The position numbers were made by a program, and so were the translations under genes. From the NCBI RefSeq assembly GCF_004519295.1, contig NZ_SOZH01000003.1, positions 310,001 to 374,000 of the forward strand: a DNA stretch of 64,000 bases, written 5' to 3'. Positions within the stretch are counted from its first letter, which is position 1; the number at the start of each line of letters is the position of its first letter. The notes beneath the pieces are model-generated. The model was not told where the DNA came from and did no database searches. It worked only from the letters and a program-made list of their open reading frames with translations. Below, piece after piece: positions 1 to 64,000 of this stretch. This stretch comes from Cellulosimicrobium funkei (GTDB taxonomy: Bacteria; Actinomycetota; Actinomycetes; Actinomycetales; Cellulomonadaceae).

Positions 1-107
1 CGGTGCGTTCATGGCGGGTCCGATCTGCCGGGGGCGGGTCGCTCCACGCTACGGCCGGGTCCGTGGGCTCGCCTCGCCGACGGCGCAGCGTCTCGGGTGC
101 GCCGGGG

Positions 108-1289
108 TCACCGCCCGGCGACTGCGCCGAGGCGCCGGGCGACGGCGTCGCACGCGGCGACGAGGTCGGCCGGGCCCGCGGCGAGCACGTCGGCGTCGAA
201 GGCCGCGACCCGGGCCGCGAGCGCCACCCACGACCACGACCCGAGCGTGACCCGGCAGTGCTCCGCGCCCACGGCCTCGACCGTGCCGTCCTCGACGAAC
301 GGCGCGACCGCGCGTGCCGGGGCGGCGAGCTCGGCCCAGCCCTGGCACGGCCACCGCGCGGCCGGTGTCTCCCGGGCTTCCGGGTTCCTGGACGTCACCG
401 CCGCGCCCGAGGCCTGCCGCGCCGCGCTGCCCGTCGCCGTGCTGCCTGTCGCCGTGCTGCCGGCGGACGGCACAGGGCCCGCGACGGCGCCCGTGAAGCG
501 CGCCGCGACGAACGCGCCGACGTCGCCGCCGGGCACCTCGCGCGCGACGAAGCGTGGTTCCGTCGGCGTGCGCGGCGTCATCCGGTCGAGCCGGAAGGTG
601 CGCCAGTCGTCGCGGTCGAGGTCCCACGCCACGGCGTACCAGCGCCCGTCCTGCACGACGACGTGGTGCACCTCGGCGCGGCGGGGCGGCCGGGGGCCGG
701 TGCGCGGGTCGTCGGGCTGCACCGTCCCGGATGCCGCGCCGGGGCTCGCGTCCGGGTTCGCGTCGGGGGTCGCCTCCGGTGGCGCGTCGAGCGCCACGGT
801 CGCGTAGTCGAAGCGCAGCACCTCCCGGCGGCGCGCCGCCGCGCTCACGGCGAGCAGGACGTCGAGGTCGACCCGGACAGCCGGGCGCCCAGGTGTCGGA
901 GCGACGGTCGTGACGTCGACCGCGTCGACGCGGTGCCGCAGCCGGGCAGGCAGCACCTGCCGGACCGTCGTGAGCGCCCGGACGGACGCCTCCGCGAGGT
1001 CGTCGCCGACGCCGCTCGCGGTGACCGTCCGCAGCGCGACGGCCAGGGCCACGACCTGCTCGTCGTCGAACAGGAGCGGCGGGAGCTCGGCGCCCGCGTC
1101 GAGGCGGTACCCGCCCACGCGTCCGCGCGTCGCCACGACCTGGTAGCCGAGCTCGCGCAGGCGGTCGACGTCGCGCCGGACCGTGCGGGCGTCGACGCCG
1201 AGACGCGCGGCCAGCTCGGGTCCGGTCCGGTCCGGGCGCGACTGGAGCAGCGCGAGCAGCAGGAGGGTGCGGCGCGACGTCTCGGTCAT
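108..1289 (-). CDS. HTH-WYL domain transcriptional regulator
   Basis: Predicted DNA-binding regulator of the YafY/DeoR-like WYL family, 393 aa. Residues ~5-63 form a winged helix-turn-helix ending in the usual GGYRL wing. The WYL ligand-sensing domain follows, with the core GRWYAVAWDLDRDDWRTFRL at ~215-234. Two low-complexity inserts interrupt it: a Pro/Asp/Ala stretch at ~168-202 and a Ser/Thr/Ala stretch at ~270-312 carrying short DNA repeats. The ATG at 1289 is the only start that leaves the HTH at the N terminus; the open frame continues far upstream without coding character. It is divergent from a VOC/PhnB-like gene. WYL regulators next to small VOC enzymes are a recurrent pairing, so local control of that gene is likely (inference). 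The effector is unknown. Confidence 0.85.
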   Translation of the reverse strand: MTETSRRTLLLLALLQSRPDRTGPELAARLGVDARTVRRDVDRLRELGYQVVATRGRVGGYRLDAGAELPPLLFDDEQVVALAVALRTVTASGVGDDLAEASVRALTTVRQVLPARLRHRVDAVDVTTVAPTPGRPAVRVDLDVLLAVSAAARRREVLRFDYATVALDAPPEATPDANPDASPGAASGTVQPDDPRTGPRPPRRAEVHHVVVQDGRWYAVAWDLDRDDWRTFRLDRMTPRTPTEPRFVAREVPGGDVGAFVAARFTGAVAGPVPSAGSTATGSTATGSAARQASGAAVTSRNPEARETPAARWPCQGWAELAAPARAVAPFVEDGTVEAVGAEHCRVTLGSWSWVALAARVAAFDADVLAAGPADLVAACDAVARRLGAVAGR

Positions 1290-1424
1290 GGCTCCATGCT
1301 CCCGCACAATGCGGACACGATACGTCCTGATGGAGCGTGAGAGTCGTGGGATGCGCCCGGGTCGTCGGCCCGGCGCACGGCCCGCGGCGACCGCCGCGGG
1401 TCCCGAGCCTCCCGAGGAGTCCTC

Positions 1425-1841
1425 ATGTCCGTCCAGACCACCCCGCACCTCAACTTCCGCGGTGACGCCCGCGCCGCGCTCGAGCTCTACCGGTCCGTGT
1501 TCGGGGGAGAGCTCGTCGTCACGACGTACGGCGACCTCGGCCAGGCCGCCGACCGGGCGACCGCCGACCTCGTCGTCTGGGGCCAGGTCAGCGCCCCGAG
1601 CGGGTTCCGCGTCATGGCCTACGACGTCCCCGCCGACCGACCCTGGAGCCCGGGTGAGGCGCCGTTCTTCGTGTCCGTGCGCGGCGACGACGTCGAGGAG
1701 GTCCGCGGCTACTGGGACGCGCTCGTCGACGGCTCGACCGTCGTCGCGCCGCTCGCGTCGTCCGACTGGGCGCCGGCGTACGGCATGCTCACCGACCGTT
1801 TCGGCGTGACCTGGGTGCTGGACGTCGCGGCGCCCCGCTGA
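1425..1841 (+). CDS. VOC family protein, PhnB-like
   Basis: Small cytoplasmic protein of 138 aa with the vicinal oxygen chelate fold. The start (TTPHLNFRGDARAALELYRS) is the standard PhnB/3-demethylubiquinone-methyltransferase-like opening, and the C terminus (YGMLTDRFGVTWVLDV) is the matching final strand. Such proteins are mostly of unknown substrate; some bind metals or antibiotics. The ATG is preceded by GAGGAG at a good distance. Upstream, a perfect 9-bp dyad (1381-1400) lies in the likely 5' leader. The divergent WYL regulator at 1289 is the probable controller. A very long hairpin terminator follows at 1857. Confidence 0.85.
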   Translation: MSVQTTPHLNFRGDARAALELYRSVFGGELVVTTYGDLGQAADRATADLVVWGQVSAPSGFRVMAYDVPADRPWSPGEAPFFVSVRGDDVEEVRGYWDALVDGSTVVAPLASSDWAPAYGMLTDRFGVTWVLDVAAPR

Positions 1842-1856
1842 CCGGGACGTCGACCG

Positions 1857-1914
1857 GCGAGCACGGGACCGGCGACCGGATCGCCTCCGATCCGGTCGCC
1901 GGTCCCGTGCTCGC
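1857..1914 (+). terminator. 27-bp perfect hairpin downstream of the VOC gene
   Basis: Two perfectly complementary 27-base arms (1857-1883 and 1888-1914) are separated by the tetraloop CCTC. It sits 16 bases after the VOC stop codon and before the protease gene. There is no T-tract, which is common for actinobacterial intrinsic terminators. The stem is about twice as long as the other hairpins in this window. Confidence 0.7.
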
Positions 1915-1991
1915 ACCGCTGACGCGGGTGTACGTGCCGGGACCCCGCGGCCTCCCTCCAGGTGCAGGGGGACCGAACCGAGGGGGAACCC

Positions 1992-3473
1992 ATGCCCGGA
2001 AGCAAGAAGTCGGCACCACGGAAGCCGAGCCGGCGCGAGGTGCCGCAGACGCCCGACACCGTCGACGCGCTGTACCCGCCGCTGCCCGAACGCATCCCGT
2101 TGACGCTCGAGTCCATCGCGGGCGACGAGCCCACGTATGCGGAGATGCTCGAGTCCATCTGCGGCGCGACCGACGACTCCCAGCCCGTCGAGCAGTACGA
2201 CGGCACGCTCGGCGTCACGCGCGCGTACGTGGACGCCCACCAGAAGCAGGCCGTGCAGGTCCAGTGGAACGCGGGGCTGGGCGGCGTCTTCACCAACCCC
2301 GGCAACGTCGACGGCGTGCGCTGGGGGAGCGGGACCCTGATCGCTCCCGACCTCGTCCTCACGTGCGGCCACCTGTTCGACCAGAGCGCCGACGGCTGGG
2401 CCCTGCCCCGGCAGAACGGGTCGATGCAGGTCCTCACGCCGCAGCAGATCGCGACGAGCATGCACATCAACGTGCTCTTCCAGGTCGACCCGTCCGGTGT
2501 CCTGCGCACCGAGCAGAGCTTCCCGATCGTCGCGCTCGTCGAGTACCGGCTGGGCGGCCTCGACATGGCCGTCGTGCGCGTGGGCGGCAACCCGGGCAGC
2601 ACCTACGGGTTCACGGCCGTGGCCACGGCCAACCCGGCCGTGGGCGACATGCTCGCGATCATCGGCCACCCCGCCGGGATGCCCAAGCGCGTCGAGGCCG
2701 GCCCGGCGACGGTCGTCACGACGAACCAGATCCGCTACGACGACATCGACACGCTCGGCGGGAACTCCGGGTCCGGGATCCTCGGGCCCGCGGGCGAGCT
2801 CGTCGGCGTCCACACGAACGGCGGCTGCAACGCGGCCGGGACCGGGTCGAACTTCGGCACGGCGATCGCGGGCATCCGTGCCGTGTCGCCGACGCTCCAG
2901 GCCCTGCCGCACGGGGCGCGCACCGCGACCGCCGACGACGGCTTCACGTCCCTCGCGCAGGACGTCATCGCGACCGTCAAGGCCGCCGACCAGGTCGGCA
3001 CGCTCCTGGGCGCCGACACCGCGCGCGCCGTCGACGTGCTGACGATCCGGCAGGCCGACTCGCACACGGTCGCCGACCAGATCGGGACGTCGTTCCTCCG
3101 GGACCAGGGTGGCACGCCGCGCGCCCTCGACTCCGTCTTCCAGGGCGACACCCGCTTCGCCGCGGACAACCCCGTCGGCACCGGGTCCGCGGGCGACGTC
3201 GGCTCCGGACCCGGCGACACGCTCCAGGAGGGGATCTTCGACCCCGGCGACGTCTTCGACCCCGTGGTCAACCCCGCGATCGGGCGGCTCGTGCAGGCCG
3301 GCGTGCTCGCCGGGGCGCGGCCGTTCGTCCAGGGCGCGGAGTCGCTCGTGGACGAGGACGGTCCGGGCGAGGCGGTCGACGTCGTCGGCGCCCTCGTCGA
3401 GGCCGTCGCCGAGGCGCGCGCGACCCTCGAGGCCGTCGAGGCGACGCTCGCCGCCCTCCAGGCCGGGCAGTGA
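1992..3473 (+). CDS. Trypsin-like serine protease
   Basis: Chymotrypsin-fold serine protease of 493 aa. The catalytic triad is visible as His127 (LTCGHLF), Asp191 (GGLDMAVV) and Ser259 (GGNSGSGI). A conserved acidic N-terminal region (SICGATDDSQPVEQYDGTLG, ~55-74) precedes the protease fold and resembles a propeptide. No classical signal peptide is evident: the N terminus is MPGSKKSAPRKPSRR, basic and without a hydrophobic stretch. About 190 residues follow the catalytic core, ending in an Ala/Glu-rich helix (~450-493). I chose the ATG at 1992 because GAGGGGGAAC lies just upstream; an in-frame ATG at 1962 lacks this. An ATP-grasp gene starts 40 bases after the stop, so the two are probably cotranscribed and functionally linked (inference). 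Confidence 0.85.
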   Translation: MPGSKKSAPRKPSRREVPQTPDTVDALYPPLPERIPLTLESIAGDEPTYAEMLESICGATDDSQPVEQYDGTLGVTRAYVDAHQKQAVQVQWNAGLGGVFTNPGNVDGVRWGSGTLIAPDLVLTCGHLFDQSADGWALPRQNGSMQVLTPQQIATSMHINVLFQVDPSGVLRTEQSFPIVALVEYRLGGLDMAVVRVGGNPGSTYGFTAVATANPAVGDMLAIIGHPAGMPKRVEAGPATVVTTNQIRYDDIDTLGGNSGSGILGPAGELVGVHTNGGCNAAGTGSNFGTAIAGIRAVSPTLQALPHGARTATADDGFTSLAQDVIATVKAADQVGTLLGADTARAVDVLTIRQADSHTVADQIGTSFLRDQGGTPRALDSVFQGDTRFAADNPVGTGSAGDVGSGPGDTLQEGIFDPGDVFDPVVNPAIGRLVQAGVLAGARPFVQGAESLVDEDGPGEAVDVVGALVEAVAEARATLEAVEATLAALQAGQ

Positions 3474-3513
3474 CCCGGGCGACCTCGCCCACGGACCGGA
3501 CCGGGAGCCCGCG

Positions 3514-4515
3514 ATGATCGGCATCGTGTCGCACGCGGACGACCTCCACACCACGGAGGTCGTCCGCCACCTGGACGCGCTCGGCGCGCCCCACGCGCTC
3601 CTCGACACGGGGCACGCGCCCCGCGACGTGGCGCTGACCTCGACCCAGGACGCCGCCGGGTGGCGCGCCGACTGGGTCGACACGAGCGCCGAGGGCGTGA
3701 GCGCGGTGGACACCACCACGCTGCGCGCCGTGTGGTGGCGCCGACCGCAGCCGTTCGCGCTGCACGACGACCTGCGCTCCGCCCAGGACCGCGGCTTCGC
3801 CCACGGGGAGGTCGCCGCGGCGGTCTCCGGGCTGTGGTCGTGCCTGCCCGCCACCTGGGTCAACGACCCGGACCGCGACGAGGCCGGCTCCCGCAAGATG
3901 TGGCAGCTCCAGGTCGCCGCGCGGCTCGGGCTGCGCGTGCCGCGCACGTGCATGACGAACGACCCGGCCCGCGCCCGGGAGTTCCTGCACCGGGAACCGG
4001 GTCGCGTGATCTTCAAGCCGTTCAGCGGCACGCCCGCGACGTGGCGCGAGACCCGCCCCGTGCGGGACTCGGACCTCGCGCTCATCGAGAGCGTGCGGTA
4101 CGCGCCGGTCATCTTCCAGGAGGCCGTCGCGGGGTCGGACGTGCGCGTGACGATCGTCGGCACGCAGCTGTTCGCGGCCGAGCTGCGCACCGAGGAGTCG
4201 GCGTACGCGTACGACTTCCGCGTCGACACCCACCACTGCCCGACGTCCGTGCACGACCTCCCCGAGCACGTCGCCACCGCGCTCCTGCGGCTCATGGAGG
4301 TGCTCGGTCTCTGGTACGGCGCGGTCGACCTGCGCCGCACACCCGAGGGCGACTACGTGTTCCTCGAGATCAACCCGGCCGGGCAGTGGCTGTTCGTCGA
4401 GTACGCGACCGGGCAGCCGATCGCCGCGGCGCTCGCGGCGCTGCTGGCCCGTCTCGACCGCGAGGAGGCACCGGGCGCGACGCGGCGGCGCACCTGGCGC
4501 GGCAGCGCGGACTGA
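3514..4515 (+). CDS. ATP-grasp peptide-ligase-like enzyme (MvdD/RimK-like)
   Basis: 333-aa enzyme of the ATP-grasp superfamily, closest in pattern to the MvdC/MvdD-type ligases that form ester or amide cross-links in ribosomal peptides. The marker VWWRRPQPF occurs near residue 70. Nucleotide-binding elements follow: RVIFKPFSGTPATW, a metal-binding DLRRTPEGDYVFLEINPAGQW, and the final EYATGQPI. Family knowledge: such enzymes activate an acidic side chain with ATP and join it to Ser/Thr/Lys. No separate small precursor peptide is visible nearby; the only partner is the protease 40 bases upstream. Possible targets are therefore the protease itself or a peptide encoded elsewhere (speculative). 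The gene converges on a glycosyltransferase gene across a terminator. Confidence 0.8.
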   Translation: MIGIVSHADDLHTTEVVRHLDALGAPHALLDTGHAPRDVALTSTQDAAGWRADWVDTSAEGVSAVDTTTLRAVWWRRPQPFALHDDLRSAQDRGFAHGEVAAAVSGLWSCLPATWVNDPDRDEAGSRKMWQLQVAARLGLRVPRTCMTNDPARAREFLHREPGRVIFKPFSGTPATWRETRPVRDSDLALIESVRYAPVIFQEAVAGSDVRVTIVGTQLFAAELRTEESAYAYDFRVDTHHCPTSVHDLPEHVATALLRLMEVLGLWYGAVDLRRTPEGDYVFLEINPAGQWLFVEYATGQPIAAALAALLARLDREEAPGATRRRTWRGSAD

Positions 4516-4542
4516 GCGCTCGGCCTGTCGCCGGCCCGTAGT

Positions 4543-4560
4543 CGGCCCGTCGCCGGGCCG
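4543..4560. terminator. Hairpin between convergent genes
   Basis: A 7-bp stem (CGGCCCG / CGGGCCG) with a TCGC loop lies between the convergent ATP-grasp and glycosyltransferase genes. It could serve both directions. No T-tract. Confidence 0.5.
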
Positions 4561-4597
4561 TCGCCGACTGGCACAGGCGGGGCGGTGTCCGTGCGCG

Positions 4598-5335
4598 TCA
4601 GCGCCAGCGGTCGCGCCACCGCTCCCACGGTGGCGCGACCGTCCAGTTGAGGCGCAGCGTGCGCCACGCGCGGTCCATGCGGCGACGGCGCTGGCGCCGC
4701 CCACGCAGCGAGCGCGCCGACACCCCGACGCGCCACGACCGGTCGAGCACCGTGCGCCGGCCCGGGCCGAGGCGGAACGACAGGTCGAGGTCGTCGTGCA
4801 CCTCCGGGTCGTCGCGCACGACGGCGTCGCGCACGGCGGTCCACGCCGAGCGGCGCAGGGCCATGCACGAGCCCCAGAGCGCGGTGTGGCCGAGCGCGAG
4901 GTGGCACAGCACGTAGTACGCGCCGAGGTAGGCGATCGCCACGGCGGCGCGCGCCCCGCCCGGCAGGTCGTCGAACGTCCCCGTGCCGGTCATCGCGTCG
5001 AGCGTCGGGTCGGCGGCCATGCGGTCCGCGACGCGCTGCACCCACCCCGGGTCGGGGAGCGAGTCGGCGTCGAGCCGCGCGATGACGTCGCCGCGCGCGG
5101 TGTCGTACCCGGTCGCGGCGGCGGCCGGGATGCCGACGCGGTCCTCGCGCACGACGACGGCGCCCCAGCGGCGCGCGACGAGCGCGGAGTCGTCGCGCGA
5201 CGCGTTGTCGACGACCACGACCTCGAGCGGCGCGACGGTCTGCCGCGCGATGCGCGCCAGGCAGCGGTCGAGCGCGGCGGCGTCGTCGCGGACCGGGACG
5301 ACGACCGACACGGTCGGGGCGGTGCGGGGCGTCAC
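4598..5335 (-). CDS. Family 2 glycosyltransferase
   Basis: Cytoplasmic or membrane-associated GT-A fold glycosyltransferase of 245 aa. The opening TVSVVVPVRDDAAALDRCL is the GT2 nucleotide-sugar binding strand, VVVDNASRDDS follows, and DADSLPDPGWV carries the DxD-type metal site near residue 95. The acceptor-side acidic motif is HDDLDLSFRL. A hydrophobic segment (AYLGAYYVLCHLALGHTALWG) may touch the membrane, and the C terminus is Arg-rich. The start is GTG at 5335, which overlaps the upstream membrane gene's stop by four bases (GTGA), so the two are translationally coupled. Sugar and acceptor cannot be read from the sequence. Confidence 0.85.
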   Translation of the reverse strand: MTPRTAPTVSVVVPVRDDAAALDRCLARIARQTVAPLEVVVVDNASRDDSALVARRWGAVVVREDRVGIPAAAATGYDTARGDVIARLDADSLPDPGWVQRVADRMAADPTLDAMTGTGTFDDLPGGARAAVAIAYLGAYYVLCHLALGHTALWGSCMALRRSAWTAVRDAVVRDDPEVHDDLDLSFRLGPGRRTVLDRSWRVGVSARSLRGRRQRRRRMDRAWRTLRLNWTVAPPWERWRDRWR

Positions 5336-5937
5336 GGCCGGTGCTCCCAGACCGCGGTGCCGCGCGCGAGAAGGACCCCGGCGACGACCGAGCCGAGGAG
5401 CCCCGTCGCGAGGTCGGTGACGGTGTCGCCGTAGCCGACGCCGATCCGGTCGTCGAGGAACGTGTGCCCGGCCCACTCGCCCAGCTCCCACAGGATCGCG
5501 AGGACCGCCCCGAGACCTGTGGTCACCACGGCGACGCCCGTGCGCCACGGTCGGTCGTCGGCGTGCGGGGCGGGCAGCGCCCCGACGCGGACGAGCGTCA
5601 CCGTCGCGAGCGCCGCGATCAGACCGGTGCACACGGCGTGCACGGGCAGGTCGAGCCAGGGCACCGCGCGGTACCACTCGAGCTGGGCGGCCCAGGCGGA
5701 GGCGAGCAGCGCGGCCCCGTAGCCGACGTCGAGCACGCCGGTCACCCCGAGGGCGCGCGGCACCATCGTCCCGCCGAGCACGAGCAGGAACAGCGCGACG
5801 CCGACGCCGTCGAGCGTCGCGCCGGCCACGACGACGCTGAGCGCGGCCCCGGCCCGGACCGCGTCGCCCGCGAGGATCGCGCCGCGTGCCGGGGCGGCGA
5901 GGGAGGGGCCCGCCGTGGGGGCGGGGGTGGCGGGCAT
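5332..5937 (-). CDS. Polytopic membrane protein, DUF2238/YjdF-like
   Basis: 201-aa integral membrane protein with about five to six hydrophobic helices. The segment LAILWELGEWAGHTFLDDRI followed by GVGYGDTVTDLATGLLGSVV resembles the conserved intramembrane acidic motifs of the DUF2238 (YjdF) family, whose function is unknown. The ATG is preceded by AGGAG. It is the first gene of a two-gene unit with the GT2 gene (4-base overlap), which suggests a role in modifying or moving an envelope glycolipid (weak inference). Family assignment is from pattern memory. Confidence 0.65.
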   Translation of the reverse strand: MPATPAPTAGPSLAAPARGAILAGDAVRAGAALSVVVAGATLDGVGVALFLLVLGGTMVPRALGVTGVLDVGYGAALLASAWAAQLEWYRAVPWLDLPVHAVCTGLIAALATVTLVRVGALPAPHADDRPWRTGVAVVTTGLGAVLAILWELGEWAGHTFLDDRIGVGYGDTVTDLATGLLGSVVAGVLLARGTAVWEHRP

Positions 5938-6106
5938 GCGGGGCTCCTGGGAGGGTGGTGCGGCGGCGGGGATCTCAGCCTCACACCCCGGCGCCGCGTT
6001 CGCACGCCCGTCCGCCGGGAGCGCTCGTCGCGCCTCCCGAGGCGCCCGTCGCGCGCCCGTCCGCGGTTCCCCGTCCGCCGTGTCCCGTGCGGCACGGCGC
6101 AGGGGG

Positions 6107-6922
6107 TCAGTCCCAGGTGGCGGTCGCCGGGTCCACGCCGTGCGAGCGCGCGTTCGCCTCGACCGCGGCGCGCAGCCACGCGGCCAGGCCCGGGGCGAGG
6201 TCGTCGTAGTGGGCACGGAACCCGGCGTCGTCGACGAACCGCCGCGCGAGGCACACGTGCCGCGCCGGCGGGCAGTCGAAGTGCGCGCCCATCGAGGCAC
6301 GGTGCCGCTCGGCGAGGGCGGCCGCCCGCGGCGACGCGGGGTAGACGCCCGCGCGGCACGCCGCCGCGAGGTCGGCCTCCAGGGCCGCGACGTCGTCGGC
6401 CAGGCGCTGCCAGTCCTCGGGCGTGCGCTCCGCCGACCGCTCGGCGTACTGCGCCCACTGCGCGGTGTCGCCCCAGAGCGCGCGCGCCTGCCCGGGCCAC
6501 GCCGGGTCCCAGCCCTCGCCGAACAGCGCCACCTGCTCGGTGCGCGTGAGCAGGAGCCCGCGCTCGCGCGCCGTGACGAGGCGGTCCAGCGCGCGGGCGG
6601 TGCGCTCCATCCGGGCGATCCGCTCCCCGAGCAGCGCCCGGTGCCTGCGCAGCGCGTCCACCGCCTCGTCGCCGGTCGCGTCGAGGAGCGCCGCGACGTC
6701 CTCGATCGCCACGCCCAGCTCCCGGTACGCCACCACCCGCCGCAGCCGTGCGACGTCGGCCGCCGCGTAGAGCCGGTAGCCCGCCGGCGTCCGTGCCGAG
6801 GGGCGCACGAGCCCGACCGCGTCCCAGTGGTGCAGCGTCCGGACGGTGACGCCCGCCGCCGCGGCTGCGTCGCCGACCGTCAGCGGGTCGGCGCCGCGGC
6901 CGGGCATCGGGTCGGTGGTCAC
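6107..6922 (-). CDS. MerR family regulator with TipAS-like domain
   Basis: Transcriptional regulator of 271 aa. Residues ~12-80 are a MerR helix-turn-helix (LTVGDAAAAAGVTVRTLHHWD, then GLVRPSARTPAGYRLYAAAD). A dimerization helix follows, and then a C-terminal domain with the TipAS drug-binding pattern (FGEGWDPAWPGQARALWGDT, and HRASMGAHFDCPPARHVCLA). TipA-type proteins bind thiopeptides and other drugs and activate transcription. The GTG at 6922 is preferred; an in-frame ATG at 6907 also leaves the HTH intact. It lies 32 bases downstream of a VOC gene in the same direction, a typical arrangement for a drug-responsive operon. Confidence 0.85.
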   Translation of the reverse strand: MTTDPMPGRGADPLTVGDAAAAAGVTVRTLHHWDAVGLVRPSARTPAGYRLYAAADVARLRRVVAYRELGVAIEDVAALLDATGDEAVDALRRHRALLGERIARMERTARALDRLVTARERGLLLTRTEQVALFGEGWDPAWPGQARALWGDTAQWAQYAERSAERTPEDWQRLADDVAALEADLAAACRAGVYPASPRAAALAERHRASMGAHFDCPPARHVCLARRFVDDAGFRAHYDDLAPGLAAWLRAAVEANARSHGVDPATATWD

Positions 6923-6954
6923 GTGACCCAGTGTCCATCGCGGAGCCGCGGTGC

Positions 6955-7461
6955 TCACGGGGCGGGCGCCTCGATCCCGATGCCCTCCAGGAACCGGGCG
7001 GGGTCGCTCCCGGCGACGAACGGGCGTGCCGCCGTCATGACGACGCGCGCGTTCTCCGGCGTGCGCACCTCGACCTCCACCGACCCCCACGGCATCTCGC
7101 GCGGGCCCGTCGTGCAGCCGGGCGTCACCGCCTCGCACGCGGCGACGATCGCGTCGACCTGCGACAGCACGCACGAGAAGCTCACCGTCAGGGCCGGCAG
7201 GTCGGGCGCGGGGGTGCCCGGGACGAGGAGCACGTCCTGGAACGCCCAACGGCGCAGGTGCACCATGCCGCCCGGCACGGAGAACAGGTCGAAGAACCCG
7301 AGCCCGTGCGTCCAGAGCTCGACGGACGCCGCGAGGTCGTCCGTCGGGACGGTCACGAACTGCGGCATCCCGTAGATGCCGCGGAACGGCTCCGGGGCGA
7401 CGGCGTCGGGCCCCGGGACGGGGACGGGGGAGAGGTCGAAGGCGGGGAACGTGTCGGTCAT
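6955..7461 (-). CDS. VOC family (glyoxalase-like) protein
   Basis: 168-aa protein with a single vicinal oxygen chelate module: MPQFVTVPTDDLAASVELWT begins the first beta-alpha-beta unit, and EVEVRTPENARVVMTAARPF ends the second. Relatives include glyoxalases and antibiotic-binding immunity proteins. It is followed 32 bases later by a MerR/TipAS-type regulator in the same direction, which suggests drug or electrophile handling (inference). The ATG at 7461 has no strong ribosome-binding site. Confidence 0.8.
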   Translation of the reverse strand: MTDTFPAFDLSPVPVPGPDAVAPEPFRGIYGMPQFVTVPTDDLAASVELWTHGLGFFDLFSVPGGMVHLRRWAFQDVLLVPGTPAPDLPALTVSFSCVLSQVDAIVAACEAVTPGCTTGPREMPWGSVEVEVRTPENARVVMTAARPFVAGSDPARFLEGIGIEAPAP

Positions 7462-7494
7462 GCGGGCAGCCTGCGCCCTGACGTCGCGTCAGGG

Positions 7495-8091
7495 TCAAGC
7501 GCCCGCGCGCGTCTCGTCGGCCAGCAGCGCGTACACGACGCCGTCGACCCAGCCCAGGTCCCGGTGCAGGGAGTCGCGCACCCCCACGCCCTCGCGCCGC
7601 ATCCCCACGCGCTCCATGAGCCGCCACGACGGCTCGTTCGCGAGGAACGCGCTCGCCACGACGCGCCGCAGGCCGAGGTCCTCGAAGCAGACCCGCAGCA
7701 GCGCCCGCACGGCCTCGGTCGCGTAGCCCTGCCCCTGGTGCGCCGGGTCGAGCACCCAGCCGATCTCGGCCTCGTCGTCGTGCGGACGGTCGACGACGTC
7801 GCGCTGCGCCCAGCCGTCGCGGACCGCGAGGTAGAGGTCGCCGACCACGGCACCCTCGCGCTCCACGACGAGGGTCGTCGCGAGCCGGCCCGGCTCGGCG
7901 TGGTGCTCGCGCCACTCCTCGACCGCGGTGAACCGCTGCGTGAGCCACCGGTCCACCTCGGGCAGGCCGCGGTAGGCGAACAACGCGTCGGCGTCGTCCG
8001 GCCGGGCGCGGCGCAGCGTCAGGCGAGCAGTCCGCACGGGCCACGCGACCCGCTCCAGGGCGTCGGGGCGCACGTCGGTGGCGTCGGTCAT
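7495..8091 (-). CDS. GNAT family N-acetyltransferase (RimJ/RimL-like)
   Basis: 198-aa acetyltransferase. TARLTLRRARPDDADALFAY is the usual N-terminal strand of RimJ/RimL-type GNATs. GWVLDPAHQGQGYATEAVRA is motif A, which binds the acetyl-CoA pyrophosphate. ASAFLANEPSWRLMERVGMR is motif B. The likely reaction is transfer of acetyl from acetyl-CoA to an amine; the substrate is unknown. The ATG at 8091 follows GGTGGG and also lies six bases after CAGGGT, which is one base off the TANNNT boxes seen elsewhere here. Confidence 0.85.
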   Translation of the reverse strand: MTDATDVRPDALERVAWPVRTARLTLRRARPDDADALFAYRGLPEVDRWLTQRFTAVEEWREHHAEPGRLATTLVVEREGAVVGDLYLAVRDGWAQRDVVDRPHDDEAEIGWVLDPAHQGQGYATEAVRALLRVCFEDLGLRRVVASAFLANEPSWRLMERVGMRREGVGVRDSLHRDLGWVDGVVYALLADETRAGA

Positions 8092-8209
8092 GCGCCCACC
8101 CTGGCACGTGCGTGGCCTGCGCATCGAGGGGATTCCCGCGGCGCCGGACCGTCGGCCCGCGCCGCGGTCCCGACGACGGGCGCGTACGACGGCACGCCCC
8201 GCGCCGGTC

Positions 8210-8215
8210 TAGGGT
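8210..8215 (+). promoter_or_regulatory. -10 box TAGGGT, leaderless start
   Basis: TAGGGT ends seven bases before the ATG at 8223, and no ribosome-binding site is present. Transcription would begin at or next to the start codon. Confidence 0.65.
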
Positions 8216-8222
8216 CGCCCCC

Positions 8223-8762
8223 ATGACGCTGTTCCTCGACGACCTCGACGAGGGTCTGTCGCCCGCGACGAGCCACCCCGCCTTCGTGTCCCTCGCGCCG
8301 GAGCCGTTCTACGACGAGGGCGAGGACCTCGCGCCGTTCGGCAACGACTCCGGGCACGACGCGCTGCGCGACCTCGAGGAGTGGTACGCCGCCGACGGGC
8401 GCGACGACGCGCTTCCCGCCTTCGTCGACGGCCTCCTGGCGGCGTGGGACCTCGGCGTCCCCGAGGACGTCTGGGCGTCCGGGCGGCAGGGTGTCGCGGA
8501 CCGGCTCCGCGGCGGCGACGTCGACGAGGCGGCGCTCGCGGCCGAGGCCCGCGCGCAGATCGCGATCGTGCTCGGACAGCTGAAGATCCGCGGCGGCCTC
8601 ACACCTCATGCGCGGGCCCTGGGCGTCGCGGTGCTCGACGTGCTCGCCGCCCTCAACGACCACGCGCGGGTCGTGAGCCCGGGCTGGCGGCACGCCGACG
8701 CCGACGCCGCGGCGACCGCCGCGATGGCCGCCGTCGTGCGGGCCGCGCCGGACCTGCCCTGA
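8223..8762 (+). CDS. Conserved hypothetical protein, YfeS-like
   Basis: 179-aa acidic, soluble protein without signal peptide or membrane segment. The N-terminal part (HPAFVSLAPEPFYDEGEDLAPFGNDSGHDALRDLEEWY) resembles small YfeS-like proteins of unknown function, in which a PFG(N/S)D-type motif is conserved (from memory, not searched). The C-terminal half is Ala-rich and helical. The ATG at 8223 is fixed by the leaderless promoter immediately upstream. The gene is divergent from the GNAT gene and converges on a membrane protein gene, with 10 bases between stop codons. Confidence 0.7.
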   Translation: MTLFLDDLDEGLSPATSHPAFVSLAPEPFYDEGEDLAPFGNDSGHDALRDLEEWYAADGRDDALPAFVDGLLAAWDLGVPEDVWASGRQGVADRLRGGDVDEAALAAEARAQIAIVLGQLKIRGGLTPHARALGVAVLDVLAALNDHARVVSPGWRHADADAAATAAMAAVVRAAPDLP

Positions 8763-8772
8763 CGACCCCGGC

Positions 8773-9582
8773 CTACGCCGGCGGCGGGTCGTCGTCGGCG
8801 CGGCCGCCGACGAGGTTCCGCACGCGCTCCCTGCGCGCTCGGTAGCGCGCCCCGAAGCGCTCCTGCGCGCGGGCGAGCCGGTGCGGCCGGCGACCGTACC
8901 GACGTCGGGCCCAGAACGACGACGGCTTTGCCAGCCGCACCGCGCCCACGAGCGCGACGACCGGGACCACCACGCCGACCAGGCCCGTCGCGAGCTTGCC
9001 CTTGAGGACGCACACGAACGCGAGCGCGAGGTGCACGACGACCGTCACGGTGTAGGCGAGCCAGCCGCCGGACGCGTCGTCCGACGTGACACCGATGGGT
9101 GACGCGGACAGGAGCAGCGCTCCGCCGAGGGCCCCGCCGACGAGGATCGCGTCGATCGAGCGCTGGCCCTCCTCTGCCCAGTAGACGTCGTCGACGTAGA
9201 GCCACAGCGCGAACTCGTCGAGCGCGAGCGCGGCGCCCGCGCCGAACAGCAGCGCGAGCACCTCCGACCACGGGTGCCCGGGGGAGTAGCGGAACTCGAG
9301 CATGCCGGTCAGGAGCACGAGCAGGATGCCCCACACCTGGTGGTGCACGTGGACGCCCCCGATCGACACGTCCCCGAGGAGGGACCGCCGCGAGCGCGGC
9401 GGGCCGTCGTCCGCGGGCTCGTGCCCGGGCGCCCCCGTGGTCGTCGCCGCGGCGGCCTCGGCGCGGGCGCGGATGCGGCGCGTGATCGACCGCACGACGA
9501 CGAACGTCACGACGAACCCGACGAGCGCGAACAGCGCCGGGGCGCGGCCCGTGTCGACGACGTGCTCGGTGTACCAGCCCAC
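8773..9582 (-). CDS. Polytopic membrane protein of unknown function
   Basis: 269-aa membrane protein. One hydrophobic helix lies at ~15-32, then a cytoplasmic linker of ~40 residues, then four or more helices between ~75 and 205 (QVWGILLVLLTGMLEF, EVLALLFGAGAALALDEFAL, LVGGALGGALLLSA, YTVTVVVHLALAFVCVLKG, GVVVPVVALVGAVRL). The motif GGVHVHHQVWGI is His-rich, and DEFALWLYVDDVYW is acidic and aromatic at a membrane edge; together they could bind metal or form an active site (speculative). The C-terminal tail is strongly basic (RRRYGRRPHRLAR). The start is GTG at 9582 with GGGAGGGG upstream. I do not recognise a characterised family. Confidence 0.7.
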   Translation of the reverse strand: MGWYTEHVVDTGRAPALFALVGFVVTFVVVRSITRRIRARAEAAAATTTGAPGHEPADDGPPRSRRSLLGDVSIGGVHVHHQVWGILLVLLTGMLEFRYSPGHPWSEVLALLFGAGAALALDEFALWLYVDDVYWAEEGQRSIDAILVGGALGGALLLSASPIGVTSDDASGGWLAYTVTVVVHLALAFVCVLKGKLATGLVGVVVPVVALVGAVRLAKPSSFWARRRYGRRPHRLARAQERFGARYRARRERVRNLVGGRADDDPPPA

Positions 9583-9621
9583 GGTCCCCTCCCGGCCGGT
9601 GGTCCTGGGTCCATCGTCCGA

Positions 9622-9658
9622 GGTCCGGGGCGACCCGTCGAGCGGGCCGCCCCGGACC
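9622..9658 (-). terminator. Hairpin downstream of the ABC-F gene
   Basis: Ten-base arms GGTCCGGGGC (9622-9631) and GCCCCGGACC (9649-9658) enclose a smaller CCCG/CGGG stem. It lies six bases after the ABC-F stop codon. Confidence 0.6.
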
Positions 9659-9663
9659 GGCGC

Positions 9664-11289
9664 TCAGCGGGCGGGTTGCTCCGCGCCCGGCGCCACCTCG
9701 TGGAGCCGGCCGTCCCGGTCGAGCTCGAGCAGCACGTCGACCCCGAGGCGGGCGAGGAACCCGTCGTCGTGGCTCACCACGAGCAGCGCGCCCGCGTAGC
9801 CCGACAGCGCCTCGACGAGCCGCTCGACGCTGCGCACGTCGAGGTCGTTCGTCGGCTCGTCGAGCACGAGGAGCTGGGCGGGCGGGTCGGCGAGCAGGAG
9901 CCGTGCGAGCGCGACGCGGAACCGCTCGCCGCCCGACAGCGTGCCCACCGGGCGGTCGACGGCCGACCCGCGCAGGAGCAGGCGCGCGAGGTGGTTGCGG
10001 ACCGTGCCCGGCGCCACGCCCGGGGCGCCGTCGCGGACGGTGTCGAGCGCGCTGCGCGCGTCGTCGAGGCCGTCGCGCCGCTGCGGGAGGTAACCGACCC
10101 GGTCCGTGAGGAGCGTCCCGCCGGCGCGTCCCGGCTCGGGCGCGCGCCCGGCGAGCAGGTTCTCCAGGAGCGTCGTCTTGCCGGTGCCGTTCGCCCCCAC
10201 GAGCGCGACCCGCTCGGGCCCCTGGACGACGACCGTGCGGTTCGTCCCGTGCAGCTCGGCGAGCCGACGGCCGCGCGGGACGTCCGGGTCCGGCAGCACG
10301 AGGTGCACGTGCTCGTCGTCGCGCACTCGGGCCGCCGCCGCGTCGAGCGCCTGCTGCGCGGCCTGGACCTTGGCGTCCAGGCCCTGGCGCATCGAGCCCG
10401 CCGAGACCTGGGCCGCGGACGCGCGCAGCCCCATGGAGATGCGTGACCCGGTGCGGTTCGCCTGGGCGGTCCGCGCCGTCCGCTCGCGGCGCGCGAGCTT
10501 CGTCTCGGCCTCGACGCGCCGGCGCTTCTCGGCGCGCAGGGCCTGCTCGGCGCTCCGCGCGGCCTGCGCCGCCGCGGCCTGGTCGACCTCCAGCTGCGCG
10601 CGCCACGCGCTGTACGGGCCGCCGAACGTGGTCAGCGCGCCCGCGTGCAGCTCGGCGGTCTCGTCGACGTGCTCGAGCAGCTCCAGGTCGTGGCTCACGA
10701 CGACGAGAGCCCCGGGCCAGTCGTCGACGAGCACGGCGAGCCGGGCCCGGGTGGCACGGTCGAGGTTGTTCGTCGGCTCGTCGAGCAGCGTGATCGCGCT
10801 GCGCCGCACGCGCAGGCCGCTGATCGCGACGAGCATCGCCTCGCCGCCGGACAGCTCGCCGACGCGCCGGTCGAGGCCGACGCCGTCGAGCCCGATCTCG
10901 GCGAGCGCCTGGGCGGCGCGCGCCTCGACGTCCCAGTCGTCGCCGACGGCGTCGAAGTGCCGCTCGTCGACGTCGCCGGACTCGATCGCGCGCAGGGCGT
11001 CGAGCGTCGCGTCGATGCCGAGCAGGCGCGCGACGCTCGCGTCGCGGCCGAGCGTGAGCGTCTGGGGGAGGTAGGCGACGTCGCCGGTGGTCGTCACGCG
11101 CCCGGAGGTGGGCGTGAGCAGGCCGGCGACGAGGCGCAGGAGCGTCGACTTGCCGGCGCCGTTGTCGCCGACGAGGCCCGTGCGGCCGGTGCCGAACGTG
11201 CCGGAAAGGTGGGAGAGCGCGACGGTGCCGTCGGGCCACTCGAACGTGAGGTCGGTCAGCGTCACCGCGGACCGGTGCAGGGTGGACAT
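9664..11289 (-). CDS. ABC-F family ATP-binding protein (ribosome protection type)
   Basis: 541-aa protein with two ABC ATPase cassettes and no membrane domain. Cassette 1 has Walker A GDNGAGKST (~41-49), signature LSGGEAM and Walker B ITLLDEPTNNLD. Cassette 2 has GANGTGKTT, LSGGERFRVALARLLL and LLVLDEPTNDLD. A charged helical linker (~230-310, rich in Arg/Ala/Glu) joins them; in ABC-F proteins this linker reaches into the ribosomal P-site region and displaces bound antibiotics. Known members give resistance to macrolides, lincosamides, streptogramins or pleuromutilins; which drug applies here cannot be told. The ATG at 11289 follows AGGAG (11297-11301). A 226-base leader, a hairpin and a short leaderless ORF lie upstream, suggesting attenuation control. 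Confidence 0.9.
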   Translation of the reverse strand: MSTLHRSAVTLTDLTFEWPDGTVALSHLSGTFGTGRTGLVGDNGAGKSTLLRLVAGLLTPTSGRVTTTGDVAYLPQTLTLGRDASVARLLGIDATLDALRAIESGDVDERHFDAVGDDWDVEARAAQALAEIGLDGVGLDRRVGELSGGEAMLVAISGLRVRRSAITLLDEPTNNLDRATRARLAVLVDDWPGALVVVSHDLELLEHVDETAELHAGALTTFGGPYSAWRAQLEVDQAAAAQAARSAEQALRAEKRRRVEAETKLARRERTARTAQANRTGSRISMGLRASAAQVSAGSMRQGLDAKVQAAQQALDAAAARVRDDEHVHLVLPDPDVPRGRRLAELHGTNRTVVVQGPERVALVGANGTGKTTLLENLLAGRAPEPGRAGGTLLTDRVGYLPQRRDGLDDARSALDTVRDGAPGVAPGTVRNHLARLLLRGSAVDRPVGTLSGGERFRVALARLLLADPPAQLLVLDEPTNDLDVRSVERLVEALSGYAGALLVVSHDDGFLARLGVDVLLELDRDGRLHEVAPGAEQPAR

Positions 11290-11303
11290 GGGTGTGCTCC
11301 TCG

Positions 11304-11321
11304 GCCCGCGGTGCCGCGGGC
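11304..11321 (-). promoter_or_regulatory. Hairpin next to the ABC-F ribosome-binding site
   Basis: A GC-only dyad (arms GCCCGCGG / CCGCGGGC) ends three bases upstream of the AGGAG of the ABC-F gene. It could limit ribosome access or act with other leader structures. Confidence 0.45.
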
Positions 11322-11515
11322 GTGGTCGTGCCGGGAAGGTCGGGCGGGCCGTCGTCGCGCGGGCGCGCGGACGGGCCGCCGGTGGCGGGAGCGGTGGGGC
11401 GTCGTCCCGGCACGCCGAGGCCGCGGCACGAGCCGGGCAGGGGTCGCCGACGAGGGCTCCGACGGGGCGGAGCGGGCGAGGGGTGCGCTGGGACGGGCCG
11501 CCGACGGCTCGGCGG

Positions 11516-11542
11516 CTAGAGTCTGTCGACCTCGATGAGCAC
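11516..11542 (-). CDS. Short upstream ORF in the ABC-F leader
   Basis: An 8-codon ORF (GTG start, peptide V/M-L-I-E-V-D-R-L, TAG stop) begins exactly six bases after TAGCAT, the same spacing as the leaderless genes of this window. The ABC-F start lies 226 bases downstream on the same strand. Short uORFs before antibiotic-resistance genes are known to sense stalled ribosomes (erm leaders, actinobacterial whiB7). The proposed role is to sense translation inhibitors and release the ABC-F gene from attenuation (inference). It is too short for homology support; the evidence is promoter geometry and gene context. Confidence 0.5.
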   Translation of the reverse strand: MLIEVDRL

Positions 11543-11548
11543 GTGCCG

Positions 11549-11554
11549 ATGCTA
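11549..11554 (-). promoter_or_regulatory. -10 box TAGCAT upstream of the ABC-F leader
   Basis: TAGCAT on the minus strand ends six bases before the GTG of the uORF at 11542, so the transcript would start at or beside that codon. I see no convincing -35 element. Confidence 0.55.
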
Positions 11555-11593
11555 GCAGCGCGGCCCGGCGGGGTCTGCGGGCGCGGGGGCCCG

Positions 11594-12496
11594 TCACCCC
11601 GCCGGAGCCTGCTCCCGACCCGTGGCGAGCGAGGCGACGAGCGAGGCGACGAGCGCCGCGGCGGCCGCGCCCGGGTGCGGCCGCGTCACGAGCCCGAGGG
11701 ACCACGCCTCCGGCGCGTCGAGCGGCACCGCGACCGCGCCCGGCGCGGGCTCGTACATGTCCGCGGGGACCACCGCGACGCCGAACCCGGCGGCGACGAA
11801 CGCGGGCAGGTCGCCGACGTCGGCCACCTCCGTGTCCGCGCGCGGCGCGACGCCCGCGTGCACGAACGCGCGCTCGGCGACCACCCGGTTGCCGAACCCG
11901 CGCGGCGTCGTCACGACGTGCTCGTCGGCCAGGTCGCCGGGCGCCACCGACCGCGCCCCGGCGAGCGGGTGGCCCGCGGGCAGCACCGCGACGAACGTCG
12001 ACGACGTGAGGCGCGTGTACCGCAGACCGGGGTGGTCCTCGGGCCCGAGCCCGGTGAACGCGACGTCCACGACACCGCGCCGCACGTCCTCCCCGAGGCC
12101 CGTCGACCCGGCGGGCGACGGGGTGAGGCGCAGCACCACGCCGGGGTGCCGGTCCCGGAACGCGGCGAGGGTGCGCGGCAGGCCGAGGTACCCGAGGTTC
12201 GTGAACACCCCGAGCCGCACCGTGCCGCGCACGTGGTGCGGCCCGGGGGCGACGGCGGCGCGGGCCTGGTCGACGGCGTCGAGCACCGCCCGGGCCCGGG
12301 GGAGCAGCGCCTCGCCCTGCGACGTGAGCGCGACCGAGCGCCGCGTGCGCTCGAACAGACGAGCGCCGAGCTCGGCCTCCAGGGCACGCACGCCCGCCGA
12401 GACGCTCGACTGCACGGCGAAGACGCGCGCGGCGGCGCGCGTGAAGCTCAGCTCCTCGGCCACGGCGACGAAGTACTCGAGCTGGCGCGTCTCCAT
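11594..12496 (-). CDS. LysR family transcriptional regulator
   Basis: 300-aa LysR-type regulator. The N-terminal winged HTH (METRQLEYFVAVAEELSFTR, then SSVSAGVRALEAELGARLFE) spans ~1-60. The periplasmic-binding-fold effector domain follows (~88-295), including VRGTVRLGVFTNLGYLGLPR. The ATG at 12496 is confirmed by TAGGGT seven bases upstream (12504-12509), so the message is probably leaderless; the ORF could be extended to 12529 but without HTH gain. It is divergent from an MFS transporter gene across 95 bases, the classic arrangement for a LysR regulator controlling its neighbour and itself. The inducer is unknown. Confidence 0.9.
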   Translation of the reverse strand: METRQLEYFVAVAEELSFTRAAARVFAVQSSVSAGVRALEAELGARLFERTRRSVALTSQGEALLPRARAVLDAVDQARAAVAPGPHHVRGTVRLGVFTNLGYLGLPRTLAAFRDRHPGVVLRLTPSPAGSTGLGEDVRRGVVDVAFTGLGPEDHPGLRYTRLTSSTFVAVLPAGHPLAGARSVAPGDLADEHVVTTPRGFGNRVVAERAFVHAGVAPRADTEVADVGDLPAFVAAGFGVAVVPADMYEPAPGAVAVPLDAPEAWSLGLVTRPHPGAAAAALVASLVASLATGREQAPAG

Positions 12497-12503
12497 GCCG
12501 CTC

Positions 12504-12509
12504 ACCCTA
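12504..12509 (-). promoter_or_regulatory. -10 box TAGGGT of the LysR gene
   Basis: On the minus strand TAGGGT ends seven bases before the ATG at 12496, with no ribosome-binding site. The rest of the divergent intergenic region (12510-12591) holds ATCGAT and GATC-rich short dyads that could be LysR sites. Confidence 0.6.
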
Positions 12510-12591
12510 CGACGTCTCATCGCTGACATCGATCAGACGGATCGGTACAAGTCGTTGGACACGATCAATCGCGCAGGCGCACGGTGGACGC

Positions 12592-13866
12592 ATGACGACG
12601 ACCTCGGCACCTCCGACCCGCCCCGCACCCGCGCGACCGGACGACGCGCAGCGGCCCTCCCGGCCGCCGCGTGCGCTGCGCGCGCGGCCGCTCGTCTCGC
12701 ACGGGTCCGGGTTCCTCGTGGTGGCGCTCGCGTTCGCGACGGCCATGGCGTTCTCGACGGTCCCGACGCCGCTCTACCCGCTGTACCAGGCGCGCGACGG
12801 CCTGCCGACCGTGGCCGTGACCGTCGTCTTCGCCGCGTACGCCGTCGGGGTCGCCGCGAGCCTCTACCTCGTCGGGCACCTCAGCGACCGGTTCGGGCGT
12901 CGCCGCGTCCTGGTCCTCGGCCTCGTGGCCGAGCTCGTCGCGGCCGTGCTGTTCCTGCTGCTGGACGGTCTGGGCGGCCTCGTCGTCGCGCGGCTCGTCT
13001 CGGGCGTGGGGATCGGGGCCGTCACCGCGACGGCGACCGCCCACCTCGCCGAGCTCCGCGCGGCCGCCCGGCCCGGCGGCCCGGCAGACACGAGCGCCGT
13101 CGCAGGCCTGGCGAACATCGGCGGCCTCGCGCTCGGACCGCTCGTCGGCGGGCTGCTCGCCCAGGCCGCGCCTGCGCCGCTCACGACGCCGTACGTCGGC
13201 TTCGCCGTCCTGCTCGCCGCGGCGGTCCTCGCCGCCGCGCTCGTGCCCGAGACCGTGCCGCCCGCCGCCGCCCCGTACCGCTACCGCCCGCAGCGCGTCG
13301 CCGTGCCGCGCGCCGGGCGCGGCACCTTCGCCGCCGCGGCGGCCGCCGCGTTCGCGGGCTTCGCCGTCTTCGGCCTCTTCACGTCCCTCACCCCGAGCGT
13401 GCTCGCGACCGTGATGCACGAGGAGTCGCGCCTCGTCGCCGGGCTCGTCTCGGCCGCGGTCTTCGCCGCGGCCGCCGTCGCGCAGCTCGCCACGGGCCGG
13501 CTCGCCCGTCGGCGCCAGGCCGCGCTCGCCGTCACGCTGACGCTCGCCGGGCTCGCCGTGCTCGCCGTCTCCGTCGGCACCGCGAGCCTGCCCGGGTTCG
13601 TTGCGAGCGCCGTCGTCGCGGGCGCGGGCGTGGGCATCCTCTTCCGGGGCGCGCTCGCGACGGCGGGGGCCCTGGCGGAGCCCGGCCGCCGGGGCGAGGT
13701 CCTGGCGGGAGTCTTCCTCGTTGCATACCTGGGGCTCGCCGTCCCTGTGCTGCTCCTGGGGGTCTCGCTCACGGTCGAGCCGCTGCGCCTCATGGTCGTC
13801 GTGTTCGCGGCGGCCACCGCGCTGCTCGTCGCGGCGGCCGCGCCGGGCCTGGCACGCCGGTCCTGA
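12592..13866 (+). CDS. MFS transporter
   Basis: 424-aa major facilitator superfamily protein with about 12 hydrophobic segments. Motif A between helices 2 and 3 reads GHLSDRFGRRRVL, and a degenerate counterpart in the second half reads TGRLARRRQAA. The first ~40 residues are a Pro/Ala/Arg-rich cytoplasmic tail. MFS proteins of this size are proton-coupled exporters or importers; the drug-efflux-like layout and LysR control suggest efflux of a small molecule (inference). The ATG at 12592 is the first in frame after the divergent promoter region. A 26-bp palindrome ends the unit. Confidence 0.85.
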   Translation: MTTTSAPPTRPAPARPDDAQRPSRPPRALRARPLVSHGSGFLVVALAFATAMAFSTVPTPLYPLYQARDGLPTVAVTVVFAAYAVGVAASLYLVGHLSDRFGRRRVLVLGLVAELVAAVLFLLLDGLGGLVVARLVSGVGIGAVTATATAHLAELRAAARPGGPADTSAVAGLANIGGLALGPLVGGLLAQAAPAPLTTPYVGFAVLLAAAVLAAALVPETVPPAAAPYRYRPQRVAVPRAGRGTFAAAAAAAFAGFAVFGLFTSLTPSVLATVMHEESRLVAGLVSAAVFAAAAVAQLATGRLARRRQAALAVTLTLAGLAVLAVSVGTASLPGFVASAVVAGAGVGILFRGALATAGALAEPGRRGEVLAGVFLVAYLGLAVPVLLLGVSLTVEPLRLMVVVFAAATALLVAAAAPGLARRS

Positions 13867-13870
13867 GCGG

Positions 13871-13896
13871 GCGGGGCGGACCGCGGTCCGCCCCGC
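13871..13896. terminator. 26-bp perfect palindrome, bidirectional terminator
   Basis: The 26 bases form a perfect palindrome (half-site GCGGGGCGGACCG). It is placed between the stops of the convergent MFS gene and siderophore-interacting protein gene, as expected for a shared terminator. Confidence 0.65.
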
Positions 13897-13907
13897 CGTG
13901 CCGTGGG

Positions 13908-15752
13908 TCAGCGGGCGAGCTCGACCCGCGCGACGCCCCAGCCGAGGGCGTCGTGCCCGACGACGCGCCACCCGGCGCGCGCCGCGAGCCGCGCCACGTC
14001 GTCGGGCGTTCGCGGTCCGGACCCCGTCGTCGCGAGGGACAGCAGCGCGTGCTCGTGCGCGTGCGGGCTCAGGCCGTCGGGCGTGAGGTCCTCGACGAGC
14101 ACGGCCCGACGCGCGGCCGCCCCCATCGCGGCGAGGAGCGCGACCACCTCGTCGTCGGTGCGGTGCCCGGTCCCGAGCGCGCACACGGCCAGGTCGGCGC
14201 CGGGCCAGGAGCCGGACGTGGCGTGGGGCGAGCCCGTGCCGGCCTGCTCGCGCAGGACGGCGAGCGGCACGGGGTCCTCGACGAGCGTCGTCGTGCGGTC
14301 ACCGGGCACGTCCGCGAGCAGGTCGGCCACGACGAGGGCCCCCGGCCCTCCGACGGCCACCGACCGCACGCCCGACCACACGGGCCACGTCGGGAGGCCG
14401 GTGAGCACGTAGGGCAGGACGTCGGCGCCCTCGACGACCTCCGCGGCGAGGTCGGCGTCGGCCTCGACCTCTGCGCGCAGGGTCCGGCCGCGCGAGCGCG
14501 CCCACGCCGGGGCGTCCTCGCGCAGCGCCGGGGCGAGCGCGGCGAGCGCGAGGACCGCGTCGGCCTCGAGACCCTCGTACTCCTCGCGCGCGTGCTCGTC
14601 GTCGAGGAGGTCCTCGCCGGCGTCGGCCAGGGCCACCTTGTCACCGTCGGCGGTCACGACCCCCGACGCCGCGAGGACGTCCACGAGGACCCGGACCGCC
14701 GCGGGCGCGACGCGGGCCGCCTCGGCGAGCACCGCGACGTCGCGCGGGCCGTCGCCGAGCGCGTCGAGCAGCCCGAGCTGCAGCGCGGCGCGCGTCGCGA
14801 ACCACGGCACGGGGGACGGCACGCCCGCGGGCTGCGTCGCGGGGACGGTGCCGGTCGCGGTGCTGCTGGGCACGTCGCTCGCGGTGCTGCCCGGGACGCC
14901 GCCCGCGGTGTCGCCGACGGTGCTGCCCGCGGTGTCGCCCGGCCTCGCGCCCGAGGGCGCCGGCTGTGCGTGCCAGTACCCGGTGACATCGACGTGCGTG
15001 CGGGGCACGCCGCGCTCGCGCGTGAGGTGGCGGCGCACCGGCAGCAGGGCCCGGCTCTCGCTCGCGGCCCACGCGTAGACGCGCCCGGGCCACCACGTGA
15101 TCGCGCGCACCGCCTCGCCGAGCGCGACGCGGTCGCCCTCGGGCGCGACGACCCAGCGGACGGTGTCGCCGTCGCGCAGCGCGAGGTCCTGGTGCGCGGA
15201 CGCGTCGCCGACCGTCACGACGACCTGCACGGGCACGTCGACGGGGCGCTCGTCGAGGAAGCGGCCGATCGCGGGCAGCGCGGTCTCGTCGCCCGCGAGC
15301 AGGGCCCAGTCGACGTCGTCGGGCCACACGGTGGAGGCCTTGGGGCCGACGAACCACAGCGCGTCGCCGGGGCGCGCCGCCCCGGCCCACGCGGCGGCGG
15401 GCCCGTCGCCGTGCAGCACGAGGTCGAGGTCGAGCTCGCCCGCCACCGGGTCCCAGCGGCGCGGCGTGTAGTCCCGACCCTGCCGGTTCGGCGCGGGCGG
15501 CCAGTCGATGCCGTGCGCGCGCTGCACGGGCAGCGCGGACGCGACGTCGCCGTCGGACGCGAGGACGAGCTTCACGTGATCGTCGAACCCCGGGGCGTCG
15601 AACGCCGGCATCGGCAGGCCGTCGCGCTCGAACGCGCCGAGCTCCGGCCCGACGAGCGTCACGCGGCGCATGCGGGGCGTGACGTCGACGACGCGCGCGA
15701 CCTCGACGCGCCGCAGGACGAGGGGGTGGGTGCGCAGGCGGTGCTGGGCCAT
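13908..15752 (-). CDS. Siderophore-interacting reductase fused to a methyltransferase-like domain
   Basis: 614-aa two-domain protein. Residues ~1-265 are a siderophore-interacting protein (ViuB/SIP family): an FAD-binding barrel (RVVDVTPRMRRVTLVGPELG, then RDYTPRRWD as the FAD motif) and an NAD(P)H-binding part (ALLAGDETALPAIGRFLDE, and YAWAASESRALLPVRRHL). These enzymes reduce ferric siderophores to release iron. A Gly/Ser/Thr-rich linker with short repeats (~275-325) joins a second region (~330-614) resembling small-molecule O-methyltransferases: a winged-helix part, then VRSVAVGGPGALVVADLLAD in place of the SAM-binding loop. The SAM motif looks degenerate, so methylation is uncertain. The ATG shares one base with the stop of the upstream binding-protein gene, so the two form an operon. 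By order and content this resembles desF of the ferrioxamine system. Confidence 0.85.
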   Translation of the reverse strand: MAQHRLRTHPLVLRRVEVARVVDVTPRMRRVTLVGPELGAFERDGLPMPAFDAPGFDDHVKLVLASDGDVASALPVQRAHGIDWPPAPNRQGRDYTPRRWDPVAGELDLDLVLHGDGPAAAWAGAARPGDALWFVGPKASTVWPDDVDWALLAGDETALPAIGRFLDERPVDVPVQVVVTVGDASAHQDLALRDGDTVRWVVAPEGDRVALGEAVRAITWWPGRVYAWAASESRALLPVRRHLTRERGVPRTHVDVTGYWHAQPAPSGARPGDTAGSTVGDTAGGVPGSTASDVPSSTATGTVPATQPAGVPSPVPWFATRAALQLGLLDALGDGPRDVAVLAEAARVAPAAVRVLVDVLAASGVVTADGDKVALADAGEDLLDDEHAREEYEGLEADAVLALAALAPALREDAPAWARSRGRTLRAEVEADADLAAEVVEGADVLPYVLTGLPTWPVWSGVRSVAVGGPGALVVADLLADVPGDRTTTLVEDPVPLAVLREQAGTGSPHATSGSWPGADLAVCALGTGHRTDDEVVALLAAMGAAARRAVLVEDLTPDGLSPHAHEHALLSLATTGSGPRTPDDVARLAARAGWRVVGHDALGWGVARVELAR

Positions 15753-16786
15753 CAGGAGAACTGCTCCTCGACGACGTCGAGCAGGGCCATCGCCTCGTGG
15801 TAGTCACTGCGGATCGTCCACGTGGGCAGCTCGTGCGCGGTCCCGGCGGCGAACGACGGCAGCGCGGCGAACACCGGGTCGGCGGCGAGCGCGTCGAGGT
15901 CGACCTCCGCGCCGTTGAAGCCGATGACGAACACGTTCGGCGCCGTGACCACCGACGTCACCTGCTCGGCCGACACCTCGAACATGTCACCGCCCGGCGT
16001 GTACGGCTCGGCGCCGGTCTGCTCCTGGATCGGCTGGACCGCGAACCCGAGCCGCTCGAAGATCGCGGGCAGCCCCTCGCCCTCCTGGAGGGCGTACGTG
16101 GTGCCCTCCGCCGTGCGGGCGAGGAACGCCGTCTCGCCCGCGGGCACGGTGATCGCGTCGCGCACCTCCGCGAGCCGGTCCTCGTACCCGGCGGCGAGCT
16201 CCTCGGACGTCGTCGCGTCGTCGAACACGTCCTCCGCGAGGAACGCGAGCTGCTCCTGCCAGGTCGTGTACGTGCCGCTCACGAGGACGGTCGGGGCGAT
16301 CTGGCTCAGGCCGTCGTAGACGTCCGTCGCCTGCTTGAGCGGGAAGCCCCACCCGCCACCGACGATGAGGTCGGGCTCGAGCGCGAGGATCGCCTCGAGG
16401 TTGAAGCCGTCGGCGCTCCACTCCAGGAGCTCCGTGCCGTCGGCCTCGGCCTCCTGCGCCCAGAGCGGGGAGAAGGCCGGCTCGGGGTCGTCGGTCACCT
16501 CGGGCACGGTGGCGAGGACCGGGACGTCGAGCGCGTAGAGGTAGCCGGCGAGCGCGTGGTTGAGCACGACGACGCGCTGCGGCTCCGTCGGGACGGTGAC
16601 GTCGCCCTGGTCCGTGGCGACGACGCGCTCCGCTGCGGACGAGCCGGTGGGCTCTCCGGAGCCCTCCGCCCCGGCGTCGGACGTGGTGGTGCCGCCCGAG
16701 CACGCGGAGAGCGCGAGCGTCGCGGCGGCGACGAGCGCGGCCAGCGCGGTGAGGGGGCGGCGGGTGGGACGGCGGGACGGCAGCAT
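15752..16786 (-). CDS. Siderophore ABC transporter substrate-binding lipoprotein (DesE-like)
   Basis: 344-aa lipoprotein. A basic N terminus (MLPSRRPTRRP) is followed by a hydrophobic stretch and the lipobox LSAC, so the mature Cys is at ~28. A class III helical-backbone binding fold follows: AERVVATDQGDVTVPTEPQR, PQRVVVLNHALAGYLYALD and EAILALEPDLIVGG are typical of Fe-siderophore binding proteins (FepB/FhuD/DesE). It would capture ferric siderophore at the membrane surface for a permease not encoded here. The ATG at 16786 gives a compact signal peptide; longer in-frame starts do not. The DtxR-type box at 16848-16866 lies in its promoter, so expression should rise when iron is scarce. Confidence 0.9.
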   Translation of the reverse strand: MLPSRRPTRRPLTALAALVAAATLALSACSGGTTTSDAGAEGSGEPTGSSAAERVVATDQGDVTVPTEPQRVVVLNHALAGYLYALDVPVLATVPEVTDDPEPAFSPLWAQEAEADGTELLEWSADGFNLEAILALEPDLIVGGGWGFPLKQATDVYDGLSQIAPTVLVSGTYTTWQEQLAFLAEDVFDDATTSEELAAGYEDRLAEVRDAITVPAGETAFLARTAEGTTYALQEGEGLPAIFERLGFAVQPIQEQTGAEPYTPGGDMFEVSAEQVTSVVTAPNVFVIGFNGAEVDLDALAADPVFAALPSFAAGTAHELPTWTIRSDYHEAMALLDVVEEQFS

Positions 16787-16847
16787 GGGACCTCGCACTC
16801 GGGAGCAGGGACGCGGGGGCCGCACGGCGTGACCGGGGCGCACCTCG

Positions 16848-16866
16848 CGAGGTTAGGCTAACCACA
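16848..16866. promoter_or_regulatory. DtxR/IdeR iron box (siderophore uptake operon)
   Basis: CGAGGTTAGGCTAACCACA matches the DtxR/IdeR consensus TTAGGTTAGGCTAACCTAA at 15 of 19 positions, with a perfect GGTTAG-G-CTAACC core. Overlapping TANNNT boxes exist on both strands inside it (TAGGCT plus, TAGCCT minus), so one bound repressor could cover divergent promoters. Confidence 0.85.
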
Positions 16867-16980
16867 CCTACGCGCCGTGCCCTGTCCGGACATGACACGG
16901 ACGCTCCCGGACGCGACACGACCGGGCACGATACGTCTGCACGTGCGCCGCGGGACGCGTCCGAGGTCGTCCCGCAGGAC

Positions 16981-17003
16981 GGCCGGACCGGAGGGGTCCG
17001 GCC
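16981..17003 (+). promoter_or_regulatory. 5' leader hairpin of the AraC gene
   Basis: A 9-bp perfect stem (GGCCGGACC / GGTCCGGCC) with loop GGAGG sits directly before the true ribosome-binding site (GAGGAGAGGAG) of the gene at 17021. The loop itself carries a Shine-Dalgarno-like sequence. Confidence 0.5.
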
Positions 17004-17020
17004 GAGGAGAGGAGCGCCGC

Positions 17021-17821
17021 ATGACCCCGACCGCGCTGGGCGCCGTCGTCCCCGAGAACGCCGTCCGCTTCCTCGGCCACGACACCCACGCGCACGACGA
17101 GCCGCACCTGGTCCACGTCGTCGCGGGCACCGCGGAGCTCGTGGCCGACGGCGCGCCCCTGACCCTGCGCACGCACGAGAGCGTGTGGCTCGCCCCCGGC
17201 GTGCCGCACTCCGTGCGCCTGCCGGGCGGGGCGATGGCCCTGGGGCCGGTGCTCTCGCCGGGCGTCGAGCCCCCCGTCCGGGTGCACCGGCTCGGCGTCG
17301 TGCCGGCCGTCACGGACGTCCTGACCGCCGTGCTCTGCGCGGGCCCGGTGACCCCGGAGCAGGTCGCGCCGTTCCGCGCGGCCCTCGAGGAGGTGCTCCG
17401 CGGGGTCACGGGCGACCACTTCGTGCTGACGCTCCCGTCGCACCCGGTCGCGCGCGCCGTGGCCGAGGACGCCCGGCGCGGGGGTGCGACGCTCGAGGAG
17501 CTCGCCGACCGACGGCACGCGAGCGCGCGCCACGTCCAGCGGCTCTTCGTCGAGGAGACGGGGCTCCCGTTCGGGCGCTGGCGAACGCGCGCCCACCTCA
17601 ACGTCGCGATCGCGCGGCTGCGGGGCGGCTCGCAGCTGGACGCGGCGGCGCGCGCCGCCGGCTACGCCACGCGGGCCGGCCTGCTGCGCGCCCTCAGCCG
17701 GGAGACCGGGCAGCCGGTCGCCGACCTCGCGCGGGATCCCCTGGCGGTCCTCGACCGCGCGCCGCGGGACGCGGGAAGCGGGACCCGGGCGGCTCGCCCC
17801 GCCGAGCGGCTGAGCGCCTGA
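17021..17821 (+). CDS. AraC family transcriptional regulator
   Basis: 266-aa regulator with an N-terminal cupin sensor and a C-terminal double helix-turn-helix. The cupin part shows DTHAHDEPHLVHVVAGTAEL and APGVPHSVRLPG (~20-75). The AraC DNA-binding domain runs from ~150: GATLEELADRRHASARHVQR is the first HTH and LDAAARAAGYATRAGLLRAL the second. It lies divergent from the siderophore uptake operon across an iron box. AraC proteins in this position often activate uptake genes when they bind the ferric siderophore (family knowledge); that is the likely job here (inference). The ATG has a strong ribosome-binding site preceded by a hairpin. Confidence 0.85.
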   Translation: MTPTALGAVVPENAVRFLGHDTHAHDEPHLVHVVAGTAELVADGAPLTLRTHESVWLAPGVPHSVRLPGGAMALGPVLSPGVEPPVRVHRLGVVPAVTDVLTAVLCAGPVTPEQVAPFRAALEEVLRGVTGDHFVLTLPSHPVARAVAEDARRGGATLEELADRRHASARHVQRLFVEETGLPFGRWRTRAHLNVAIARLRGGSQLDAAARAAGYATRAGLLRALSRETGQPVADLARDPLAVLDRAPRDAGSGTRAARPAERLSA

Positions 17822-17827
17822 GCCGGA

Positions 17828-18385
17828 TCAGCGGTCGCGCACGACCCGGTAGCGCAGCGCGGTGCGGACGCCCACCTCGTCGACGCTCACCTTCTCCAGG
17901 GTGGCGGGGACGCCGCCGTCGAACAGCCGGACGCCGCCGCCGAGCAGCACCGGCATGACGTCGACGGCGAGCTCGTCGACGAGGTCCGCCGCCAGGAGCT
18001 GGCGGAAGAGGTCCGCGCCGCCCACGAACGTCACGTCACGGTCGCCAGCGGCCTCGACGGCGCGGCGCACCGCCTCCTCGACACCGTCGGTGACGAACTC
18101 GATCCAGAGCCGCTCGTTGCGGCGCGGCGCGACGGGCAGCGGGTGGTGCGTCACGACGAAGATCGGTGCCTGGAACTCGTAGTCCTCCGCGTAGCTGTCG
18201 GGGTCCTCGGCGCCGTCGAACGTGCGTCGCCCCATGAGCACGGCGCCGGTCTCGTCCTGGAGCCGGCGCATGTAGTCGCTGCCCACGAGCGTGTCGAAGT
18301 CCGCGTAGAGCGCGGCGCTGCTCCCGGCGGCGTCCTGCACGAACCCGTCGAGCGACACCGTCGCCCCGGCGATCACCTTGGCCAT
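17828..18385 (-). CDS. Dihydrofolate reductase family protein (RibD C-terminal type)
   Basis: 185-aa reductase-like protein. The start MAKVIAGATVSLDGFVQD is the hallmark of the RibD C-terminal/dihydrofolate-reductase-like family; GAVLMGRRTFDG and DVTFVGGADLFRQLLAADLV carry the NADPH-binding elements. Most members have no known substrate and are NADPH-dependent reductases of small heterocycles by homology. The ATG at 18385 follows GAGGAG. It converges on the AraC gene with 6 bases between stops. Confidence 0.85.
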   Translation of the reverse strand: MAKVIAGATVSLDGFVQDAAGSSAALYADFDTLVGSDYMRRLQDETGAVLMGRRTFDGAEDPDSYAEDYEFQAPIFVVTHHPLPVAPRRNERLWIEFVTDGVEEAVRRAVEAAGDRDVTFVGGADLFRQLLAADLVDELAVDVMPVLLGGGVRLFDGGVPATLEKVSVDEVGVRTALRYRVVRDR

Positions 18386-18526
18386 GGATCCTCCTCGTCC
18401 CTGTTGCGCGGTCGAAGGGGAGACCCGGGGCGGTGCGCGGACTCATCGGTCGGCGGGCGGCCTCCGGGTCGGCCCGCTCCCGGGCGGCGCCCGCCGTCGG
18501 GCCGTTCGGCAGTTCTCATTATCGTG

Positions 18527-18556
18527 TTGACCCTGGTCACGGGCCGTCGTGAGAGT
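18527..18556 (+). promoter_or_regulatory. Putative promoter with short inverted repeat
   Basis: TTGACC (18527-18532) is a good -35 element and GAGAGT (18551-18556) a weak -10 with 18-base spacing. The -35 is part of the dyad TGACC-CT-GGTCA (18528-18539), a possible operator. The gene at 18595 starts 39 bases downstream. Confidence 0.45.
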
Positions 18557-18594
18557 GGCTGCCGTCCCACCCGCTCTCTCACCGTGGAGGCAGC

Positions 18595-19620
18595 ATGCCG
18601 GACGACCCTCGCCCACCCGTCCCTCGTCCCTTGACCCGTCGCGCGCTCCTGCGCGGTGCCGTCGTGCTCGGCGCGGCGACCGCGACCGGCACGCTCGCCG
18701 GCACCGTGGGCGGCATCGCCGCCCCGGCGCCCGCGCACGCGGCGGTGCCCGGCTTCCCGACCTTCCGCTACCTCGGGCAGCCGCTCGACCGGAGCACGTT
18801 GCGGTACAACCCGACGAACGAGCTGATCTTTCCCTCGGTCCGGTACGTCGCCGGGCGCGTCGAGAACCCGCTCGGCCGCTGGTACATGTACTACGCCCCG
18901 CACGACGCCCCGGGCGGCATCTGCCTGGCCTACGCGGACTCCGTCACCGGCCCGTGGCGCGAGCACCCCGCCAACCCGATCATCCCGCGCACGTGGGCGG
19001 GCTTCGACGTGAGCCACGTGTCGAGCCCCGACGCGTTCTGGAACCCGGCGGACCGCCGGATCTACTTGTTCTTCCACGGCGAGAACCACACGACCCGGGT
19101 CGCGAGCTCCGCCGACGGCCGCAGCTTCGCGTACCACAACCGGGTCGTGGGCACGTACATGCTCCCGGGCGTGAGCGAGACGTCGTACGCGCGCGTCTTC
19201 CCGCACCCGACGCAGTCGGGGGTCTACGTCATGCTGCTGATGGGCAACCACGGCGGGACGCGGAAGATCTACGTCGGCTGGTCGCAGTCGCTGACGTCCG
19301 GCTGGCAGGTCAAGCCGGAGCCGCTCATCACGCCTGCGGCCGGGGAGGGCGGCCAGGTCTCCGGGGCGCACTACTGGTCGCGCAACGGCGGGGGCCACGT
19401 CGTCTACCACGCGGGCTCGGGCAACATCCACGTCGCGCGCGTGGGGACGGGCTTCGACCGCGAGGACCACCTCGGGGTCCTGTACGACTCGGGGTCCGCC
19501 GCGCCGGACCGCGGGCGCGCCGCGGCGCCGTCGTTCGTGGAGGTCGACGGCCGCCTGCACATGTTCTACGAGGCCGGCCAGCGCGGCTCCACGACGATCG
19601 CCCTCGCCCGCGCGGACTGA
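18595..19620 (+). CDS. Tat-exported beta-propeller protein, GH43-like
   Basis: 341-aa secreted protein. The N terminus has a twin-arginine signal (LTRRALLRGAVVLGAATATG) and an AHA-type cleavage site near residue 48. The mature part reads as a five-bladed beta-propeller of the GH43/GH62/DUF4185-like group: GRWYMYYAPHDAPGGICLAY, SSPDAFWNPADRRIYLFFHG, SYARVFPHPTQSGVYVMLLM, and final FVEVDGRLHMFYEAG. The repeated aromatic-plus-Asp pattern suits glycan binding or hydrolysis, but I cannot assign catalytic residues. GGAGG precedes the ATG. The Tat translocase in this window could export it. Confidence 0.8.
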   Translation: MPDDPRPPVPRPLTRRALLRGAVVLGAATATGTLAGTVGGIAAPAPAHAAVPGFPTFRYLGQPLDRSTLRYNPTNELIFPSVRYVAGRVENPLGRWYMYYAPHDAPGGICLAYADSVTGPWREHPANPIIPRTWAGFDVSHVSSPDAFWNPADRRIYLFFHGENHTTRVASSADGRSFAYHNRVVGTYMLPGVSETSYARVFPHPTQSGVYVMLLMGNHGGTRKIYVGWSQSLTSGWQVKPEPLITPAAGEGGQVSGAHYWSRNGGGHVVYHAGSGNIHVARVGTGFDREDHLGVLYDSGSAAPDRGRAAAPSFVEVDGRLHMFYEAGQRGSTTIALARAD

Positions 19621-19628
19621 CGCCCCGG

Positions 19629-19656
19629 CCGGGCGCCCACCGCCCCGGGCGCCCGG
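19629..19656. terminator. Hairpin between convergent genes
   Basis: Ten-base arms CCGGGCGCCC and GGGCGCCCGG with an 8-base loop lie between the stops at 19620 and 19666. Confidence 0.6.
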
Positions 19657-19665
19657 TCGGGCCCG

Positions 19666-20802
19666 TCACGCGAGGTCGACGTCGGCCCACAGGGCGGCGT
19701 GGTCGGACGCCGCGTGCACGGGCGACGTCATCGTGTCGTAGTGCGGGAACAGGGTCCCGTCCTTCCCGCCCCACACGCCCCGGCGGAAGACCGACCCGCC
19801 GACGGTGCGCTCGAACAGCGCGGGGGAGAGCAGGACGTAGTCGATCTTCTGGCTCGCGGTCCCGTTGCCGTACGTCCCGGGACGCCCGTCGCCCCGGAAG
19901 TCCGGGTGCACGCTCACGTCGCGCAGGTCGGTCCCCTCGAGGAGCGGGCGCAGCGGCACCGACCCCGGTGTGTCGTTGAGGTCGCCGACGACCACGACGT
20001 GCTCCTCGCCGCGGGCGCGCAGACCCGCGTAGATCGCCGCGGTGCGGGTCGCCTGGCGGCGCCGGGTCGCGTCCGACTCGGCCTGCGTCCCGTACCCCTT
20101 GGACTTGAAGTGGTTGACGAGCACGGTGAGCGTGCCGCCGCCCGGCAGCGCGACGACGTACTCGGGGCAGTCCCGACCGAAGACGAGGCGTCCGCGCGAG
20201 TCCCGGTCGTCGACGTGGGAGCGCACCGTCCCGATCTCGTAGGGCCGCCGCGTGAGCAGCCCGACGTCGATCCCGCGGTCGTCGTTGCCGTCGATGACCA
20301 TGACGTGCGGGTAGAGCGTGCGCCCGGAGCGGGTGACGCCCGCGTCGGTGAACCGCTTGAGCGCGACGCGGCTCTCCGCCTCGACGACGGCGAGGACGTC
20401 GGCGCCGACGTCGGCCACGACGCGCGCCGTGTGCACCATCGCGAGCTCGTCGACCCGGTCCTTGATGAGGTCGACCCAGCCGACCCAGTCGCCCCGCCCG
20501 GTCGCGACCACCTCGGTGCGGGCCGTCCCGGCGGCCTGCGACCCGGTGCGGCGCACGAGCCGCCCGCGCACCTGGCGCAGCACCGCGAGCGCGGCGGCGT
20601 CGGCGCGCAGCAGGCCGAGCGTCTCCAGGTGCTCCAGGATCTCGGCCCGGACGTCGGGGTCGTACCGCTCCTCGGCGATCAGGGCGTTGACCCGCGCGTG
20701 CGCCGCCAGGACCGCGTTGCCCGCGGTCAGCGGGCCCGCCATCGCGCGCGGCCGCTCGAACAGGTTCTCGACGTTGAACGTCCCGATCCGGACCGTCGCC
20801 AT
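19666..20802 (-). CDS. Endonuclease/exonuclease/phosphatase family protein
   Basis: 378-aa protein of the DNase I-like EEP superfamily. TVRIGTFNVENLFERP carries the metal-binding Asn; ADVLAVVEAESRVAL the catalytic Glu; VLVNHFKSKGYG the conserved His/Lys strand; VVVVGDLNDTPGS the DxN motif; and ASDHAALWADV the terminal SDH motif. Members cleave phosphodiesters in nucleic acids or remove phosphate from lipids and nucleotides. There is no signal peptide, so it is likely cytoplasmic. The ATG at 20802 leaves the TFNVENLF strand at the N terminus; a longer in-frame start at 20862 adds only basic residues. GGGAG precedes it. Confidence 0.85.
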   Translation of the reverse strand: MATVRIGTFNVENLFERPRAMAGPLTAGNAVLAAHARVNALIAEERYDPDVRAEILEHLETLGLLRADAAALAVLRQVRGRLVRRTGSQAAGTARTEVVATGRGDWVGWVDLIKDRVDELAMVHTARVVADVGADVLAVVEAESRVALKRFTDAGVTRSGRTLYPHVMVIDGNDDRGIDVGLLTRRPYEIGTVRSHVDDRDSRGRLVFGRDCPEYVVALPGGGTLTVLVNHFKSKGYGTQAESDATRRRQATRTAAIYAGLRARGEEHVVVVGDLNDTPGSVPLRPLLEGTDLRDVSVHPDFRGDGRPGTYGNGTASQKIDYVLLSPALFERTVGGSVFRRGVWGGKDGTLFPHYDTMTSPVHAASDHAALWADVDLA

Positions 20803-20926
20803 CGTGGGCTCCCTCGCGCGGCCCGGGACCCGAGATGGGTGCGCGGCGCGGACCGGCTCCACCTGGAGGGAGGGGCGCGGCCGGTGTCCCGGACGCCGCC
20901 GCGGTCGCAGGACCGCACCACGCGGC

Positions 20927-20961
20927 CGGCCCGGCCGGTGTCACCGCCACCGGCCGGGCCG
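20927..20961 (-). terminator. 14-bp hairpin downstream of the HNH gene
   Basis: Arms CGGCCCGGCCGGTG (20927-20940) and CACCGGCCGGGCCG (20948-20961) are perfectly complementary with a 7-base loop. It starts about 35 bases after the HNH stop codon. Confidence 0.6.
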
Positions 20962-20996
20962 CCCGTGACCGGCCGGGCGCGCCGGCCGGTGACCCG

Positions 20997-21470
20997 TCAG
21001 CGTCTGCGCGGGGCGGGCGCCGACGGGTAGATGTCGCGGAACGCGGGCTCGAACGGTCTGGACAGGAGCGACAGGCCTGCCTGCTCGGGCGTGCGCCCGC
21101 CCTTGGCCGCGTTGCACGGCTCGCACGCGGCGACGGCGTTGAGCCACGTCGTCGTGCCGCCCTGGCACCGCGGGACGACGTGGTCCATCGTCGTCGCGGT
21201 GCCGCCGCAGTACGCGCAGCGGTAGCGGTCGCGGCGCAGGAGCGCGGCGCGCGAGTACGGCACGCGGCCCTGGCGCTCGTACACCCAGCGCGCGTGCACG
21301 TACCGCACGAGCGCGACCGACCGGGGCCGCTGGTAGGGCCCGAACGTCTCGCCCTCGACGGCCTCCAGCACCTCGGCGACCTGCCGGTGCAGCATGCGGA
21401 TCGCGTGGCGCAACGACACGCGGCCGAGCACCTGGCTGCCGCCGAGGTTGTAGATGACCACCTCGCTCAT
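20997..21470 (-). CDS. HNH endonuclease
   Basis: 157-aa protein. The C-terminal half is an HNH domain with two zinc-knuckle CxxC pairs: YRCAYCGG (~88-95) and ACEPCNAAKGG; between them DHVVPRCQGG supplies the catalytic His. The N-terminal ~75 residues (VVIYNLGGSQVLGRVSLRHA) match the short leader of the common actinobacterial free-standing HNH proteins, whose cellular role is unclear. There is no restriction-modification or phage partner nearby. The ATG at 21470 follows AGGAGCG. The 273 bases upstream look like a structured leader. Confidence 0.85.
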   Translation of the reverse strand: MSEVVIYNLGGSQVLGRVSLRHAIRMLHRQVAEVLEAVEGETFGPYQRPRSVALVRYVHARWVYERQGRVPYSRAALLRRDRYRCAYCGGTATTMDHVVPRCQGGTTTWLNAVAACEPCNAAKGGRTPEQAGLSLLSRPFEPAFRDIYPSAPAPRRR

Positions 21471-21743
21471 CGTCGCTCCTCCTGTCGTGCGTTCGCGTGC
21501 CGTGCCCCGGGACGACGAGAGCCGCCCCAGGACGGTGCCCCAGGACGGCTCTGCAGGTGGACGACGCACGTCGTCTACCTGAGGAGCGCCCTTCGGGACG
21601 GGTCGACGGACCACTCGTGCGTCACGCGGGTCCACCTGCCCTTCACCGGTCGTCATGGTCGAGCGTCCGGGCGGGTCTCGACCGGACGCCACGAGGCTAT
21701 GCCCGCGAGCGCGCGACGTCCACGGTTTTGCGCCCGGGCGGCG
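21471..21743 (-). other. Structured intergenic leader upstream of the HNH gene
   Basis: No gene seen. The stretch contains an 11-bp hairpin with one G-T mismatch (21555-21565 / 21570-21580, loop GCAC) and a directly repeated GCCCCAGGACGG-like element near 21526-21548. TAGCCT on the minus strand (21697-21702) could be a -10, giving a ~220-base leader. Confidence 0.4.
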
Positions 21744-23075
21744 TCAGGCGTCGTCCCCCGCGTCCGTCCCCGCCGCCGTCGCACCGGGCTCGGCGCCCGG
21801 CCCCGGGTCGCGCTCCGTGCCCGACGCCGCGTCGCCCGACGCCGGCCGGTGCGCGCGCCCGGCACCGGAGAGCTGGACGAGCAGCGCGCCCGACAGGACC
21901 CAGACGAGCCCGGCGGCCGAGACCGACCCGCCCGCGAGCGCGGCGACCGCCCCCGCCGCCACGACGGGCACGGCGAGGACCAGCGCGGTGCGGACGTCGC
22001 GCAGCACGGCGTGCACGCCCGCGGACACCAGGCCGTGGACGGCGAACGCCCCGACGAGCAGCGCGAGCTCGGCCGGCTCGAGGGCGCGCGCCGGGCGGTC
22101 CAGCACGCCGCCGAGCGCGCCCGCGAGCGTGGCGAGGGCCCCCGTCGTCACGAGGTGCAGGAACCACGCGACCCGGGGCGGCACGCCGGCCGGGCGCAGG
22201 AGCGCCACGCCCGCGTACCCGGAGCGCACCGTGAGCGCCCACAGCCCGACCAGCAGGGTGAACGCCCCCGCGCCCGCCACGAGCAGGGTGCGGTCCCACT
22301 CGGCCTCGCTCGCGGCGTCGATCGCCTGGATGAGGCCCTCGCCGAGCACGATGATGACGAACAGCCCGAGCCGCTCGCCGAGGTGGGGCACGTCGCTCGC
22401 GGCGGCGTCGACCGTCGTCGGGACCTCCAGGTCGCGCCGCCGCCCGCGGTCCGGCGCGCCGGGTCGTGCACGACGGCCGCCGAGCGCACGACCCCGGCCC
22501 CGGCGCTCGCGGACCTCGTCGAGGCGTTCCTGCGCGCGCCGCACGAGCCGCTCGCCCGAGAGCGTGAGGAGCAGCACCAGGTCGATCGCGAGGCCGACGC
22601 CCCACAGCACGTAGCGGGTCTGGCCGTCGGCCCACCACGACACGACCCACGGCACGACGCCGGCGAGCGCCTGCACGACGGGCAGGTCGACGACGACGGT
22701 CGTGCGCCGCCACGGGCGTGCGGCCACGAGGCGGCCCACGACGTAGGCGACGGCGAACGCCCGGGCGTGCTCGTCGTGGATGCCGGGGACGGCGGCGATC
22801 ATCACGGCGAGCGCGGCCATCCCGGCGAGGATCGGCAGGGACCGCGCGCCCTCTCCCGCGACGTTGCCGTACGTCGTGAAGCACGCCCACACGAGCCAGA
22901 AGGCTGTGTACGCCACGACGTACAGCGCGAGCCCGCCGCCGTCGTGGTCCTCCTGGAGGAGGTGGGCGAGCATGCCGATGCCCGCGACGACGACGAGGTC
23001 GAAGAACAGCTCGAGCCAGGAGGCGTGGCGCTCCTCGCCGACGGGCGAGGTCCCCGCCGCGGGGGCGGCCGTCAC
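21744..23075 (-). CDS. ltrA: Low temperature requirement protein A (LtrA)
   Basis: 443-aa polytopic membrane protein of the LtrA family. The N-terminal ERHASWLELFFDLVVVAGIG is the family hallmark, and HLGERLGLFVIIVLGEGLIQ is the second conserved block. About 10-12 hydrophobic segments follow; a charged Arg-rich loop (~190-225) and a Pro/Gly/Ala-rich C-terminal tail flank them. LtrA was named from Listeria growth at low temperature; its molecular role is unknown. The start is GTG at 23075, overlapping the histidine kinase stop by 4 bases (GTGA), which places it as the third gene of a stress-signalling operon. Confidence 0.85.
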   Translation of the reverse strand: MTAAPAAGTSPVGEERHASWLELFFDLVVVAGIGMLAHLLQEDHDGGGLALYVVAYTAFWLVWACFTTYGNVAGEGARSLPILAGMAALAVMIAAVPGIHDEHARAFAVAYVVGRLVAARPWRRTTVVVDLPVVQALAGVVPWVVSWWADGQTRYVLWGVGLAIDLVLLLTLSGERLVRRAQERLDEVRERRGRGRALGGRRARPGAPDRGRRRDLEVPTTVDAAASDVPHLGERLGLFVIIVLGEGLIQAIDAASEAEWDRTLLVAGAGAFTLLVGLWALTVRSGYAGVALLRPAGVPPRVAWFLHLVTTGALATLAGALGGVLDRPARALEPAELALLVGAFAVHGLVSAGVHAVLRDVRTALVLAVPVVAAGAVAALAGGSVSAAGLVWVLSGALLVQLSGAGRAHRPASGDAASGTERDPGPGAEPGATAAGTDAGDDA

Positions 23076-24643
23076 GGGCGGCCGTCGGGCGCGTCGGGCG
23101 CGTCGGTCGAGGTGGGTGAGGTGGGCGAGGTGGGGACGGGCGCGGGTTCGAGCGGGAGCCGCACGACGAACCGCGTGTCGCCCGGCACGGACGTCACGGC
23201 GAGGTCGCCGTGGTGCTTGTTGACGACGATGCGCCACGAGATGTCGAGGCCGAGCCCGGTGCCCTGCCCGACGGGCTTCGTCGTGAAGAACGGCTCGAAG
23301 ATGCGCGGGCGCACGGCGTCGGGGATCCCGGGGCCGGTGTCGGCGACCTCGACCTCGGCGTGGTCGTCGACGCGCCGGGTGGTCACGGTGAGGGTCCCGG
23401 TGCCGGCCATGGCCTGGGCGGCGTTCTCGACGAGGTTGGTCCACACCTGGTTGAGCTCGGCGGCGTACACGGGCACGGGGGGCAGGTCGGGGTCGTAGCG
23501 GCGCACGACGTCGATGCCGTCGAGGGTGTGGTCGAGCATCGTCAGGGTGGAGTCGAGCAGCTCCCGCAGGTCCACGGGCCGGAAGGGCGCCCGGTCGAGC
23601 TGGGAGTACTGGCGGGCGGCGCCGACGAGGGAGGAGATGCGCACGGTGGCGTCCTCGATCTCGGCCATGAGCTGCTCGGTCTCGATGGTGTACGCGAGCC
23701 AGCTCACCGCGCCGGTGAGCGCGCCGGCGTCGACCCGTCCGGCGACGCGGTCGAGCCACGGCTCGTCGATGCCTGCCTGGACGAGCGCGGGGGAGACCCG
23801 CCACCCCTCGGGCAGGCCGTGGTCGTCGAGCCAGTCGGTGAGGCGGTCCTCGAGGTCGGAGGTCTCCAGGGCGCCCACGGCGTCCGCGGTGCGCGTGTCC
23901 GCGTACCGCTCGAGCGCCTCCTCCTGGAGCCGGATCAGCTCGGCGAGCGTGGCGCGGTCGTAGGGGCCGTCGGCGATGAGCGCGAGCTTGTGCCGCATGG
24001 CCGCGACGCGCTCGCGCAGTGTCCCGGTGGCGCGCACGGCGGCCGCGGCGGGGTTGTTGAGCTCGTGGGTGAGGCCCGCGGACAGGGAACCGAGCGCGAG
24101 CAGCCGCTCGCGCTGCCCGACGAGCTGCTGCGCGTCGCGCGTGCCCCAGAACACGCCCTCGAGCAGGTGCACCGCCATGGGGAACCACTCGGTCATGAGC
24201 TTGGCGAAGTCGGGCGCCGCGAGCACGAAGAAGCGCGAGGGCTCGAGCGCGCGCGCCGAGTGGAGGTAGGTCTGGGGCAGCCGGTCGCCGAGGTAGGCGT
24301 TCCAGGCGCCGAGGTAGACCCCGACCTGACGGGTGCGCGAGACCTCGACCTCGTCCTCGCCGACGCGCCGGTAGAGCGCCACGCCGCCGTCGAGCAGGAC
24401 GTAGAACGCCTCGGCGGGCGCGCCCTCGTGCAGCAGCCAGCCCGCGTCGTGCCGCTCGACGTGGCCGGTCGCGCACAGCCAGGCGAGCTGGTCGTCGGTG
24501 AGGTGCTCGAACAGGAACGTGGCGCGCAGCTCGTCGACGTCGCACGGCAGCCAGCCGCGCGCGGCGGCGGCCGCGGCGGTGCCGGGCGCGGTGCTGGCGC
24601 CCGCGGGGGGCGGGGTCGTGGTGGGGTCCTCGGTGCTGGTCAC
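23072..24643 (-). CDS. Histidine kinase with cNMP-binding-type sensor domain
   Basis: 523-aa cytoplasmic sensor kinase. After an Ala/Thr-rich start, residues ~33-150 form a cyclic-nucleotide-binding-like domain (FEHLTDDQLAWLCATGHVER, AFYVLLDGGVALYRR). The HisKA H-box is LSAGLTHELNNPAAAA with His193. The ATPase domain has the N-box QVWTNLVENAAQAM, G1 DTGPGIP, F-box FEPFFTTK and G2 GQGTGLGL. The Pro/Thr/Asp tail is low complexity. Start GTG at 24643 follows GGAGG. It lies between a response-regulator/thioredoxin-reductase fusion (upstream) and ltrA (4-base overlap). Kinases of this build commonly pair with that fusion protein, so it probably phosphorylates its receiver (inference). Confidence 0.9.
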   Translation of the reverse strand: MTSTEDPTTTPPPAGASTAPGTAAAAAARGWLPCDVDELRATFLFEHLTDDQLAWLCATGHVERHDAGWLLHEGAPAEAFYVLLDGGVALYRRVGEDEVEVSRTRQVGVYLGAWNAYLGDRLPQTYLHSARALEPSRFFVLAAPDFAKLMTEWFPMAVHLLEGVFWGTRDAQQLVGQRERLLALGSLSAGLTHELNNPAAAAVRATGTLRERVAAMRHKLALIADGPYDRATLAELIRLQEEALERYADTRTADAVGALETSDLEDRLTDWLDDHGLPEGWRVSPALVQAGIDEPWLDRVAGRVDAGALTGAVSWLAYTIETEQLMAEIEDATVRISSLVGAARQYSQLDRAPFRPVDLRELLDSTLTMLDHTLDGIDVVRRYDPDLPPVPVYAAELNQVWTNLVENAAQAMAGTGTLTVTTRRVDDHAEVEVADTGPGIPDAVRPRIFEPFFTTKPVGQGTGLGLDISWRIVVNKHHGDLAVTSVPGDTRFVVRLPLEPAPVPTSPTSPTSTDAPDAPDGRP

Positions 24644-24668
24644 GGTGTCGCCTCCGGGTCGGTCGGGG

Positions 24669-24710
24669 CTGTGTCGTCGGTGCTGTGTCGGTGGTGCTGT
24701 GTCGGTGGTG
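24669..24710. repeat. Three 14-bp tandem repeats
   Basis: Three copies of CTGTGTCGGTGGTG (first copy varied) lie in the 92-base gap between the reductase-fusion stop and the kinase start. They may be only replication slippage products, or a spacer for translation control. Confidence 0.6.
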
Positions 24711-24735
24711 TCGGCGGGAGCGTGGCGGGACGGGG

Positions 24736-26412
24736 TCAGAGCTGTTCGAGGTAGCGGTGGACGAGCATGACGGCCATGGCCCCCTCCCCGACGGCGGACG
24801 CGACGCGCTTGGCCGACTCCGCGCGCACGTCGCCGGCGGCGAACACGCCGGGCACGGACGTCTCCAGGTGGTAGGGCGGGCGGTCGAGCGTCCACCCGGC
24901 GGGCGGGGCGCCGTCGTGCAGGAGGTCGGGTCCCGCGAGCACGAACCCGCGCGGGTCGCGCGCGACGACGCCGTCGAGCCAGTCGGTGCGGGGCGCGGCG
25001 CCGATGAACACGAACGCCCACCCGCACTCGACGCGCGACGTCGTGGCGGCGTCGAGGTCGCGCAGCTCGAGGTGCTCCAGGTGGTCGTCGCCCGACGCCG
25101 CGACGACCTCCGTCCGGGTGAGGACCCGCACGCGCGGGTGGGCCTCGACCTGCTCGACGAGGTAGGACGACATGGACCGGGCGAGCGAGTCGCCGCGCAC
25201 GACGAGCGTGACCTGCTTGGCCTCGCGCGCGAGGTAGAGCGCCGCCTGCCCGGCGGAGTTCGCGCCCCCGACGACGTACACCTCCTGGTCCTGGCACGCG
25301 GACGCCTCGGTGAGCGCCGAGCCGTAGAAGACGCCGCGGCCCACGAGGTCGGTGAGGCCCGGGCCGTCGAGCAGCCGGTAGGAGACGCCGGACGCGAGGA
25401 TGACGGTGTGCGCGTCGATCGACGTGCCGTCGGGGAACCGCACCGAGCGGGCCGGGCCGTCGACGTCGAGCTCGACGGCGTCGCGCGTCGTGACGATCTC
25501 GGCGCCGAACCGCACGGCCTGGCGGCGCGCGCGCTCGGCGAGCTGGGCGCCCGAGATCCCGTCGGGGAAGCCGAGGTAGTTGTCGATGCGCGAGCTCTGG
25601 CCGGCCTGGCCGCCGGTCGCGGTGCGCTCGACGAGCACCGTGCGCAGCCCTTCCGACGCCCCGTACAGCGCCGCGCTGAGCCCCGCGGGCCCGCCGCCCA
25701 CGACGACGAGGTCGTAGAAGTCGGCCGCGGGGCGCGTGGCGAGCCCGACGCGCTCGGCGAGCGTCGCGTCGTCGGGCGCGACGAGGGGCTCGCCCTCGGG
25801 CGTGACGACGAGGGGGAGGGTCTCGCCGTCGGCCTGCGCGGCGGTGAGCAGGCGCGCCCCCTCGGCGGACTCGGACGGGTACCACCGGTAGGGGACGCGG
25901 TTGCGCGCGAGGAACTCGCGCACCTGCGACGAGCGTGCCGACCACCGGTGCCCGACGACGACGGTCTCGGCGGGCCGGCGGCGGTCGGTCGCGGACCACG
26001 CCTCGAGCTGGGCGTCCACGACGGGGTAGAGCTTCTCCTCGGGCGGGTCCCACGGCTTGAGCAGGTAGTAGTCGAGGTCGACGACGTTGATCGCCTCGAT
26101 CGCCGCCTCGGTGTCCGCGTAGGCGGTGAGCAGGACGCGGCGCGCCGCGGGGAAGAGGTCCATCGCCTGCTCGAGCAGCTCGACGCCCGTCATGCCGGGC
26201 ATGCGGTGGTCGGCGAGGACGACGGCCACGTCCTCACCGCGCAGCGCGAGCTCGCGCAGCGCGGCGAGCGTCTCGGCACCGGACTCGGCGCGCACGATCC
26301 GGTACCGGTCGCCGTAGCGGCGGCGCAGGTCGCGCGCGACCGCGCGCGAGACCCCGGGGTCGTCGTCCACGGTGACGATGGCGGGGCGGGTCGTCGCGAC
26401 GGTGGGTTCCAC
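24736..26412 (-). CDS. Response regulator-thioredoxin reductase-like fusion
   Basis: 558-aa protein. Residues ~10-130 are a receiver domain (VTVDDDPG, phosphoacceptor Asp68 in LADHRMPG, and Lys119 in LLKPWD). Residues ~150-220 form a small thioredoxin/glutaredoxin-like insert without an evident CxxC. From ~235 there is a thioredoxin-reductase-like FAD/NADPH module (VVVGGGPAGLSAALYGASEG, GGQAGQSSRIDNYLGFPDGI, VYVVGGANSAGQAALYLARE, GVFAAGDVR). The redox-active CxxC of true thioredoxin reductase is absent; ASACQDQE keeps only one Cys. The start is GTG at 26412 with GAGGAGG upstream. It is the first gene of the operon with the cNMP-type kinase and ltrA. The role is likely phosphorylation-controlled redox signalling (inference). 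Confidence 0.9.
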   Translation of the reverse strand: MEPTVATTRPAIVTVDDDPGVSRAVARDLRRRYGDRYRIVRAESGAETLAALRELALRGEDVAVVLADHRMPGMTGVELLEQAMDLFPAARRVLLTAYADTEAAIEAINVVDLDYYLLKPWDPPEEKLYPVVDAQLEAWSATDRRRPAETVVVGHRWSARSSQVREFLARNRVPYRWYPSESAEGARLLTAAQADGETLPLVVTPEGEPLVAPDDATLAERVGLATRPAADFYDLVVVGGGPAGLSAALYGASEGLRTVLVERTATGGQAGQSSRIDNYLGFPDGISGAQLAERARRQAVRFGAEIVTTRDAVELDVDGPARSVRFPDGTSIDAHTVILASGVSYRLLDGPGLTDLVGRGVFYGSALTEASACQDQEVYVVGGANSAGQAALYLAREAKQVTLVVRGDSLARSMSSYLVEQVEAHPRVRVLTRTEVVAASGDDHLEHLELRDLDAATTSRVECGWAFVFIGAAPRTDWLDGVVARDPRGFVLAGPDLLHDGAPPAGWTLDRPPYHLETSVPGVFAAGDVRAESAKRVASAVGEGAMAVMLVHRYLEQL

Positions 26413-26524
26413 ACGGCCTCCTCGGGCACCAGGACGGGCGACTGCCATCCTCTCCCCGCCGTGGCCGCGCGTCCACGGCGACGTGGCGCAGGTCACTCTC
26501 GACGCGGGACCGCGCTGCGCTAGT

Positions 26525-26543
26525 TTAGGCAAGGCAAACCTCA
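26525..26543. promoter_or_regulatory. DtxR/IdeR iron box (siderophore biosynthesis operon)
   Basis: TTAGGCAAGGCAAACCTCA matches 15 of 19 positions of the DtxR/IdeR consensus. It overlaps a -10-like TAGTTT (26521-26526), so Fe-loaded repressor would block the desA promoter. It lies 51 bases before the desA start. Confidence 0.8.
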
Positions 26544-26593
26544 GGTTGCCCCGCCGCGATCCGCGGCGGCCCTCTCCCGTCCTGGAGCCTCGC

Positions 26594-28159
26594 ATGCTCT
26601 CCGCACGATCCGGCGCGCCCGCGCACGGTACCCCGACCGCCCCGGCGCTGCTCACCGGCGCGACCGCGGGCGCCTACGCGAGCACCCTGCACGCCGTGGT
26701 GGACGACGTCGCCGCGCGCGTGGCCGCCGTCGACCAGCCCTGGTCCGGCGCGAGCCGCACGTGTCTGGCCGCGCTCGTCGACGCCGCCGACCTCGACGGC
26801 CCCGGCGTCGGGACCGACGCCGCGCTGCGCGAGGCCGCCGACCTCTACGCGACCCACGCCGTGTGGTTCCACCACCCCGCCTACGCCGCGCACCTCAACT
26901 GCCCGGTCGCGCTGCCCGCCGTCGGCGCCGAAGCGCTGCTCGCCGCGATCAACACGTCCGTCGACACCTACGACCAGTCGACCGTCGCGACCCTCATGGA
27001 GCGCCGCCTCGTCGCCTGGACCGCCGGCCGCGTCGGGTACGTCGCCGGCGACGGCGTCCTCACGTCGGGTGGCACCCAGTCCAACCTCCACGCGCTCTTC
27101 CTCGCCCGCGAGCGCGCCGTCGAGCGCGCCGCCCGCGACGGGCTCGGGCGCTCGGCCGTCCTGCCGCGCCTGCGCGTCCTGGCCGCGGGGTCCAGCCACT
27201 TCAGCGTCGCGCGCTCGGCCCTGCTGCTCGGCCTCGCCGACGACGCGGTCGTGCGGGTCGAGGCCGACGCCGACGGGCGCGTCGTGCCCGCGGCGCTCGC
27301 GGCCGCCGTCGCCGCGGTGCACGCCGCGGGCGAGGTCGTCATGGCGGTCGTCGCGACCGCCGGCACGACCGACCGCGGCTGCGTCGACCCGCTCGCCGCG
27401 GTCGCGGACGTGTGCGACGCGGCCGACGTGTGGCTGCACGTCGACGCCGCCTACGGGTGCGGCCTCCTCGTGTCCGCGACGCGCCGGCACCTGCTCGACG
27501 GCATCGAGCGCTCGCGGTCGGTGACCGTCGACTACCACAAGGCGTTCTTCCAGCCGGTGTCCGCGAGCGCGCTGCTCGTGCGCGAGCGCGCCGACCTGGA
27601 GCGCGTCGCGCACCACGCGGACTACCTCAACCCGCGCGAGGACGCCGAGCCGAACCAGGTCGACGTGTCGCTCCAGACGACGCGCCGCTTCGACGCGCTC
27701 AAGCTCTGGACGACGCTGCGCGCGCTCGGGCCCGGCGGGGTCGGCGCGATGGTCGACGCCGTGTGCGACCTCGCCGCGCAGGTGCACGCCGACCTCGCGG
27801 ACGACCCCGAGCTGCGCGTGCTCGGCCGCACGGACCTGTCCACGGTCCTGTTCCGCTACGAGCCGCCGGGGCTGTCCGCGGCGCACGCGGACCGCCTCGT
27901 GCCGCTCGTGCGGCGCGTGCTGTTCGAGTCCGGTCGCGCGGTGGTCGCCAAGACCGTGCTCGACGGCGTCCCGTGCCTCAAGCTCACGCTGCTCAACCCG
28001 ACCGTGACGCTCGCGGACGTGCGCCACGTGCTCGACCTCGTGCGCACGACCGCCCAGGCGCTCGTCGAGCGCGACGAGCTGCTGCACGACGACGACGTCG
28101 CGGCGCACGCCGCGGACCTCGTGGCGTCCCTCGCGACCGCCGGGGCGGTGACCCGATGA
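26594..28159 (+). CDS. desA: Lysine decarboxylase, siderophore biosynthesis (DesA)
   Basis: 521-aa PLP-dependent group II decarboxylase. TSGGTQSNLHALFLAR is the PLP phosphate-binding loop, HVDAAYG holds the Asp that contacts the pyridine nitrogen, and TVDYHKAFFQP holds the Schiff-base Lys316. In desferrioxamine biosynthesis DesA converts L-lysine to cadaverine. The ATG at 26594 follows GGAG and lies just past the iron box. Its stop overlaps desB by four bases (ATGA). It is the first gene of a five-gene operon; context with desB and the NIS synthetase makes the lysine role more likely than diaminobutyrate or aromatic amino acid decarboxylation. Confidence 0.92.
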   Translation: MLSARSGAPAHGTPTAPALLTGATAGAYASTLHAVVDDVAARVAAVDQPWSGASRTCLAALVDAADLDGPGVGTDAALREAADLYATHAVWFHHPAYAAHLNCPVALPAVGAEALLAAINTSVDTYDQSTVATLMERRLVAWTAGRVGYVAGDGVLTSGGTQSNLHALFLARERAVERAARDGLGRSAVLPRLRVLAAGSSHFSVARSALLLGLADDAVVRVEADADGRVVPAALAAAVAAVHAAGEVVMAVVATAGTTDRGCVDPLAAVADVCDAADVWLHVDAAYGCGLLVSATRRHLLDGIERSRSVTVDYHKAFFQPVSASALLVRERADLERVAHHADYLNPREDAEPNQVDVSLQTTRRFDALKLWTTLRALGPGGVGAMVDAVCDLAAQVHADLADDPELRVLGRTDLSTVLFRYEPPGLSAAHADRLVPLVRRVLFESGRAVVAKTVLDGVPCLKLTLLNPTVTLADVRHVLDLVRTTAQALVERDELLHDDDVAAHAADLVASLATAGAVTR

Positions 28160-29718
28160 GCACGACTGCCCCCACGACGAGCGGCCCCGGCCCGGCGCCC
28201 CACGGCCCGGCGCGCGTGCGCGACGTCGTCGGCGTGGGGATCGGGCCGTTCAACCTCGGCCTCGCGGCGCTGTCTGCGCCCCTCGACGACGTCGACGCCG
28301 TGTTCCTCGACGCCGCCCCCGAGTTCCGCTGGCACCCCGGCATGATGATCGAGGGCGCGACGATCCAGGTCCCGTTCCTCGCCGACCTCGTCACGATGGC
28401 TGACCCGACGTCGCCGTACTCGTTCCTCGCGTTCCTCAAGGCCACGGGCCGGCTCTACCCGTTCTACATCCGCGAGTCGTTCTACCCGCTGCGCGCCGAG
28501 TACGACGCGTACTGCCGCTGGGTCGCGGCCCGCCTGGGCTCGCTGCGCTGGTCGCGGCGCGTCGTCGCCGTCGAGCACGACCCGGCCGGCGGCGCGTTCG
28601 TCGTGCGCGCCGAGACGCTCGCGCCCGACGGGAGCGTCACCGGCACCGAGGAGCACCGGGGTCGCCACCTCGTGCTCGGCGTCGGCACCTCGCCGGTGCT
28701 GCCGCCCGCGCTGCGGGCGCTCGCGGACGAGGTCGCGCGCGGCGAGCACCCGGGTGCCGGGCCGCTCGTGCACAGCGCGCAGTACCTGCCGCACCGCGAC
28801 GCGCTCGCGGACGCGGGCTCGGTCACGGTCGTGGGCAGCGGCCAGTCGGCCGCCGAGGTCTACCGCGACCTGCTCGACGGCGTGCACGGCGACGCGCGGC
28901 GCCCCGGCTACCGGCTCGACTGGGTGACGCGCTCGCCGCGCTTCTTCCCCATGGAGTACACGAAGCTCACGCTCGAGATGACGTCGCCGGAGTACACCGA
29001 CCACTTCCACGCGCTGCCGCTCGAGCTGCGCCAGCTCCTCGGCCGCGAGCAGCGGGGCTTGTACAAGGGGATCAGCGGCGACCTCGTGGACGAGATCTAC
29101 GACGCGCTGTACCGCCTGAGCCTCGACCGTCCGGTGCCGACGACGCTGCTCACCGACACCGAGGTCGTCGCCGCGCGGTACGAGCCGGCCGCCCGCGGGG
29201 GTGACGGGGCGAACGTTGCCGGGCAGCCCGACGCGGCAGGGTCGGCCGGGGAGTACGTGCTGCGGCTGCGGCACGCGCAGCTCGGGCGGGAGGTCGAGCG
29301 CCGCACGCGCGCGCTCGTCGTCGCGACGGGCTACGCCGCCTCGGTCCCGGCGTTCCTCGACCCGGTGCGCCACCTGCTCCGGTTCGACGAGCTCGGGCGG
29401 TTCGACGTCGCGCGCGACTACACGGTCGACGACGCGCGCCGCGTCCACGTGCTCAACGGCGAGGAGCACACGCACGGCATCACCGCGCCGGACCTCGGGT
29501 TCGCCGCGTGGCGCAACGCCGTCGTGCTGCGCACCGTCACGGGCCGCGAGGTGTACCCGGTGGAGGAGCGCATCGCGTTCCAGACGTTCGGCCTGCCCGA
29601 CGACGAGGCTCCTTCGGGTTCCCCGTCCCCGGCCACCACTCCCGCGACGACCCCCGCCATGCCGGACGCCGCGGCGCGCGTCGCGGCGGGCGAGCGCACG
29701 GGAGGTGAGGCTCGATGA
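28156..29718 (+). CDS. desB: Cadaverine N-monooxygenase (DesB)
   Basis: 520-aa flavin-dependent N-hydroxylase of the IucD/PvdA/DesB family. FAD site: VVGVGIGPFNLGLAALSAPL (~25-44). NADPH site: SVTVVGSGQSAAEVYRDLLD. The C-terminal GVGTSP-like and ATGYAASVPAF motifs are the family's substrate/FAD region. DesB hydroxylates cadaverine to N-hydroxycadaverine using O2 and NADPH. The last ~35 residues are Pro/Ser/Ala-rich. ATGA overlaps link it to desA and to the fused desC-desD gene. Confidence 0.92.
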   Translation: MSTTAPTTSGPGPAPHGPARVRDVVGVGIGPFNLGLAALSAPLDDVDAVFLDAAPEFRWHPGMMIEGATIQVPFLADLVTMADPTSPYSFLAFLKATGRLYPFYIRESFYPLRAEYDAYCRWVAARLGSLRWSRRVVAVEHDPAGGAFVVRAETLAPDGSVTGTEEHRGRHLVLGVGTSPVLPPALRALADEVARGEHPGAGPLVHSAQYLPHRDALADAGSVTVVGSGQSAAEVYRDLLDGVHGDARRPGYRLDWVTRSPRFFPMEYTKLTLEMTSPEYTDHFHALPLELRQLLGREQRGLYKGISGDLVDEIYDALYRLSLDRPVPTTLLTDTEVVAARYEPAARGGDGANVAGQPDAAGSAGEYVLRLRHAQLGREVERRTRALVVATGYAASVPAFLDPVRHLLRFDELGRFDVARDYTVDDARRVHVLNGEEHTHGITAPDLGFAAWRNAVVLRTVTGREVYPVEERIAFQTFGLPDDEAPSGSPSPATTPATTPAMPDAAARVAAGERTGGEAR

Positions 29719-32264
29719 GCGCCACCACCACGTCGACGGCGGCGTCGGCCGTGCCGTCGCCGGTCCCGACGGCGTCAGGTGCTGCGGCGTCGGACGACGC
29801 GGCGCCGAGCGCGAGCCCGGGCGCCGCCTTCGCGGTGCGGGTCCGGCTCGGCAGCAGCCGCGCGGACGTCTCGTTCGAGCATGTGGACCCGGTGCGCGAC
29901 GCCGCGCTCGTGCAGGGCTGGCTCGCGCACCCCCGCTCGGCGTTCTGGCAGCTGGGCCACCTCGACGTCGACGGCGTGCGGGACTACCTCGCGGGGGTCC
30001 GCGCCGACCCGCACCAGGACGCGTGGCTCGGCCGGGTCGACGGCGTGCCGGCGTTCCTCGTGGAGACGTACGACCCGGCGCGCGTCACGCTCGCCGACGT
30101 CCCCGCGGCCGTCGCCCTGCTGGAGCCGGGCGACGTCGGGATGCACCTGCTCGTCGCGCCCCCGGCCGGGCCCGCGCGCGGCGGGTTCACCTCGGCGGTG
30201 ATGGGCGCCGTCGTGCGGTTCTGTCTCGACCCTGCGGGGCGTGGCGCCCGCCGTGTCGTCGTCGAGCCGGACGTGCGCAACGCCGCGATCGCGGCGAAGA
30301 ACGCCGCGGCCGGGTTCCGGGTGCTGCGCGAGGTGGAGCTCCCCGGCAAGACGGCTTACCTCGCCGTCGCGACGCGCGCCGACCTCGACGCGAGCCCGCT
30401 GGGCGACGGCGTCGACCACGCGCCGCACCTGCGCCCCGACCTCGCCGAGCGCGCGCACCGACACCTCGTCGCGAAGACGATCGCCGAGCTCACCCACGAG
30501 CGGCTGCTCGCGCCGCGCGCGGAGGTCTGGCCGGTCGAGGCCGACGGGGCGGGGCAGTACGTGCTGCCCGTCGCGGACGGCTCGGTGGAGTACCGGTTCG
30601 TCGCGCGGCGGTACGCGCTCGAGCACTGGGTGCTCGACGAGGCGTCGATCCGGCGCACCGCGACGGCCGGGCACGGCACGGCGGGCCGGCCGGGCGACGC
30701 GGGCGACCCCGCGGGTGCGGACGGCACGGACGCGCGGCGTGAGCTGCCGGTCGACGCGCTCGACCTCGTCGTCGAGCTCCAGCCCGACCTGCGCATCCCC
30801 GACGACCTGCTCGCCACCTACCTCGAGGAGGTGTCGTCCACGCTCGCGAGCGCGACGGCGAAGCTCGAGCGGTACGAGCGCACCGGCGGGCCGAGCGCCA
30901 CCGACCTCCTCGGCGCGTCGTTCCAGCAGGTCGAGGCGGCGATGACGGAGGGGCACCCGGGGTTCGTCGCGAACAACGGGCGCATCGGCTTCGGCCTCGC
31001 CGAGTACCGCGCGTACGCGCCCGAGAGCGGGGGCCGCGTGCGGCTGCTGTGGCTCGCCGCGCGGCGCGAGCACACCCACCTCGCGCTCGGTGCCGGGCTC
31101 GACGAGGAGACGCACTACGGGGCCGAGCTCACGCCCGACGAGCGCGCCGCGTTCGCCGAGCGGCTCGCCGCCCGCGGCCTCGACCCGGCCGACTACCTCT
31201 ACCTGCCCGTGCACCCGTGGCAGTGGGAGCACCGCGTGCCCATCACGTTCGCGGCCGACGTCGCGCGCGGCGACCTCGTCCCGCTCGGGCCGGGCGCCGA
31301 CGAGTACCAGCCGCAGCAGTCGATCCGCACCCTGTTCAACCTCACGCGGCCCGCCCGCCACTACGTCAAGGTCGCGCTCGCGATCCAGAACATGGGGTTC
31401 CTGCGCGGGCTGTCGCCCGCGTACATGCGCGACACCCCCGCGATCAACGACTGGGTCGCGCACCTCGTCGCCGCCGACCCGGAGCTCGGCGGCCGCGGGT
31501 TCACCGTGCTGCGCGAGCTCGCCTCGATCGGGTACACCGGCGACGTCTACCACCGCACCGCCACGCCGTCCCCGCACCGCAAGATGCTCGCCGCCCTGTG
31601 GCGCGAGAGCCCCGTGCCGCGCACCGCGCCCGGGGAGCGCCTCGCCACCATGGCCGCGCTCCTGCACCGCGACCGCGACGGCGCCGCGCACGCGACCGCG
31701 CTCGTGCGCGCCTCCGGGCTCGACCCCGCCGACTGGGTGCGCGCCTACCTCGACGCCTACCTGCGCCCGCTCGCCCACGCGCTCCTCGCGCACGACCTCG
31801 CGTTCATGCCGCACGGCGAGAACCTCATCCTCGTGCTCCGCGACCACGTCGTGGTCCGTGCGGTCATGAAGGACGTCGGCGAGGAGATCGCCGTCCTCGG
31901 TGACGCGCCGCTCCCGCCCGGCGTCGAGCGCGTGCGCGCCGTCGTCGACGACGAGGAGAAGGCGCTCGCGATCTTCACCGACGTGTTCGACGGCGTCCTG
32001 CGCCACCTCGCCGCGATCCTCCACGGCGACGGCGTGCTGCCCGAGGACCGGTTCTGGCGCCTCGTCGCGGAGTGCCTCGACGCCCATCGCGCCGACCACC
32101 CCGACCTGCGCGGCGGCGTCGACCTGCGCGCCCCGCGGTTCGCGCACTCGTGCCTCAACCGCCTCCAGCTGCGCAACACGCTCCAGATGGTCGACCTCGC
32201 CGACCAGTCCGCGTCCCTGCTGTACGCGGGCACCCTCGCCAACCCCGTCGCGCGGGAGGGCTGA
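29715..32264 (+). CDS. Fused acyltransferase-NIS synthetase (DesC-DesD)
   Basis: 849-aa fusion. Residues ~45-225 are a GNAT-like siderophore acyltransferase of the IucB/RhbD/DesC type (FWQLGHLDVDGVRDYLAGVR, VVVEPDVRNAAIAAKNAAAG). Residues ~240-849 are an IucA/IucC-type NIS synthetase: ATP/substrate motifs EGHPGFVANNGRIGFG, LPVHPWQWEH, QQSIRTLFNLTRPARHYVKV, and FMPHGENL near the C-terminal metal-binding region. In Streptomyces these are two proteins: DesC adds succinyl or acetyl groups to N-hydroxycadaverine and DesD condenses and cyclises the units to desferrioxamines. No frameshift is needed; the reading frame is continuous through the join. The ATGA overlap with desB is intact. Confidence 0.9.
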   Translation: MSATTTSTAASAVPSPVPTASGAAASDDAAPSASPGAAFAVRVRLGSSRADVSFEHVDPVRDAALVQGWLAHPRSAFWQLGHLDVDGVRDYLAGVRADPHQDAWLGRVDGVPAFLVETYDPARVTLADVPAAVALLEPGDVGMHLLVAPPAGPARGGFTSAVMGAVVRFCLDPAGRGARRVVVEPDVRNAAIAAKNAAAGFRVLREVELPGKTAYLAVATRADLDASPLGDGVDHAPHLRPDLAERAHRHLVAKTIAELTHERLLAPRAEVWPVEADGAGQYVLPVADGSVEYRFVARRYALEHWVLDEASIRRTATAGHGTAGRPGDAGDPAGADGTDARRELPVDALDLVVELQPDLRIPDDLLATYLEEVSSTLASATAKLERYERTGGPSATDLLGASFQQVEAAMTEGHPGFVANNGRIGFGLAEYRAYAPESGGRVRLLWLAARREHTHLALGAGLDEETHYGAELTPDERAAFAERLAARGLDPADYLYLPVHPWQWEHRVPITFAADVARGDLVPLGPGADEYQPQQSIRTLFNLTRPARHYVKVALAIQNMGFLRGLSPAYMRDTPAINDWVAHLVAADPELGGRGFTVLRELASIGYTGDVYHRTATPSPHRKMLAALWRESPVPRTAPGERLATMAALLHRDRDGAAHATALVRASGLDPADWVRAYLDAYLRPLAHALLAHDLAFMPHGENLILVLRDHVVVRAVMKDVGEEIAVLGDAPLPPGVERVRAVVDDEEKALAIFTDVFDGVLRHLAAILHGDGVLPEDRFWRLVAECLDAHRADHPDLRGGVDLRAPRFAHSCLNRLQLRNTLQMVDLADQSASLLYAGTLANPVAREG

Positions 32265-32265
32265 C

Positions 32266-34482
32266 GTGACGGCGAGCCCCGGCGGGTTCTCCGTGCACCG
32301 CGACGCGTGGGGCGTCCCGCACGTGCGCGCCGCTGACGAGCTCGCGCTCGCGCGCGGCCAGGGCTACGTCACCGCGCTCGACCGCGGCTGGCAGATCGAG
32401 GTCGACCGGTGGCGCGCCGAGGGGCGGCTCGCCGAGCGCCTGGGCGAGCCGGGCCTCGCGTGGGACCGGTTCGCCCACCGCGTCCGCCTCGCCGACACCG
32501 CGCGCCGCGCCTACGCGGCGCTCGCGGACGACGACCGCGCCTGGGTCGACGCGTACACCGCGGGCGTGAACGACGGTCTCGAGCGCGGGCGCGACGTGCC
32601 CGAGATGCACGCCCTCGCCGACCCGGCCTGGCCCGGCGGGGGCGACCTGCCGCCGCACGAGCCGTGGCCCGCGTGGGCGCCGCTCGGCGTGTTCCTCGTC
32701 GCCCACGTCCTGTTCTCCGGCTTCCCGCACGTGCTGTGGCGCGACCACGTCGCGCGCACGCTCGGGGCCGCCGTCGCGCGGTCCCGGCCCGACGTTCCCC
32801 CCACCGCGGTGCTCGACCTGCTCGCCGTCGACGGCGGCCCCGGCTCGGGGTCGAACGCGTGGGCGCTCGCGGGCGCCCGCACGCGCGGCGGGGCGCCGCT
32901 GCTCGCGGGCGACCCGCACCGCCTCCTGGAGCTGCCGGGCGTCTACCAGCAGGTGCGCCTGGCGTGCGACGCGTACGACGTCGTCGGCCTCGCCTTCCCC
33001 GGTGTCCCGGGGGTCCCGCACTTCGGGCACGCGGGCGCGGCGGCGTGGGGCGTGACGAACGCGATGGCGCACCACGTGGACGTCGTGGCGGAGCGGCTGC
33101 ACCGCACCGCGGACGGCGGTGTCGTCGCGGAAGGGCCGGACGGTCCGGAGCCGGCGGACGTCGTCCACGCCACGGTTCGCGTGCGCGCGGTCGGCGGCCC
33201 GGTCGAGCACCGCGTGGAGACGATCGAGACGGCGCGTGGGGTGGTCGTCACGGGCGGCCCCGACGACCCGGGCCGGACGTTCGCGGTGCGCCTGCCCGCT
33301 CGCGTGGACGCCGACCTCGGGGTGGCCGCGTGGCGACGGCTCCTGCGGGCCGGGTCGGCGCGCGACGTGACGGACGCGTTCGCGACCTGGGTCGACCCGG
33401 TCGACCGCGTGCTGGCGGCGGACCGCGCGACCGTGCTGTCGGTGACGGCGGGGCGCGTGCCCCGCCGCGACCCGGCCGAGCGCGCGCTGCCCCTGCCGGG
33501 GTGGGCCGACGCCGGGCGCGCCCGCCCGTGGGTCGTGCCGCCCCCGCCCGTGGTCGTCGACGACGTCGCGGTCGACGCGAACGAGCGGCCCGCGCGGCCC
33601 GACCTCGACCTGGGCCGCACGTACGCCCCGCCGCACCGCGCTCGCCGGATCCGGGCGCTCCTCGCGGCCGCGGGCGACGACGCGACCGCGGCGGACCAGT
33701 CGCGCGTCCACGCGGACACGCTGCTCGGCGGCGCGGACGACCTGCTCGGGTGGCTCGACCGCGACGGTCGCGCCCCGGGCGCGGCCGGGGCCGATGACAG
33801 CACGACCGCGCGCCCCGACCCCGCGACATTCCGCGCGGCGGCACGGCTGCGCGCGTGGGACCGCCGCATGGACGCGGACAGCGCCGACGCGGCGCTCTTC
33901 GCGGCCTGGCGCGGCGCGCTCGTCGGCCGGGTCGCAGCGCACCCCGCGCTCGCGCCGCTGCACGCGCCCCACGGCCTCGACCCGGTCTTCGCGCCGTGGC
34001 TGTCGGTCACCGCGCGCGTCGCCGACGCGCTGCCCGCGCTCCTCGGCGCCGTGTGGCTCGGGATCGACGGCGCCGCGCTCGCGTGGGCCGCGCTCGCCGA
34101 CGTCGTGCGGGCGCGGGACGACGAGCCGGGCCCGGCGCCGGTGTGGGGCGACACCCACCGCGTGCTCGGGCTGCACGTCCTCCTCGACGTGCCGGGCGCT
34201 GCGGTCCCGCGCGTGCCGGACGTGCCGCTCGGGGGCGACACGGACACCGTGCGCTGCACCGCGAGCGTGCCGGGGGTCAGCGACGTGTGCGTGCGCGGGT
34301 CGGTCGCGCGCTGGGTGTGGGACCTCGCCGACCGGGACGCGAGCCGCTGGGGCGTGCCGTTCGGCGCGAGCGGCGACCTGCGCTCGCCCCACTTCGCCGA
34401 CCGGCTCGCCGCCTGGGCCGATGCCGAGACCGTGCCCGTCGTGACCGACTGGGCCCTGCTGCGCCACGAGGAGACCCGATGA
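32266..34482 (+). CDS. Penicillin amidase family N-acyl hydrolase
   Basis: 738-aa Ntn-hydrolase of the penicillin acylase family. SVHRDAWGVPHVRAADELAL opens the alpha part. Ser196 in GSGSNAWALAG is the predicted new N-terminal nucleophile of the beta chain after self-cleavage, and LLAGDPHR follows as usual. No signal peptide is visible, so it is probably cytoplasmic, unlike secreted acylases. The GTG at 32266 lies two bases after the desD stop and has GGGAGGG upstream. It is embedded in the siderophore operon and overlaps the next acyltransferase by four bases. Amidase and acyltransferase genes beside des clusters have been reported in Streptomyces as desG and desH (from memory). The role may be supply or removal of unusual acyl groups. 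Confidence 0.88.
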   Translation: MTASPGGFSVHRDAWGVPHVRAADELALARGQGYVTALDRGWQIEVDRWRAEGRLAERLGEPGLAWDRFAHRVRLADTARRAYAALADDDRAWVDAYTAGVNDGLERGRDVPEMHALADPAWPGGGDLPPHEPWPAWAPLGVFLVAHVLFSGFPHVLWRDHVARTLGAAVARSRPDVPPTAVLDLLAVDGGPGSGSNAWALAGARTRGGAPLLAGDPHRLLELPGVYQQVRLACDAYDVVGLAFPGVPGVPHFGHAGAAAWGVTNAMAHHVDVVAERLHRTADGGVVAEGPDGPEPADVVHATVRVRAVGGPVEHRVETIETARGVVVTGGPDDPGRTFAVRLPARVDADLGVAAWRRLLRAGSARDVTDAFATWVDPVDRVLAADRATVLSVTAGRVPRRDPAERALPLPGWADAGRARPWVVPPPPVVVDDVAVDANERPARPDLDLGRTYAPPHRARRIRALLAAAGDDATAADQSRVHADTLLGGADDLLGWLDRDGRAPGAAGADDSTTARPDPATFRAAARLRAWDRRMDADSADAALFAAWRGALVGRVAAHPALAPLHAPHGLDPVFAPWLSVTARVADALPALLGAVWLGIDGAALAWAALADVVRARDDEPGPAPVWGDTHRVLGLHVLLDVPGAAVPRVPDVPLGGDTDTVRCTASVPGVSDVCVRGSVARWVWDLADRDASRWGVPFGASGDLRSPHFADRLAAWADAETVPVVTDWALLRHEETR

Positions 34483-35114
34483 CCACGACCGACCCGCCCG
34501 CCCCCGGCCGCCTGCGCACCGGCGCGCCCGGGGAGCTGCTCCTCACGCACCGCGCGCCGGGCGGAGGGCGCCTGACGCTCCGCACCCTCGACCCGGACGC
34601 GGACCTCGACGTGCTGCACGCCTGGGTGACCCGGCCGTGGGCACGGTTCTGGGGACTCGGGGACCTGTCCCGGACGGAGCTGCGCGACCTGTACGCCTAC
34701 GTCGGCTCGTTGCCGACGCACCACGCGTTCCTCGTGCGGTGGGACGACGCCCCGGTCGCGCTCCTGCAGACGTACGAGCCGGAGCACGACCCCGTCGGGG
34801 AGGCGTACGCGGTGGCGCCGGGCGACGTCGGGCTGCACTTCCTGCTCGGCGGGCGCGGTCCGCGCGGGGCGGACCTGTGGGCCGCCGTCGGTCCGCTGGT
34901 CGTCGCGTTCTGCCTCGCCGACCCGCGGGTGGACCGGATCGTCGTCGAGCCGGACGCGGCGAACGAGCGGGCGCACGCCCGGATGCGGGCCCTCGGCTTC
35001 GAGGTGGCGGAGCGGGTGCGCGTGGGGGAGAAGGACGCGCTCCTCGCGTTCCTGCCGCGCGACCGCGCGCGCGACCTGCTCGACCGGGCGGAGAAGGCGG
35101 CGGCGCGGGGGTGA
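34479..35114 (+). CDS. GNAT-type siderophore acyltransferase (DesC paralogue)
   Basis: 211-aa protein with the IucB/RhbD-type acyltransferase pattern: LHAWVTRPWARFWGLGDLSR, LLQTYEPEHDPV, and VVEPDAANERAHARMRALGF. It resembles the N-terminal DesC domain of the fused protein in the same operon, so the locus has two acyltransferases. It overlaps the amidase stop by four bases (ATGA). A second acyltransferase would allow acylation of the free amine end of linear desferrioxamine or use of different acyl-CoA donors (inference). A hairpin terminator follows. Confidence 0.85.
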   Translation: MTTTDPPAPGRLRTGAPGELLLTHRAPGGGRLTLRTLDPDADLDVLHAWVTRPWARFWGLGDLSRTELRDLYAYVGSLPTHHAFLVRWDDAPVALLQTYEPEHDPVGEAYAVAPGDVGLHFLLGGRGPRGADLWAAVGPLVVAFCLADPRVDRIVVEPDAANERAHARMRALGFEVAERVRVGEKDALLAFLPRDRARDLLDRAEKAAARG

Positions 35115-35120
35115 CCGGCT

Positions 35121-35142
35121 GCGCCGCCGAGCGCGGTGGCGC
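35121..35142. terminator. Hairpin after the siderophore operon
   Basis: Nine-base arms GCGCCGCCG and CGGTGGCGC (one G-U wobble) with loop AGCG, six bases after the operon's last stop. Further GGTGGCGC repeats follow. Confidence 0.5.
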
Positions 35143-35180
35143 GGTCCCCGCGCGCGGTGGCGCGGCGGCCGGGCGTCGGG

Positions 35181-35687
35181 TCAGCCGCCGGTGAAGGGGG
35201 CGATCGTCAGCGGAGTCGCGAGCGCCTCGCACGCGTCGCCGAGGTCTGCCTGGGCCTGCGACCACTCCGGGGAGCCCACGCCGGTCGACTCGGCGAACGT
35301 CCCGACCGCGACGGCCGGCGCGGCCGCCTGGAGGTCGCCGACCGCCGTCTGCACGGCGCTGTCCCCGCCGGACGGCAGGCGGCCGAGCACGCGGGTGGCG
35401 AGCCTGTACCAGCCGTCCCGCTCCTGCTCCGCCATGCGGCCGTCGGCGAGGCCGAGGTCGGCGTTCTCCACGATCGTCATGACGTCGCTGTAGGCGACGC
35501 AGGTCGCGGCGTCGTCCGGGGCACCGTCCTGCGCCGGGGCATCCGTGGCGGGCGACGGCGCAGCGCTGCTCGCCGCCTCCGGTTCCTCGGTTCCGTCCGC
35601 CGGGCCCGCACCGCCGGACCCGCACCCGACCAGGACCGCCGTGCTCAGCACCACGGCCGCTGCCGCCACCCACCCTCGCGCTCGCAT
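35181..35687 (-). CDS. Hypothetical lipoprotein
   Basis: 168-aa predicted lipoprotein. The signal is MRARGWVAAAAVVLSTAVLV with lipobox LVGC, Cys22. A Pro/Ala/Ser/Asp-rich linker (~25-60) leads to a small alpha-helical domain with two Cys (ATCVAYSDVMTIVENADLGL, ADLGDACEALA) that may form a disulphide. I do not recognise the family. The ATG at 35687 is set by TAGCAT six bases upstream. It converges on the siderophore operon, but nothing in the sequence ties it to iron. Confidence 0.75.
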   Translation of the reverse strand: MRARGWVAAAAVVLSTAVLVGCGSGGAGPADGTEEPEAASSAAPSPATDAPAQDGAPDDAATCVAYSDVMTIVENADLGLADGRMAEQERDGWYRLATRVLGRLPSGGDSAVQTAVGDLQAAAPAVAVGTFAESTGVGSPEWSQAQADLGDACEALATPLTIAPFTGG

Positions 35688-35693
35688 CCGCGC

Positions 35694-35699
35694 ATGCTA
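35694..35699 (-). promoter_or_regulatory. -10 box TAGCAT, leaderless lipoprotein gene
   Basis: TAGCAT on the minus strand ends six bases before the ATG at 35687; no ribosome-binding site. Confidence 0.6.
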
Positions 35700-35741
35700 C
35701 CGGTGCGGGGACCGCGCACGACGACGGGCGGCGACCCGGGG

Positions 35742-36104
35742 TCACCGAGGAGCGGCGACCGCGTGACCGGCGTCGCGCAGCACCCGGGTGGCCTGCTCGA
35801 GCCGCACCTCCGGGACCAGCACGAGGTCCGCGTGGAACGTGGACGCGACGAACACCGGCACGCCCGCCTCGCCCAGCGGCCCGACGACGGACGCGAGCAC
35901 GCCCGTCGTCTCCAGCCCGTGCGCCGAGCCGTAGAAGCCCGCCCACCGCTCGGCGTCGTCGAACGGCGAGGCGTGCCGTACGACCGTGAGCCCTTCGGGG
36001 GCGCGCACGAGCGCGACCCACTCGTCGTCCTCGGGGAACGTGGCGCCCGGGACGTGGCCGAGCAGGAAGCGGTCGGGGACGACGTGCAGGTCGAGCGAGG
36101 TCAT
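35742..36104 (-). CDS. ACT domain-like protein
   Basis: 120-aa protein with an ACT/CASTOR-like pattern: LDLHVVPDRFLLGHVPG, EWVALVRAPEGLTVVRHASP, then TTGVLASVVGPLGEAGVPVF and a C-terminal VRLEQATRVLRDAGH. Proteins of this type are small ligand-binding modules, usually for amino acids. The ATG at 36104 lies six bases after TACCGT, so it is probably leaderless; an upstream in-frame start at 36131 would precede the promoter. Confidence 0.75.
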   Translation of the reverse strand: MTSLDLHVVPDRFLLGHVPGATFPEDDEWVALVRAPEGLTVVRHASPFDDAERWAGFYGSAHGLETTGVLASVVGPLGEAGVPVFVASTFHADLVLVPEVRLEQATRVLRDAGHAVAAPR

Positions 36105-36110
36105 GGCCGC

Positions 36111-36116
36111 ACGGTA
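36111..36116 (-). promoter_or_regulatory. -10 box TACCGT, leaderless ACT-like gene
   Basis: TACCGT on the minus strand ends six bases before the ATG at 36104; no ribosome-binding site. Confidence 0.6.
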
Positions 36117-36210
36117 GCGGTGGGCGCCCACACCGGGGCGTGGCGAGACGACGGGCTGCTCGCCGGACGAGGGCGGCGGGCGGGTACCGCGACCGGCACG
36201 GAGCCGCCCG

Positions 36211-37341
36211 TCAGCGGGCCAGGCGCTCCACGACCGCCCCGTACAGCCACGGCGCGGCGCTCGCGGCGGGCACGATCGCGCGGCGGGCGGGGCTGCCCGC
36301 CCAGGCGAGCAGGCCGGAGGTGAGGACGCGGTAGTCGCGCGTGGCGCGGGACCAGGCGCGCTCGTACCCGGCCGGGTCGTCGAGGTGGCGCACGGCGGCC
36401 TCGGCCTGGGCGAGCCCGACGCGCACGCCCTCGCCGGTGAGCGCGTCGACGTACCCGGACGCGTCGCCCACGAGGCGCACGTGCCCGGCGGTGCGGCGTC
36501 GGGCGCGCTGGCGCAGCGGCCCCGCGCCGCGGACGCGCCCGAGCACGGGGGCGTCGCGCACGCGGTCCGCGAGCTCGCCGAACGCGTCGAGCCCGTGGTG
36601 CGCGTCCTGCGGTGTGCCGCGGGTGCCGTCGCGGTGGGTGAGGACGGCGACGCCGACGACGTCGGGCGCGACCGGGGTGACGTACGCCTCGGCGTCCGGT
36701 GCCCAGTGCACCTCGACGAGGTCGCTCCACGGGGCGAGCCGGTAGTGGGTGCGCAGGCCGAACCGGGCGCGCCCGTGCGGCGGGGCGTCGAGGCCGGTCA
36801 GACGGCGCACGGTGGAGTGCAGCCCGTCGCAGCCGAGCACGCGGGCGGCCCGCACGACCTCGTCCGCGCCGCCGTCCGGCCCGGGTGCCTCTCCGGCGGG
36901 TGCTCGCGCCGCGCCGAGCACGACGTCGACCCCGCGGGCGTCCTGGCGCAGGGTCCGGAGCGTGGCGTGCTCGATCGTGACGCCCTCGGCGAGCGCTCGC
37001 TCGCGCAGGGCGGCGTGCAGCGCCGTGCGCCGGACGCCGCGGCCCGGGCCGGCGGCGAACGGGTGGTCGGCGTGGCGGGTGGCGTCGCGGTAGCTGATGC
37101 CGGCGAGCGGGTGGCCCGGCGGGTCGACGCCGAGGGCGAGGACCGCGGCGAGCGCGCCGGGGAGCAGCCCCTCGCCGCACGCCTTGTCGATGACGCCCGC
37201 GCGGCGGTCGACCACGAGGACGTCGTGCCCGGCGCGGCGGGCGTGCAGGGCGGCGGCGAGCCCGACGGGCCCGCCGCCGACGACCAGCACGTCGACGTCG
37301 CGGTCGGTCGTGCGGCGGTCGGTCGACCGGGGAGGGGTCAC
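36211..37341 (-). CDS. FAD-dependent oxidoreductase of a type III PKS cluster
   Basis: 376-aa flavoprotein of the group that includes geranylgeranyl reductases and aromatic hydroxylases. FAD site VDVLVVGGGPVGLAAALHAR (~17-36). KACGEGLLPGALAAVLALG is the CG-type motif typical of geranylgeranyl-reductase-like members, and GHVRLVGDASGYVDALTGEG is the second FAD motif. Two roles fit the cluster: hydroxylation of a resorcinol ring to a hydroquinone (as SrsC) or reduction of a prenyl chain. Start is GTG at 37341, overlapping the methyltransferase stop by four bases. It is the last gene of the PKS-methyltransferase-flavoprotein operon. Confidence 0.85.
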   Translation of the reverse strand: MTPPRSTDRRTTDRDVDVLVVGGGPVGLAAALHARRAGHDVLVVDRRAGVIDKACGEGLLPGALAAVLALGVDPPGHPLAGISYRDATRHADHPFAAGPGRGVRRTALHAALRERALAEGVTIEHATLRTLRQDARGVDVVLGAARAPAGEAPGPDGGADEVVRAARVLGCDGLHSTVRRLTGLDAPPHGRARFGLRTHYRLAPWSDLVEVHWAPDAEAYVTPVAPDVVGVAVLTHRDGTRGTPQDAHHGLDAFGELADRVRDAPVLGRVRGAGPLRQRARRRTAGHVRLVGDASGYVDALTGEGVRVGLAQAEAAVRHLDDPAGYERAWSRATRDYRVLTSGLLAWAGSPARRAIVPAASAAPWLYGAVVERLAR

Positions 37342-37889
37342 GGCACCGCCGGGTGCGCGGCGGCGCCGCCCGCGGTCGCGCGGGCGAGGGCGCGCTCCTC
37401 GGCAGGGATGCGGAAGCGGGCGAGCAGCACGGCGTTGAGCAGCGTGAACGCGACGGCCGTGATCCAGCACGAGTGCACGAGCGGCAGCGCGACGCCCTCG
37501 ACCACGACGGCGACGTAGTTGGGGTGGCGCAGCCACCGGTAGGGGCCGCGTGCGACGAGCGGCAGGCCCGGCACGACGATGACGCGCGTGTTCCACCGCG
37601 GCCCGAGGGTCGCGATGCACCACCAGCGCAGGCCCTGGCTCGCGAGCACGAGGACGAGCATGGGCCAGCCGAGCCACGGCAGGAACGGGCGGTCGGCGAG
37701 CCACGCCTCGGCCACGCACGCGAGCAGCAGACCCGTGTGCAGGGCGACCATCGCGGGGAAGTGGCCGCGGCCCGACTCGACGCCGCCCCGGGCGAACGAC
37801 CAGCGGGCGTTGCGGGCCGAGACGACGAGCTCGGCGAGCCGTTCGACGGCGGTGGCGCCGACGAGCACCACGTACCAGGCGAGGCTCAT
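37338..37889 (-). CDS. Isoprenylcysteine carboxyl methyltransferase-like protein
   Basis: 183-aa membrane methyltransferase of the ICMT/phospholipid-methyltransferase fold, with about four or five transmembrane segments. The C-terminal RGPYRWLRHPNYVAVVVEGV is the conserved SAM-binding segment (RHPxY). In phenolic lipid clusters such proteins (SrsB type) O-methylate alkylresorcinols. It has an ATGA overlap with the PKS upstream and a GTGA overlap with the flavoprotein downstream, so translation of all three is coupled. Confidence 0.88.
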   Translation of the reverse strand: MSLAWYVVLVGATAVERLAELVVSARNARWSFARGGVESGRGHFPAMVALHTGLLLACVAEAWLADRPFLPWLGWPMLVLVLASQGLRWWCIATLGPRWNTRVIVVPGLPLVARGPYRWLRHPNYVAVVVEGVALPLVHSCWITAVAFTLLNAVLLARFRIPAEERALARATAGGAAAHPAVP

Positions 37890-39070
37890 CCGTGGACCTC
37901 CTCGTCCGGGGCGGGCGCGTGCCCGGCAGCGTGACCGGCCTGTCGCGCGGGCGCCCGGCGCGGGCCGCGGCCGTCGAGCCGCAGCAGGACGAGCTCGGTG
38001 CTCACCCCGGGGCCGAACGCCATGAGGACGGCCGGCGTGCCGGGTGGCACGTCCGTGCGGGCCAGGGTCGCGCCGAGCACGTGCAGCACGGACGCCGACG
38101 ACAGGTTCCCCACGTCGCGCAGGGACGCCCGGCTGAGCGCGAGGTCCTCCTCGGCGAGTCCCAGGGTGTCGCGGACGGCGTCCAGGACGCGAGGGCCGCC
38201 CGCGTGCACGACCCACGCCCCGACGTCGGCCGGTTCGAGGTCGTGCTCGGCGAGCAGCGCCTTGACGTCGCCCAGCAGGTGCGCACCGATGAGCTCGGGC
38301 AGGCGTGCCGACAGCACGATCTCGAACCCCGTGTCGCCGACGCGCCACCCCAGGTCGCCCGTCGTGCCCGCGTGCAGGTGCGAGCGCGAGTCGACGACGC
38401 GCACGCCCCGGGCGTGCACGCCCGCGCCCGCCCGCCCGTACGGGCCCGGGCGGCGGGCGAGGCGGTGCTCGTCCCCGACGAGGACGGCCGCCCCCGCGCC
38501 GTCGCCGAACAGTCCCGACGCCACGAGGTTCGCCGTCGACGGGTCGGTGCGCTGCAGCGTCAGGGAGCACAGCTCGACGGCGACGAGGAGCGCGACGTCC
38601 CGCGGGCGCCCTCGCAGCAGGTCGTCCGCCCGCGCCAGGCCCGCCGCGCCGCCGGCGCAGCCCCACCCGAACGACGGCGTGCGGCGCACGTCCGGTCGCA
38701 GGCCCAGCCGGGCCGCGACGAGCACGTCGAGCGTCGGCGCGCCCACGCCCGTGACCGTGGTGAGGACCACGTGGTCGACCTCGTCCGGGCGCAGGCCCGC
38801 GTCGTCGAGCGCCGCGCGGCACGCCTGCTCCGCGAGGTCGGTCCCGAGCGCGAGGAAGGCGTCGTTGGCGGAGCCGAACGACAGCCCGCCGTAGTCCTCC
38901 AGGGGCAGCGCGAGATGACGGGTCTCGACGCCCGCGTGGGCGTGCAGCCGGCGCGTGAGCGCACGGCGGACCGGGTCGTCGGTGAGCAGCTCGCTCGTGA
39001 CCCGGGAGATCTCGTCCTGGCGGTACGCATGCGCGGGAAGCGAGGTCCCGACGGCGACGACGCGCGACAT
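37886..39070 (-). CDS. Type III polyketide synthase
   Basis: 394-aa chalcone-synthase-fold enzyme. The catalytic triad is Cys138 (SFGWGCAGGAAGLARA), His289 (WVVHAGGPR) and Asn322 (DVGNLSSAS); GLFGDGAGAAVLVG is the usual core motif. Type III PKSs extend acyl-CoA starters with malonyl-CoA to form alkylresorcinols or alkylpyrones. With the ICMT-like methyltransferase, flavoprotein and divergent UbiA prenyltransferase, the set resembles the agq cluster of Actinoplanes missouriensis (prenylated methoxyhydroquinones) and the srs operon of Streptomyces griseus. The C-terminal ~25 residues are Ala/Pro/His-rich. The ATG at 39070 puts the first conserved strand at the N terminus. Confidence 0.9.
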   Translation of the reverse strand: MSRVVAVGTSLPAHAYRQDEISRVTSELLTDDPVRRALTRRLHAHAGVETRHLALPLEDYGGLSFGSANDAFLALGTDLAEQACRAALDDAGLRPDEVDHVVLTTVTGVGAPTLDVLVAARLGLRPDVRRTPSFGWGCAGGAAGLARADDLLRGRPRDVALLVAVELCSLTLQRTDPSTANLVASGLFGDGAGAAVLVGDEHRLARRPGPYGRAGAGVHARGVRVVDSRSHLHAGTTGDLGWRVGDTGFEIVLSARLPELIGAHLLGDVKALLAEHDLEPADVGAWVVHAGGPRVLDAVRDTLGLAEEDLALSRASLRDVGNLSSASVLHVLGATLARTDVPPGTPAVLMAFGPGVSTELVLLRLDGRGPRRAPARQAGHAAGHAPAPDEEVHG

Positions 39071-39166
39071 GCCCGCATCGTCCCACCGGCCCGGTCCGCC
39101 CGCGCGGGGGGAGGCGTGCGCCGCGACGACCGGCCCGGGCGCCGGGCGCGCGGGCCGGGGGCGGGC

Positions 39167-39172
39167 TAGGTT
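39167..39172 (+). promoter_or_regulatory. -10 box TAGGTT, leaderless UbiA gene
   Basis: TAGGTT ends six bases before the ATG at 39179, with no ribosome-binding site. Confidence 0.65.
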
Positions 39173-39178
39173 GCCGCC

Positions 39179-40033
39179 ATGGTGACCGGTCGCTCGCGAG
39201 GGCTCGTGCGCGGCCTCGTGGTCGCGAGCCACTTCCCGCCCACCGTGATGGTCACCGCGTTCGCCCTCGCGCTCTCCGCGGGCATCGGTGCGGGCGCCCG
39301 CACGACGACGCTCGTCGCGCTCGCCGTCCTCACCGGCCAGCTCTCCGTCGGCTGGTCCAACGACTGGCTCGACGCGCGCCGCGACGTCGCCGTCGGTCGC
39401 GCCGACAAGCCCGTGGTCACTGGCCTCGTCACGGCGGCCACCCTGCGTGCCGCGGCGCTCGTGGCGCTCGGCGCGTGCGTCGTGCTGTCCCTCGCGACCG
39501 GGCTGCTGCCCGGGGTGGTGCACGTCGTCACCGTCGGGGTCGCGTGGTCGTACAACGCGCTGCTCAAGGCCACGTGGTGGTCCTGGGCCCCGTACGCCGT
39601 CTCCTTCGGGCTGCTCGCCGTGTTCGTCGTGCTCGCCGCCCCCGGGGAGGGTCGCCCCGCCCCGTGGGCCGTCGCGGCCGCCGCGCTGCTCGGCGTCGGC
39701 GCGCACGTCGCGAACACGCTGCCCGACCTCGAGGACGACGCCGCCACGGGCGTGCGCGGCCTGCCGCACCGGCTCGGGCGCCGCGCGAGCTCCATTCTCG
39801 CGCCCGTGCTGCTCGCCGCGGCGTCCGCGCTCGTCGTGCTCGCACCGCCCACGCCCCCCGGCCCCGTGACGTGGGCCCTGGGCGCCGTCGCCGTCGCGCT
39901 CGCCCTCGCCGCCGGCGTCGTCGGGGTCGTGCGCCCGCGCAGCCGCGCCCCGTTCGCGCTCTCCATGGCCGTCGCGGGCGTGTGCGTCGTGCTGCTCGTC
40001 CTCGCGGCGCTCGCCGTCGTCGTGCCCGGCTGA
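39179..40033 (+). CDS. UbiA family prenyltransferase
   Basis: 284-aa membrane prenyltransferase with about eight helices. The two Asp-rich diphosphate/Mg motifs are NDWLDARRDVAVGRADKP and DLEDDAATG. UbiA enzymes attach a polyprenyl chain to an aromatic ring. It is divergent from the type III PKS operon across 108 bases, so the likely acceptor is the alkylresorcinol or hydroquinone product (inference); menaquinone or heme synthesis is less likely without those genes nearby. The leaderless promoter fixes the ATG at 39179. Confidence 0.88.
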   Translation: MVTGRSRGLVRGLVVASHFPPTVMVTAFALALSAGIGAGARTTTLVALAVLTGQLSVGWSNDWLDARRDVAVGRADKPVVTGLVTAATLRAAALVALGACVVLSLATGLLPGVVHVVTVGVAWSYNALLKATWWSWAPYAVSFGLLAVFVVLAAPGEGRPAPWAVAAAALLGVGAHVANTLPDLEDDAATGVRGLPHRLGRRASSILAPVLLAAASALVVLAPPTPPGPVTWALGAVAVALALAAGVVGVVRPRSRAPFALSMAVAGVCVVLLVLAALAVVVPG

Positions 40034-40052
40034 CGGTCAGCCCGCATGACGG

Positions 40053-40976
40053 TCAGCCGGCCGCGCGCACCAGACCCTCGACCACGGCCGCCGCACCCGG
40101 GGACCGACGCTCCCCGTACGTGACCACGAGCACGCGCCGCGCCGCCCCCGGCAGCGCCCGCACCGTCACCCGCGGGTCCCGGTGCGCCCGCAGCGCCAGC
40201 GCGGGCAGCAGCGACACCCCCACGCCCGACGCCACGAGCGCCTGCACCGCGACGTAGTCGTCCGTCTCGAACGCGACGCGCGGCGTGAACCCCGCCCGCT
40301 CGCACCGGCCCACCAGGTCCGCCCGGCACCGCTCGCAGCCCGCGATCCACGCCGCGTCCGCGAGCGGCGCGAGGTCCACCTCCCCTGACGACGCCGCGGC
40401 CTCGTCCGTGGCGGAGTCCCTCCCGGGGTCCGTCCCCGGCTGCGGACCGGACCCCGCCCGCACGAGGAACAGCTCCTCCGCGAGCACCGGCACCGCGCGC
40501 AGCCCCTCCACGTCCAGCGGCGACCGGTCGTGCTCGAACACCAGCGCCACGTCCACCGCACCGCGCCGCAGCGCGTCCAGAGCCTCCGGCGGCTCCGCCT
40601 CCACGAGCCCCACGCCCAGCCCCGGGTGCTCGCGCGCCAGGCGACCCACGACGTCGGGCACCAGCGTCGCCAGCGCCGACGGGAACGCCGCCAGGCGCAC
40701 CCGACCCGCCGACAACGACACCAGGGCGTCCAGCTCCTCGCGCGCCGCGCCCACGCGCCCCAGGATCTCGTCCGCCCGCGCCGCGAGCAGCCGACCCGCC
40801 GCCGTCAGCCGCACGCCCCGGCCGTGCCGCTCCGTCAGCGGCACCCCCACCTCCGCCTCCAGGCGCGCCAGATGATGGCTCACCGACGGCTGCGCATAGT
40901 GCAGCGCACGCGCCGCTCCCGTCACCGAGCCCTCGCGCGCCACCGCCGCCAGCACCCGCAACCGCGTCAGGTCCAC
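40053..40976 (-). CDS. LysR family transcriptional regulator
   Basis: 307-aa LysR regulator: HTH at ~1-60 (VDLTRLRVLAAVAREGSVTG, then QPSVSHHLARLEAEVGVPLT) and an effector-binding domain from ~88 (RVRLAAFPSALATLVPDVVG). I chose GTG at 40976 since AGGAGGG lies 8 bases upstream; a GTG at 40982 is too close to it. An insert rich in Pro/Gly/Asp/Ser (~185-205) lies in the effector domain, followed by a CxxC pair (AGCERCRADL). It is divergent from a PLP-dependent dehydratase, its probable target. The plus strand is C-rich through this gene and beyond. Confidence 0.88.
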   Translation of the reverse strand: MDLTRLRVLAAVAREGSVTGAARALHYAQPSVSHHLARLEAEVGVPLTERHGRGVRLTAAGRLLAARADEILGRVGAAREELDALVSLSAGRVRLAAFPSALATLVPDVVGRLAREHPGLGVGLVEAEPPEALDALRRGAVDVALVFEHDRSPLDVEGLRAVPVLAEELFLVRAGSGPQPGTDPGRDSATDEAAASSGEVDLAPLADAAWIAGCERCRADLVGRCERAGFTPRVAFETDDYVAVQALVASGVGVSLLPALALRAHRDPRVTVRALPGAARRVLVVTYGERRSPGAAAVVEGLVRAAG

Positions 40977-41070
40977 GTCCACACCCTCCTGCGCGAAGCA
41001 TAGATCCCGTCGATCAGTCGCCACAGAACAGGCATTGGACCGATGAGACGCCTCGCGGCACCGTGGACCC

Positions 41071-42051
41071 GTGCCCCCCGCAGACCTCGCCCCGCCCACG
41101 ATGCGCGACGTCCTCGACGCCCGCCGCCTCCTCGCCACCCACCTCCAGCCCACCCCCACCCGCAGCTACCCCGCGCTCGACCGCGCCACCGGCACCCACG
41201 TCGTCGTCAAGCACGAGAACCACCAGCCCACCGGAGCCTTCAAGGTCCGCGGCGCCCTCAACCTCCTCCTGCGCCTCACCCCCGACGAGCGCACCCACGG
41301 CGTCACCGCCTTCTCCACCGGCAACCACGCCCAGGCCGTCGCCCACGCAGCCCGCACCACCGCCACCCCCTGCATCATCGTCATGCCCACCCACCCCAAC
41401 CCCACCAAGGCCGACGCCGTCCGCGACCTCGGCGCCCGCCTCGTCCTCACCGGCACCACCTTCGACGACGCCCGCGAGCACGCCACGGCGCTCGCGGGCG
41501 AGGACGGGTCCCGGCTCGTCAGCGCGGCGAACGAGCCGCTCCTCGTCGCCGGGGTCGCGACGGCGTACCTCGAGCTCCTCGCCGACGCGCCGGACCTCGA
41601 TGTGCTCGTGGTCCCCGTGGGCGGGGGGAGCGGCGCTGCCGCGGCGTGCCTCGTCGCCCAGGCGCTCGCCCCCGGGCTCGAGGTGGTCGCCGTCCAGTCG
41701 GCCGCCTCGCCCGCCGCGCACGACTCGTGGCGCGCGCGCGACCTCGTCGCCCGGCCCAACACCTCGCGCGCCGAGGGCCTCGCCACCGGCACCGGCTTCG
41801 CGCTCACCCAGGCCGTCCTGCGCGAGCACCTCGACGACTTCGTCCTCGTCGACGACGACACGATCGACCGTGCGGCCGCGCTCTACCTGACCGCGGCCCG
41901 GACCGTCGCCGAGGGGGCCGGCGCCGCCGCTCTCGCCGCCGTCCTCGCCGACCCCGACCGGTTCGCCGGGCGCCGCGTCGGCGTCGTCTGCTCGGGCGGG
42001 AACGCGAGCCCGGCGGAGCTGCGCCGCGTCTCCGCGCACCTGCCCCGGTAG
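41071..42051 (+). CDS. Threonine/serine dehydratase family PLP enzyme
   Basis: 326-aa fold-type II PLP enzyme. ENHQPTGAFKVRGALN holds the Schiff-base Lys (~50); FSTGNHAQAVAHAA binds the substrate carboxylate; VPVGGGSGAAAA is the glycine-rich phosphate loop; and VVCSGGNASP is the final PLP contact. Family reactions are deamination of threonine or serine, or serine racemisation. It lacks the C-terminal regulatory domain of biosynthetic IlvA, so a catabolic or racemase role is likely. The start is GTG at 41071; an ATG at 41101 would remove ten residues. Base use changes inside the gene near 41480: the first ~400 bases are strongly C-rich on the coding strand, the rest balanced. Confidence 0.88.
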   Translation: MPPADLAPPTMRDVLDARRLLATHLQPTPTRSYPALDRATGTHVVVKHENHQPTGAFKVRGALNLLLRLTPDERTHGVTAFSTGNHAQAVAHAARTTATPCIIVMPTHPNPTKADAVRDLGARLVLTGTTFDDAREHATALAGEDGSRLVSAANEPLLVAGVATAYLELLADAPDLDVLVVPVGGGSGAAAACLVAQALAPGLEVVAVQSAASPAAHDSWRARDLVARPNTSRAEGLATGTGFALTQAVLREHLDDFVLVDDDTIDRAAALYLTAARTVAEGAGAAALAAVLADPDRFAGRRVGVVCSGGNASPAELRRVSAHLPR

Positions 42052-42113
42052 CCGCCTCGGAGCCGGAGCGCGCGACGACGGCGGTCCCGGCGGCCGGACC
42101 GCGGCCCCGGGCC

Positions 42114-42119
42114 TAGGCT
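42114..42119 (+). promoter_or_regulatory. -10 box TAGGCT, leaderless YciO-like gene
   Basis: TAGGCT ends six bases before the ATG at 42126; no ribosome-binding site. Confidence 0.65.
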
Positions 42120-42125
42120 CGCCCC

Positions 42126-42746
42126 ATGGCCCGCTACCTCGACGTGCACCCCGACAACCCGCAGCCGCGCGCGATCGCGCAGGTCGTCGCCCTCCTTGAG
42201 GACGGCGGCCTCGTGGCCTACCCGACCGACTCCGGCTACGCGCTCGGCTGCCGCATGGACGACCGCGAGGGCGCCGACCGCATCCGCCGCATCCGCCACC
42301 TCGACGACCGGCACCACTTCACGCTCGTGTGCGCCGACTTCGCCCAGCTCGGCCACTTCGTCATGGTCGACAACGCGGCGTTCCGGTCGATCAAGGCGGC
42401 CACCCCGGGCCCGTACACCTTCATCCTGCGCGCGACGTCGGAGGTCCCGCGCCGCCTCGCGCACCCGAAGAAGAAGACCGTGGGCGTCCGCATCCCCGAG
42501 GACACCGTCGCCCAGGCCATCGTCGCCGCGCTCGGGGAGCCGATCCTGTCGAGCTCGCTCATCCTCCCCGGCTCGACCGAGGCGCTCACCGACGGCTGGG
42601 CGATCAAGGAGGAGCTCGACCACGTCGTCGACGCGGTCGTCGACGGCGGCGAGCGGGGCAGCGCGCCGACGACCGTCGTCGACTTCTCCGACGGCGCCCC
42701 CGAGGTCGTGCGCGTCGGCGCGGGCGACCCGTCCCGCTTCGAGTAG
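42126..42746 (+). CDS. Sua5/YciO/YrdC family protein (YciO-like)
   Basis: 206-aa protein of the Sua5/YciO/YrdC fold. GGLVAYPTDSGYALGC is the ATP/threonine-binding strand and KKKTVGVRIPEDTVAQAIV the RNA-binding-like basic segment; SSSLILPGS takes the place of the serine-rich loop. True Sua5 makes threonylcarbamoyl-AMP for tRNA t6A; YciO-type members, which this resembles by length and by the KKKTVGVR segment, do it poorly or have another role. It is monocistronic, leaderless, and converges on the lipase maturation factor gene. Confidence 0.85.
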   Translation: MARYLDVHPDNPQPRAIAQVVALLEDGGLVAYPTDSGYALGCRMDDREGADRIRRIRHLDDRHHFTLVCADFAQLGHFVMVDNAAFRSIKAATPGPYTFILRATSEVPRRLAHPKKKTVGVRIPEDTVAQAIVAALGEPILSSSLILPGSTEALTDGWAIKEELDHVVDAVVDGGERGSAPTTVVDFSDGAPEVVRVGAGDPSRFE

Positions 42747-42806
42747 GACACTGCCGGGCCGTCGTCGCGGCCACCCCGGACGGGATCGGCCGCGCCCGCC
42801 GGCCGC

Positions 42807-44348
42807 TCAGGCCCGCGGGCCCAGGAGCAGCCGCAGCCGCTCGCGGTCCACCGGGTCGACGAGCGCCCCGCGCTCCTCGCGCACCCACCAGTCGCCGGTG
42901 CGTCGTCGCTCGGCGCGCGTCGTGTACCGGTAGCGGAAGACGCGTGCCCGCACCCACCGCGGGGCGGGGCCGTCGGGGTCGTCGGCGAACGGGTCCGTCG
43001 CGAGCAGGCGCAGGGTCGGGCGGTCGGCTTCCAGGAGCCGGAGCAGCAGCACCTCGAACCACCGCGTGCCGGGCGACCCGAGCGCGAGGAACCACATCTG
43101 CCAGTCCAGCCGCAGGTGGTAGGGCGCGACCTGCGGCGGGCGGCGGCCCACGTCGCCCGGCTTGCCCCGGAAGGCGTACTCGACCCAGTCGTCGGGACCG
43201 GGGGAGCGAGCCGTCGTCCCCTCCACGACGACCTCGTCGCGGCGCCGCGAGACCGAGCCGAACGCGCCGTACGCGTTGACGAGCCGGAGCGGCTCGAAGC
43301 TCGCGTTCATGAGCTGCCGACGCGCGACGAGGTTGCGCGCCGGGCGCACGCCGAGGACGAGCAGGAGCGCCGACACCGCGAGCACGGCCACGACGAGGGT
43401 GACCGGGCCGCCCAGGGCGGCGCCGCCGTCGGGCACCGGATCCTCGCCGCGGCCGAGCGCGGGCACGAGCCACGACCCGACGGCGGCCCACGCGCCGTCG
43501 CTCACGACGCCGAGCCCGAGCACGATCGTCAGCCAGTTCAGCCACGCGAAGTTCCCGGTCACGAGCAGCCACGCCTGCGTGAGCACCACGACCCCGCCCG
43601 CGACGCTCGCGACCGGCTGCGGCGCGAAGAGCGCGAACGGCACGACGAGCTGCGTCACGTGGTTGCCCGCCACCTCGACGCGGTGCCACCACCGCGGCAG
43701 GTGGTGCGCGTGCCACGAGAACGGGCCGGGGAGGGGCTGCGTCTCGTGGTGGTATTCCAGGGCCGTGAGGTCGCGCCACGCGCGGTCCCCGCGGAGCTTG
43801 ATGAGTCCCGCGCCGAGCTCGACCCGGAACAGGCACCAGCGGGCGAGGAGCAGGACGAGCAGCGGGGGAGGGGCGCCCTCGCCGGACGAGCCCAGCCACC
43901 CCACGAGGAACGTCACCTCGCACAGGAGCGACTCCCAGCCGAACCCGTAGAACCGCTGCCCGACGTTCACCACCGACAGGTAGACGGCCCACAGCACGAG
44001 GTACGCGAGCGTCGTCAGCCACCACGGCCCGCGCTGCGGGACCCCCATGACGAGGAGCGCCGCCAGCCCCGCCCCGCCCCACGCGAGCGCGCCGACGAAC
44101 CGGTCCGAGCACCGCCACCGGAGCAGGCTCGGGGCGTCGCGCCACGTCGTGCGCGCCACGAACGTCGCGGCGGGCAGCAGCCCGCGCTCGCCCAGCAGCG
44201 GGCGCCACTGCCGCACGACGACGAGGAACGCGACGACGAGGACCGCTGCCGTGCCGCGCTGCAGCACCTCGCGCGCGACGTCGTAGCCGGGCGCCCAGAA
44301 CCACGACCCGAGCCAGGTCGCCACGTCGTCGGGCAGGACGTCCGCCAT
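42807..44348 (-). CDS. Lipase maturation factor family protein
   Basis: 513-aa membrane protein similar to LMF1/LMF2. Several transmembrane helices lie in the first ~350 residues; LMF-type motifs include GFGWESLLCEVTFLVGWLGS, ELGAGLIKLRGDRAWRDLTA, and EYHHETQPLPGPFSWHAHHL. The C-terminal soluble part has GDVGRRPPQVAPYHLRLDWQ and WFEVLLLRLLEADRPTLRLL. In vertebrates LMF1 helps lipases fold in the ER; the bacterial role is unknown. The ATG at 44348 is set by TACCGT six bases upstream. It is divergent from the UDP-glucose pyrophosphorylase gene, both leaderless. Confidence 0.87.
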   Translation of the reverse strand: MADVLPDDVATWLGSWFWAPGYDVAREVLQRGTAAVLVVAFLVVVRQWRPLLGERGLLPAATFVARTTWRDAPSLLRWRCSDRFVGALAWGGAGLAALLVMGVPQRGPWWLTTLAYLVLWAVYLSVVNVGQRFYGFGWESLLCEVTFLVGWLGSSGEGAPPPLLVLLLARWCLFRVELGAGLIKLRGDRAWRDLTALEYHHETQPLPGPFSWHAHHLPRWWHRVEVAGNHVTQLVVPFALFAPQPVASVAGGVVVLTQAWLLVTGNFAWLNWLTIVLGLGVVSDGAWAAVGSWLVPALGRGEDPVPDGGAALGGPVTLVVAVLAVSALLLVLGVRPARNLVARRQLMNASFEPLRLVNAYGAFGSVSRRRDEVVVEGTTARSPGPDDWVEYAFRGKPGDVGRRPPQVAPYHLRLDWQMWFLALGSPGTRWFEVLLLRLLEADRPTLRLLATDPFADDPDGPAPRWVRARVFRYRYTTRAERRRTGDWWVREERGALVDPVDRERLRLLLGPRA

Positions 44349-44354
44349 CTGCCC

Positions 44355-44360
44355 ACGGTA
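44355..44360 (-). promoter_or_regulatory. -10 box TACCGT, leaderless LMF gene
   Basis: On the minus strand TACCGT ends six bases before the ATG at 44348; no ribosome-binding site. Confidence 0.6.
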
Positions 44361-44428
44361 GGGCTGTGAGCCCTGTCTCACCCGCGGTCCGGCCGTCCCC
44401 GCGCCGGGCCACGACCGCGTCGCGCCCC

Positions 44429-44434
44429 TACCAT
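44429..44434 (+). promoter_or_regulatory. -10 box TACCAT, leaderless UGPase gene
   Basis: TACCAT ends six bases before the ATG at 44441; no ribosome-binding site. Confidence 0.6.
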
Positions 44435-44440
44435 CGGGGC

Positions 44441-45862
44441 ATGAGCAGCCAGGGCCTGAGCCAGTCCACCGACCGCATGCGCGACGCGGGCGTCGCGCCC
44501 CCCGCTATCGACGTCTTCGCCCGGTTCTACCGGCTCCTCGAGTCCGGCGCGACCGGCATGATCCCCGAGGCCGACGTCGAGCCGCTCACCGACGTCACGC
44601 ACCGCGACGAGCTCGAGGTGCCCGAGGGCGCCGCCCGCGAGGCGCTGCGCCGCACGGCGGTCATCAAGCTCAACGGCGGCCTCGGGACCTCGATGGGCAT
44701 GGACCGCGCCAAGTCGCTCCTCACGGTGCGCGACGCCGACCCGCAGCGCCCCGACGGCGGACCGCTGACCTTCCTCGACGTCATCGTCGCGCAGGTCCGC
44801 GCCGCCCGGCGCGCGACCGGGGCGCCCCTGCCGCTGCTGCTCATGAACTCGTTCCGCACGCAGGCCGACACGCTCGCTGCGCTCGCCCCGCACGACGACC
44901 TCGCCGTCGGCGACCTCCCGCTCGACTTCCTGCAGAACCGCGAGCCCAAGCTCCTCGCGAGCGACCTCACGCCCGTCGACTGGCCCGCCGACCCGGAGCT
45001 GGAGTGGTGCCCGCCCGGCCACGGCGACCTGTACACCGCCCTCTACGCGTCCGGCGCGCTGCGCGCGCTGCTCGACGCCGGGTACCGGTACGCGAGCGTC
45101 TCGAACTCCGACAACCTCGGCGCCGCGCCCGACGCCGCGATGGCCGGCTGGTTCGCCGCGAGCGGGGCGCCGTTCGCCGCCGAGGTCGCACGCCGCACGC
45201 CCGCGGACCGCAAGGGCGGCCACCTCGTCGTGCGCCGCAGCGACGGGCGCCTCGTCCTGCGTGAGACGGCGCAGACCCCGGCCGAGGACCAGGACGCCGC
45301 CGCCGACATCGGCCGGCACCGGTACTTCAACACCAACAACCTGTGGTTCGACCTCGAGGCGCTGTCGGCCGAGCTCGACCGCACCGGCGGGGTGCTCGAG
45401 CTCCCGCTCATCAAGAACACCAAGACCGTCGACCCGACCGACCCGTCGTCGCCCGAGGTCGTGCAGATCGAGTCCGCCATGGGAGCCGCGGTCGAGGTGT
45501 TCGACGGCGCCGTCGCGATCGAGGTCGGCCGCGACCGGTTCCTGCCGGTGAAGACGACGAACGACCTCCTCGTGCTCCGCTCCGACGTCTACGACCTCGA
45601 CGACGCGTACCGGTTCGTCGCGCGCACCGACGCGCCGTTCGTGGACCTCGACCCGGCTCACTACAAGACCATCGCCGCGTTCGACGCCCGGTTCGACGAC
45701 GGCACCCCGTCCCTGCGCGCAGCCCGCTCGCTCACGGTGCGCGGGGACTGGACCTTCGGCTCCGGCGTGACCGTCACCGGCGAGGCCGAGCTCGCCGACC
45801 CGGGCGGCTCCGCCCGCGTCCCCGACGGCGCCGTCGTCGGCCCGGACGGCCTCAGCGCCTGA
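44441..45862 (+). CDS. UTP-glucose-1-phosphate uridylyltransferase (eukaryote-like type)
   Basis: 473-aa nucleotidyltransferase of the eukaryotic UGP/UAP family rather than the short bacterial GalU type. VIKLNGGLGTSMGMDRAKSL is the nucleotide-binding signature; PLLLMNSFRTQADTLAAL, WCPPGHGDLYTALYASGALR and VSNSDNLGAAPDAAMAGWFA are further conserved blocks, and FLPVKTTNDLLVLRSDVY carries the sugar-phosphate Lys. It makes UDP-glucose from UTP and glucose-1-phosphate for cell envelope glycans. The promoter is leaderless. A 21-bp repeat array starts immediately after the stop. Confidence 0.9.
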   Translation: MSSQGLSQSTDRMRDAGVAPPAIDVFARFYRLLESGATGMIPEADVEPLTDVTHRDELEVPEGAAREALRRTAVIKLNGGLGTSMGMDRAKSLLTVRDADPQRPDGGPLTFLDVIVAQVRAARRATGAPLPLLLMNSFRTQADTLAALAPHDDLAVGDLPLDFLQNREPKLLASDLTPVDWPADPELEWCPPGHGDLYTALYASGALRALLDAGYRYASVSNSDNLGAAPDAAMAGWFAASGAPFAAEVARRTPADRKGGHLVVRRSDGRLVLRETAQTPAEDQDAAADIGRHRYFNTNNLWFDLEALSAELDRTGGVLELPLIKNTKTVDPTDPSSPEVVQIESAMGAAVEVFDGAVAIEVGRDRFLPVKTTNDLLVLRSDVYDLDDAYRFVARTDAPFVDLDPAHYKTIAAFDARFDDGTPSLRAARSLTVRGDWTFGSGVTVTGEAELADPGGSARVPDGAVVGPDGLSA

Positions 45863-45864
45863 CG

Positions 45865-46010
45865 CGGAGGCAGAGCCCGGGTCGGCCGAGGTAGAGCCCG
45901 GTCGGCCGAGGTAGAGCCCCGGTCGGCCGAGGTAGAGCCCCGGTCCGCCGGGGCAGAGGCGTAGTCGGCCGAGGTAGAGGCCTGGTCCGCCGGGGTAGAG
46001 GCGTGGTCGG
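45865..46010 (+). repeat. Seven 21-bp tandem repeats (array 1)
   Basis: Seven head-to-tail units: 45865-45885, 45886-45905 (one base short), 45906-45926, 45927-45947, 45948-45968, 45969-45989, 45990-46010. The typical unit begins CCGAGGTAGAGCC and ends GGTCGG. Later units are variants (CCGGGGCAGAGG). Units directly abut, so there are no spacers as in CRISPR. The array begins right after the UGPase stop. Confidence 0.85.
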
Positions 46011-46139
46011 CCGGGCACTGCAGGCGCCGGGCGGGTGCGCTGCCCTCGCCTCGCCTCGCCTCGCCTCTCGGCCCGACGGCGGTGGCGGCCCGGCTTGTCG
46101 TGGTCGCCTGCACCGACGGGTCGAGCGAGCAAGCATCGA

Positions 46140-46244
46140 CCTGCGAGCAGCTCTGCGTCACGCGACGACGGCTCTACTTCGCGTGACCGGGCCTCTACCT
46201 CGCGCGACCACGGCTCTACCTCGCGCGACCACGGCTCTACCTCG
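46140..46244 (-). repeat. Four to five 21-bp tandem repeats, inverted (array 2)
   Basis: Units at 46161-46181, 46182-46202, 46203-46223 and 46224-46244 (the last two identical), preceded by a degenerate one at 46140-46160. Read on the minus strand each carries the core CGAGGTAGAGCC of array 1, followed by GTGGTCG, so this is the same repeat family in opposite orientation. The ~130 bases between arrays hold no gene. Confidence 0.8.
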
Positions 46245-46273
46245 CGGTGCGCGGGGTTCTTGTGCGGGCGCGG

Positions 46274-46930
46274 TCAGGCGGGGACGTCGACGACGCGGCT
46301 TTCGCCCCGGCGCGCGACGAGGGCGCCGGACGACGCGGCGGCGAGGTCGGCGTCGAACCGGTCGAGTCCGGCCGGGGGGACGAGGACGGTGAACGCGGCC
46401 GTCGTGCCGTAGTCGACGCCCTCGAGCGTGCCGTGGTGGTGGTCGCACCAGTCGCGCAGGAGGCCGTGGAGCCGCCCGGCGTCGGCGTGCGGGACGTCGA
46501 CATGCACCGCGGTGAGCACGGCGCGTCGCACGGGTCGCGCGAGGTCGAGCGCCTCGCTCACCGCGCTCGAGTAGGCGCGCACGAGGCCGCCCGCGCCGAG
46601 CAGGACGCCGCCGAAGTACCGCGTGACGACGGCGACGACGTCGGTCACGTGCCGGTGCCGCAGCACCTCGAGCATGGGGATGCCCGCGGTGCCGGAGGGC
46701 TCGCCGTCGTCGGTGGAGCGCTGCTGGTCGGCGTGCGGGCCGACGACGAGCGCGACGCAGTGGTGGCGCGCGTCCCAGTGCTCCTTGCGCACGCGTGCGA
46801 CGACGGCGTCGGCCGCGGCGACGGACGGGACGGGGGAGAGGTGCGCGAGGAAGCGGGACTTCTTGACGACCAGCTCGTGGTCGACGGGGCCGGCGATCGT
46901 CCCCCACAGCTCCCCGGTGCCCGCGCTCAC
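46274..46930 (-). CDS. YigZ/IMPACT family protein
   Basis: 218-aa protein of the UPF0029 (YigZ/IMPACT) family. The N-terminal part has the signatures VVKKSRFLAHLSPV and DDGEPSGTAGIPMLEVLRHR, then VVAVVTRYFGGVLLGAGGLV. The C-terminal part is the DUF1949-type beta-alpha domain. Eukaryotic IMPACT regulates translation control; the bacterial role is unknown, possibly RNA- or translation-linked. Start GTG at 46930 lies six bases after TAGGCT. It converges on the UGPase gene across the two repeat arrays. Confidence 0.88.
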   Translation of the reverse strand: MSAGTGELWGTIAGPVDHELVVKKSRFLAHLSPVPSVAAADAVVARVRKEHWDARHHCVALVVGPHADQQRSTDDGEPSGTAGIPMLEVLRHRHVTDVVAVVTRYFGGVLLGAGGLVRAYSSAVSEALDLARPVRRAVLTAVHVDVPHADAGRLHGLLRDWCDHHHGTLEGVDYGTTAAFTVLVPPAGLDRFDADLAAASSGALVARRGESRVVDVPA

Positions 46931-46936
46931 CCTGCG

Positions 46937-46942
46937 AGCCTA
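46937..46942 (-). promoter_or_regulatory. -10 box TAGGCT, leaderless YigZ gene
   Basis: TAGGCT on the minus strand ends six bases before the GTG at 46930; no ribosome-binding site. Confidence 0.65.
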
Positions 46943-46949
46943 GCCGCGA

Positions 46950-46982
46950 CGGCGCCCGGGTCGGTCGTCGACCCGGGCGCCG
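46950..46982 (-). terminator. 14-bp hairpin downstream of argG
   Basis: Perfect 14-base arms (CGGCGCCCGGGTCG, 46950-46963 / 46969-46982) with loop GTCGT lie 19 bases after the argG stop. Confidence 0.65.
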
Positions 46983-47001
46983 CCGACGGGCGTCGTGGCG
47001 G

Positions 47002-48531
<1,530 letters not shown>

Positions 48532-48537
48532 TCACTT

Positions 48538-48560
48538 CGGCACAAAAAGTGTGCCAAGCG
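48538..48560. repeat. 23-bp motif, copy 1
   Basis: Contains the dyad GGCACA-AAAAG-TGTGCC and ends TGTGCCAAGCG. It abuts the -10 box of the recombinase-like gene. It matches copy 2 at 49711-49733 at 20 of 23 positions. Confidence 0.7.
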
Positions 48561-48561
48561 G

Positions 48562-48567
48562 TAGGGT
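48562..48567 (+). promoter_or_regulatory. -10 box TAGGGT, leaderless recombinase-like gene
   Basis: TAGGGT ends six bases before the ATG at 48574; the 23-bp motif ends one base before it. Confidence 0.6.
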
Positions 48568-48573
48568 CCACCC

Positions 48574-49329
48574 ATGCCCGACGACGCGACGTCACCCACC
48601 AGCCCGGACACGGCCGGCCGCGCGACCACCAGCACCAGCACCAGCACCAGTGCCGCGTCCCGCTACCCGCGCCCCACCGTCACGCTCGACGAGGCCGAGT
48701 GGGTGTGGCGCCTGCTGGCGACGGAGGCGATGGTCGAGGCCGCGAAGCCGGAGACCGTGCGCCTCGCGGTGATCGCCGGCCTCACGCGCGCGACGGGCGC
48801 GCGCTATGGCGACCTGCTGCGCTGCACGGTCGACGCGATCGACCTCGGCCCGGCGACGGAGCGCGCGGGGGAGGGGAGGGTCGTGCTCACGCACGGCAAG
48901 CACCGCACGGTGCGCGAGCACGTGCTGAGCGCGAGCGTCGTCGTCGTGCTGCGTCGCTGGATGGCGGTGCGGGAGGTGCTCGCGGCGGACCTCGAGGGTT
49001 CGGTGCCGCGCGCGCTGCTGCTCACGGTCCACCACACGCACGACAACGGCGTCACGGTGTCCAGCGGCCTGCCCATCACGAAGCAGGGCCTCGTGCTGTC
49101 GTGGCGGCGGTTCGTGCACCGCACGAACGCGCGCTACGGGGCCGTGCGGGCGCCGCTCCCGACGCGCTTCGAGCAGGTCCGGCGGGCCTGGGTCGAGGCG
49201 TCAGCCCCGGCGGGGAGCGGGATCGTCGCCGGGCCCGGTCTCGGCGACGACGCCGGGCGGGATGCCCTCCTCGCCGCCGAGCTCCTGGAACAGCGTGAGG
49301 TGGAGGCTGGCGGGGGCGTCGAGGCGTGA
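48574..49329 (+). CDS. Tyrosine recombinase-like protein, catalytic end missing
   Basis: 251-aa protein. After a Thr/Ser-rich start, residues ~30-190 look like the catalytic fold of a tyrosine recombinase: TVRLAVIAGLTRATGARYGDLLRCTVDAIDL (the Arg-I region), VVLTHGKHRTVREHVLSASV (beta-hairpin with the Lys region), and GLPITKQGLVLSWRRFVHRT. I see no HxxR motif and no C-terminal Tyr, so it is probably inactive or a distinct DNA-binding derivative. The last ~43 residues are antisense to the convergent VOC gene (overlap 129 bases) and have no family pattern, so the 3' end may be lost. The start is fixed by a leaderless promoter. Confidence in coding is moderate to high, in family moderate. Confidence 0.65.
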   Translation: MPDDATSPTSPDTAGRATTSTSTSTSAASRYPRPTVTLDEAEWVWRLLATEAMVEAAKPETVRLAVIAGLTRATGARYGDLLRCTVDAIDLGPATERAGEGRVVLTHGKHRTVREHVLSASVVVVLRRWMAVREVLAADLEGSVPRALLLTVHHTHDNGVTVSSGLPITKQGLVLSWRRFVHRTNARYGAVRAPLPTRFEQVRRAWVEASAPAGSGIVAGPGLGDDAGRDALLAAELLEQREVEAGGGVEA

Positions 49330-49689
49330 GTTGAGCGACCCCCAGGGCGTGCGCGTCGGCGGGGCGACGAGCGACGCCCCGGCGGCGACGGCCCGGTCGG
49401 TCGCACCCTCAGCGTCGTCCACCTCGAGCGCGACCCGGAGATGCCCCGCGACGCGACGCCCGACCTCCAGGTCGTCGATCGCCCGCACGTGCCCGGGGGA
49501 GGCGATCTCGAGCGTCGCCCGCCCGACGTCGAGGATCGCCACCCGGTCGTCCTCGCCGTCCGCGTAGGCGATCTGCTGGGGGAGGCCCAGGACGTCGCGG
49601 TAGAACGCGAGGGCGGCGTCGTAGTCCTCCGCCTCGACGACGAGCCGGAGCTGGCGGACGGGCGGCGGTGCGGCGTGCGGATCGGTCAT
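49201..49689 (-). CDS. VOC family (glyoxalase-like) protein
   Basis: 162-aa vicinal oxygen chelate protein: RQLRLVVEAEDYDAALAFYR is the first module and LRVALEVDDAEGATDRAVAA the second, with ASLHLTLFQEL as last strand. The final ~20 residues exceed the usual fold and overlap the convergent recombinase-like gene. Function unknown; relatives are glyoxalases and ring-cleaving or drug-binding proteins. The start ATG at 49689 is six bases after TAGGGT, and copy 2 of the 23-bp motif lies ten bases farther upstream. Confidence 0.85.
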   Translation of the reverse strand: MTDPHAAPPPVRQLRLVVEAEDYDAALAFYRDVLGLPQQIAYADGEDDRVAILDVGRATLEIASPGHVRAIDDLEVGRRVAGHLRVALEVDDAEGATDRAVAAGASLVAPPTRTPWGSLNSRLDAPASLHLTLFQELGGEEGIPPGVVAETGPGDDPAPRRG

Positions 49690-49695
49690 GCCGAG

Positions 49696-49701
49696 ACCCT
49701 A
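49696..49701 (-). promoter_or_regulatory. -10 box TAGGGT, leaderless VOC gene
   Basis: On the minus strand TAGGGT ends six bases before the ATG at 49689; no ribosome-binding site between. Confidence 0.65.
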
Positions 49702-49710
49702 CGCTCCTCT

Positions 49711-49733
49711 CGGAATAAATAGTGTGCCAAGCG
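49711..49733. repeat. 23-bp motif, copy 2
   Basis: Matches copy 1 (48538-48560) at 20 of 23 positions, identical over AGTGTGCCAAGCG. The left arm of the dyad is degenerate here. It lies upstream of the VOC promoter in reverse orientation relative to that gene. Confidence 0.7.
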
Positions 49734-49789
49734 CACGCATACCATCCACACCCCGAGCGGAAAGCTCACCAACCAGCCCCGAAAAGCGA

Positions 49790-49820
49790 GGGCCCCGCCA
49801 CGACTCGCGTGGCGGGGCCC
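49790..49820 (-). terminator. Intrinsic terminator of dps
   Basis: Perfect 13-base arms (GGGCCCCGCCACG / CGTGGCGGGGCCC) with loop ACTCG. On the minus strand it is followed by TCGCTTTTC, the clearest U-rich tail in this window. It lies 38 bases after the dps stop. Confidence 0.8.
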
Positions 49821-49858
49821 GGTCGCCGTCGGGACGACGGCGGTGGAGGGGAGCGGGG

Positions 49859-50437
49859 TCAGGGCTGACCGGCCGCCGCCTCCTCGGCCTTGCGCGCGGC
49901 ACCGGCCTCGGTGCGCGCACCCTCGGTGGACAGGTCGCCGCCCGTCGACTCGAGGTGCGCGCGGACGAACCAGTGGAAGAGCTCGAGGTCGTGCAGGTGT
50001 CCGATGAGCAGGTCGTTCGTGACGTCGTCGAGCTCCTCGGTCGCGGCCGCTGCCTCGCGGTGGGCCGTGATGACGCCGACGTACACCTCGTCGAGGGCGC
50101 CGAGGTGCGCGATCGTCGAGGCGCGGCCCAGGGAGTAGTCCTCCCAGGTGCGGGCGGCGACGAGCGCGCCGGGCGTGCCCTGCGGGGAGACGCCGAGGGT
50201 CGCGATGCGCTCGGCGGTCGCGTCGACCATCGCGCGGACGGCGTCGACCTGGGGGTCGATCATCTCGTGGACCGCGATGAAGTGCGGGCCGACGACGTTC
50301 CAGTGGATGTGCTTGAGCGTGAGCTGCAGGTCGTTGAGCGCGTGCAGCCGCTCCTGGAGGATCCCGGCGACCTGGGCCCCTTCCTCAGGGGTGAGCGACG
50401 GGACCGTGTACTTCGGCAGGTCGGAACGAGCAGCCAT
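49859..50437 (-). CDS. dps: Dps family DNA-binding ferritin-like protein
   Basis: 192-aa ferritin-like protein. LKHIHWNVVGPHFIAVHEMI (~42-61) carries the ferroxidase His residues and the Asp/Glu pair follows in IDPQVDAVRAMVDATAERI; this inter-subunit iron site is typical of Dps. Dps 12-mers oxidise Fe(II) with H2O2, store iron and protect DNA under stress. The C-terminal tail (~170-192) is rich in Ala, Glu and Lys. The ATG at 50437 has GGAGG upstream. A strong terminator follows, so it is monocistronic. Confidence 0.92.
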   Translation of the reverse strand: MAARSDLPKYTVPSLTPEEGAQVAGILQERLHALNDLQLTLKHIHWNVVGPHFIAVHEMIDPQVDAVRAMVDATAERIATLGVSPQGTPGALVAARTWEDYSLGRASTIAHLGALDEVYVGVITAHREAAAATEELDDVTNDLLIGHLHDLELFHWFVRAHLESTGGDLSTEGARTEAGAARKAEEAAAGQP

Positions 50438-50548
50438 GGGTTGCCTCCTCGGGGTCGGTGACGCGCGCCGGGACGGCGGCGGGACGACGGCGCGGGTGCC
50501 GTCTGCGTCCATCGTGGTGCCGAGGCGCGGTCCTCGCAGGACGAGTGC

Positions 50549-51103
50549 TCAGTCCCGCGGCCGCACGAGCAGGACGACGCCGAGCACGGCGAGGCCGCCG
50601 AGCGCCGCCGCGACCGCGGACGAGACGTCGGCCAGCGCGACCGACCGCACGGCGAGCGCGACGACGAGCATCGCGGATTGGAGCACGACGACGCGGCGCA
50701 GGTCGGGTGCGAGGGCGCGCAGCTCGGCACGCGCTCCGGGCGGTACGTGATCGCTCCACCACGCGGCGCGGAGCACGAGGTGCCCGAGCGGGAGGAGGGC
50801 GAAGACGGCGGGGTCGAAGGGCGCGGTGCCGTCCACGAGGAGCACGACGCCGCCGACGAGGAAGAGGAGGTGGGGCACGGGCGGGGCGGGGAGGTACGCG
50901 GTGACGATGCCGAGGCCGAGGGCGACGCCCCACACGAAGGACGGGGCGAGCCCGGTCGTCTGGAGGGCGGCGGCCCCGAACCCGGTCGCGAGGAGGAGCA
51001 GGGCGGCGCGCGCCGTCCACGCGGGGAATGTGGGGCCCGTCTCGACGACGAGCCGGGGCGGCGGCCCGGGGGTGACGGTCTCGCGGCGTGCGGGCATCCT
51101 CAT
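50549..51103 (-). CDS. Small polytopic membrane protein (MoxR operon)
   Basis: 184-aa protein with about five to six hydrophobic segments (AALLLLATGFGAAALQT, VWGVALGLGIVTAYLPA, LLFLVGGVVLLVDG, FALLPLGHLVLRAAWW, and a C-terminal pair). No recognised family. It is the last gene of the six-gene MoxR operon and overlaps the DUF58 gene by four bases (ATGA); an in-frame second ATG at 51097 exists. Confidence 0.75.
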   Translation of the reverse strand: MRMPARRETVTPGPPPRLVVETGPTFPAWTARAALLLLATGFGAAALQTTGLAPSFVWGVALGLGIVTAYLPAPPVPHLLFLVGGVVLLVDGTAPFDPAVFALLPLGHLVLRAAWWSDHVPPGARAELRALAPDLRRVVVLQSAMLVVALAVRSVALADVSSAVAAALGGLAVLGVVLLVRPRD

Positions 51104-52445
51104 GGCCGACCGCCCGGGGTCGCGCCCGCGGGGTGCCGGTCGAGGCGTCGTGCCGCGAGCTCGAGCGCGCCGCGGGCGCCGTCGGCGTCGGGGGTGCCGT
51201 CGTACCAGCGGACGACGGTGACGCCCCGGCGGCGCAGCTCGTGGATGCGGGCCTCGCGCTCGTGGTGGGTGATGCGCCAGGCGACGGCGACGTGCTCGTC
51301 GACGTCGGCGACGCTGACGGGCGGGAGGACGTCGACGACGACGACCACGTGGCCCGTGTCGTGCCACTGGTGGGCGAGGCGGGGCGCCTCGTCGTCGAGG
51401 AGGGTGGAGAAGAGGTAGACGGCGGCGCCGGCCGGGACCTGGGGCGGTCGGTGGCGCGCGGTGGGGTCGCCGACGGGCCGGGCCAGGGCGAGCCCGTGGA
51501 GGATGCGGCGCAGGTGGCGCCGTCCGCCGCCGGGGCGGACGGGCCGGGCGAGGCGACCGAGGTCGTCCAGGGCGACGCGGTCGCCGTCGGCGAGGACGGC
51601 GTGCGCGACGGACGCGGCGGCGTGCCGCGCCAGGTCGAGGGACGTGGGCTCGTCGGGGCGCTGCTCGCCGACACCGTTCCAGGTGGCGAGGTCGGGGGCG
51701 ACGTCGTCCCGGGAGTCGACGACGAGGACGACGGTGGCCTCGGCGGTGCCGTAGGTGCGGCGGACGTGCAGGGTGTCGAGGTCGGGTGCGCGACGGGCCG
51801 TGGCGTGCCAGTCGATGCGGCGCAGACGGTCACCGGGGCGGTACGCGTCGACGTCGCGGAGCTCGGTGCCGTCTCCGGGCCGGCGGGAGGTGCGGGGACC
51901 GGAGAGCCCGCGCAGGCGGGAGGACAGGGGCGTGCGGCCGAGCGGCGTGGCGCGGGGCAGCACGAGGCGCCGCGGCCCGGCGGCGACGTGCGGAGGCTGC
52001 TCCTCGACGCCGTCGGGCCCGTAGGCGGCGAGGTCGACGCGCAGGGTGTCGGTCGGGCCGGTGCGGACCGACGGGGCGTGCCAGGCGAGGTCGCGCGAGC
52101 CGCGGGTGACGTCGACGAGGCGTTCGGTGACGAGGCCGCCGGGGGCGACGCCGCGCAGGCGCAGCAGCTCGACGCCCGGAGGGACGTGGGCGTGCGTGCG
52201 CGCGGTGACGGTCCCGGGAGCCGCGGCGGGGTCGAGGGCGACGCGGAGCGTGACGGGCCCTCGCGGCCGGTGGGTCCAGCCCCAGACCGCGGCGAGGAGG
52301 GGCGCGACGCCGAGGAGCGCCACGTCGGGTCGGCGCACGAGGACGCCGAGCGCGAGGAGCGTGGTGCCCAGGAGGAGGCCGGCACCGAGGTGGACGGTGG
52401 TGCGCCAGGGCGGCGGCGCGTCGGGGTCCGGCGTCCCGGGGGCGG

Positions 52446-52449
<4 letters not shown>
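51100..52449 (-). CDS. DUF58 domain-containing protein
   Basis: 449-aa protein with two N-terminal hydrophobic helices (~20-60), a beta-rich middle, and the DUF58 motif RPGDRLRRIDWHATARR (~235), which defines the family. The C-terminal part has the vWA-like opening EATVVLVVDSRDD with a DxS-type metal site. DUF58 proteins accompany MoxR ATPases and are thought to be client or adaptor proteins in cofactor insertion or envelope stress. It overlaps both neighbours by four bases. Confidence 0.88.
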
Positions 52450-53440
<991 letters not shown>

Positions 53441-53444
<4 letters not shown>

Positions 53445-53938
53445 CGGGGTGTCCCTTCGTCGGGGCGGTCCGGGGTGGTGGGGAGGCGGTCGAGGGCGGT
53501 GAGCCAGGCGCGCAGCTCGGCGGGGGTGGGGAGGCGTCCGGTGGTGGTGAGGTCATGGGTGGTGCGGGCGACGCGGGGGCCGAGGAGGCGGGCGATGTCG
53601 GGTGCTGCCGTGGGGTCGTGGAGGGGTCCGGTGCCGTGGCGGTGGAGGGTCTGGTCGGTGAGGTGGCGCATGCGGCGTGCTGCGGAGGGGGTGACGCGTC
53701 CGTCGCGTCCGAGGACGGACCAGCCGAGGTCGGAGACGTCGCGTCGGTTGCCGTCGCGTCGGAGGGTGGGGAGGTGGGGCCAGACGGTGTCGCCGGCGTA
53801 GCCGGTGCGGTGTCGGAGCAGGGTGGCGGCGATGCCGAGGGCGGTGAGGAGGATGCCGAGCCCGGCGACGATGGCGGCGGTGCGCAGGGTGGTCCGGTCG
53901 GTGGGTCGGAGGCGGGCCCAGCGTGCGCGGGGGGTCAC
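53441..53938 (-). CDS. Hypothetical membrane-anchored protein (MoxR operon)
   Basis: 165-aa protein with one transmembrane helix (~19-41, TLRTAAIVAGLGILLTALGI) and a Thr/Arg/His/Pro-rich soluble part. No known family recognised. It lies between the DUF4129 and MoxR genes with 4-base overlaps on both sides; start GTG at 53938. Base use is extreme: the plus strand is very G-rich and the coding strand C-rich. Confidence 0.7.
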
Positions 53939-54702
53939 GGTCGTGCTCGGTGGTCGGTGGGGGCGGCGGTGTCGGGTGGGGCGCCGAGGTCCGTCGCGAT
54001 GCGGGTGAGGGCGTGGCGGGCGGCGTCGAGGTCGGTGGTGCCGAGGGGGTTCTCGCCGAAGCGTGCGCGGTGGTAGAGGCGGCGCAGGGTGGCGACGGCG
54101 TGGGGGTCGGCCGGTGTGCTGGTGAGGACGGCGGTGGTGAACTCGGTGGGGGTCTGGGCGGGGTCGCGTCGGGTGCCGGCGCGGGCGGCGGCGTGCTCAA
54201 GGGCGACCCAGGCGGCGACGACGGCGTCGTGGGGGTCGGCGTCGGGGGTTCGCAGGTGGGCGCGGACGCGGTGGACGGCGTCGCGGAGCTCGGGGACGAC
54301 CTGGTCCTGCGCAAGGAGCGCGGTGTCGCCGGGTGGGGCGAGGAGGAGGTCGCGGTGGCGTCGTCGGGCGAGGAGCCGTGGGAGGTGGCGGCGGGCGAGG
54401 ACGACGAGGACCACGAGGACGACGGCGCCGAGGAACCACAGGAGGTAGGCGTCGAAGGACATGCCGGTCGCGTCGAGGGCGGTCTCGAGCTCTTGCGGTG
54501 CGGTGGGTGCTTCCTGGGGCACGTTCTCGGGCGGCGGGCCGGTGGGGTCGCGGGCGAGGTCGCTGAGCCAGGTGGGTGCCTCCCAGCTCCAGGGGGCGCT
54601 GGTCGCGGCGGCGAGGACGGCCGCGAGCGCCAGTGCGGTGACGGCGGTGAAGCGGGCCGGGCCGGGCCGGCGGTGGTCGTGGTCCCCCTGCGTCGTGGTC
54701 AT
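53935..54702 (-). CDS. DUF4129 domain-containing membrane protein
   Basis: 255-aa protein with two hydrophobic helices (~18-38 and ~85-103). The C-terminal DUF4129 domain has DPHDAVVAAWVALEHAAARA, the family's conserved helix, and LTSTPADPHAVATLRRLYHR ARF-type final motif. DUF4129 proteins are usual partners in MoxR operons, sometimes fused to transglutaminases. Overlaps the DUF3866 gene and the next gene by four bases each. Confidence 0.82.
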   Translation of the reverse strand: MTTTQGDHDHRRPGPARFTAVTALALAAVLAAATSAPWSWEAPTWLSDLARDPTGPPPENVPQEAPTAPQELETALDATGMSFDAYLLWFLGAVVLVVLVVLARRHLPRLLARRRHRDLLLAPPGDTALLAQDQVVPELRDAVHRVRAHLRTPDADPHDAVVAAWVALEHAAARAGTRRDPAQTPTEFTTAVLTSTPADPHAVATLRRLYHRARFGENPLGTTDLDAARHALTRIATDLGAPPDTAAPTDHRARP

Positions 54703-55868
54703 GCGGGTCTGAGGGACTCGGCGTGGGCGCCGGCGACGGCGGCGGTGAGGAAGGCGGCGGGGTCGGTGTCGAGTCCGCGGCCCATGGTGGACAGGCGGAC
54801 GGGGGTGTCGTGCAGGGCGTGGAGGAGGTCGGGTCCGGCGGGGACGTGGACGGGGTGGTGGCGGCCGGTGGGGGCGGCGAGGGTGTGGGTCTGGTGGGTG
54901 ATGCGGGCGGTGAGGTCGGGGCCCCAGCCGGGGAGGTTCTCGATGTCGGGGGTGGGGACGGGCAGGGGGAGGTCGCTGGGGGCGAGGGCGACGCGGCCGT
55001 AGGCGGTGAGGGAGTGGTGGGAGATGCCGAGGTGGCGGTCGCGGGGGTCGGCGCCGGAGACGCGCAGGGAGGCGACGGGTCGGCCGCGGAGGGTGGCGAC
55101 GGCGTTGAGGGCTTCGCCGGCGGCGACGCCGGAGAAGCCCCAGCGGGTGCCGGTGCCGAGGTTGCCGGGTCCTTGGGCGACGACGACGAGGTCGGCGCCG
55201 GTGACGTGGTGGGCGGCGAGGAGGCCGGTGTGGACGGTGACGGCTTCGAGGTCGCCGCCGAAGGCTTGGCCGACGGTGATGCAGGTGTCGATCCAGCCGG
55301 TGTCGCGCAGGGTGGCGATGGTGCGGGAGAACGCGGCGGGCAGGGCGCCGCCGTCGGTCATGACGTAGGCGATGCGGGGGGTGGGGCGGCCTGCGAGCGC
55401 CGCGGCGTGGCGGGCGCCGGCGACGATGGCGGGCAGGGCGGAGTGGAGGTCGGCGACGACGACGGGGGTGTGGGCGAGGTCGTCGGCGTCGCGCAGGGTG
55501 TCGTGGTGGGGGGACTCCTGCTCGTCGACGCCGAGGACGAGGGCTTGCAGGGGGGTGTAGCGGGCCTTGACGAGGTGGCCGGGGCCGGGTGTGGGGTCGG
55601 GCGGGAGGGGGGTGGCGGGCTGGGCGGGGCCGACGACGAGGGCGTAGCCGCCGGTGCCGAGGCCGCGGGCGAGGGCGGAGACGTTGAGGAGGACGTGGTC
55701 GCCGGGGTGGGGGGTGCCGACGAGCTGGGTGTAGGCGAGGGCGCGCACGGTGGCGTGGGGGTCGTCGGGCCGTCCGGGCAGGGGTGTGTGGAGCTTGACG
55801 TTGAGCTCTTGGGCTCCGGTCCAGGCCTTCGCGTGCGACACCACGGTCGCGGTCCGCCACGTGATCAC
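54699..55868 (-). CDS. DUF3866 family protein
   Basis: 389-aa protein of the actinobacterial DUF3866 family. VRALAYTQLVGTPHPGDHVL, VVADLHSALPAIVAGARHAA, RIAYVMTDGGALPAAFSRTI and VVVAQGPGNLGTGTRWGFSG are its recognisable blocks; no enzyme activity is known. In many actinobacteria it sits next to pafBC, as here, where it is divergent from pafB. In this genome it also heads the MoxR operon: its stop overlaps the DUF4129 start (ATGA). I place the start at GTG 55868, seven bases after TAGGGT; the longer GTG at 55877 would lie before the predicted transcript start. Confidence 0.82.
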   Translation of the reverse strand: MITWRTATVVSHAKAWTGAQELNVKLHTPLPGRPDDPHATVRALAYTQLVGTPHPGDHVLLNVSALARGLGTGGYALVVGPAQPATPLPPDPTPGPGHLVKARYTPLQALVLGVDEQESPHHDTLRDADDLAHTPVVVADLHSALPAIVAGARHAAALAGRPTPRIAYVMTDGGALPAAFSRTIATLRDTGWIDTCITVGQAFGGDLEAVTVHTGLLAAHHVTGADLVVVAQGPGNLGTGTRWGFSGVAAGEALNAVATLRGRPVASLRVSGADPRDRHLGISHHSLTAYGRVALAPSDLPLPVPTPDIENLPGWGPDLTARITHQTHTLAAPTGRHHPVHVPAGPDLLHALHDTPVRLSTMGRGLDTDPAAFLTAAVAGAHAESLRPA

Positions 55869-55875
55869 GCGGCAC

Positions 55876-55881
55876 ACCCTA
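55876..55881 (-). promoter_or_regulatory. -10 box TAGGGT, leaderless DUF3866/MoxR operon
   Basis: TAGGGT on the minus strand ends seven bases before the GTG at 55868. It is only nine bases from the opposing pafB -10 box. Confidence 0.65.
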
Positions 55882-55890
55882 TCGACCGAC

Positions 55891-55896
55891 TAGCGT
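55891..55896 (+). promoter_or_regulatory. -10 box TAGCGT, leaderless pafB
   Basis: TAGCGT ends seven bases before the ATG at 55904; no ribosome-binding site. The two divergent -10 boxes occupy a 21-bp window. Confidence 0.65.
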
Positions 55897-55903
55897 GGTG
55901 CCG

Positions 55904-56977
55904 ATGTCCGAGCCCACTGCTGCCTCCGCGCCCTCCGTCGCGTCGTCGTCGGGGGGTTCGTCGACGAACCCTGCGGCGCGTCTGCTGAACCTGGTGATCG
56001 CTTTGGTGAACACGAACGCGTCGATGACGAAGCAGCAGATCCGGTCGAGCGTGGCGGGGTACGGGGACGCCCCCTCGCCCGACGCGTTCGAACGGATGTT
56101 CGAGCGGGACAAGGACACGTTGCGCGACCTCGGTATCCCGATCGTCACGGTGGACGCGGGCGGGCACGCGGACGATGTCGGGTACCGGATCGACCAGGAC
56201 GCGTACGCGCTACCTGCGGTGGACCTGACGCCGGCGGAGCTGGGTGTGCTGGCGCTGGCGGCGCAGTTCTGGCAGGACAAGACGCTGCGGACGGACATCT
56301 CCCGGGCGCTGACGAAGCTGCGGGCGGCCGGGGCGGGGGAGACCGCGATGGACGTCGTGGCGGGTCTGGCGCCGCGGGTGCGGGCGGTGGGGGACGCGTA
56401 CGCGACGCTCATGGACGCGATCTCGGCGCGGCGCGTGGTGTCGTTCACGTACCGGGCGGCGAGCACGGGCGAGGTGCGGCCACGCCGGGTGCAGCCGTGG
56501 CGCATCGCGGCACGCCGCGGCGGCTGGTACCTGGTGGGCCTGGACCTGGACCGGGGCGCGCCGCGGTCCTACCGGCTGAGCCGGGTGGAGGGCCGGGTGC
56601 GGGCGTCGGGGCCGCGCGACGCGTTCGAGGTGCCGGCGCACGTGGACGTGGACGCGGCGCTGGGCACGCGCGACGCGGGCGGGCTGGCGCGCCTCGCGGT
56701 GGTGCCCGAGCGTGCGGGGGCGCTGCGGGCGCGCGGCACGGTCGTGGGCTCGGTGCCCGACGCGCGCGCGGGCGACGGCGCGGGCCGCGACGTGCTCGAG
56801 GTGGCGTACGACGTGCGGTACGCCATGGCGGACGAGGTCGTGGGGTACGGGGACGCGGTGCTGGTGCTGGGCCCGCCGGACCTGCGCGAGGCGGTCGTGC
56901 GGCGGCTGCGCGACGCGGCGGGACTGGCGACGGGCCCGGCCGACGGCGCCGGACAGGCGGAGGTGGAGCGTGGCTGA
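55904..56977 (+). CDS. pafB: WYL domain regulator PafB
   Basis: 357-aa regulator. After a Ser/Ala-rich tail, residues ~22-100 are a winged HTH (NLVIALVNTNASMTKQQIRS, MFERDKDTLRDLGIPIVTVD). The WYL domain follows (FTYRAASTGEVRPRRVQPWR, GGWYLVGLDLDRGAPRSYRL). PafB works with PafC as an activator of the RecA-independent DNA damage response in mycobacteria. pafC follows with an 8-base overlap. The usual neighbours pup, prcBA and pafA are not in this window. The start is set by the leaderless promoter; a GTG at 55895 is less likely. Confidence 0.9.
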   Translation: MSEPTAASAPSVASSSGGSSTNPAARLLNLVIALVNTNASMTKQQIRSSVAGYGDAPSPDAFERMFERDKDTLRDLGIPIVTVDAGGHADDVGYRIDQDAYALPAVDLTPAELGVLALAAQFWQDKTLRTDISRALTKLRAAGAGETAMDVVAGLAPRVRAVGDAYATLMDAISARRVVSFTYRAASTGEVRPRRVQPWRIAARRGGWYLVGLDLDRGAPRSYRLSRVEGRVRASGPRDAFEVPAHVDVDAALGTRDAGGLARLAVVPERAGALRARGTVVGSVPDARAGDGAGRDVLEVAYDVRYAMADEVVGYGDAVLVLGPPDLREAVVRRLRDAAGLATGPADGAGQAEVERG

Positions 56978-57977
56978 GCGCGCGGACGACCGGCTGGTGC
57001 GCCTGCTGGGCATCGTGGCGTACCTCGACGGGGCGGGCCCGGTGCCGGTGGGCGAGCTCGCCCGGCACTTCGGCGTCAGCGAGCGCCAGGTCCTGGACGA
57101 CGTCGACGCCCTGTGGGTGTCGGGCACGCCCGGGTACTGGCCCGACGACCTCATCGACTTCGACGCGGACTCGATCGAGCGCGGCGTGGTGCGCCTCACC
57201 GAGGCCCGCGGCATGACCCGTCCGCTGCGGCTCGGCACACGCGAGGCGGTCGCGCTCATCGCGGCGCTGCGCGCGATGCGCGAGACGGCGGCGGTGCAGG
57301 CCGATCCGGAGCGGGCGGGCGTCGTGGAGTCGGTGCTGCGCAAGCTGACCGACGCGACCGGGGAGGCCGCGGCGGCGCTCGACGTGCAGCTCGCACCCGA
57401 GGGCGACCCGCGCGTGGTCGCGGCGATCACGAGCGCGCTCGTCGCGGGCCACCGGCTGCGCATCCGGTACGTCACCGCGGCGGACGAGGAGTCCGAGCGC
57501 GAGGTCGACCCCGTGTCCCTGCACACGCAGGACGAGCACGCGTACCTGCTCGCGTGGTGCCACCGCGCCCAGGGGCGGCGCACGTTCCGCGTCGACCGCA
57601 TCCTCGCCGCGACCGAGCTCGACCAGGCCGTCGAGGGGCACGACGTCGATCCCGACGTGGACTTCACGCCCACCGGCGACGCGCCCCTCGCGACCATCAC
57701 GTTCGCCAGCCCCGCGCGCGCCGTGGCCGAGCAGGTCCCCGTGGAGGCGGTGCGCAACCTGCCGGACGGCGCGTTCGAGGTGCGGCTGCGCGTCACCAAC
57801 CCGGTGTGGCTGCGCCAGCTCCTCACCGAGCGCGCCCGCCACGTCCTGGCCGTCGAGCCGGCCGCCGTCGCGCAGGACGTGCGCGAGGCCGCGAGCGCCG
57901 CCCTGGCCGCGTACGCGCACCTGCCCGCCGACGTCCCGGGTGGCGACCCGTCGGGCGACGACCGCGCCGCTGGTTAG
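56970..57977 (+). CDS. pafC: WYL domain regulator PafC
   Basis: 335-aa partner of PafB. N-terminal HTH: RLVRLLGIVAYLDGAGPVPV, ELARHFGVSERQVLDDVDAL. WYL part: LRIRYVTAADEESEREVDPV, then EHAYLLAWCHRAQGRRTFRV. The C-terminal WCX extension (~240-335) binds nucleic acid in relatives. Start GTG at 56970 is within the pafB gene and has GGAGGTGGA before it. The TAG stop at 57975 doubles as the first three bases of the next gene's -10 box. Confidence 0.9.
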   Translation: MAERADDRLVRLLGIVAYLDGAGPVPVGELARHFGVSERQVLDDVDALWVSGTPGYWPDDLIDFDADSIERGVVRLTEARGMTRPLRLGTREAVALIAALRAMRETAAVQADPERAGVVESVLRKLTDATGEAAAALDVQLAPEGDPRVVAAITSALVAGHRLRIRYVTAADEESEREVDPVSLHTQDEHAYLLAWCHRAQGRRTFRVDRILAATELDQAVEGHDVDPDVDFTPTGDAPLATITFASPARAVAEQVPVEAVRNLPDGAFEVRLRVTNPVWLRQLLTERARHVLAVEPAAVAQDVREAASAALAAYAHLPADVPGGDPSGDDRAAG

Positions 57978-57980
57978 GGT
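57975..57980 (+). promoter_or_regulatory. -10 box TAGGGT overlapping the pafC stop
   Basis: TAGGGT ends seven bases before the ATG at 57988. Its first three bases are the pafC stop codon, so promoter and coding signals overlap. Confidence 0.6.
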
Positions 57981-57987
57981 GGGCGGC

Positions 57988-58314
57988 ATGTGGTTCTGGG
58001 TCTGGACGCTGCTCGTCGTGGGCACGCTCGTGGGCGCGTTCTTCCTCGCGCGGCGCCTGTGGCGCTCCGTCAAGGGCCTGGGGCGTGAGCTGTCGCGCGC
58101 GTCGCAGGTCGCGGCGGACCTCGGTGCGCGGGCGGACGAGCTGGCGCGCGCCCAGCAGGAGGCGCAGCCCTCGACCGCGCCCACGCTGTTCGACGACCCG
58201 GTCGAGCTGCGCGCCCGGGTGGACGTGCTGCACGCGGACCGCGAGGAGCGGCGCGTGCAGCGGCGCCGCCGCGACGAGCAGGTGTGGTCCCGCTGGCGGC
58301 GGTTCAACGCCTGA
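57988..58314 (+). CDS. Membrane-anchored coiled-coil protein
   Basis: 108-aa protein with one N-terminal transmembrane helix (MWFWVWTLLVVGTLVGAFFL) and a charged helical remainder (RELSRASQVAADLGARADEL) predicted to be a coiled coil; the tail is Arg-rich. Function unknown. It lies between pafC and tatA, a conserved spot for a small protein of this kind in related actinobacteria (from memory). Leaderless start. Confidence 0.75.
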   Translation: MWFWVWTLLVVGTLVGAFFLARRLWRSVKGLGRELSRASQVAADLGARADELARAQQEAQPSTAPTLFDDPVELRARVDVLHADREERRVQRRRRDEQVWSRWRRFNA

Positions 58315-58377
58315 CGGGCACCCGTCGCGACCGTGCACGGCGCGCGGGCGACGCCTCGGGGCGCAAGGACCGTGACC

Positions 58378-58383
58378 TATGAT
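58378..58383 (+). promoter_or_regulatory. Possible second tatA promoter (TATGAT)
   Basis: TATGAT is close to the TATAAT consensus and lies 56 bases before tatA. No clear -35. It would give a leadered message in addition to the leaderless one. Confidence 0.35.
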
Positions 58384-58427
58384 GGCGCGAAGAGCAACGT
58401 CGCCCCTGGCCGCCCACGAGTAGGTAG

Positions 58428-58433
58428 TAGGTT
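58428..58433 (+). promoter_or_regulatory. -10 box TAGGTT, leaderless tatA
   Basis: TAGGTT ends six bases before the GTG at 58440; no ribosome-binding site. Confidence 0.6.
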
Positions 58434-58439
58434 CCCGCC

Positions 58440-58733
58440 GTGAACATCCTTCGTCACCCCGCGACGATCGTCGTCCTCATCCTCCTGGTCCTGCTGCTCT
58501 TCGGGTCGAAGCGGCTCCCCGACATGGCGCGCTCCGTCGGCCAGTCGCTGAAGATCTTCAAGAAGGAGGTCAAGGACCTGCGCGAGGACGACGACACGAC
58601 GACGACCACCACGCCGTCGGGCACCACCGCGACGACGAGCACCGGCACCACCACCGGCGCGACGGGCACGGGTGCGACGAGCGTGACGGGGGGCACGGCG
58701 TCGTCCACGCAGGACGACACCCCCAAGGCGTAG
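58440..58733 (+). CDS. tatA: Twin-arginine translocase subunit TatA
   Basis: 97-aa Tat pore-forming subunit. A single N-terminal helix ([20 protein letters not shown]) is followed by the [20 protein letters not shown] amphipathic helix with the conserved FG hinge. The C-terminal ~45 residues are nearly all Thr, Gly, Ser and Ala, a low-complexity tail. TatA oligomers form the passage for folded, cofactor-bearing proteins. It is followed by tatC three bases after the stop; tatB is not here. Confidence 0.92.
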
Positions 58734-58736
58734 TCG

Positions 58737-59513
58737 GTGTCCCGCACTCCCCGTGACCCCGAGGGGCGCATGCCCCTGCGCGAGCATCTCGTCGAGATCC
58801 GCAAGCGCCTCTTCCTCGCCGCGATCGGCATCGTCCTGGGTGCCGTCGTCGGGTGGATCGTGTACGAGCCGGTGCTGCAGGCCCTGCAGCAGCCGCTCGT
58901 CGACGCAGCCGAGCGCCGCAACGTCCTGACGGGACTGAACTTCGAGGGCGTCGCCACGGCCATCGACATGAAGGTCAAGGTCTCCCTGTTCCTCGGCGTC
59001 CTGCTGTCGAGCCCGTGGTGGCTGTACCAGCTCTTCGCGTTCATCACGCCCGGCCTGACGTCCAAGGAGAAGCGGTACGCGTTCGGGTTCATCGGCGCCG
59101 CCGTCCCGCTGTTCCTCGCCGGCGTCGCGCTCGCGTGGGTCATGCTGCCGCGCGCGGTCGCGCTCCTCAACGAGTTCGTGCCCGACGGCAGCGCGAACCT
59201 CATCAACGCCCAGATGTACCTCGGGTTCGTCATGCGCCTCATGCTCGCGTTCGGCATCGCGTTCCTCGTGCCCGTGATCATGGTCGCGCTCAACACGATG
59301 GGCGTGGTGCGCGCCGCGACGTGGCTCGCCGGATGGCGCTGGGCCGTGCTCATCTCGTTCCTGTTCGCCGCGATCATGACGCCCACGCCCGACGTGCTCA
59401 CCATGTTCTGCGTCGCGCTGCCCATCTGCGCCCTGTACTTCCTCGCCTACGGGATCTCCGTCCTGCACGACCGGCGCGTCGACCAGCGCGACGCCGCACG
59501 GCTCGCCCTGTGA
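58737..59513 (+). CDS. tatC: Twin-arginine translocase subunit TatC
   Basis: 258-aa six-helix membrane protein, the Tat signal-peptide receptor. RMPLREHLVEIRKRLFLAAI is the N-terminal receptor motif; SSPWWLYQLFAFITPGLTSK EKR follows with the conserved Pro-containing loop; and MTPTPDVLTMFCVALPICAL ends the fifth helix. GTG start at 58737. It pairs with tatA and would serve the twin-arginine protein at 18595. Confidence 0.94.
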   Translation: MSRTPRDPEGRMPLREHLVEIRKRLFLAAIGIVLGAVVGWIVYEPVLQALQQPLVDAAERRNVLTGLNFEGVATAIDMKVKVSLFLGVLLSSPWWLYQLFAFITPGLTSKEKRYAFGFIGAAVPLFLAGVALAWVMLPRAVALLNEFVPDGSANLINAQMYLGFVMRLMLAFGIAFLVPVIMVALNTMGVVRAATWLAGWRWAVLISFLFAAIMTPTPDVLTMFCVALPICALYFLAYGISVLHDRRVDQRDAARLAL

Positions 59514-59527
59514 GCACCCCGCCCCGA

Positions 59528-59547
59528 CCGCGCCCCACCGGGCGCGG
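59528..59547 (+). terminator. Hairpin between tatC and the lipid kinase gene
   Basis: Eight-base arms CCGCGCCC / GGGCGCGG with loop CACC lie 15 bases after tatC and 10 bases before the next GTG; its right arm borders that gene's G-rich ribosome-binding region. It could end or modulate readthrough. Confidence 0.45.
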
Positions 59548-59556
59548 GGGCAGCGC

Positions 59557-60627
59557 GTGAGCACGGTCGCGCTCGTCGTCAACCCGACGGCCGGGCGCGG
59601 GCGTGGCCGCACCGCAGGCGCACGCACGGCCGAGGCGCTCACCGCGGCCGGGCACGACGTCCTCGACCTCAGCGCCCCCAGCCTGCCCCTCGCGCAGGAG
59701 TCCGCCGACGCCGCCGTCCGCGGCACCGGCGCGGCCGCGGGGGTGGACGCGCTCGTCGTCGTCGGCGGCGACGGCATGGTGCACCTCGGCGTCAACGCCA
59801 CCGCGGGCACCGGCGTGCCGCTCGGCATCGTCGCCGTGGGGACCGGCAACGACTTCGCGCACGCCCTCGACCTGCCCACCGGCCGCCCCGACCGCTGCGT
59901 CGACGCGCTCCTGGGCGCGCTCGGGCCCGCCGCGAGCGCCGGGGCGCGCGTGCGCGTGGTCGACGCCGCCCGGGTCGCGGGCGAGCACGTGCCCGTCGCG
60001 CGCTGGTACGCGGGCGTGCTGTCCGCCGGGATCGACGCCGCGGTGAACGCGCACGCCAACGCGGCGACCTGGCCGCGCGGACGGTCCCGGTACGCGCGCT
60101 CCGCCCTGACCGAGATCACCCGCTACCGGCCCTACGGGTACCGCGTCACGGTGCGCGGCGTGCCCGCGGGAGACGACGTGCCGGACGTCCTCGCCGGGGC
60201 GCCCCTGCTGCCCGTGCCCGACGCCGCGCAGCACCCCGACGCGGCCGACGGCCCGGACGGGCGGGCGTTCGTGTGGGAGTCGCCGGGCGCGCTCGTCGCC
60301 GTCGCGAACAGCCCCCGCTTCGGCGGCGGGGTCCGCGTCGCGCCCGACGCCGCGCCCGACGACGGCCTGCTGGACGTCGTTGTCGCGGGCCCGCTCGGGC
60401 GGTGGGGCGCCGCGCGCGTCTTCCCCGGCATGTACGCGGGGCGCCACCTCACCCACCGCGCGGTCGGGACCGTGCGCGCGACGTCGGTCACGGTCGAGCC
60501 GACCACAGCAGGCGCCGCGCCGCCGCACGCGTTCGCCGACGGGGAGCACCTCGGGCCGCTGCCGCTGCGCGTCGACGTCGTCCCCGGCGCGCTGCGCGTG
60601 CTCGACGCCGCCGTCCCTGCCCGCTGA
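59557..60627 (+). CDS. Diacylglycerol/sphingosine kinase family protein
   Basis: 356-aa lipid kinase of the DagK/YegS fold. VALVVNPTAGRGRGRT is the phosphate-binding opening; VVVGGDGMVHLGVNA is the GGDG nucleotide motif; GIVAVGTGNDFAHALDLP follows; and DDGLLDVVVAGPLGR is the C-terminal signature. It phosphorylates diacylglycerol or a related lipid with ATP. GTG start at 59557. The position between tatC and helY is conserved in related actinobacteria (from memory). Confidence 0.9.
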   Translation: MSTVALVVNPTAGRGRGRTAGARTAEALTAAGHDVLDLSAPSLPLAQESADAAVRGTGAAAGVDALVVVGGDGMVHLGVNATAGTGVPLGIVAVGTGNDFAHALDLPTGRPDRCVDALLGALGPAASAGARVRVVDAARVAGEHVPVARWYAGVLSAGIDAAVNAHANAATWPRGRSRYARSALTEITRYRPYGYRVTVRGVPAGDDVPDVLAGAPLLPVPDAAQHPDAADGPDGRAFVWESPGALVAVANSPRFGGGVRVAPDAAPDDGLLDVVVAGPLGRWGAARVFPGMYAGRHLTHRAVGTVRATSVTVEPTTAGAAPPHAFADGEHLGPLPLRVDVVPGALRVLDAAVPAR

Positions 60628-60665
60628 GCAGGGGGCTCTCGACCGGCGAGGTGGGCGGCGGACCG

Positions 60666-60671
60666 TAGGCT
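60666..60671 (+). promoter_or_regulatory. -10 box TAGGCT, leaderless helY
   Basis: TAGGCT ends six bases before the ATG at 60678; no ribosome-binding site. Confidence 0.65.
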
Positions 60672-60677
60672 GACGGC

Positions 60678-63656
60678 ATGACGGCCGACGAATCGCCCGC
60701 CGCCCGCTACGCCGCGTCCCGGGCCCGCCAGGCGGCGTCCCGCACGCGGCTCGCGGACTTCCGGCAGGTGCTCGACTTTCCCCTCGACGACTTCCAGGTG
60801 CGCGCGTGCGAGGCGCTCGAGGAGGGCCGCGGCGTGCTCGTCGCCGCGCCCACCGGAGCGGGGAAGACGGTCGTGGGCGAGTTCGCGGTCCACCTCGCCC
60901 TCGCGAGCGGGCGCAAGGCGTTCTACACCACCCCCATCAAGGCGCTGTCCAACCAGAAGTACGCCGACCTCGTGCGCCGCCACGGCGCCGACGCCGTGGG
61001 CCTGCTCACCGGTGACACGACGATCAACGGGGAGGCGCCCGTCGTCGTCATGACGACCGAGGTGCTGCGCAACATGCTGTACGCGGGGTCGCGCACCCTG
61101 GACGGGCTCGCGTACGTCGTCATGGACGAGGTGCACTACCTCGCCGACCGGTTCCGCGGGCCCGTGTGGGAAGAAGTGATCATCCACCTGCCCGACGACG
61201 TCCAGCTCGTGTCCCTGTCCGCGACCGTGTCCAACGCGGAGGAGTTCGGCGACTGGCTGGAGATGGTGCGCGGCGACACGACCGTCGTCGTCAGCGAGCG
61301 CCGGCCCGTGCCGCTGTGGCAGCACGTCCTCGTCGCGTCCGCGAACCCCGCGGCCGCGGTCGCGCACGCAGGCGGTGGGCGCGCGCCCGGCGCGGACCTG
61401 CTCGACCTGTACGCCGGGACGGTGGACCCCACCGACCCGGGCGTGAACCCGCCCATCAACCCCGACCTGCTCGCCGCGTTCCGCACCGCGCCCCGCACCG
61501 GCGGGCCCGGGCCGGGCGGACGGCGGGGGTCCGGCGACCGCGGGTACCGGGGCCGCGGCGGGCGTCGCCCGGGGCCGGACCGGTCCGTTGTCGGGCGGCG
61601 CACCCCTGCCCGGTTCGCCGTCGTGGACGCGCTCGACGCGGACGGGCTGCTGCCCGCGATCTACTTCATCTTCTCCCGCGCCGGGTGCGAGGGCGCCGTG
61701 CAGCAGTGCCTCACCGCGGGCCTGCGCCTGACGTCGCCTGCGGAGGAGGCCGAGATCCGGCGCGTCGCGGAGGAACGCACCGCGACCATCCCCACCGAGG
61801 ACCTGGAGGTCCTCGGGTACTGGACGTGGACGGAGTCCCTCGCGCGCGGCATCGCGGCCCACCACGCGGGCCTGCTGCCCGTGTTCAAGGAGACGGTCGA
61901 GGAGCTGTTCAGCCGCGGCCTCATCAAGGTCGTGTTCGCCACCGAGACGCTCGCGCTGGGCATCAACATGCCCGCCCGGTCCGTCGCGCTGGAGAAGCTC
62001 GTCAAGTGGGACGGCACCGCGCACGTCGACGTCACCCCGGGGGAGTACACCCAGCTCACCGGGCGCGCCGGGCGGCGCGGCATCGACGTCGAGGGGCACG
62101 CCGTCGTCGTCGACCACGCGGGCCTGGACCCGGTGCACCTCGCGGGCCTGGCGTCCAAGCGTCTGTACCCGCTGCGCTCGAGCTTCCGGCCCACGTACAA
62201 CATGGCGGTCAACCTCGTCGCGCAGGTCGGGCGCGACCGGGCGCGCGAGGTCCTGGAGACGTCGTTCGCGCAGTTCCAGGCCGACCGGGGCGTCGTCGGC
62301 CTGGCCAAGCAGGCGCAGGCGCACGCCGAGGCCCTCGACGGGTACGCGCAGGCGATGACGTGCGACCGCGGCGACTTCGCCGAGTACGCGGCGCTGCGGC
62401 GGCGCATCACCGCGCGCGAGGGCGACCTGTCGCGCGCCGCGAGCCGGTCGCGCCGCGCCGAGGTCGTCGCCGCGTTCGAGCGCCTGCGGCCCGGGGACGT
62501 CGTCGAGGTGCCGTCCGGGCGGCGCGCGGGCTACGTCGTCGTGCTCGACCCGGGGGAGGGCGCCGGGTTCGACGGACCGCGCCCCACCGTCCTGACGCAG
62601 GACCGCCAGGTGAAGAAGCTCACCGTCGCCGACGCACCCGGCGGGATCCGCACCGTCGCGCGCGTGCGCATCCCCAAGACGTTCAACGCGCGCGTGCCCG
62701 CCCAGCGGCGCGACCTCGCCTCCACCCTGCGCAACGCGCTCGGCGCGCTCGACGAGCCGGGCACGCGCCCCGGCCGCACCACCCGCGCCCGGTCCGGCGC
62801 GTCCGACGACGCCCAGCTCGCGCGCCTGCGCGCCCAGCTGCGTGCCCACCCGTGCCACGACTGCCCCGACCGGGAGGACCACGCCCGCTGGGCGGAGCGG
62901 TGGGCGCGGCTGAAGAAGGAGCACGACCAGCTCGTGCGGCGCGTCGAGGGCCGCACCGGCTCCATCGCGCGCGTCTTCGACCGCATCTGCGACGTCCTCG
63001 TCACGCTCGGCTACCTCGCGCCCGCCGAGCCCGCGCAGGACCCGGCCGCACCGCTCGAGGACGCTCTCGACGAGGAGGAGACCGACACCCCTGGCGCCCC
63101 GACCACCGGTCGCGCCGCCCGCGAGGCCGCGCGCACCGGGCTGCAGGTCACTCCCGACGGGCAGTGGCTGCGCCGCCTCTACGCCGAGAACGACCTGCTC
63201 CTGGCCGAGTGCCTGCGCCGCGGCGTGTGGGAGGACCTCGACGCCCCCGCCCTGGCCGCCGTCGTGTCCACGTGCGTCTACGCCGGGCGCCGCGAGGACC
63301 ACGGCGAGCCCGACGTCCCCGGCGGCCCCCAGGGCAGGCTGGCGCGCGCGCTCGAGGCCACCACGCGCGTGTGGTCCGAGGTCGACGACCTCGAGGACGA
63401 GCACGACATCGACGCGACCGGCCCGCTCGACGAGGGCCTCGTCACCGCCGTGCACCGCTGGGCCGTGGGGCGCAGCCTCGACGCCGTGCTGCGCGGCTCC
63501 GAGATCGCGGCCGGCGACTTCGTGCGCTGGTGCAAGCAGGTCATCGACGTCCTCGACCAGGTCGCGGGCGCCGCACCCACCCCCGAGGTCCGCCGCACCG
63601 CGCGCCAGGCGATCGACCGCCTGCGCCGCGGCGTCGTCGCCTACTCCAGCGTCTGA
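60678..63656 (+). CDS. helY: Superfamily 2 RNA helicase HelY (Ski2/Mtr4-like)
   Basis: 992-aa DExH helicase. Walker A is APTGAGKT (~57-64); motif II is DEVH with Asp150; motif III is SLSATVSN; motif VI is QLTGRAGRRG. The fold continues with the Ski2/Mtr4-type winged helix and C-terminal helical part (PAEPAQDPAAPLED onwards is a variable acidic linker). Between the two RecA domains there is an RGG-rich insert (~272-305: GGRRGSGDRGYRGRGGRR) likely to bind RNA. HelY of Mycobacterium tuberculosis is the namesake; the role is probably RNA turnover or processing. The leaderless promoter sets the ATG. Confidence 0.92.
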   Translation: MTADESPAARYAASRARQAASRTRLADFRQVLDFPLDDFQVRACEALEEGRGVLVAAPTGAGKTVVGEFAVHLALASGRKAFYTTPIKALSNQKYADLVRRHGADAVGLLTGDTTINGEAPVVVMTTEVLRNMLYAGSRTLDGLAYVVMDEVHYLADRFRGPVWEEVIIHLPDDVQLVSLSATVSNAEEFGDWLEMVRGDTTVVVSERRPVPLWQHVLVASANPAAAVAHAGGGRAPGADLLDLYAGTVDPTDPGVNPPINPDLLAAFRTAPRTGGPGPGGRRGSGDRGYRGRGGRRPGPDRSVVGRRTPARFAVVDALDADGLLPAIYFIFSRAGCEGAVQQCLTAGLRLTSPAEEAEIRRVAEERTATIPTEDLEVLGYWTWTESLARGIAAHHAGLLPVFKETVEELFSRGLIKVVFATETLALGINMPARSVALEKLVKWDGTAHVDVTPGEYTQLTGRAGRRGIDVEGHAVVVDHAGLDPVHLAGLASKRLYPLRSSFRPTYNMAVNLVAQVGRDRAREVLETSFAQFQADRGVVGLAKQAQAHAEALDGYAQAMTCDRGDFAEYAALRRRITAREGDLSRAASRSRRAEVVAAFERLRPGDVVEVPSGRRAGYVVVLDPGEGAGFDGPRPTVLTQDRQVKKLTVADAPGGIRTVARVRIPKTFNARVPAQRRDLASTLRNALGALDEPGTRPGRTTRARSGASDDAQLARLRAQLRAHPCHDCPDREDHARWAERWARLKKEHDQLVRRVEGRTGSIARVFDRICDVLVTLGYLAPAEPAQDPAAPLEDALDEEETDTPGAPTTGRAAREAARTGLQVTPDGQWLRRLYAENDLLLAECLRRGVWEDLDAPALAAVVSTCVYAGRREDHGEPDVPGGPQGRLARALEATTRVWSEVDDLEDEHDIDATGPLDEGLVTAVHRWAVGRSLDAVLRGSEIAAGDFVRWCKQVIDVLDQVAGAAPTPEVRRTARQAIDRLRRGVVAYSSV

Positions 63657-63715
63657 GCGCACCCCGCACCGGCGGCGCCCCCGTCGGCCCGGGCGTGGGA
63701 CCGGCTCGCGAGGCC

Positions 63716-63741
63716 GGCTCGGAAGGTCGGCTCGGAAGGTC
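63716..63741. repeat. Two 13-bp tandem repeats
   Basis: GGCTCGGAAGGTC occurs twice in direct contact (63716-63728, 63729-63741) in the 192-base gap after helY, which otherwise shows no gene or clear terminator. Confidence 0.7.
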
Positions 63742-63848
63742 GGCGCTGCGGCCGTACGGCGTGACGTGCACGACACGCGCCCGGACCTGCGCCGACGCCG
63801 CCACCGGGCGGTGAAGCACGGCGGGTTGTGGCGGTATCGTGAAGGACT

Positions 63849-64000
63849 GTGGCCTCAACCCTGTACCGCGGCGGCGTGATCCACTCCCCGGCCGATCCGT
63901 TCGCGGAAGCGCTCCTCGTCGACGACGGCGTCATCGCCTGGATCGGTGCCGACGACACGGCCGACGGGCTCGCCGCCCGCGCCGACCGCGTCATCGACCT
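63849..64000 (+). CDS. Amidohydrolase family protein, 5' end only
   Basis: The window ends after 50 codons. The visible part (VASTLYRGGVIHSPADPFAE, then LLVDDGVIAWIGADDTADGL) is the N-terminal beta-sandwich start of the YtcJ-like/metallo-dependent amidohydrolase family; the metal-binding HxH would lie beyond the window. GTG start at 63849; TATCGT lies eight bases before it and GAAGGA could be a weak ribosome-binding site. Confidence 0.7.
   Translation, partial: MASTLYRGGVIHSPADPFAEALLVDDGVIAWIGADDTADGLAARADRVID

Follow-up and report, generated by a model that had tools for sequence, protein, structure and literature searches.

A predicted leaderless upstream reading frame with an adjoining hairpin as a putative drug-responsive attenuator of resistance genes in Cellulosimicrobium and other Actinobacteria

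An ABC-F gene of Cellulosimicrobium funkei is probably controlled by a ribosome-mediated attenuator that is read by a leaderless upstream open reading frame (uORF), in which drug stalling at an Asp-Arg (D-R) step would free the expression of the gene. The element lies in a 64,000-nt stretch of contig NZ_SOZH01000003.1 (positions 310,001 to 374,000), hereafter the window, in which all coordinates below are numbered. Sequence comparison supports the uORF, its promoter geometry, the hairpin adjoining it (H1), the link to resistance genes, the change of the peptide with the gene, and an alternative helix in 25 relatives. On balance, we also lean towards a wider proposal of a modular sensor across Actinobacteria, in which one leaderless promoter-uORF-hairpin chassis would stand before ABC-F, Cfr-like, and Cmx/CmrA genes, and the drug would be set by the residue (V/I or A/S) that precedes the arrest residue, just ahead of a fixed Arg-AGA.

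On the minus strand of the window, an extended -10 promoter element (TGC-TAGCAT, 11549–11557) without a -35 match precedes the uORF, and no sigma-70 type two-hexamer match occurs in 11200–11700. TAGCAT (11554–11549) is followed after six bases by a GTG at 11542, which opens the predicted leaderless uORF of eight codons, GTG CTC ATC GAG GTC GAC AGA CTC TAG (11516–11542, minus strand) encoding (V/M)LIEVDRL. The preliminary description had read the same arrangement from TAGCAT to the VLIEVDRL-TAG frame (11554–11516) and had placed the ABC-F start 226 bases after the uORF stop, and both readings are confirmed in the sequence, with the ATG at 11289. The predicted stall site (11522–11527, minus strand) consists of the Asp codon GAC in the P site (11527–11525) and the rare Arg codon AGA in the A site (11524–11522), and these two columns are among the most conserved of the uORF. 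H1, a perfect 8-bp hairpin GCCGCCGA-GCCG-TCGGCGGC (11497–11516, minus strand, inverted repeat I7), begins with the final base of the uORF stop codon and is the hairpin conserved in relatives; it had been missed in the preliminary description. The 226 nt from the uORF stop to the ABC-F start (11290–11515, minus strand) take in most of H1 and also a GC hairpin (11304–11321, minus strand, inverted repeat I5) just 5' of the ribosome-binding site GAGGAG (11297–11302, minus strand, assigned by eye), and a similar inverted repeat was seen by eye in close orthologs. This GC hairpin had been described as touching the ribosome-binding site and as the switch; it is present, but it ends one base before GAGGAG and does not enclose it, and the best-supported element is instead H1 adjoining the uORF stop.

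The presumed controlled gene (9664–11289, minus strand, ATG at 11289) encodes a 541-aa protein with two ABC ATPase domains. Its best NCBIfam model is the ribosomal protection-like ABC-F NF000355 at 300 bits, below the cut-off of 380, so the ABC-F label denotes the two ABC domains and the best models only. A plasmid search with the window ABC-F protein gave no match at E 1e-100.

According to the proposed mechanism, transcription would start at the GTG or about one base away from it, and a ribosome would load on the 5' end and translate the eight codons. Without the drug, the ribosome would end at TAG and leave, H1 would form, and the transcription or translation of ABC-F would be kept low. With a ribosome-targeting drug bound, the nascent IEVD peptide would block transfer to the Arg (AGA) at D-R, and the stalled ribosome would cover the H1 5' arm, leaving the loop and 3' arm free for alternative pairing and allowing ABC-F to be expressed. 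The leading edge of a ribosome lies about 16 nt on from the P-site codon, so that with the D codon in the P site the edge would fall near the end of the H1 5' arm. Relatives with the same chassis would read V/I-D-R before ABC-F and Cfr-like genes and A/S-(S/D)-R before Cmx/CmrA genes, the residue before the P-site residue setting the drug. We infer the stalling, the sensed drug, and whether transcription or translation is the controlled step.

The promoter-start match of the window means little by itself, since TAGCATNNNNNNGTG occurs three times in the 4.38-Mb genome and its reversed control twice. The uORF is more than chance because it is conserved: RTGNNNATHGARGTNGAYMGNNNNTAG, a pattern for x-IEVDR-x-TAG, matched in 16 of the 221 genomes of the family and its reversed control in none, with 15 of the 16 matches preceding an ABC-F gene and one lying at a contig end. 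A covariance leader model (R3) scored 71.2 bits at 11493–11559, the next-best place in the 64-kb window reaching 13.0. Rfam searches gave nothing near the gathering score for the window leader and the L136 leader at permissive E-values, and only a tRNA matched at the gathering score in five further loci.

Within the genus, an ABC-F ortholog was found in 12 of 17 genomes, 11 of which have the upstream sequence. The uORF and H1 are almost invariant in nine of these 11, third codon positions included, with diverged flanks, and the two orthologs of 72–73% identity keep IEVDR (MDIEVDRL and MEIEVDRV). The near-invariance in nine close Cellulosimicrobium orthologs, extending to third codon positions, could suggest a DNA operator or part of a promoter, with the reading frame being incidental. 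Across genera, however, start codons swap between GTG and ATG, the N-terminus changes by whole codons, and synonymous changes occur while the C-terminal E-V/I-D-R-x stays, and the pairing of H1 is kept at its one free pair, all of which makes an operator very improbable. Codon-level conservation in relatives, the check named by the preliminary description, was found, and the comparison overall gives good support to the leaderless geometry, the intact conserved uORF, and the tie to a resistance gene.

Among ABC-F orthologs of at least 68% identity, the R3 leader precedes 20 of 24; the remaining four comprise one with a variant VLIHVD-TGA (18 bits), two whose gene lies directly behind another gene, and one without upstream sequence. 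The leader was found before none of the 27 orthologs at 58–66% identity and before none of the 17 paralog loci, in a survey covering 51 of the 79 listed ABC-F places and with R3, like the other leader models, favouring look-alikes. Fifteen loci with weak matches below 30 bits were inspected (L058–L072), and an ABC-F gene was present at L063 only, the other 14 being treated as noise. The outlier L063 (genome G346) has the peptide MELIEVPDN with the same -10 element, TAG, H1, and an ABC-F gene; D-R is thus not universal.

A pattern over the uORF end and H1 matched 59 stretches in a named genome collection. As the pattern fixed NTC-GAC-AGR and TAG, the V/I, D, R, and TAG of the leaders found with it are not free evidence. 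Five stretches (L082, L102, L103, L110, and L112) without start, promoter, or gene were dropped by eye, in agreement with a promoter-start script; L084, L100, and L126 also fail this script, yet were kept among the remaining 54. In 51 of the 59 stretches (51 of the 54 kept), an in-frame ATG or GTG follows TANNNT after 6–7 nt, and these 51 have a uORF of 7–9 codons ending in E-(V/I)-D-R-x-TAG with H1 adjoining. The distance from the -10 box to the transcription start averages 6.3 nt in S. lividans (PMC8079986), and given the 6–7-nt spacing of TANNNT the transcript should start at the uORF start codon. The N-terminus varies by whole codons, as in MIEVDRI, MLEVDRL, MDIEVDRI, METIEVDRA, and MLIDEIDRA, with E-(V/I)-D-R-x-TAG and H1 in register. 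Most H1 stem positions were forced by the search pattern, and the only free pair in these rows is A-T, G-C, or G-T and never A-C.

The 54 kept loci come from Cellulosimicrobium, Oerskovia, Cellulomonas, Promicromonospora, Arthrobacter, Leifsonia, Microbacterium, Agromyces, Herbiconiux, Leucobacter, Mycetocola, Nocardia, Rhodococcus, Prescottella, Saccharopolyspora, Amycolatopsis, Streptomyces, Microbispora, Microtetraspora, and Nonomuraea, and the ABC-F form of the leader is present in two records of Prescottella equi (Rhodococcus hoagii). One Cellulosimicrobium-like record among the 54 carries the name Sphaerisporangium. The ABC-F protein of L099 (QAPD01000045.1, Sphaerisporangium cinnabarinum ATCC 31213) is 95–97% identical to that of the window, and the record looks mislabelled.

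The leader is common to unrelated resistance genes, which the preliminary description had not noticed. Judged by the nearest gene among the tested families, 40 of the 54 kept loci belong to ABC-F, 10 to a Cfr-like radical-SAM methyltransferase, and four were too short. Leader lengths range from 91 to 850 nt in a leader set from which L182, L204, and L207 are absent for technical reasons. Three of the 10 methyltransferases were scanned and scored 379–384 bits with TIGR04432 (rSAM_Cfr), below the cut-off of 550, and 220–230 with the RlmN model; the enzymes of the relatives are Cfr-like, well above RlmN and under the Cfr cut-off. In Microtetraspora malaysiensis (L119:3180-6468), a single leader stands ahead of a Cfr-like gene with an ABC-F gene behind it, which looks like a resistance operon.

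Searches with the leader models matched in 15 of 394 class genomes, in 19 of 220 genomes of the family of G909 (with L188 as noise), and in 20 of 181 genomes of the family of G907 (with L206 lacking a gene); L188 and L206, neither of which has a gene, stay out of the gene counts. Besides more ABC-F genes, the searches gave a second peptide type, MSSPEASRx or MSSPESDRx, in leaders that share the promoter and H1 and precede Cmx/CmrA chloramphenicol pumps. Three of these pump proteins were scanned and scored 502–535 bits with NF033135, above the cut-off of 400. A further pump family (L200–L202) has the same kind of leader with TEADR, the L200 pump reaching 172 bits to the Cmx/CmrA model NF033135, below its cut-off of 400.

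Four plasmid cmx-type loci were read by sequence. The cmx uORF of pTP10 from Corynebacterium striatum (L228:732-797), MSSPESDRSGVVGHTASPLNH after TAGAGT, looks leaderless and begins with MSSPESDR; its first eight residues equal those of L167, and five codons differ synonymously. R3 found no match on the pTP10 cmx locus, so the model's H1 hairpin is missing from this leader. Rhodococcus qingshengii cmrA has MSSPKASRL with H1, and Streptomyces clavuligerus has MSTPESDRR reading on through H1; the cmx-type plasmid locus L231 showed no such leader. In 12 of the 18 cmx leaders, a sense codon stands in place of TAG and the uORF runs through H1 to 20–25 codons, which shows that TAG is not essential. 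The stop codon is lost in these 12 cmx leaders and in one related pump leader (L175–L178, L180–L187, and L202), where the translated H1 reads RPPVRRW, RPPALRW, WPPVPRW, and the like. A ribosome ending past H1 would cover its 3' arm and could also fit attenuation.

The peptide end changes with the gene. In 48 model-found uORFs, D/S is presumed to occupy the P site, and the residue before it is V or I in all 22 ABC-F leaders, A or S in all 22 Cmx leaders, and A in all three related-pump leaders, L206 being without a gene. The script for this set recognised V, I, A, S, T, L, and G as the counted residue and no others, and some of the counted loci had helped to build R3. The residue after D/S is R in 46 of the 48, K in one (L197, AAA), and T in one (L199, ACA).

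The Arg codon at this position is AGA or AGG in 46 of the 48 and CGN in none, against two AGA/AGG among 121 Arg codons in three genes of the window; selection on the peptide does not explain the conserved rare codon. The pTP10 uORF, found by protein homology, likewise uses AGG. Such codon usage would be expected if the uORF sensed slow AGA decoding, through scarce or uncharged tRNA-Arg-UCU or general translation stress, with drugs merely slowing translation. We consider this reading unlikely, as L197 and L199 carry Lys and Thr codons there, the preceding residues are also conserved and differ with the downstream gene, and the identified downstream genes are of resistance type with none for Arg metabolism. 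Stalling by a drug bound to the ribosome is retained as the preferred account of the D-R step.

The resemblance of the peptide ends to known arrest peptides suggests which drugs may be sensed. ErmBL, the ermB leader, is longer than the leader peptides described here and is translated from a Shine-Dalgarno site. In the account of macrolide stalling of ErmBL in PMC4935803, R7 and V9–K11 are critical, and an Arg at position 11 raises the efficiency threefold. The arrest point V9-D10-K11 thus has Val-Asp followed by a basic residue, as in V-D-R here, and by this likeness V-D-R fits a macrolide-type arrest. A macrolide-type drug for V-D-R is, however, a guess by analogy: ErmBL also requires Arg7 (PMC4935803), which is absent here, the window peptide having Ile at the matching place three residues before D, and XD(R) is not among the erythromycin motif classes given in passages of PMC6238534 (+X(+), XP(X), +X(W), and XP(W)). 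The uORFs described here have 7–9 codons and a predicted leaderless start, and without Arg7 the window uORF may work like ErmBL rather than be an ErmBL.

The CmlA leader belongs to another organism group. Its arrest motif is KNAD (PMC10192921), with Ala before Asp as in the EAD-R, ESD-R, and EAS-R of the pump leaders, and stalling by chloramphenicol and linezolid favours Ala at the penultimate position, with Ser or Thr next (PMC8987054). The A/S-(D/S)-R ends would accordingly fit a chloramphenicol arrest. The pump leaders, unlike that of CmlA, look leaderless and have H1 in common with the ABC-F and Cfr leaders.

Many ABC-F and Cfr leaders contain a conserved block, CACCGGCAYGTTCGC, that lies mostly about 100 nt downstream and is complementary to the H1 loop and 3' arm. 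Searching by pattern placed it in 35 of 76 ABC-F/Cfr leaders, the genus of the window being among the 41 without it. The alternative helix of 13 bp pairs 94.4% of cells in 25 non-redundant block-bearing leaders, against 29–43% for slid versions, part of this pairing being inherent in the selection of leaders for their block. Its covariation score (0.140 versus 0.108) is above 500 of 500 shuffles, and three pairs are changed on both sides, as many as were attained in 27 of 500 shuffles. A further possible partner of the block, TGCGAACG, was seen by eye beyond it in several leaders. As far as predicted pairing tells, the block-bearing leaders show the layout of a classical 1:2 / 2:3 / 3:4 attenuator.

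Queries with the H1 arms alone gave no signal of a third segment in ABC-F or Cfr leaders, with z values for the 3' arm of 0.07 (ABC-F, n=55) and 0.23 (Cfr, n=10), and the query extended to the H1 loop gave -1.07 (s.e. 0.19, n=42) for ABC-F and -1.25 (s.e. 0.22, n=6) for Cfr. In cmx leaders, a mid-leader segment complements the H1 3' arm (z -1.70, s.e. 0.23, n=23). A leader's own H1 beats foreign H1s of the same family in 63% of ABC-F, 92% of Cfr, and 59% of cmx comparisons; since foreign H1s pair only a little worse than the own, the covariation is modest.

The leader of the window itself has no conserved third segment, the best H1 partners differing between species, and no terminator-like site, so its switch could be H1 alone. 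With respect to the RNA part only, H1 itself might act as a terminator, as for msrD, without a three-way switch in the window species. The missing third segment, the absence of the block from 41 of the 76 ABC-F/Cfr leaders, and the raised T content in the 8 nt after H1 (24% in ABC-F and 33% in Cfr leaders, compared with 16% and 17% elsewhere in the leader) are in keeping with such a terminator, but the lack of a terminator-like site in the window leader, the distant, covarying partner of the loop and 3' arm of H1 in 25 related ABC-F/Cfr leaders, and the 3'-arm complement carried by cmx leaders leave it a possible yet doubtful explanation. Alternative pairing of the H1 loop and 3' arm is the reading that we prefer.

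Peptide-controlled attenuation of ABC-F genes in streptococci and Streptomyces and leaderless amino-acid leader peptides in S. lividans are known already. MsrDL (MYLIFM) of streptococcal msrD is a very short peptide before an ABC-F gene whose stalled ribosome lets RNA polymerase pass a terminator, and it differs from the present leaders in its peptide, its occurrence in streptococci, and its stalling at termination by blocking release factors (PMC10314930). The ARE5 attenuators lmrC, tiaA, and are5sc also represent uORF-based attenuation of ABC-F genes in Streptomyces, whereas their uORFs, given in passages of PMC8546547 and PMC12421871 as MLV and MVGDDDISG, have ribosome-binding sites and include no IEVDR peptide, and they are stalled at the start codon by lincomycin, clindamycin, tiamulin, and pristinamycin IIA but not by erythromycin. 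The leaderless amino-acid attenuators of S. lividans (leuL and trpL) are likewise short leaderless reading frames, some of them followed by hairpins (PMC8079986), and the polycysteine uORFs of mycobacteria are counted in the same class of amino-acid attenuators. Amino-acid attenuators hold codons of the sensed amino acid, whereas the leaders described here are without such a run and are followed by resistance genes.

A literature search covering mainly papers outside subscription journals turned up neither a leaderless drug attenuator of this type nor a leader common to ABC-F, Cfr-like, and Cmx genes, although there may be earlier studies of cmx, cmr, or cmlR leaders. Leaderless uORF switches may have been overlooked because they lack the Shine-Dalgarno signal, a cue used by uORF4u, which includes a Shine-Dalgarno search for prokaryotes (PMC10219788). 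The findings suggest that Actinobacteria, which are rich in leaderless transcripts, run a class of antibiotic attenuators that dispense with ribosome-binding sites, and that unrelated resistance genes have come to share one leader. They also offer a testable link between the uORF peptide sequence and the sensed drug; follow-up on uORF consensus, resistance, and inducibility "is warranted" according to PMC10201436.

Other short reading frames were observed before more distant ABC-F relatives. At 64–65% identity, five loci (L151–L154 and L157) have a short uORF behind GAAGG that, read by eye, runs from MTG or MTD to an R before TGA. Two relatives at 58% identity (L155 and L156) have a leaderless-looking ATG-TGA start-stop pair 6–7 nt after TANNNT and about 133–138 nt 5' of the start of the ABC-F match, an arrangement that would be suited to drugs halting the ribosome at initiation.

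What the first reader, a model, noticed from the sequence alone, without database searches (positions are those of the whole stretch)
11290..11554. Leaderless 8-codon uORF in the leader of an ABC-F resistance gene
On the minus strand TAGCAT is followed after exactly six bases by GTG and an ORF encoding (V/M)LIEVDRL, then TAG. This is the same promoter-to-start geometry as the leaderless genes of this window, so the transcript would start at the uORF. The ABC-F start is 226 bases later behind a GC hairpin that touches its ribosome-binding site. Known precedents: erm leader peptides, and uORF control of actinobacterial whiB7. The inference is that stalling by the drug the ABC-F protein protects against frees the gene.
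Basis: partly seen in the sequence, partly recalled or inferred. Interest (0 to 1): 0.7.

Follow-up and report, generated by a model that had tools for sequence, protein, structure and literature searches.

The report
Conserved leaderless uORF before ribosome-protection genes
A tiny eight-codon gene at the very start of the message of an antibiotic-protection gene recurs in many actinobacteria and looks like a sensor that switches protection on when a drug jams the ribosome at one exact spot, though this has not yet been tested at the bench.

Summary
Confirmed and extended. A TAGCAT promoter element lies 6 nt before GTG CTC ATC GAG GTC GAC AGA CTC TAG (VLIEVDRL), 226 nt upstream of an ABC-F gene in a Cellulosimicrobium genome. 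I collected 64 such leaders (61 non-redundant) from many actinobacterial genera. TANNNT lies 6-8 nt before the start in 63 of 64. In 59 uORFs with standard spacing, Glu and Asp are invariant with synonymous changes; the core is I-E-V-D-R/K. Arg is AGA/AGG in 52 of 53, against 3.3% of Arg codons in the ABC-F genes; the stop is TAG in 58 of 59. A covarying hairpin starts at the G of that TAG. Val-Asp|Lys is where erythromycin stalls ErmBL, with Arg reported threefold better than Lys. The leader also precedes bL32-Cfr-like-ABC-F operons and Cfr-like genes without ABC-F. Best reading: a drug stall at Asp|Arg keeps the hairpin open and relieves attenuation. Conservation, coding and hairpin are shown; drug, stall and output step are inferred; a further RNA switch is weakly supported. 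uORF control of ABC-F genes is known; this leaderless, ErmBL-like form was not seen among the papers listed in my searches.

The parts
11549..11557 (-). Extended -10 element TGC-TAGCAT, 6 nt before the uORF start
   Evidence: TANNNT at 6-8 nt in 63 of 64 leaders; TG one base before it in 48 of 60
11516..11542 (-). Leaderless uORF VLIEVDRL, GTG start, TAG stop
11497..11516 (-). Hairpin 1, 8 bp, first base is the G of the TAG stop
   Evidence: covariation; 56 of 61 leaders; fold
11444..11479 (-). Hairpin 2, putative (UCGCC...GGCGA outer stem)
   Evidence: predicted folds only; similar second hairpins seen in relatives
11304..11321 (-). GC hairpin just before the ABC-F ribosome-binding site
   Evidence: sequence; similar in genus relatives, not shown to regulate
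11297..11302 (-). Ribosome-binding site GAGGAG of the ABC-F gene
   Evidence: sequence
9664..11289 (-). ABC-F ATPase, 541 aa

Best explanation
The leader is an antibiotic-sensing attenuator. Transcription starts at, or within a few bases of, the uORF start codon and a ribosome initiates at the 5' end. Without drug it translates about 8 codons, terminates at UAG and leaves; hairpin 1, whose first base is the G of that UAG, folds, and the downstream leader keeps the resistance gene or genes off, most likely by premature transcription termination. With a ribosome-targeting drug the ribosome stalls with Asp in the P site and Arg or Lys in the A site, after a chain of 5-7 residues. Hairpin 1 starts at the 12th base counted from the first base of the Asp codon, so the stalled ribosome covers part of its 5' arm and stops it folding; the downstream RNA refolds and the ABC-F gene (elsewhere the bL32-Cfr-like-ABC-F operon) is expressed. 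Shown: promoter geometry, coding conservation, the Asp-Arg-x-stop-hairpin layout, hairpin covariation, link to ABC-F and Cfr-like genes. Inferred: transcript start, the stall, its site, the drug class (macrolide-like, by the ErmBL parallel) and termination as the output.
For: Leaderless spacing in 63 of 64 leaders. Coding constraint on 59 uORFs: E 59/59, D 59/59, V 55, I 3, A 1; R 53, G 4, K 2; over E, V and D 4 departures at codon positions 1-2 against 24 at position 3; AGR 52 of 53 Arg codons against 98 of 2953 in the ABC-F genes; TAG 58 of 59 against 17 of 53. Hairpin 1: 92.9% of cells paired against 87.0% in shuffles, covariation score reached by 0 of 500 shuffles, 4 pairs changed on both sides; 56 of 61 leaders score 12 or more against 6.5% of shuffles. 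Co-occurrence with the ABC-F in the genus, 12 of 12 against 0 of 5. Same leader before Cfr-like genes. ErmBL stalls at Asp10|Lys11 with erythromycin, and Arg11 is threefold more efficient (passages of PMC4935803). Gap from uORF to ABC-F varies from 71 to 714 nt, and about 1.7 kb where a Cfr-like gene intervenes, which fits termination better than direct occlusion of one ribosome-binding site.
Against: No transcript, ribosome or drug data. ErmBL also needs an Arg three residues before the Asp; here that place is Ile in 50 of 59 and never Arg. Four of 59 have Gly, L088 has Thr and L099/L103 have Ile after the Asp, which an ErmBL-like A-site rule does not explain. In masked folds hairpin 2 usually still forms. 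The proposed pairing of the hairpin 1 loop and 3' arm with a distal element is weak as a rule: Fisher p 0.015 over 42 leaders, but 3 of 42 at p<=0.05, the same number as for the control arm (p 0.66), and in a swap test 8 against 9 leaders in the top tenth. No clear terminator is seen in the window itself, and the full-leader fold pairs the ribosome-binding-site region at long range, so translational control is not excluded. Hairpin 1 is weak or shifted in L084, L115, L118, L128 and L129.
Confidence: 0.6

Rival explanations
1. The uORF senses translation stress in general, including slow decoding of the rare AGA/AGG codon, as described for whiB7/wblC uORFs, and is not tuned to one drug class.
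For: AGA/AGG is kept in 52 of 53 Arg codons although it makes up 3.3% of Arg codons in the ABC-F genes, which amino-acid identity alone does not explain. Passages of PMC12421871 say WblC attenuation answers many ribosome drugs and amino acid starvation; the abstract of PMC12121999 describes a multi-drug uORF in E. coli.
Against: The residues before the Arg (E, V, D) are conserved as amino acids; a codon sensor would not need them. Lys codons replace Arg in L077 and L086 and L168.
Confidence: 0.2
2. Peptidyl-transferase drugs (lincosamides, streptogramin A, pleuromutilins) stall the ribosome at the start codon, as reported for are5sc and tiaA, and the rest of the peptide matters little.
For: In passages of PMC12421871 the actinobacterial uORFs are5scL1 and tiaAL stall at the start codon with these drugs and not with erythromycin. 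The link to Cfr-like genes also suggests peptidyl-transferase drugs.
Against: Conservation sits at the end of the uORF and at a fixed distance to hairpin 1. A ribosome on the start codon would leave hairpin 1 free, taking a downstream footprint of about 15-16 nt (recalled).
Confidence: 0.12
3. The conserved block is a DNA operator or an RNA-binding site read without translation, and the ORF is a by-product.
For: Within the genus the stretch from the start codon through hairpin 1 is nearly identical in bases.
Against: Third-position excess in E, V and D, whole-codon length differences (for example an extra GAA codon in several Nocardia), a start codon at fixed spacing from the -10 and an in-frame stop.
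Confidence: 0.04

Closest known systems
Ribosome-mediated attenuators of actinobacterial ABC-F genes: lmrC, are5sc, tiaA (passages of PMC8546547 and PMC12421871)
   Same: Short uORF in the leader of an ABC-F gene of an actinobacterium; ribosome drugs act through it
   Different: Reported peptides MLV, MRS and MVGDDDISG lack the E-V-D-R core, and the uORFs have ribosome-binding sites overlapping anti-terminators; here the uORF appears leaderless and the hairpin starts in its stop codon
ErmBL arrest peptide of ermB (passages of PMC4935803)
   Same: Val-Asp in the nascent chain end with a basic residue (Lys, or more strongly Arg) next
   Different: Stall after 10 residues instead of 5-7; needs Arg7, absent here; controls a methyltransferase by translation attenuation; not leaderless as far as I know (recalled)
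Firmicute ABC-F uORFs: cplR MR[I/M], vmlR MIN, lsaA MAGN (passages of PMC10201436)
   Same: uORF-controlled ABC-F genes
   Different: Three- or four-residue peptides thought to respond to start-region stalling; no long conserved core
Leaderless polycysteine short ORFs of mycobacteria (title and one sentence as cited in PMC13236596; paper itself not held)
   Same: Leaderless short ORF acting as an attenuator in actinobacteria
   Different: Senses cysteine, not drugs
whiB7/wblC uORF (passages of PMC13236596 and PMC12421871)
   Same: Ribosome stalling in a uORF switches on an actinobacterial resistance regulator
   Different: Different target gene and broad inducer range; its uORF sequence was not compared here

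Membership tests
uORF attenuators of ABC-F resistance genes | Conserved short ORF upstream of an ABC-F gene | tested here: met
   64 leaders, 61 non-redundant; three of them (L081, L086, L097) have a Cfr-like gene in between
uORF attenuators of ABC-F resistance genes | Alternative RNA structures that depend on the ribosome's position | tested here: inconclusive
   Hairpin 1 at the stop codon is supported; the alternative helix is weak overall
uORF attenuators of ABC-F resistance genes | Induction by ribosome-targeting drugs | not testable with these tools
   Needs a bench test
ErmBL arrest peptides | Val-Asp followed by Lys or Arg | tested here: met
   D 59 of 59, R or K 55 of 59, V 55 of 59
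ErmBL arrest peptides | Arg three residues before the Asp (Arg7) | tested here: not met
   Ile 50, Glu 5, Asp 2, Thr 1, Pro 1 of 59; so ErmBL-like in possible working, not filed as a member
Leaderless genes | -10 element 6-8 nt before the start codon, no room for a ribosome-binding site | tested here: met
   63 of 64; L020 has 9 nt, L176 and L177 have 10 nt (read)
Leaderless genes | Mapped 5' end at the start codon | not testable with these tools
   No transcript data
Ribosomal-protection ABC-F proteins (NCBIfam NF000355) | Score above the curated cut-off of 380 bits | tested here: not met
   300.2 bits, best of 192 families matched; called ABC-F, with the resistance role likely but unproven
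Cfr methyltransferases (partner gene in L081, L086) | Score above the TIGR04432 cut-off of 550 bits | tested here: not met
   364 and 378 bits, above the RlmN scores of 227 and 221; called Cfr-like only
bL32 ribosomal proteins (partner gene in L081, L086, L176) | Pfam PF01783 and NCBIfam TIGR01031 above cut-off | tested here: met
   69-75 bits against 21.3 and 66-74 bits against 22.6

The most novel reading that the evidence does not exclude
Actinobacteria share a portable drug-sensing cassette: a leaderless uORF whose Val-Asp|Arg/Lys end converged on the ErmBL stall site, set at a fixed distance from a hairpin that starts inside its own stop codon. It drives a ribosome-remodelling gene set (bL32 paralog, Cfr-like methyltransferase, ABC-F) in different combinations.
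Probability: 0.4. Interest if true: 0.8.

Novelty: new variant of a known kind. Interest (0 to 1): 0.62.

Why it matters
Passages of PMC10201436 name the relation between uORF consensus and drug specificity of ABC-F genes as an open question. This leader makes it testable: conserved residues, codons and stop-to-hairpin spacing predict where the ribosome should stall and which changes should abolish induction. If true, arrest at Asp|Arg/Lys is an old and widespread sensing solution beyond erm genes, works from a leaderless start, and a bL32 paralog may belong to drug-induced ribosome remodelling.

Tried and rejected
Hairpin near the ribosome-binding site as the switch: it ends before GAGGAG and is not kept in the distant leaders read. 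Rfam: only a chance-level match (mir-622, E 0.65). Distal pairing of the hairpin 1 loop and 3' arm as a general rule: 57 leaders gave Stouffer -3.3 against +0.4 for the 5' arm, but after dropping 16 near-copies, and 3 more for weak hairpin or short leader (42 left), Fisher p was 0.015 with 3 of 42 at p<=0.05, the same number as the control arm. Partners of 8-10 bp were seen in single lineages, for example L018, L082, L100, L112, L123, so it stays a hypothesis. Structure model of the ABC-F: fold confirmed, subtype not decided. Plasmids: 5 Streptomyces records at 45-48% identity, none covering 80% of the query. RNA-model matches taken as chance: 249 of 394 genomes had some match at E<=0.05; of the 29 non-own loci fetched, ABC-F was found in 9; L048 (32.9 bits) and L050-L068 had none; L171-L175 (29.6-31.8 bits) had none. 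Regex hit L142 rejected as spurious. L088 (Thr after Asp) and L101 (reads through the hairpin, TGA) are not in the 64; both were counted as type A in the tree only. L109 was given to the model search for the covariation alignment but did not reach its threshold (53 of 54 matched).

Full report
OBSERVATION. The sequence is as described: start codon 11542-11540, stop 11518-11516, ABC-F ATG at 11289. The hairpin near the ribosome-binding site (11321-11304) ends one base before GAGGAG and does not contain it.

GENOME. The window's genome shares its genus group with G016, whose contig matches the named record of Cellulosimicrobium cellulans PW in length and place. The ABC-F is 66-75% identical to the 24 relatives aligned from many actinobacterial genera. 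Among NCBIfam models it scores best on the ribosomal-protection ABC-F model, below its cut-off (300.2 against 380 bits). A predicted structure matches ABC-F proteins such as EttA, PoxtA and VmlR2 without deciding the subtype.

CONSERVATION. 59 relatives were searched with the ABC-F; upstream of the best matches the same uORF was read in genus members and in L018-L021. A 48-nt model (R1) over 394 genomes of the class gave, outside the own genome, ten matches at E<=2.3e-5; nine (L040-L047, L049) lie upstream of the ABC-F and one (L048) does not. Over 221 genomes of the family, 26 had matches at E<=1e-4. Of the 27 loci L149-L175, 19 showed the ABC-F; L149 stops soon after the match, probably at a contig end; L165 and L166 have a Cfr-like gene instead; five weak ones have no ABC-F. 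In the genus the uORF is in 12 of 12 genomes with this ABC-F and 0 of 5 without (in G001 uORF and ABC-F lie on different contigs). Of 80 loci from named genomes (the best 80 of a capped scan), 44 carry the uORF (43 by pattern, plus L088). Genera include Nocardia, Rhodococcus, Prescottella, Micromonospora, Microbispora, Streptomyces, Nocardioides, Pimelobacter, Arthrobacter, Oerskovia, Cellulomonas, Leifsonia, Leucobacter, Microbacterium, Cryobacterium and Gordonia. On a quick tree of 94 ABC-F proteins the leader type is clustered: 8 changes for type A against 31.5 in shuffles, and 45 of 53 rows of one branch are type A; types other than A were assigned by a loose pattern.

CODING. Of 64 leaders, 61 are non-redundant and 59 have the standard distance from Asp to stop (L099 and L103 have one codon more). 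Glu is invariant (GAG 50, GAA 9), Asp invariant (GAC 56, GAT 3); Val 55, Ile 3, Ala 1; then Arg 53, Gly 4, Lys 2; the last residue is free. Over E, V and D there are 4 departures at codon positions 1-2 and 24 at position 3. AGA/AGG is 52 of 53 Arg codons against 98 of 2953 in the ABC-F genes; TAG is 58 of 59 stops against 17 of the 53 ABC-F stops within reach. Rows are related, so these are not independent trials, and the pattern used to collect them already asked for part of the core; R1, which works on bases and structure, recovers most of the same loci.

LEADERLESS START. TANNNT ends 6-8 nt before the start codon in 63 of 64 (where several in-frame starts existed, the script preferred the one with this spacing). 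TG stands one base before it in 48 of 60. In L020 the distance is 9 nt, in L176 and L177 10 nt (read), so a few may have a leader of about three bases. In the window, 17 of 18 such sites open ORFs of at least 97 codons.

HAIRPIN 1. It begins at the G of TAG. On 47 distinct rows, 92.9% of cells pair against 87.0% in shuffles, four pairs change on both sides, and 0 of 500 shuffles reach the covariation score (alignment fitted to the structure). Without a fitted alignment, 56 of 61 leaders score at least 12 against 6.5% of shuffles. Counting the first base of the Asp codon as 1, it starts at base 12. With a downstream footprint of about 15-16 nt (recalled), a ribosome with Asp in the P site covers part of its 5' arm, while one on the start codon does not.

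DOWNSTREAM. Predicted folds show a second hairpin in many leaders, in some with a U-run a few bases later. The gap to the ABC-F runs from 71 to 714 nt, and about 1.7 kb where a Cfr-like gene intervenes, which favours transcription attenuation. In the window itself no clear terminator is seen and the full-leader fold (z -2.4) pairs the region of the ribosome-binding site at long range, so translational control remains possible. Pairing of the hairpin 1 loop and 3' arm with a distal element is clear by eye in single lineages, for example a matched change between L112 and L123, but weak as a rule, with a control arm giving as many low p values.

WHAT ELSE IT CONTROLS. In L081, L086 and L097 the uORF (VEMIEVDRA, MGLIEVDKI, VELTEVDRP) lies ahead of a Cfr-like gene and then the ABC-F. 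The Cfr-like proteins of L086 and L081 fit the Cfr model (378 and 364 bits, cut-off 550) better than RlmN; that of L097 is 81% identical to L086. In L086 and L081 a 61-residue bL32 (rpmF) paralog lies between uORF and Cfr-like gene (Pfam 75 and 69 bits); in L097 its counterpart has two cysteines where L086 has four. L176 has uORF, bL32 paralog and Cfr-like gene; L177 has uORF and Cfr-like gene; no ABC-F match was found in the 5.5 and 6.0 kb fetched. Both genomes also have an RlmN above its cut-off. L047 has bL32-like and Cfr-like remnants between uORF and ABC-F. Of 394 class genomes, 3 had a Cfr-like gene at E<=1e-100, all 53% identical; one of the three (L178) has MSTPIADRA with AGA, TAG and a hairpin at the stop. 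This suggests, without proof, that Asp-Arg(AGA)-x-TAG-hairpin is the deepest part.

COMPARISON. uORF attenuation of ABC-F genes is established in Firmicutes and Streptomyces (passages of PMC10201436, PMC8546547, PMC12421871). ErmBL is the nearest arrest peptide: stall between Asp10 and Lys11, Arg11 threefold more efficient, Arg7 and Val9 also needed (passages of PMC4935803). The Arg7 place is never Arg here, so I call it ErmBL-like in possible working, not a member. Among the rows listed (several of them capped lists), no title or shown abstract describes this peptide or a leaderless drug-sensing uORF for ABC-F or Cfr genes. The library lacks most subscription papers and I read no supplements.

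VERDICT. A real, widely conserved regulatory uORF; drug, stall and output mechanism are still to be tested.

Noticed in passing
Upstream of ABC-F in L090, L093, L106, L117, L122, L124, L130-L141, L143-L145, L147 and others: A second leader type: a conserved GTNAGG/GTGTCTGG block, then a short ORF often ending in AR or SR before GCGCTGA (for example MTGIVGLTPLSAR, VKFSGSPSR), on other branches of the same ABC-F family.
   Followed up: partly
L022, L032 (ABC-F) and L179, L180 (Cfr-like) upstream regions: A -10-like hexamer followed after 6-7 nt by ATGTGA or GTGTGA, a possible leaderless start-stop unit; a GTG two bases later is another reading.
   Followed up: no
L086 666-848, L081 676-858, L176 1321-1503: A bL32 ribosomal protein paralog overlapping or abutting a Cfr-like gene, under the same leader.
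   Followed up: partly
L045, L047, L079, L086, L096 leaders, about 80-130 nt after the uORF: Two further conserved stretches, GTCCGCCC...GGGCGTYGAC and CACCGGCACGTTCGCATCGCACCGACC.
   Followed up: partly
window 11594-12496, minus strand: The LysR-type gene upstream has its own TANNNT 7 nt before an ATG at 12496; the sequence just upstream of the uORF in L013 and L016 differs from that in the other genus members.
   Followed up: no
L146, L084, L082: Titles or taxonomy look wrong: L146 (Sphaerisporangium title) equals a contig of a genome in the window's genus; L084 is filed under Oscillospiraceae and L082 printed as cyanobacterial although their ABC-F genes sit among actinobacterial ones.
   Followed up: no
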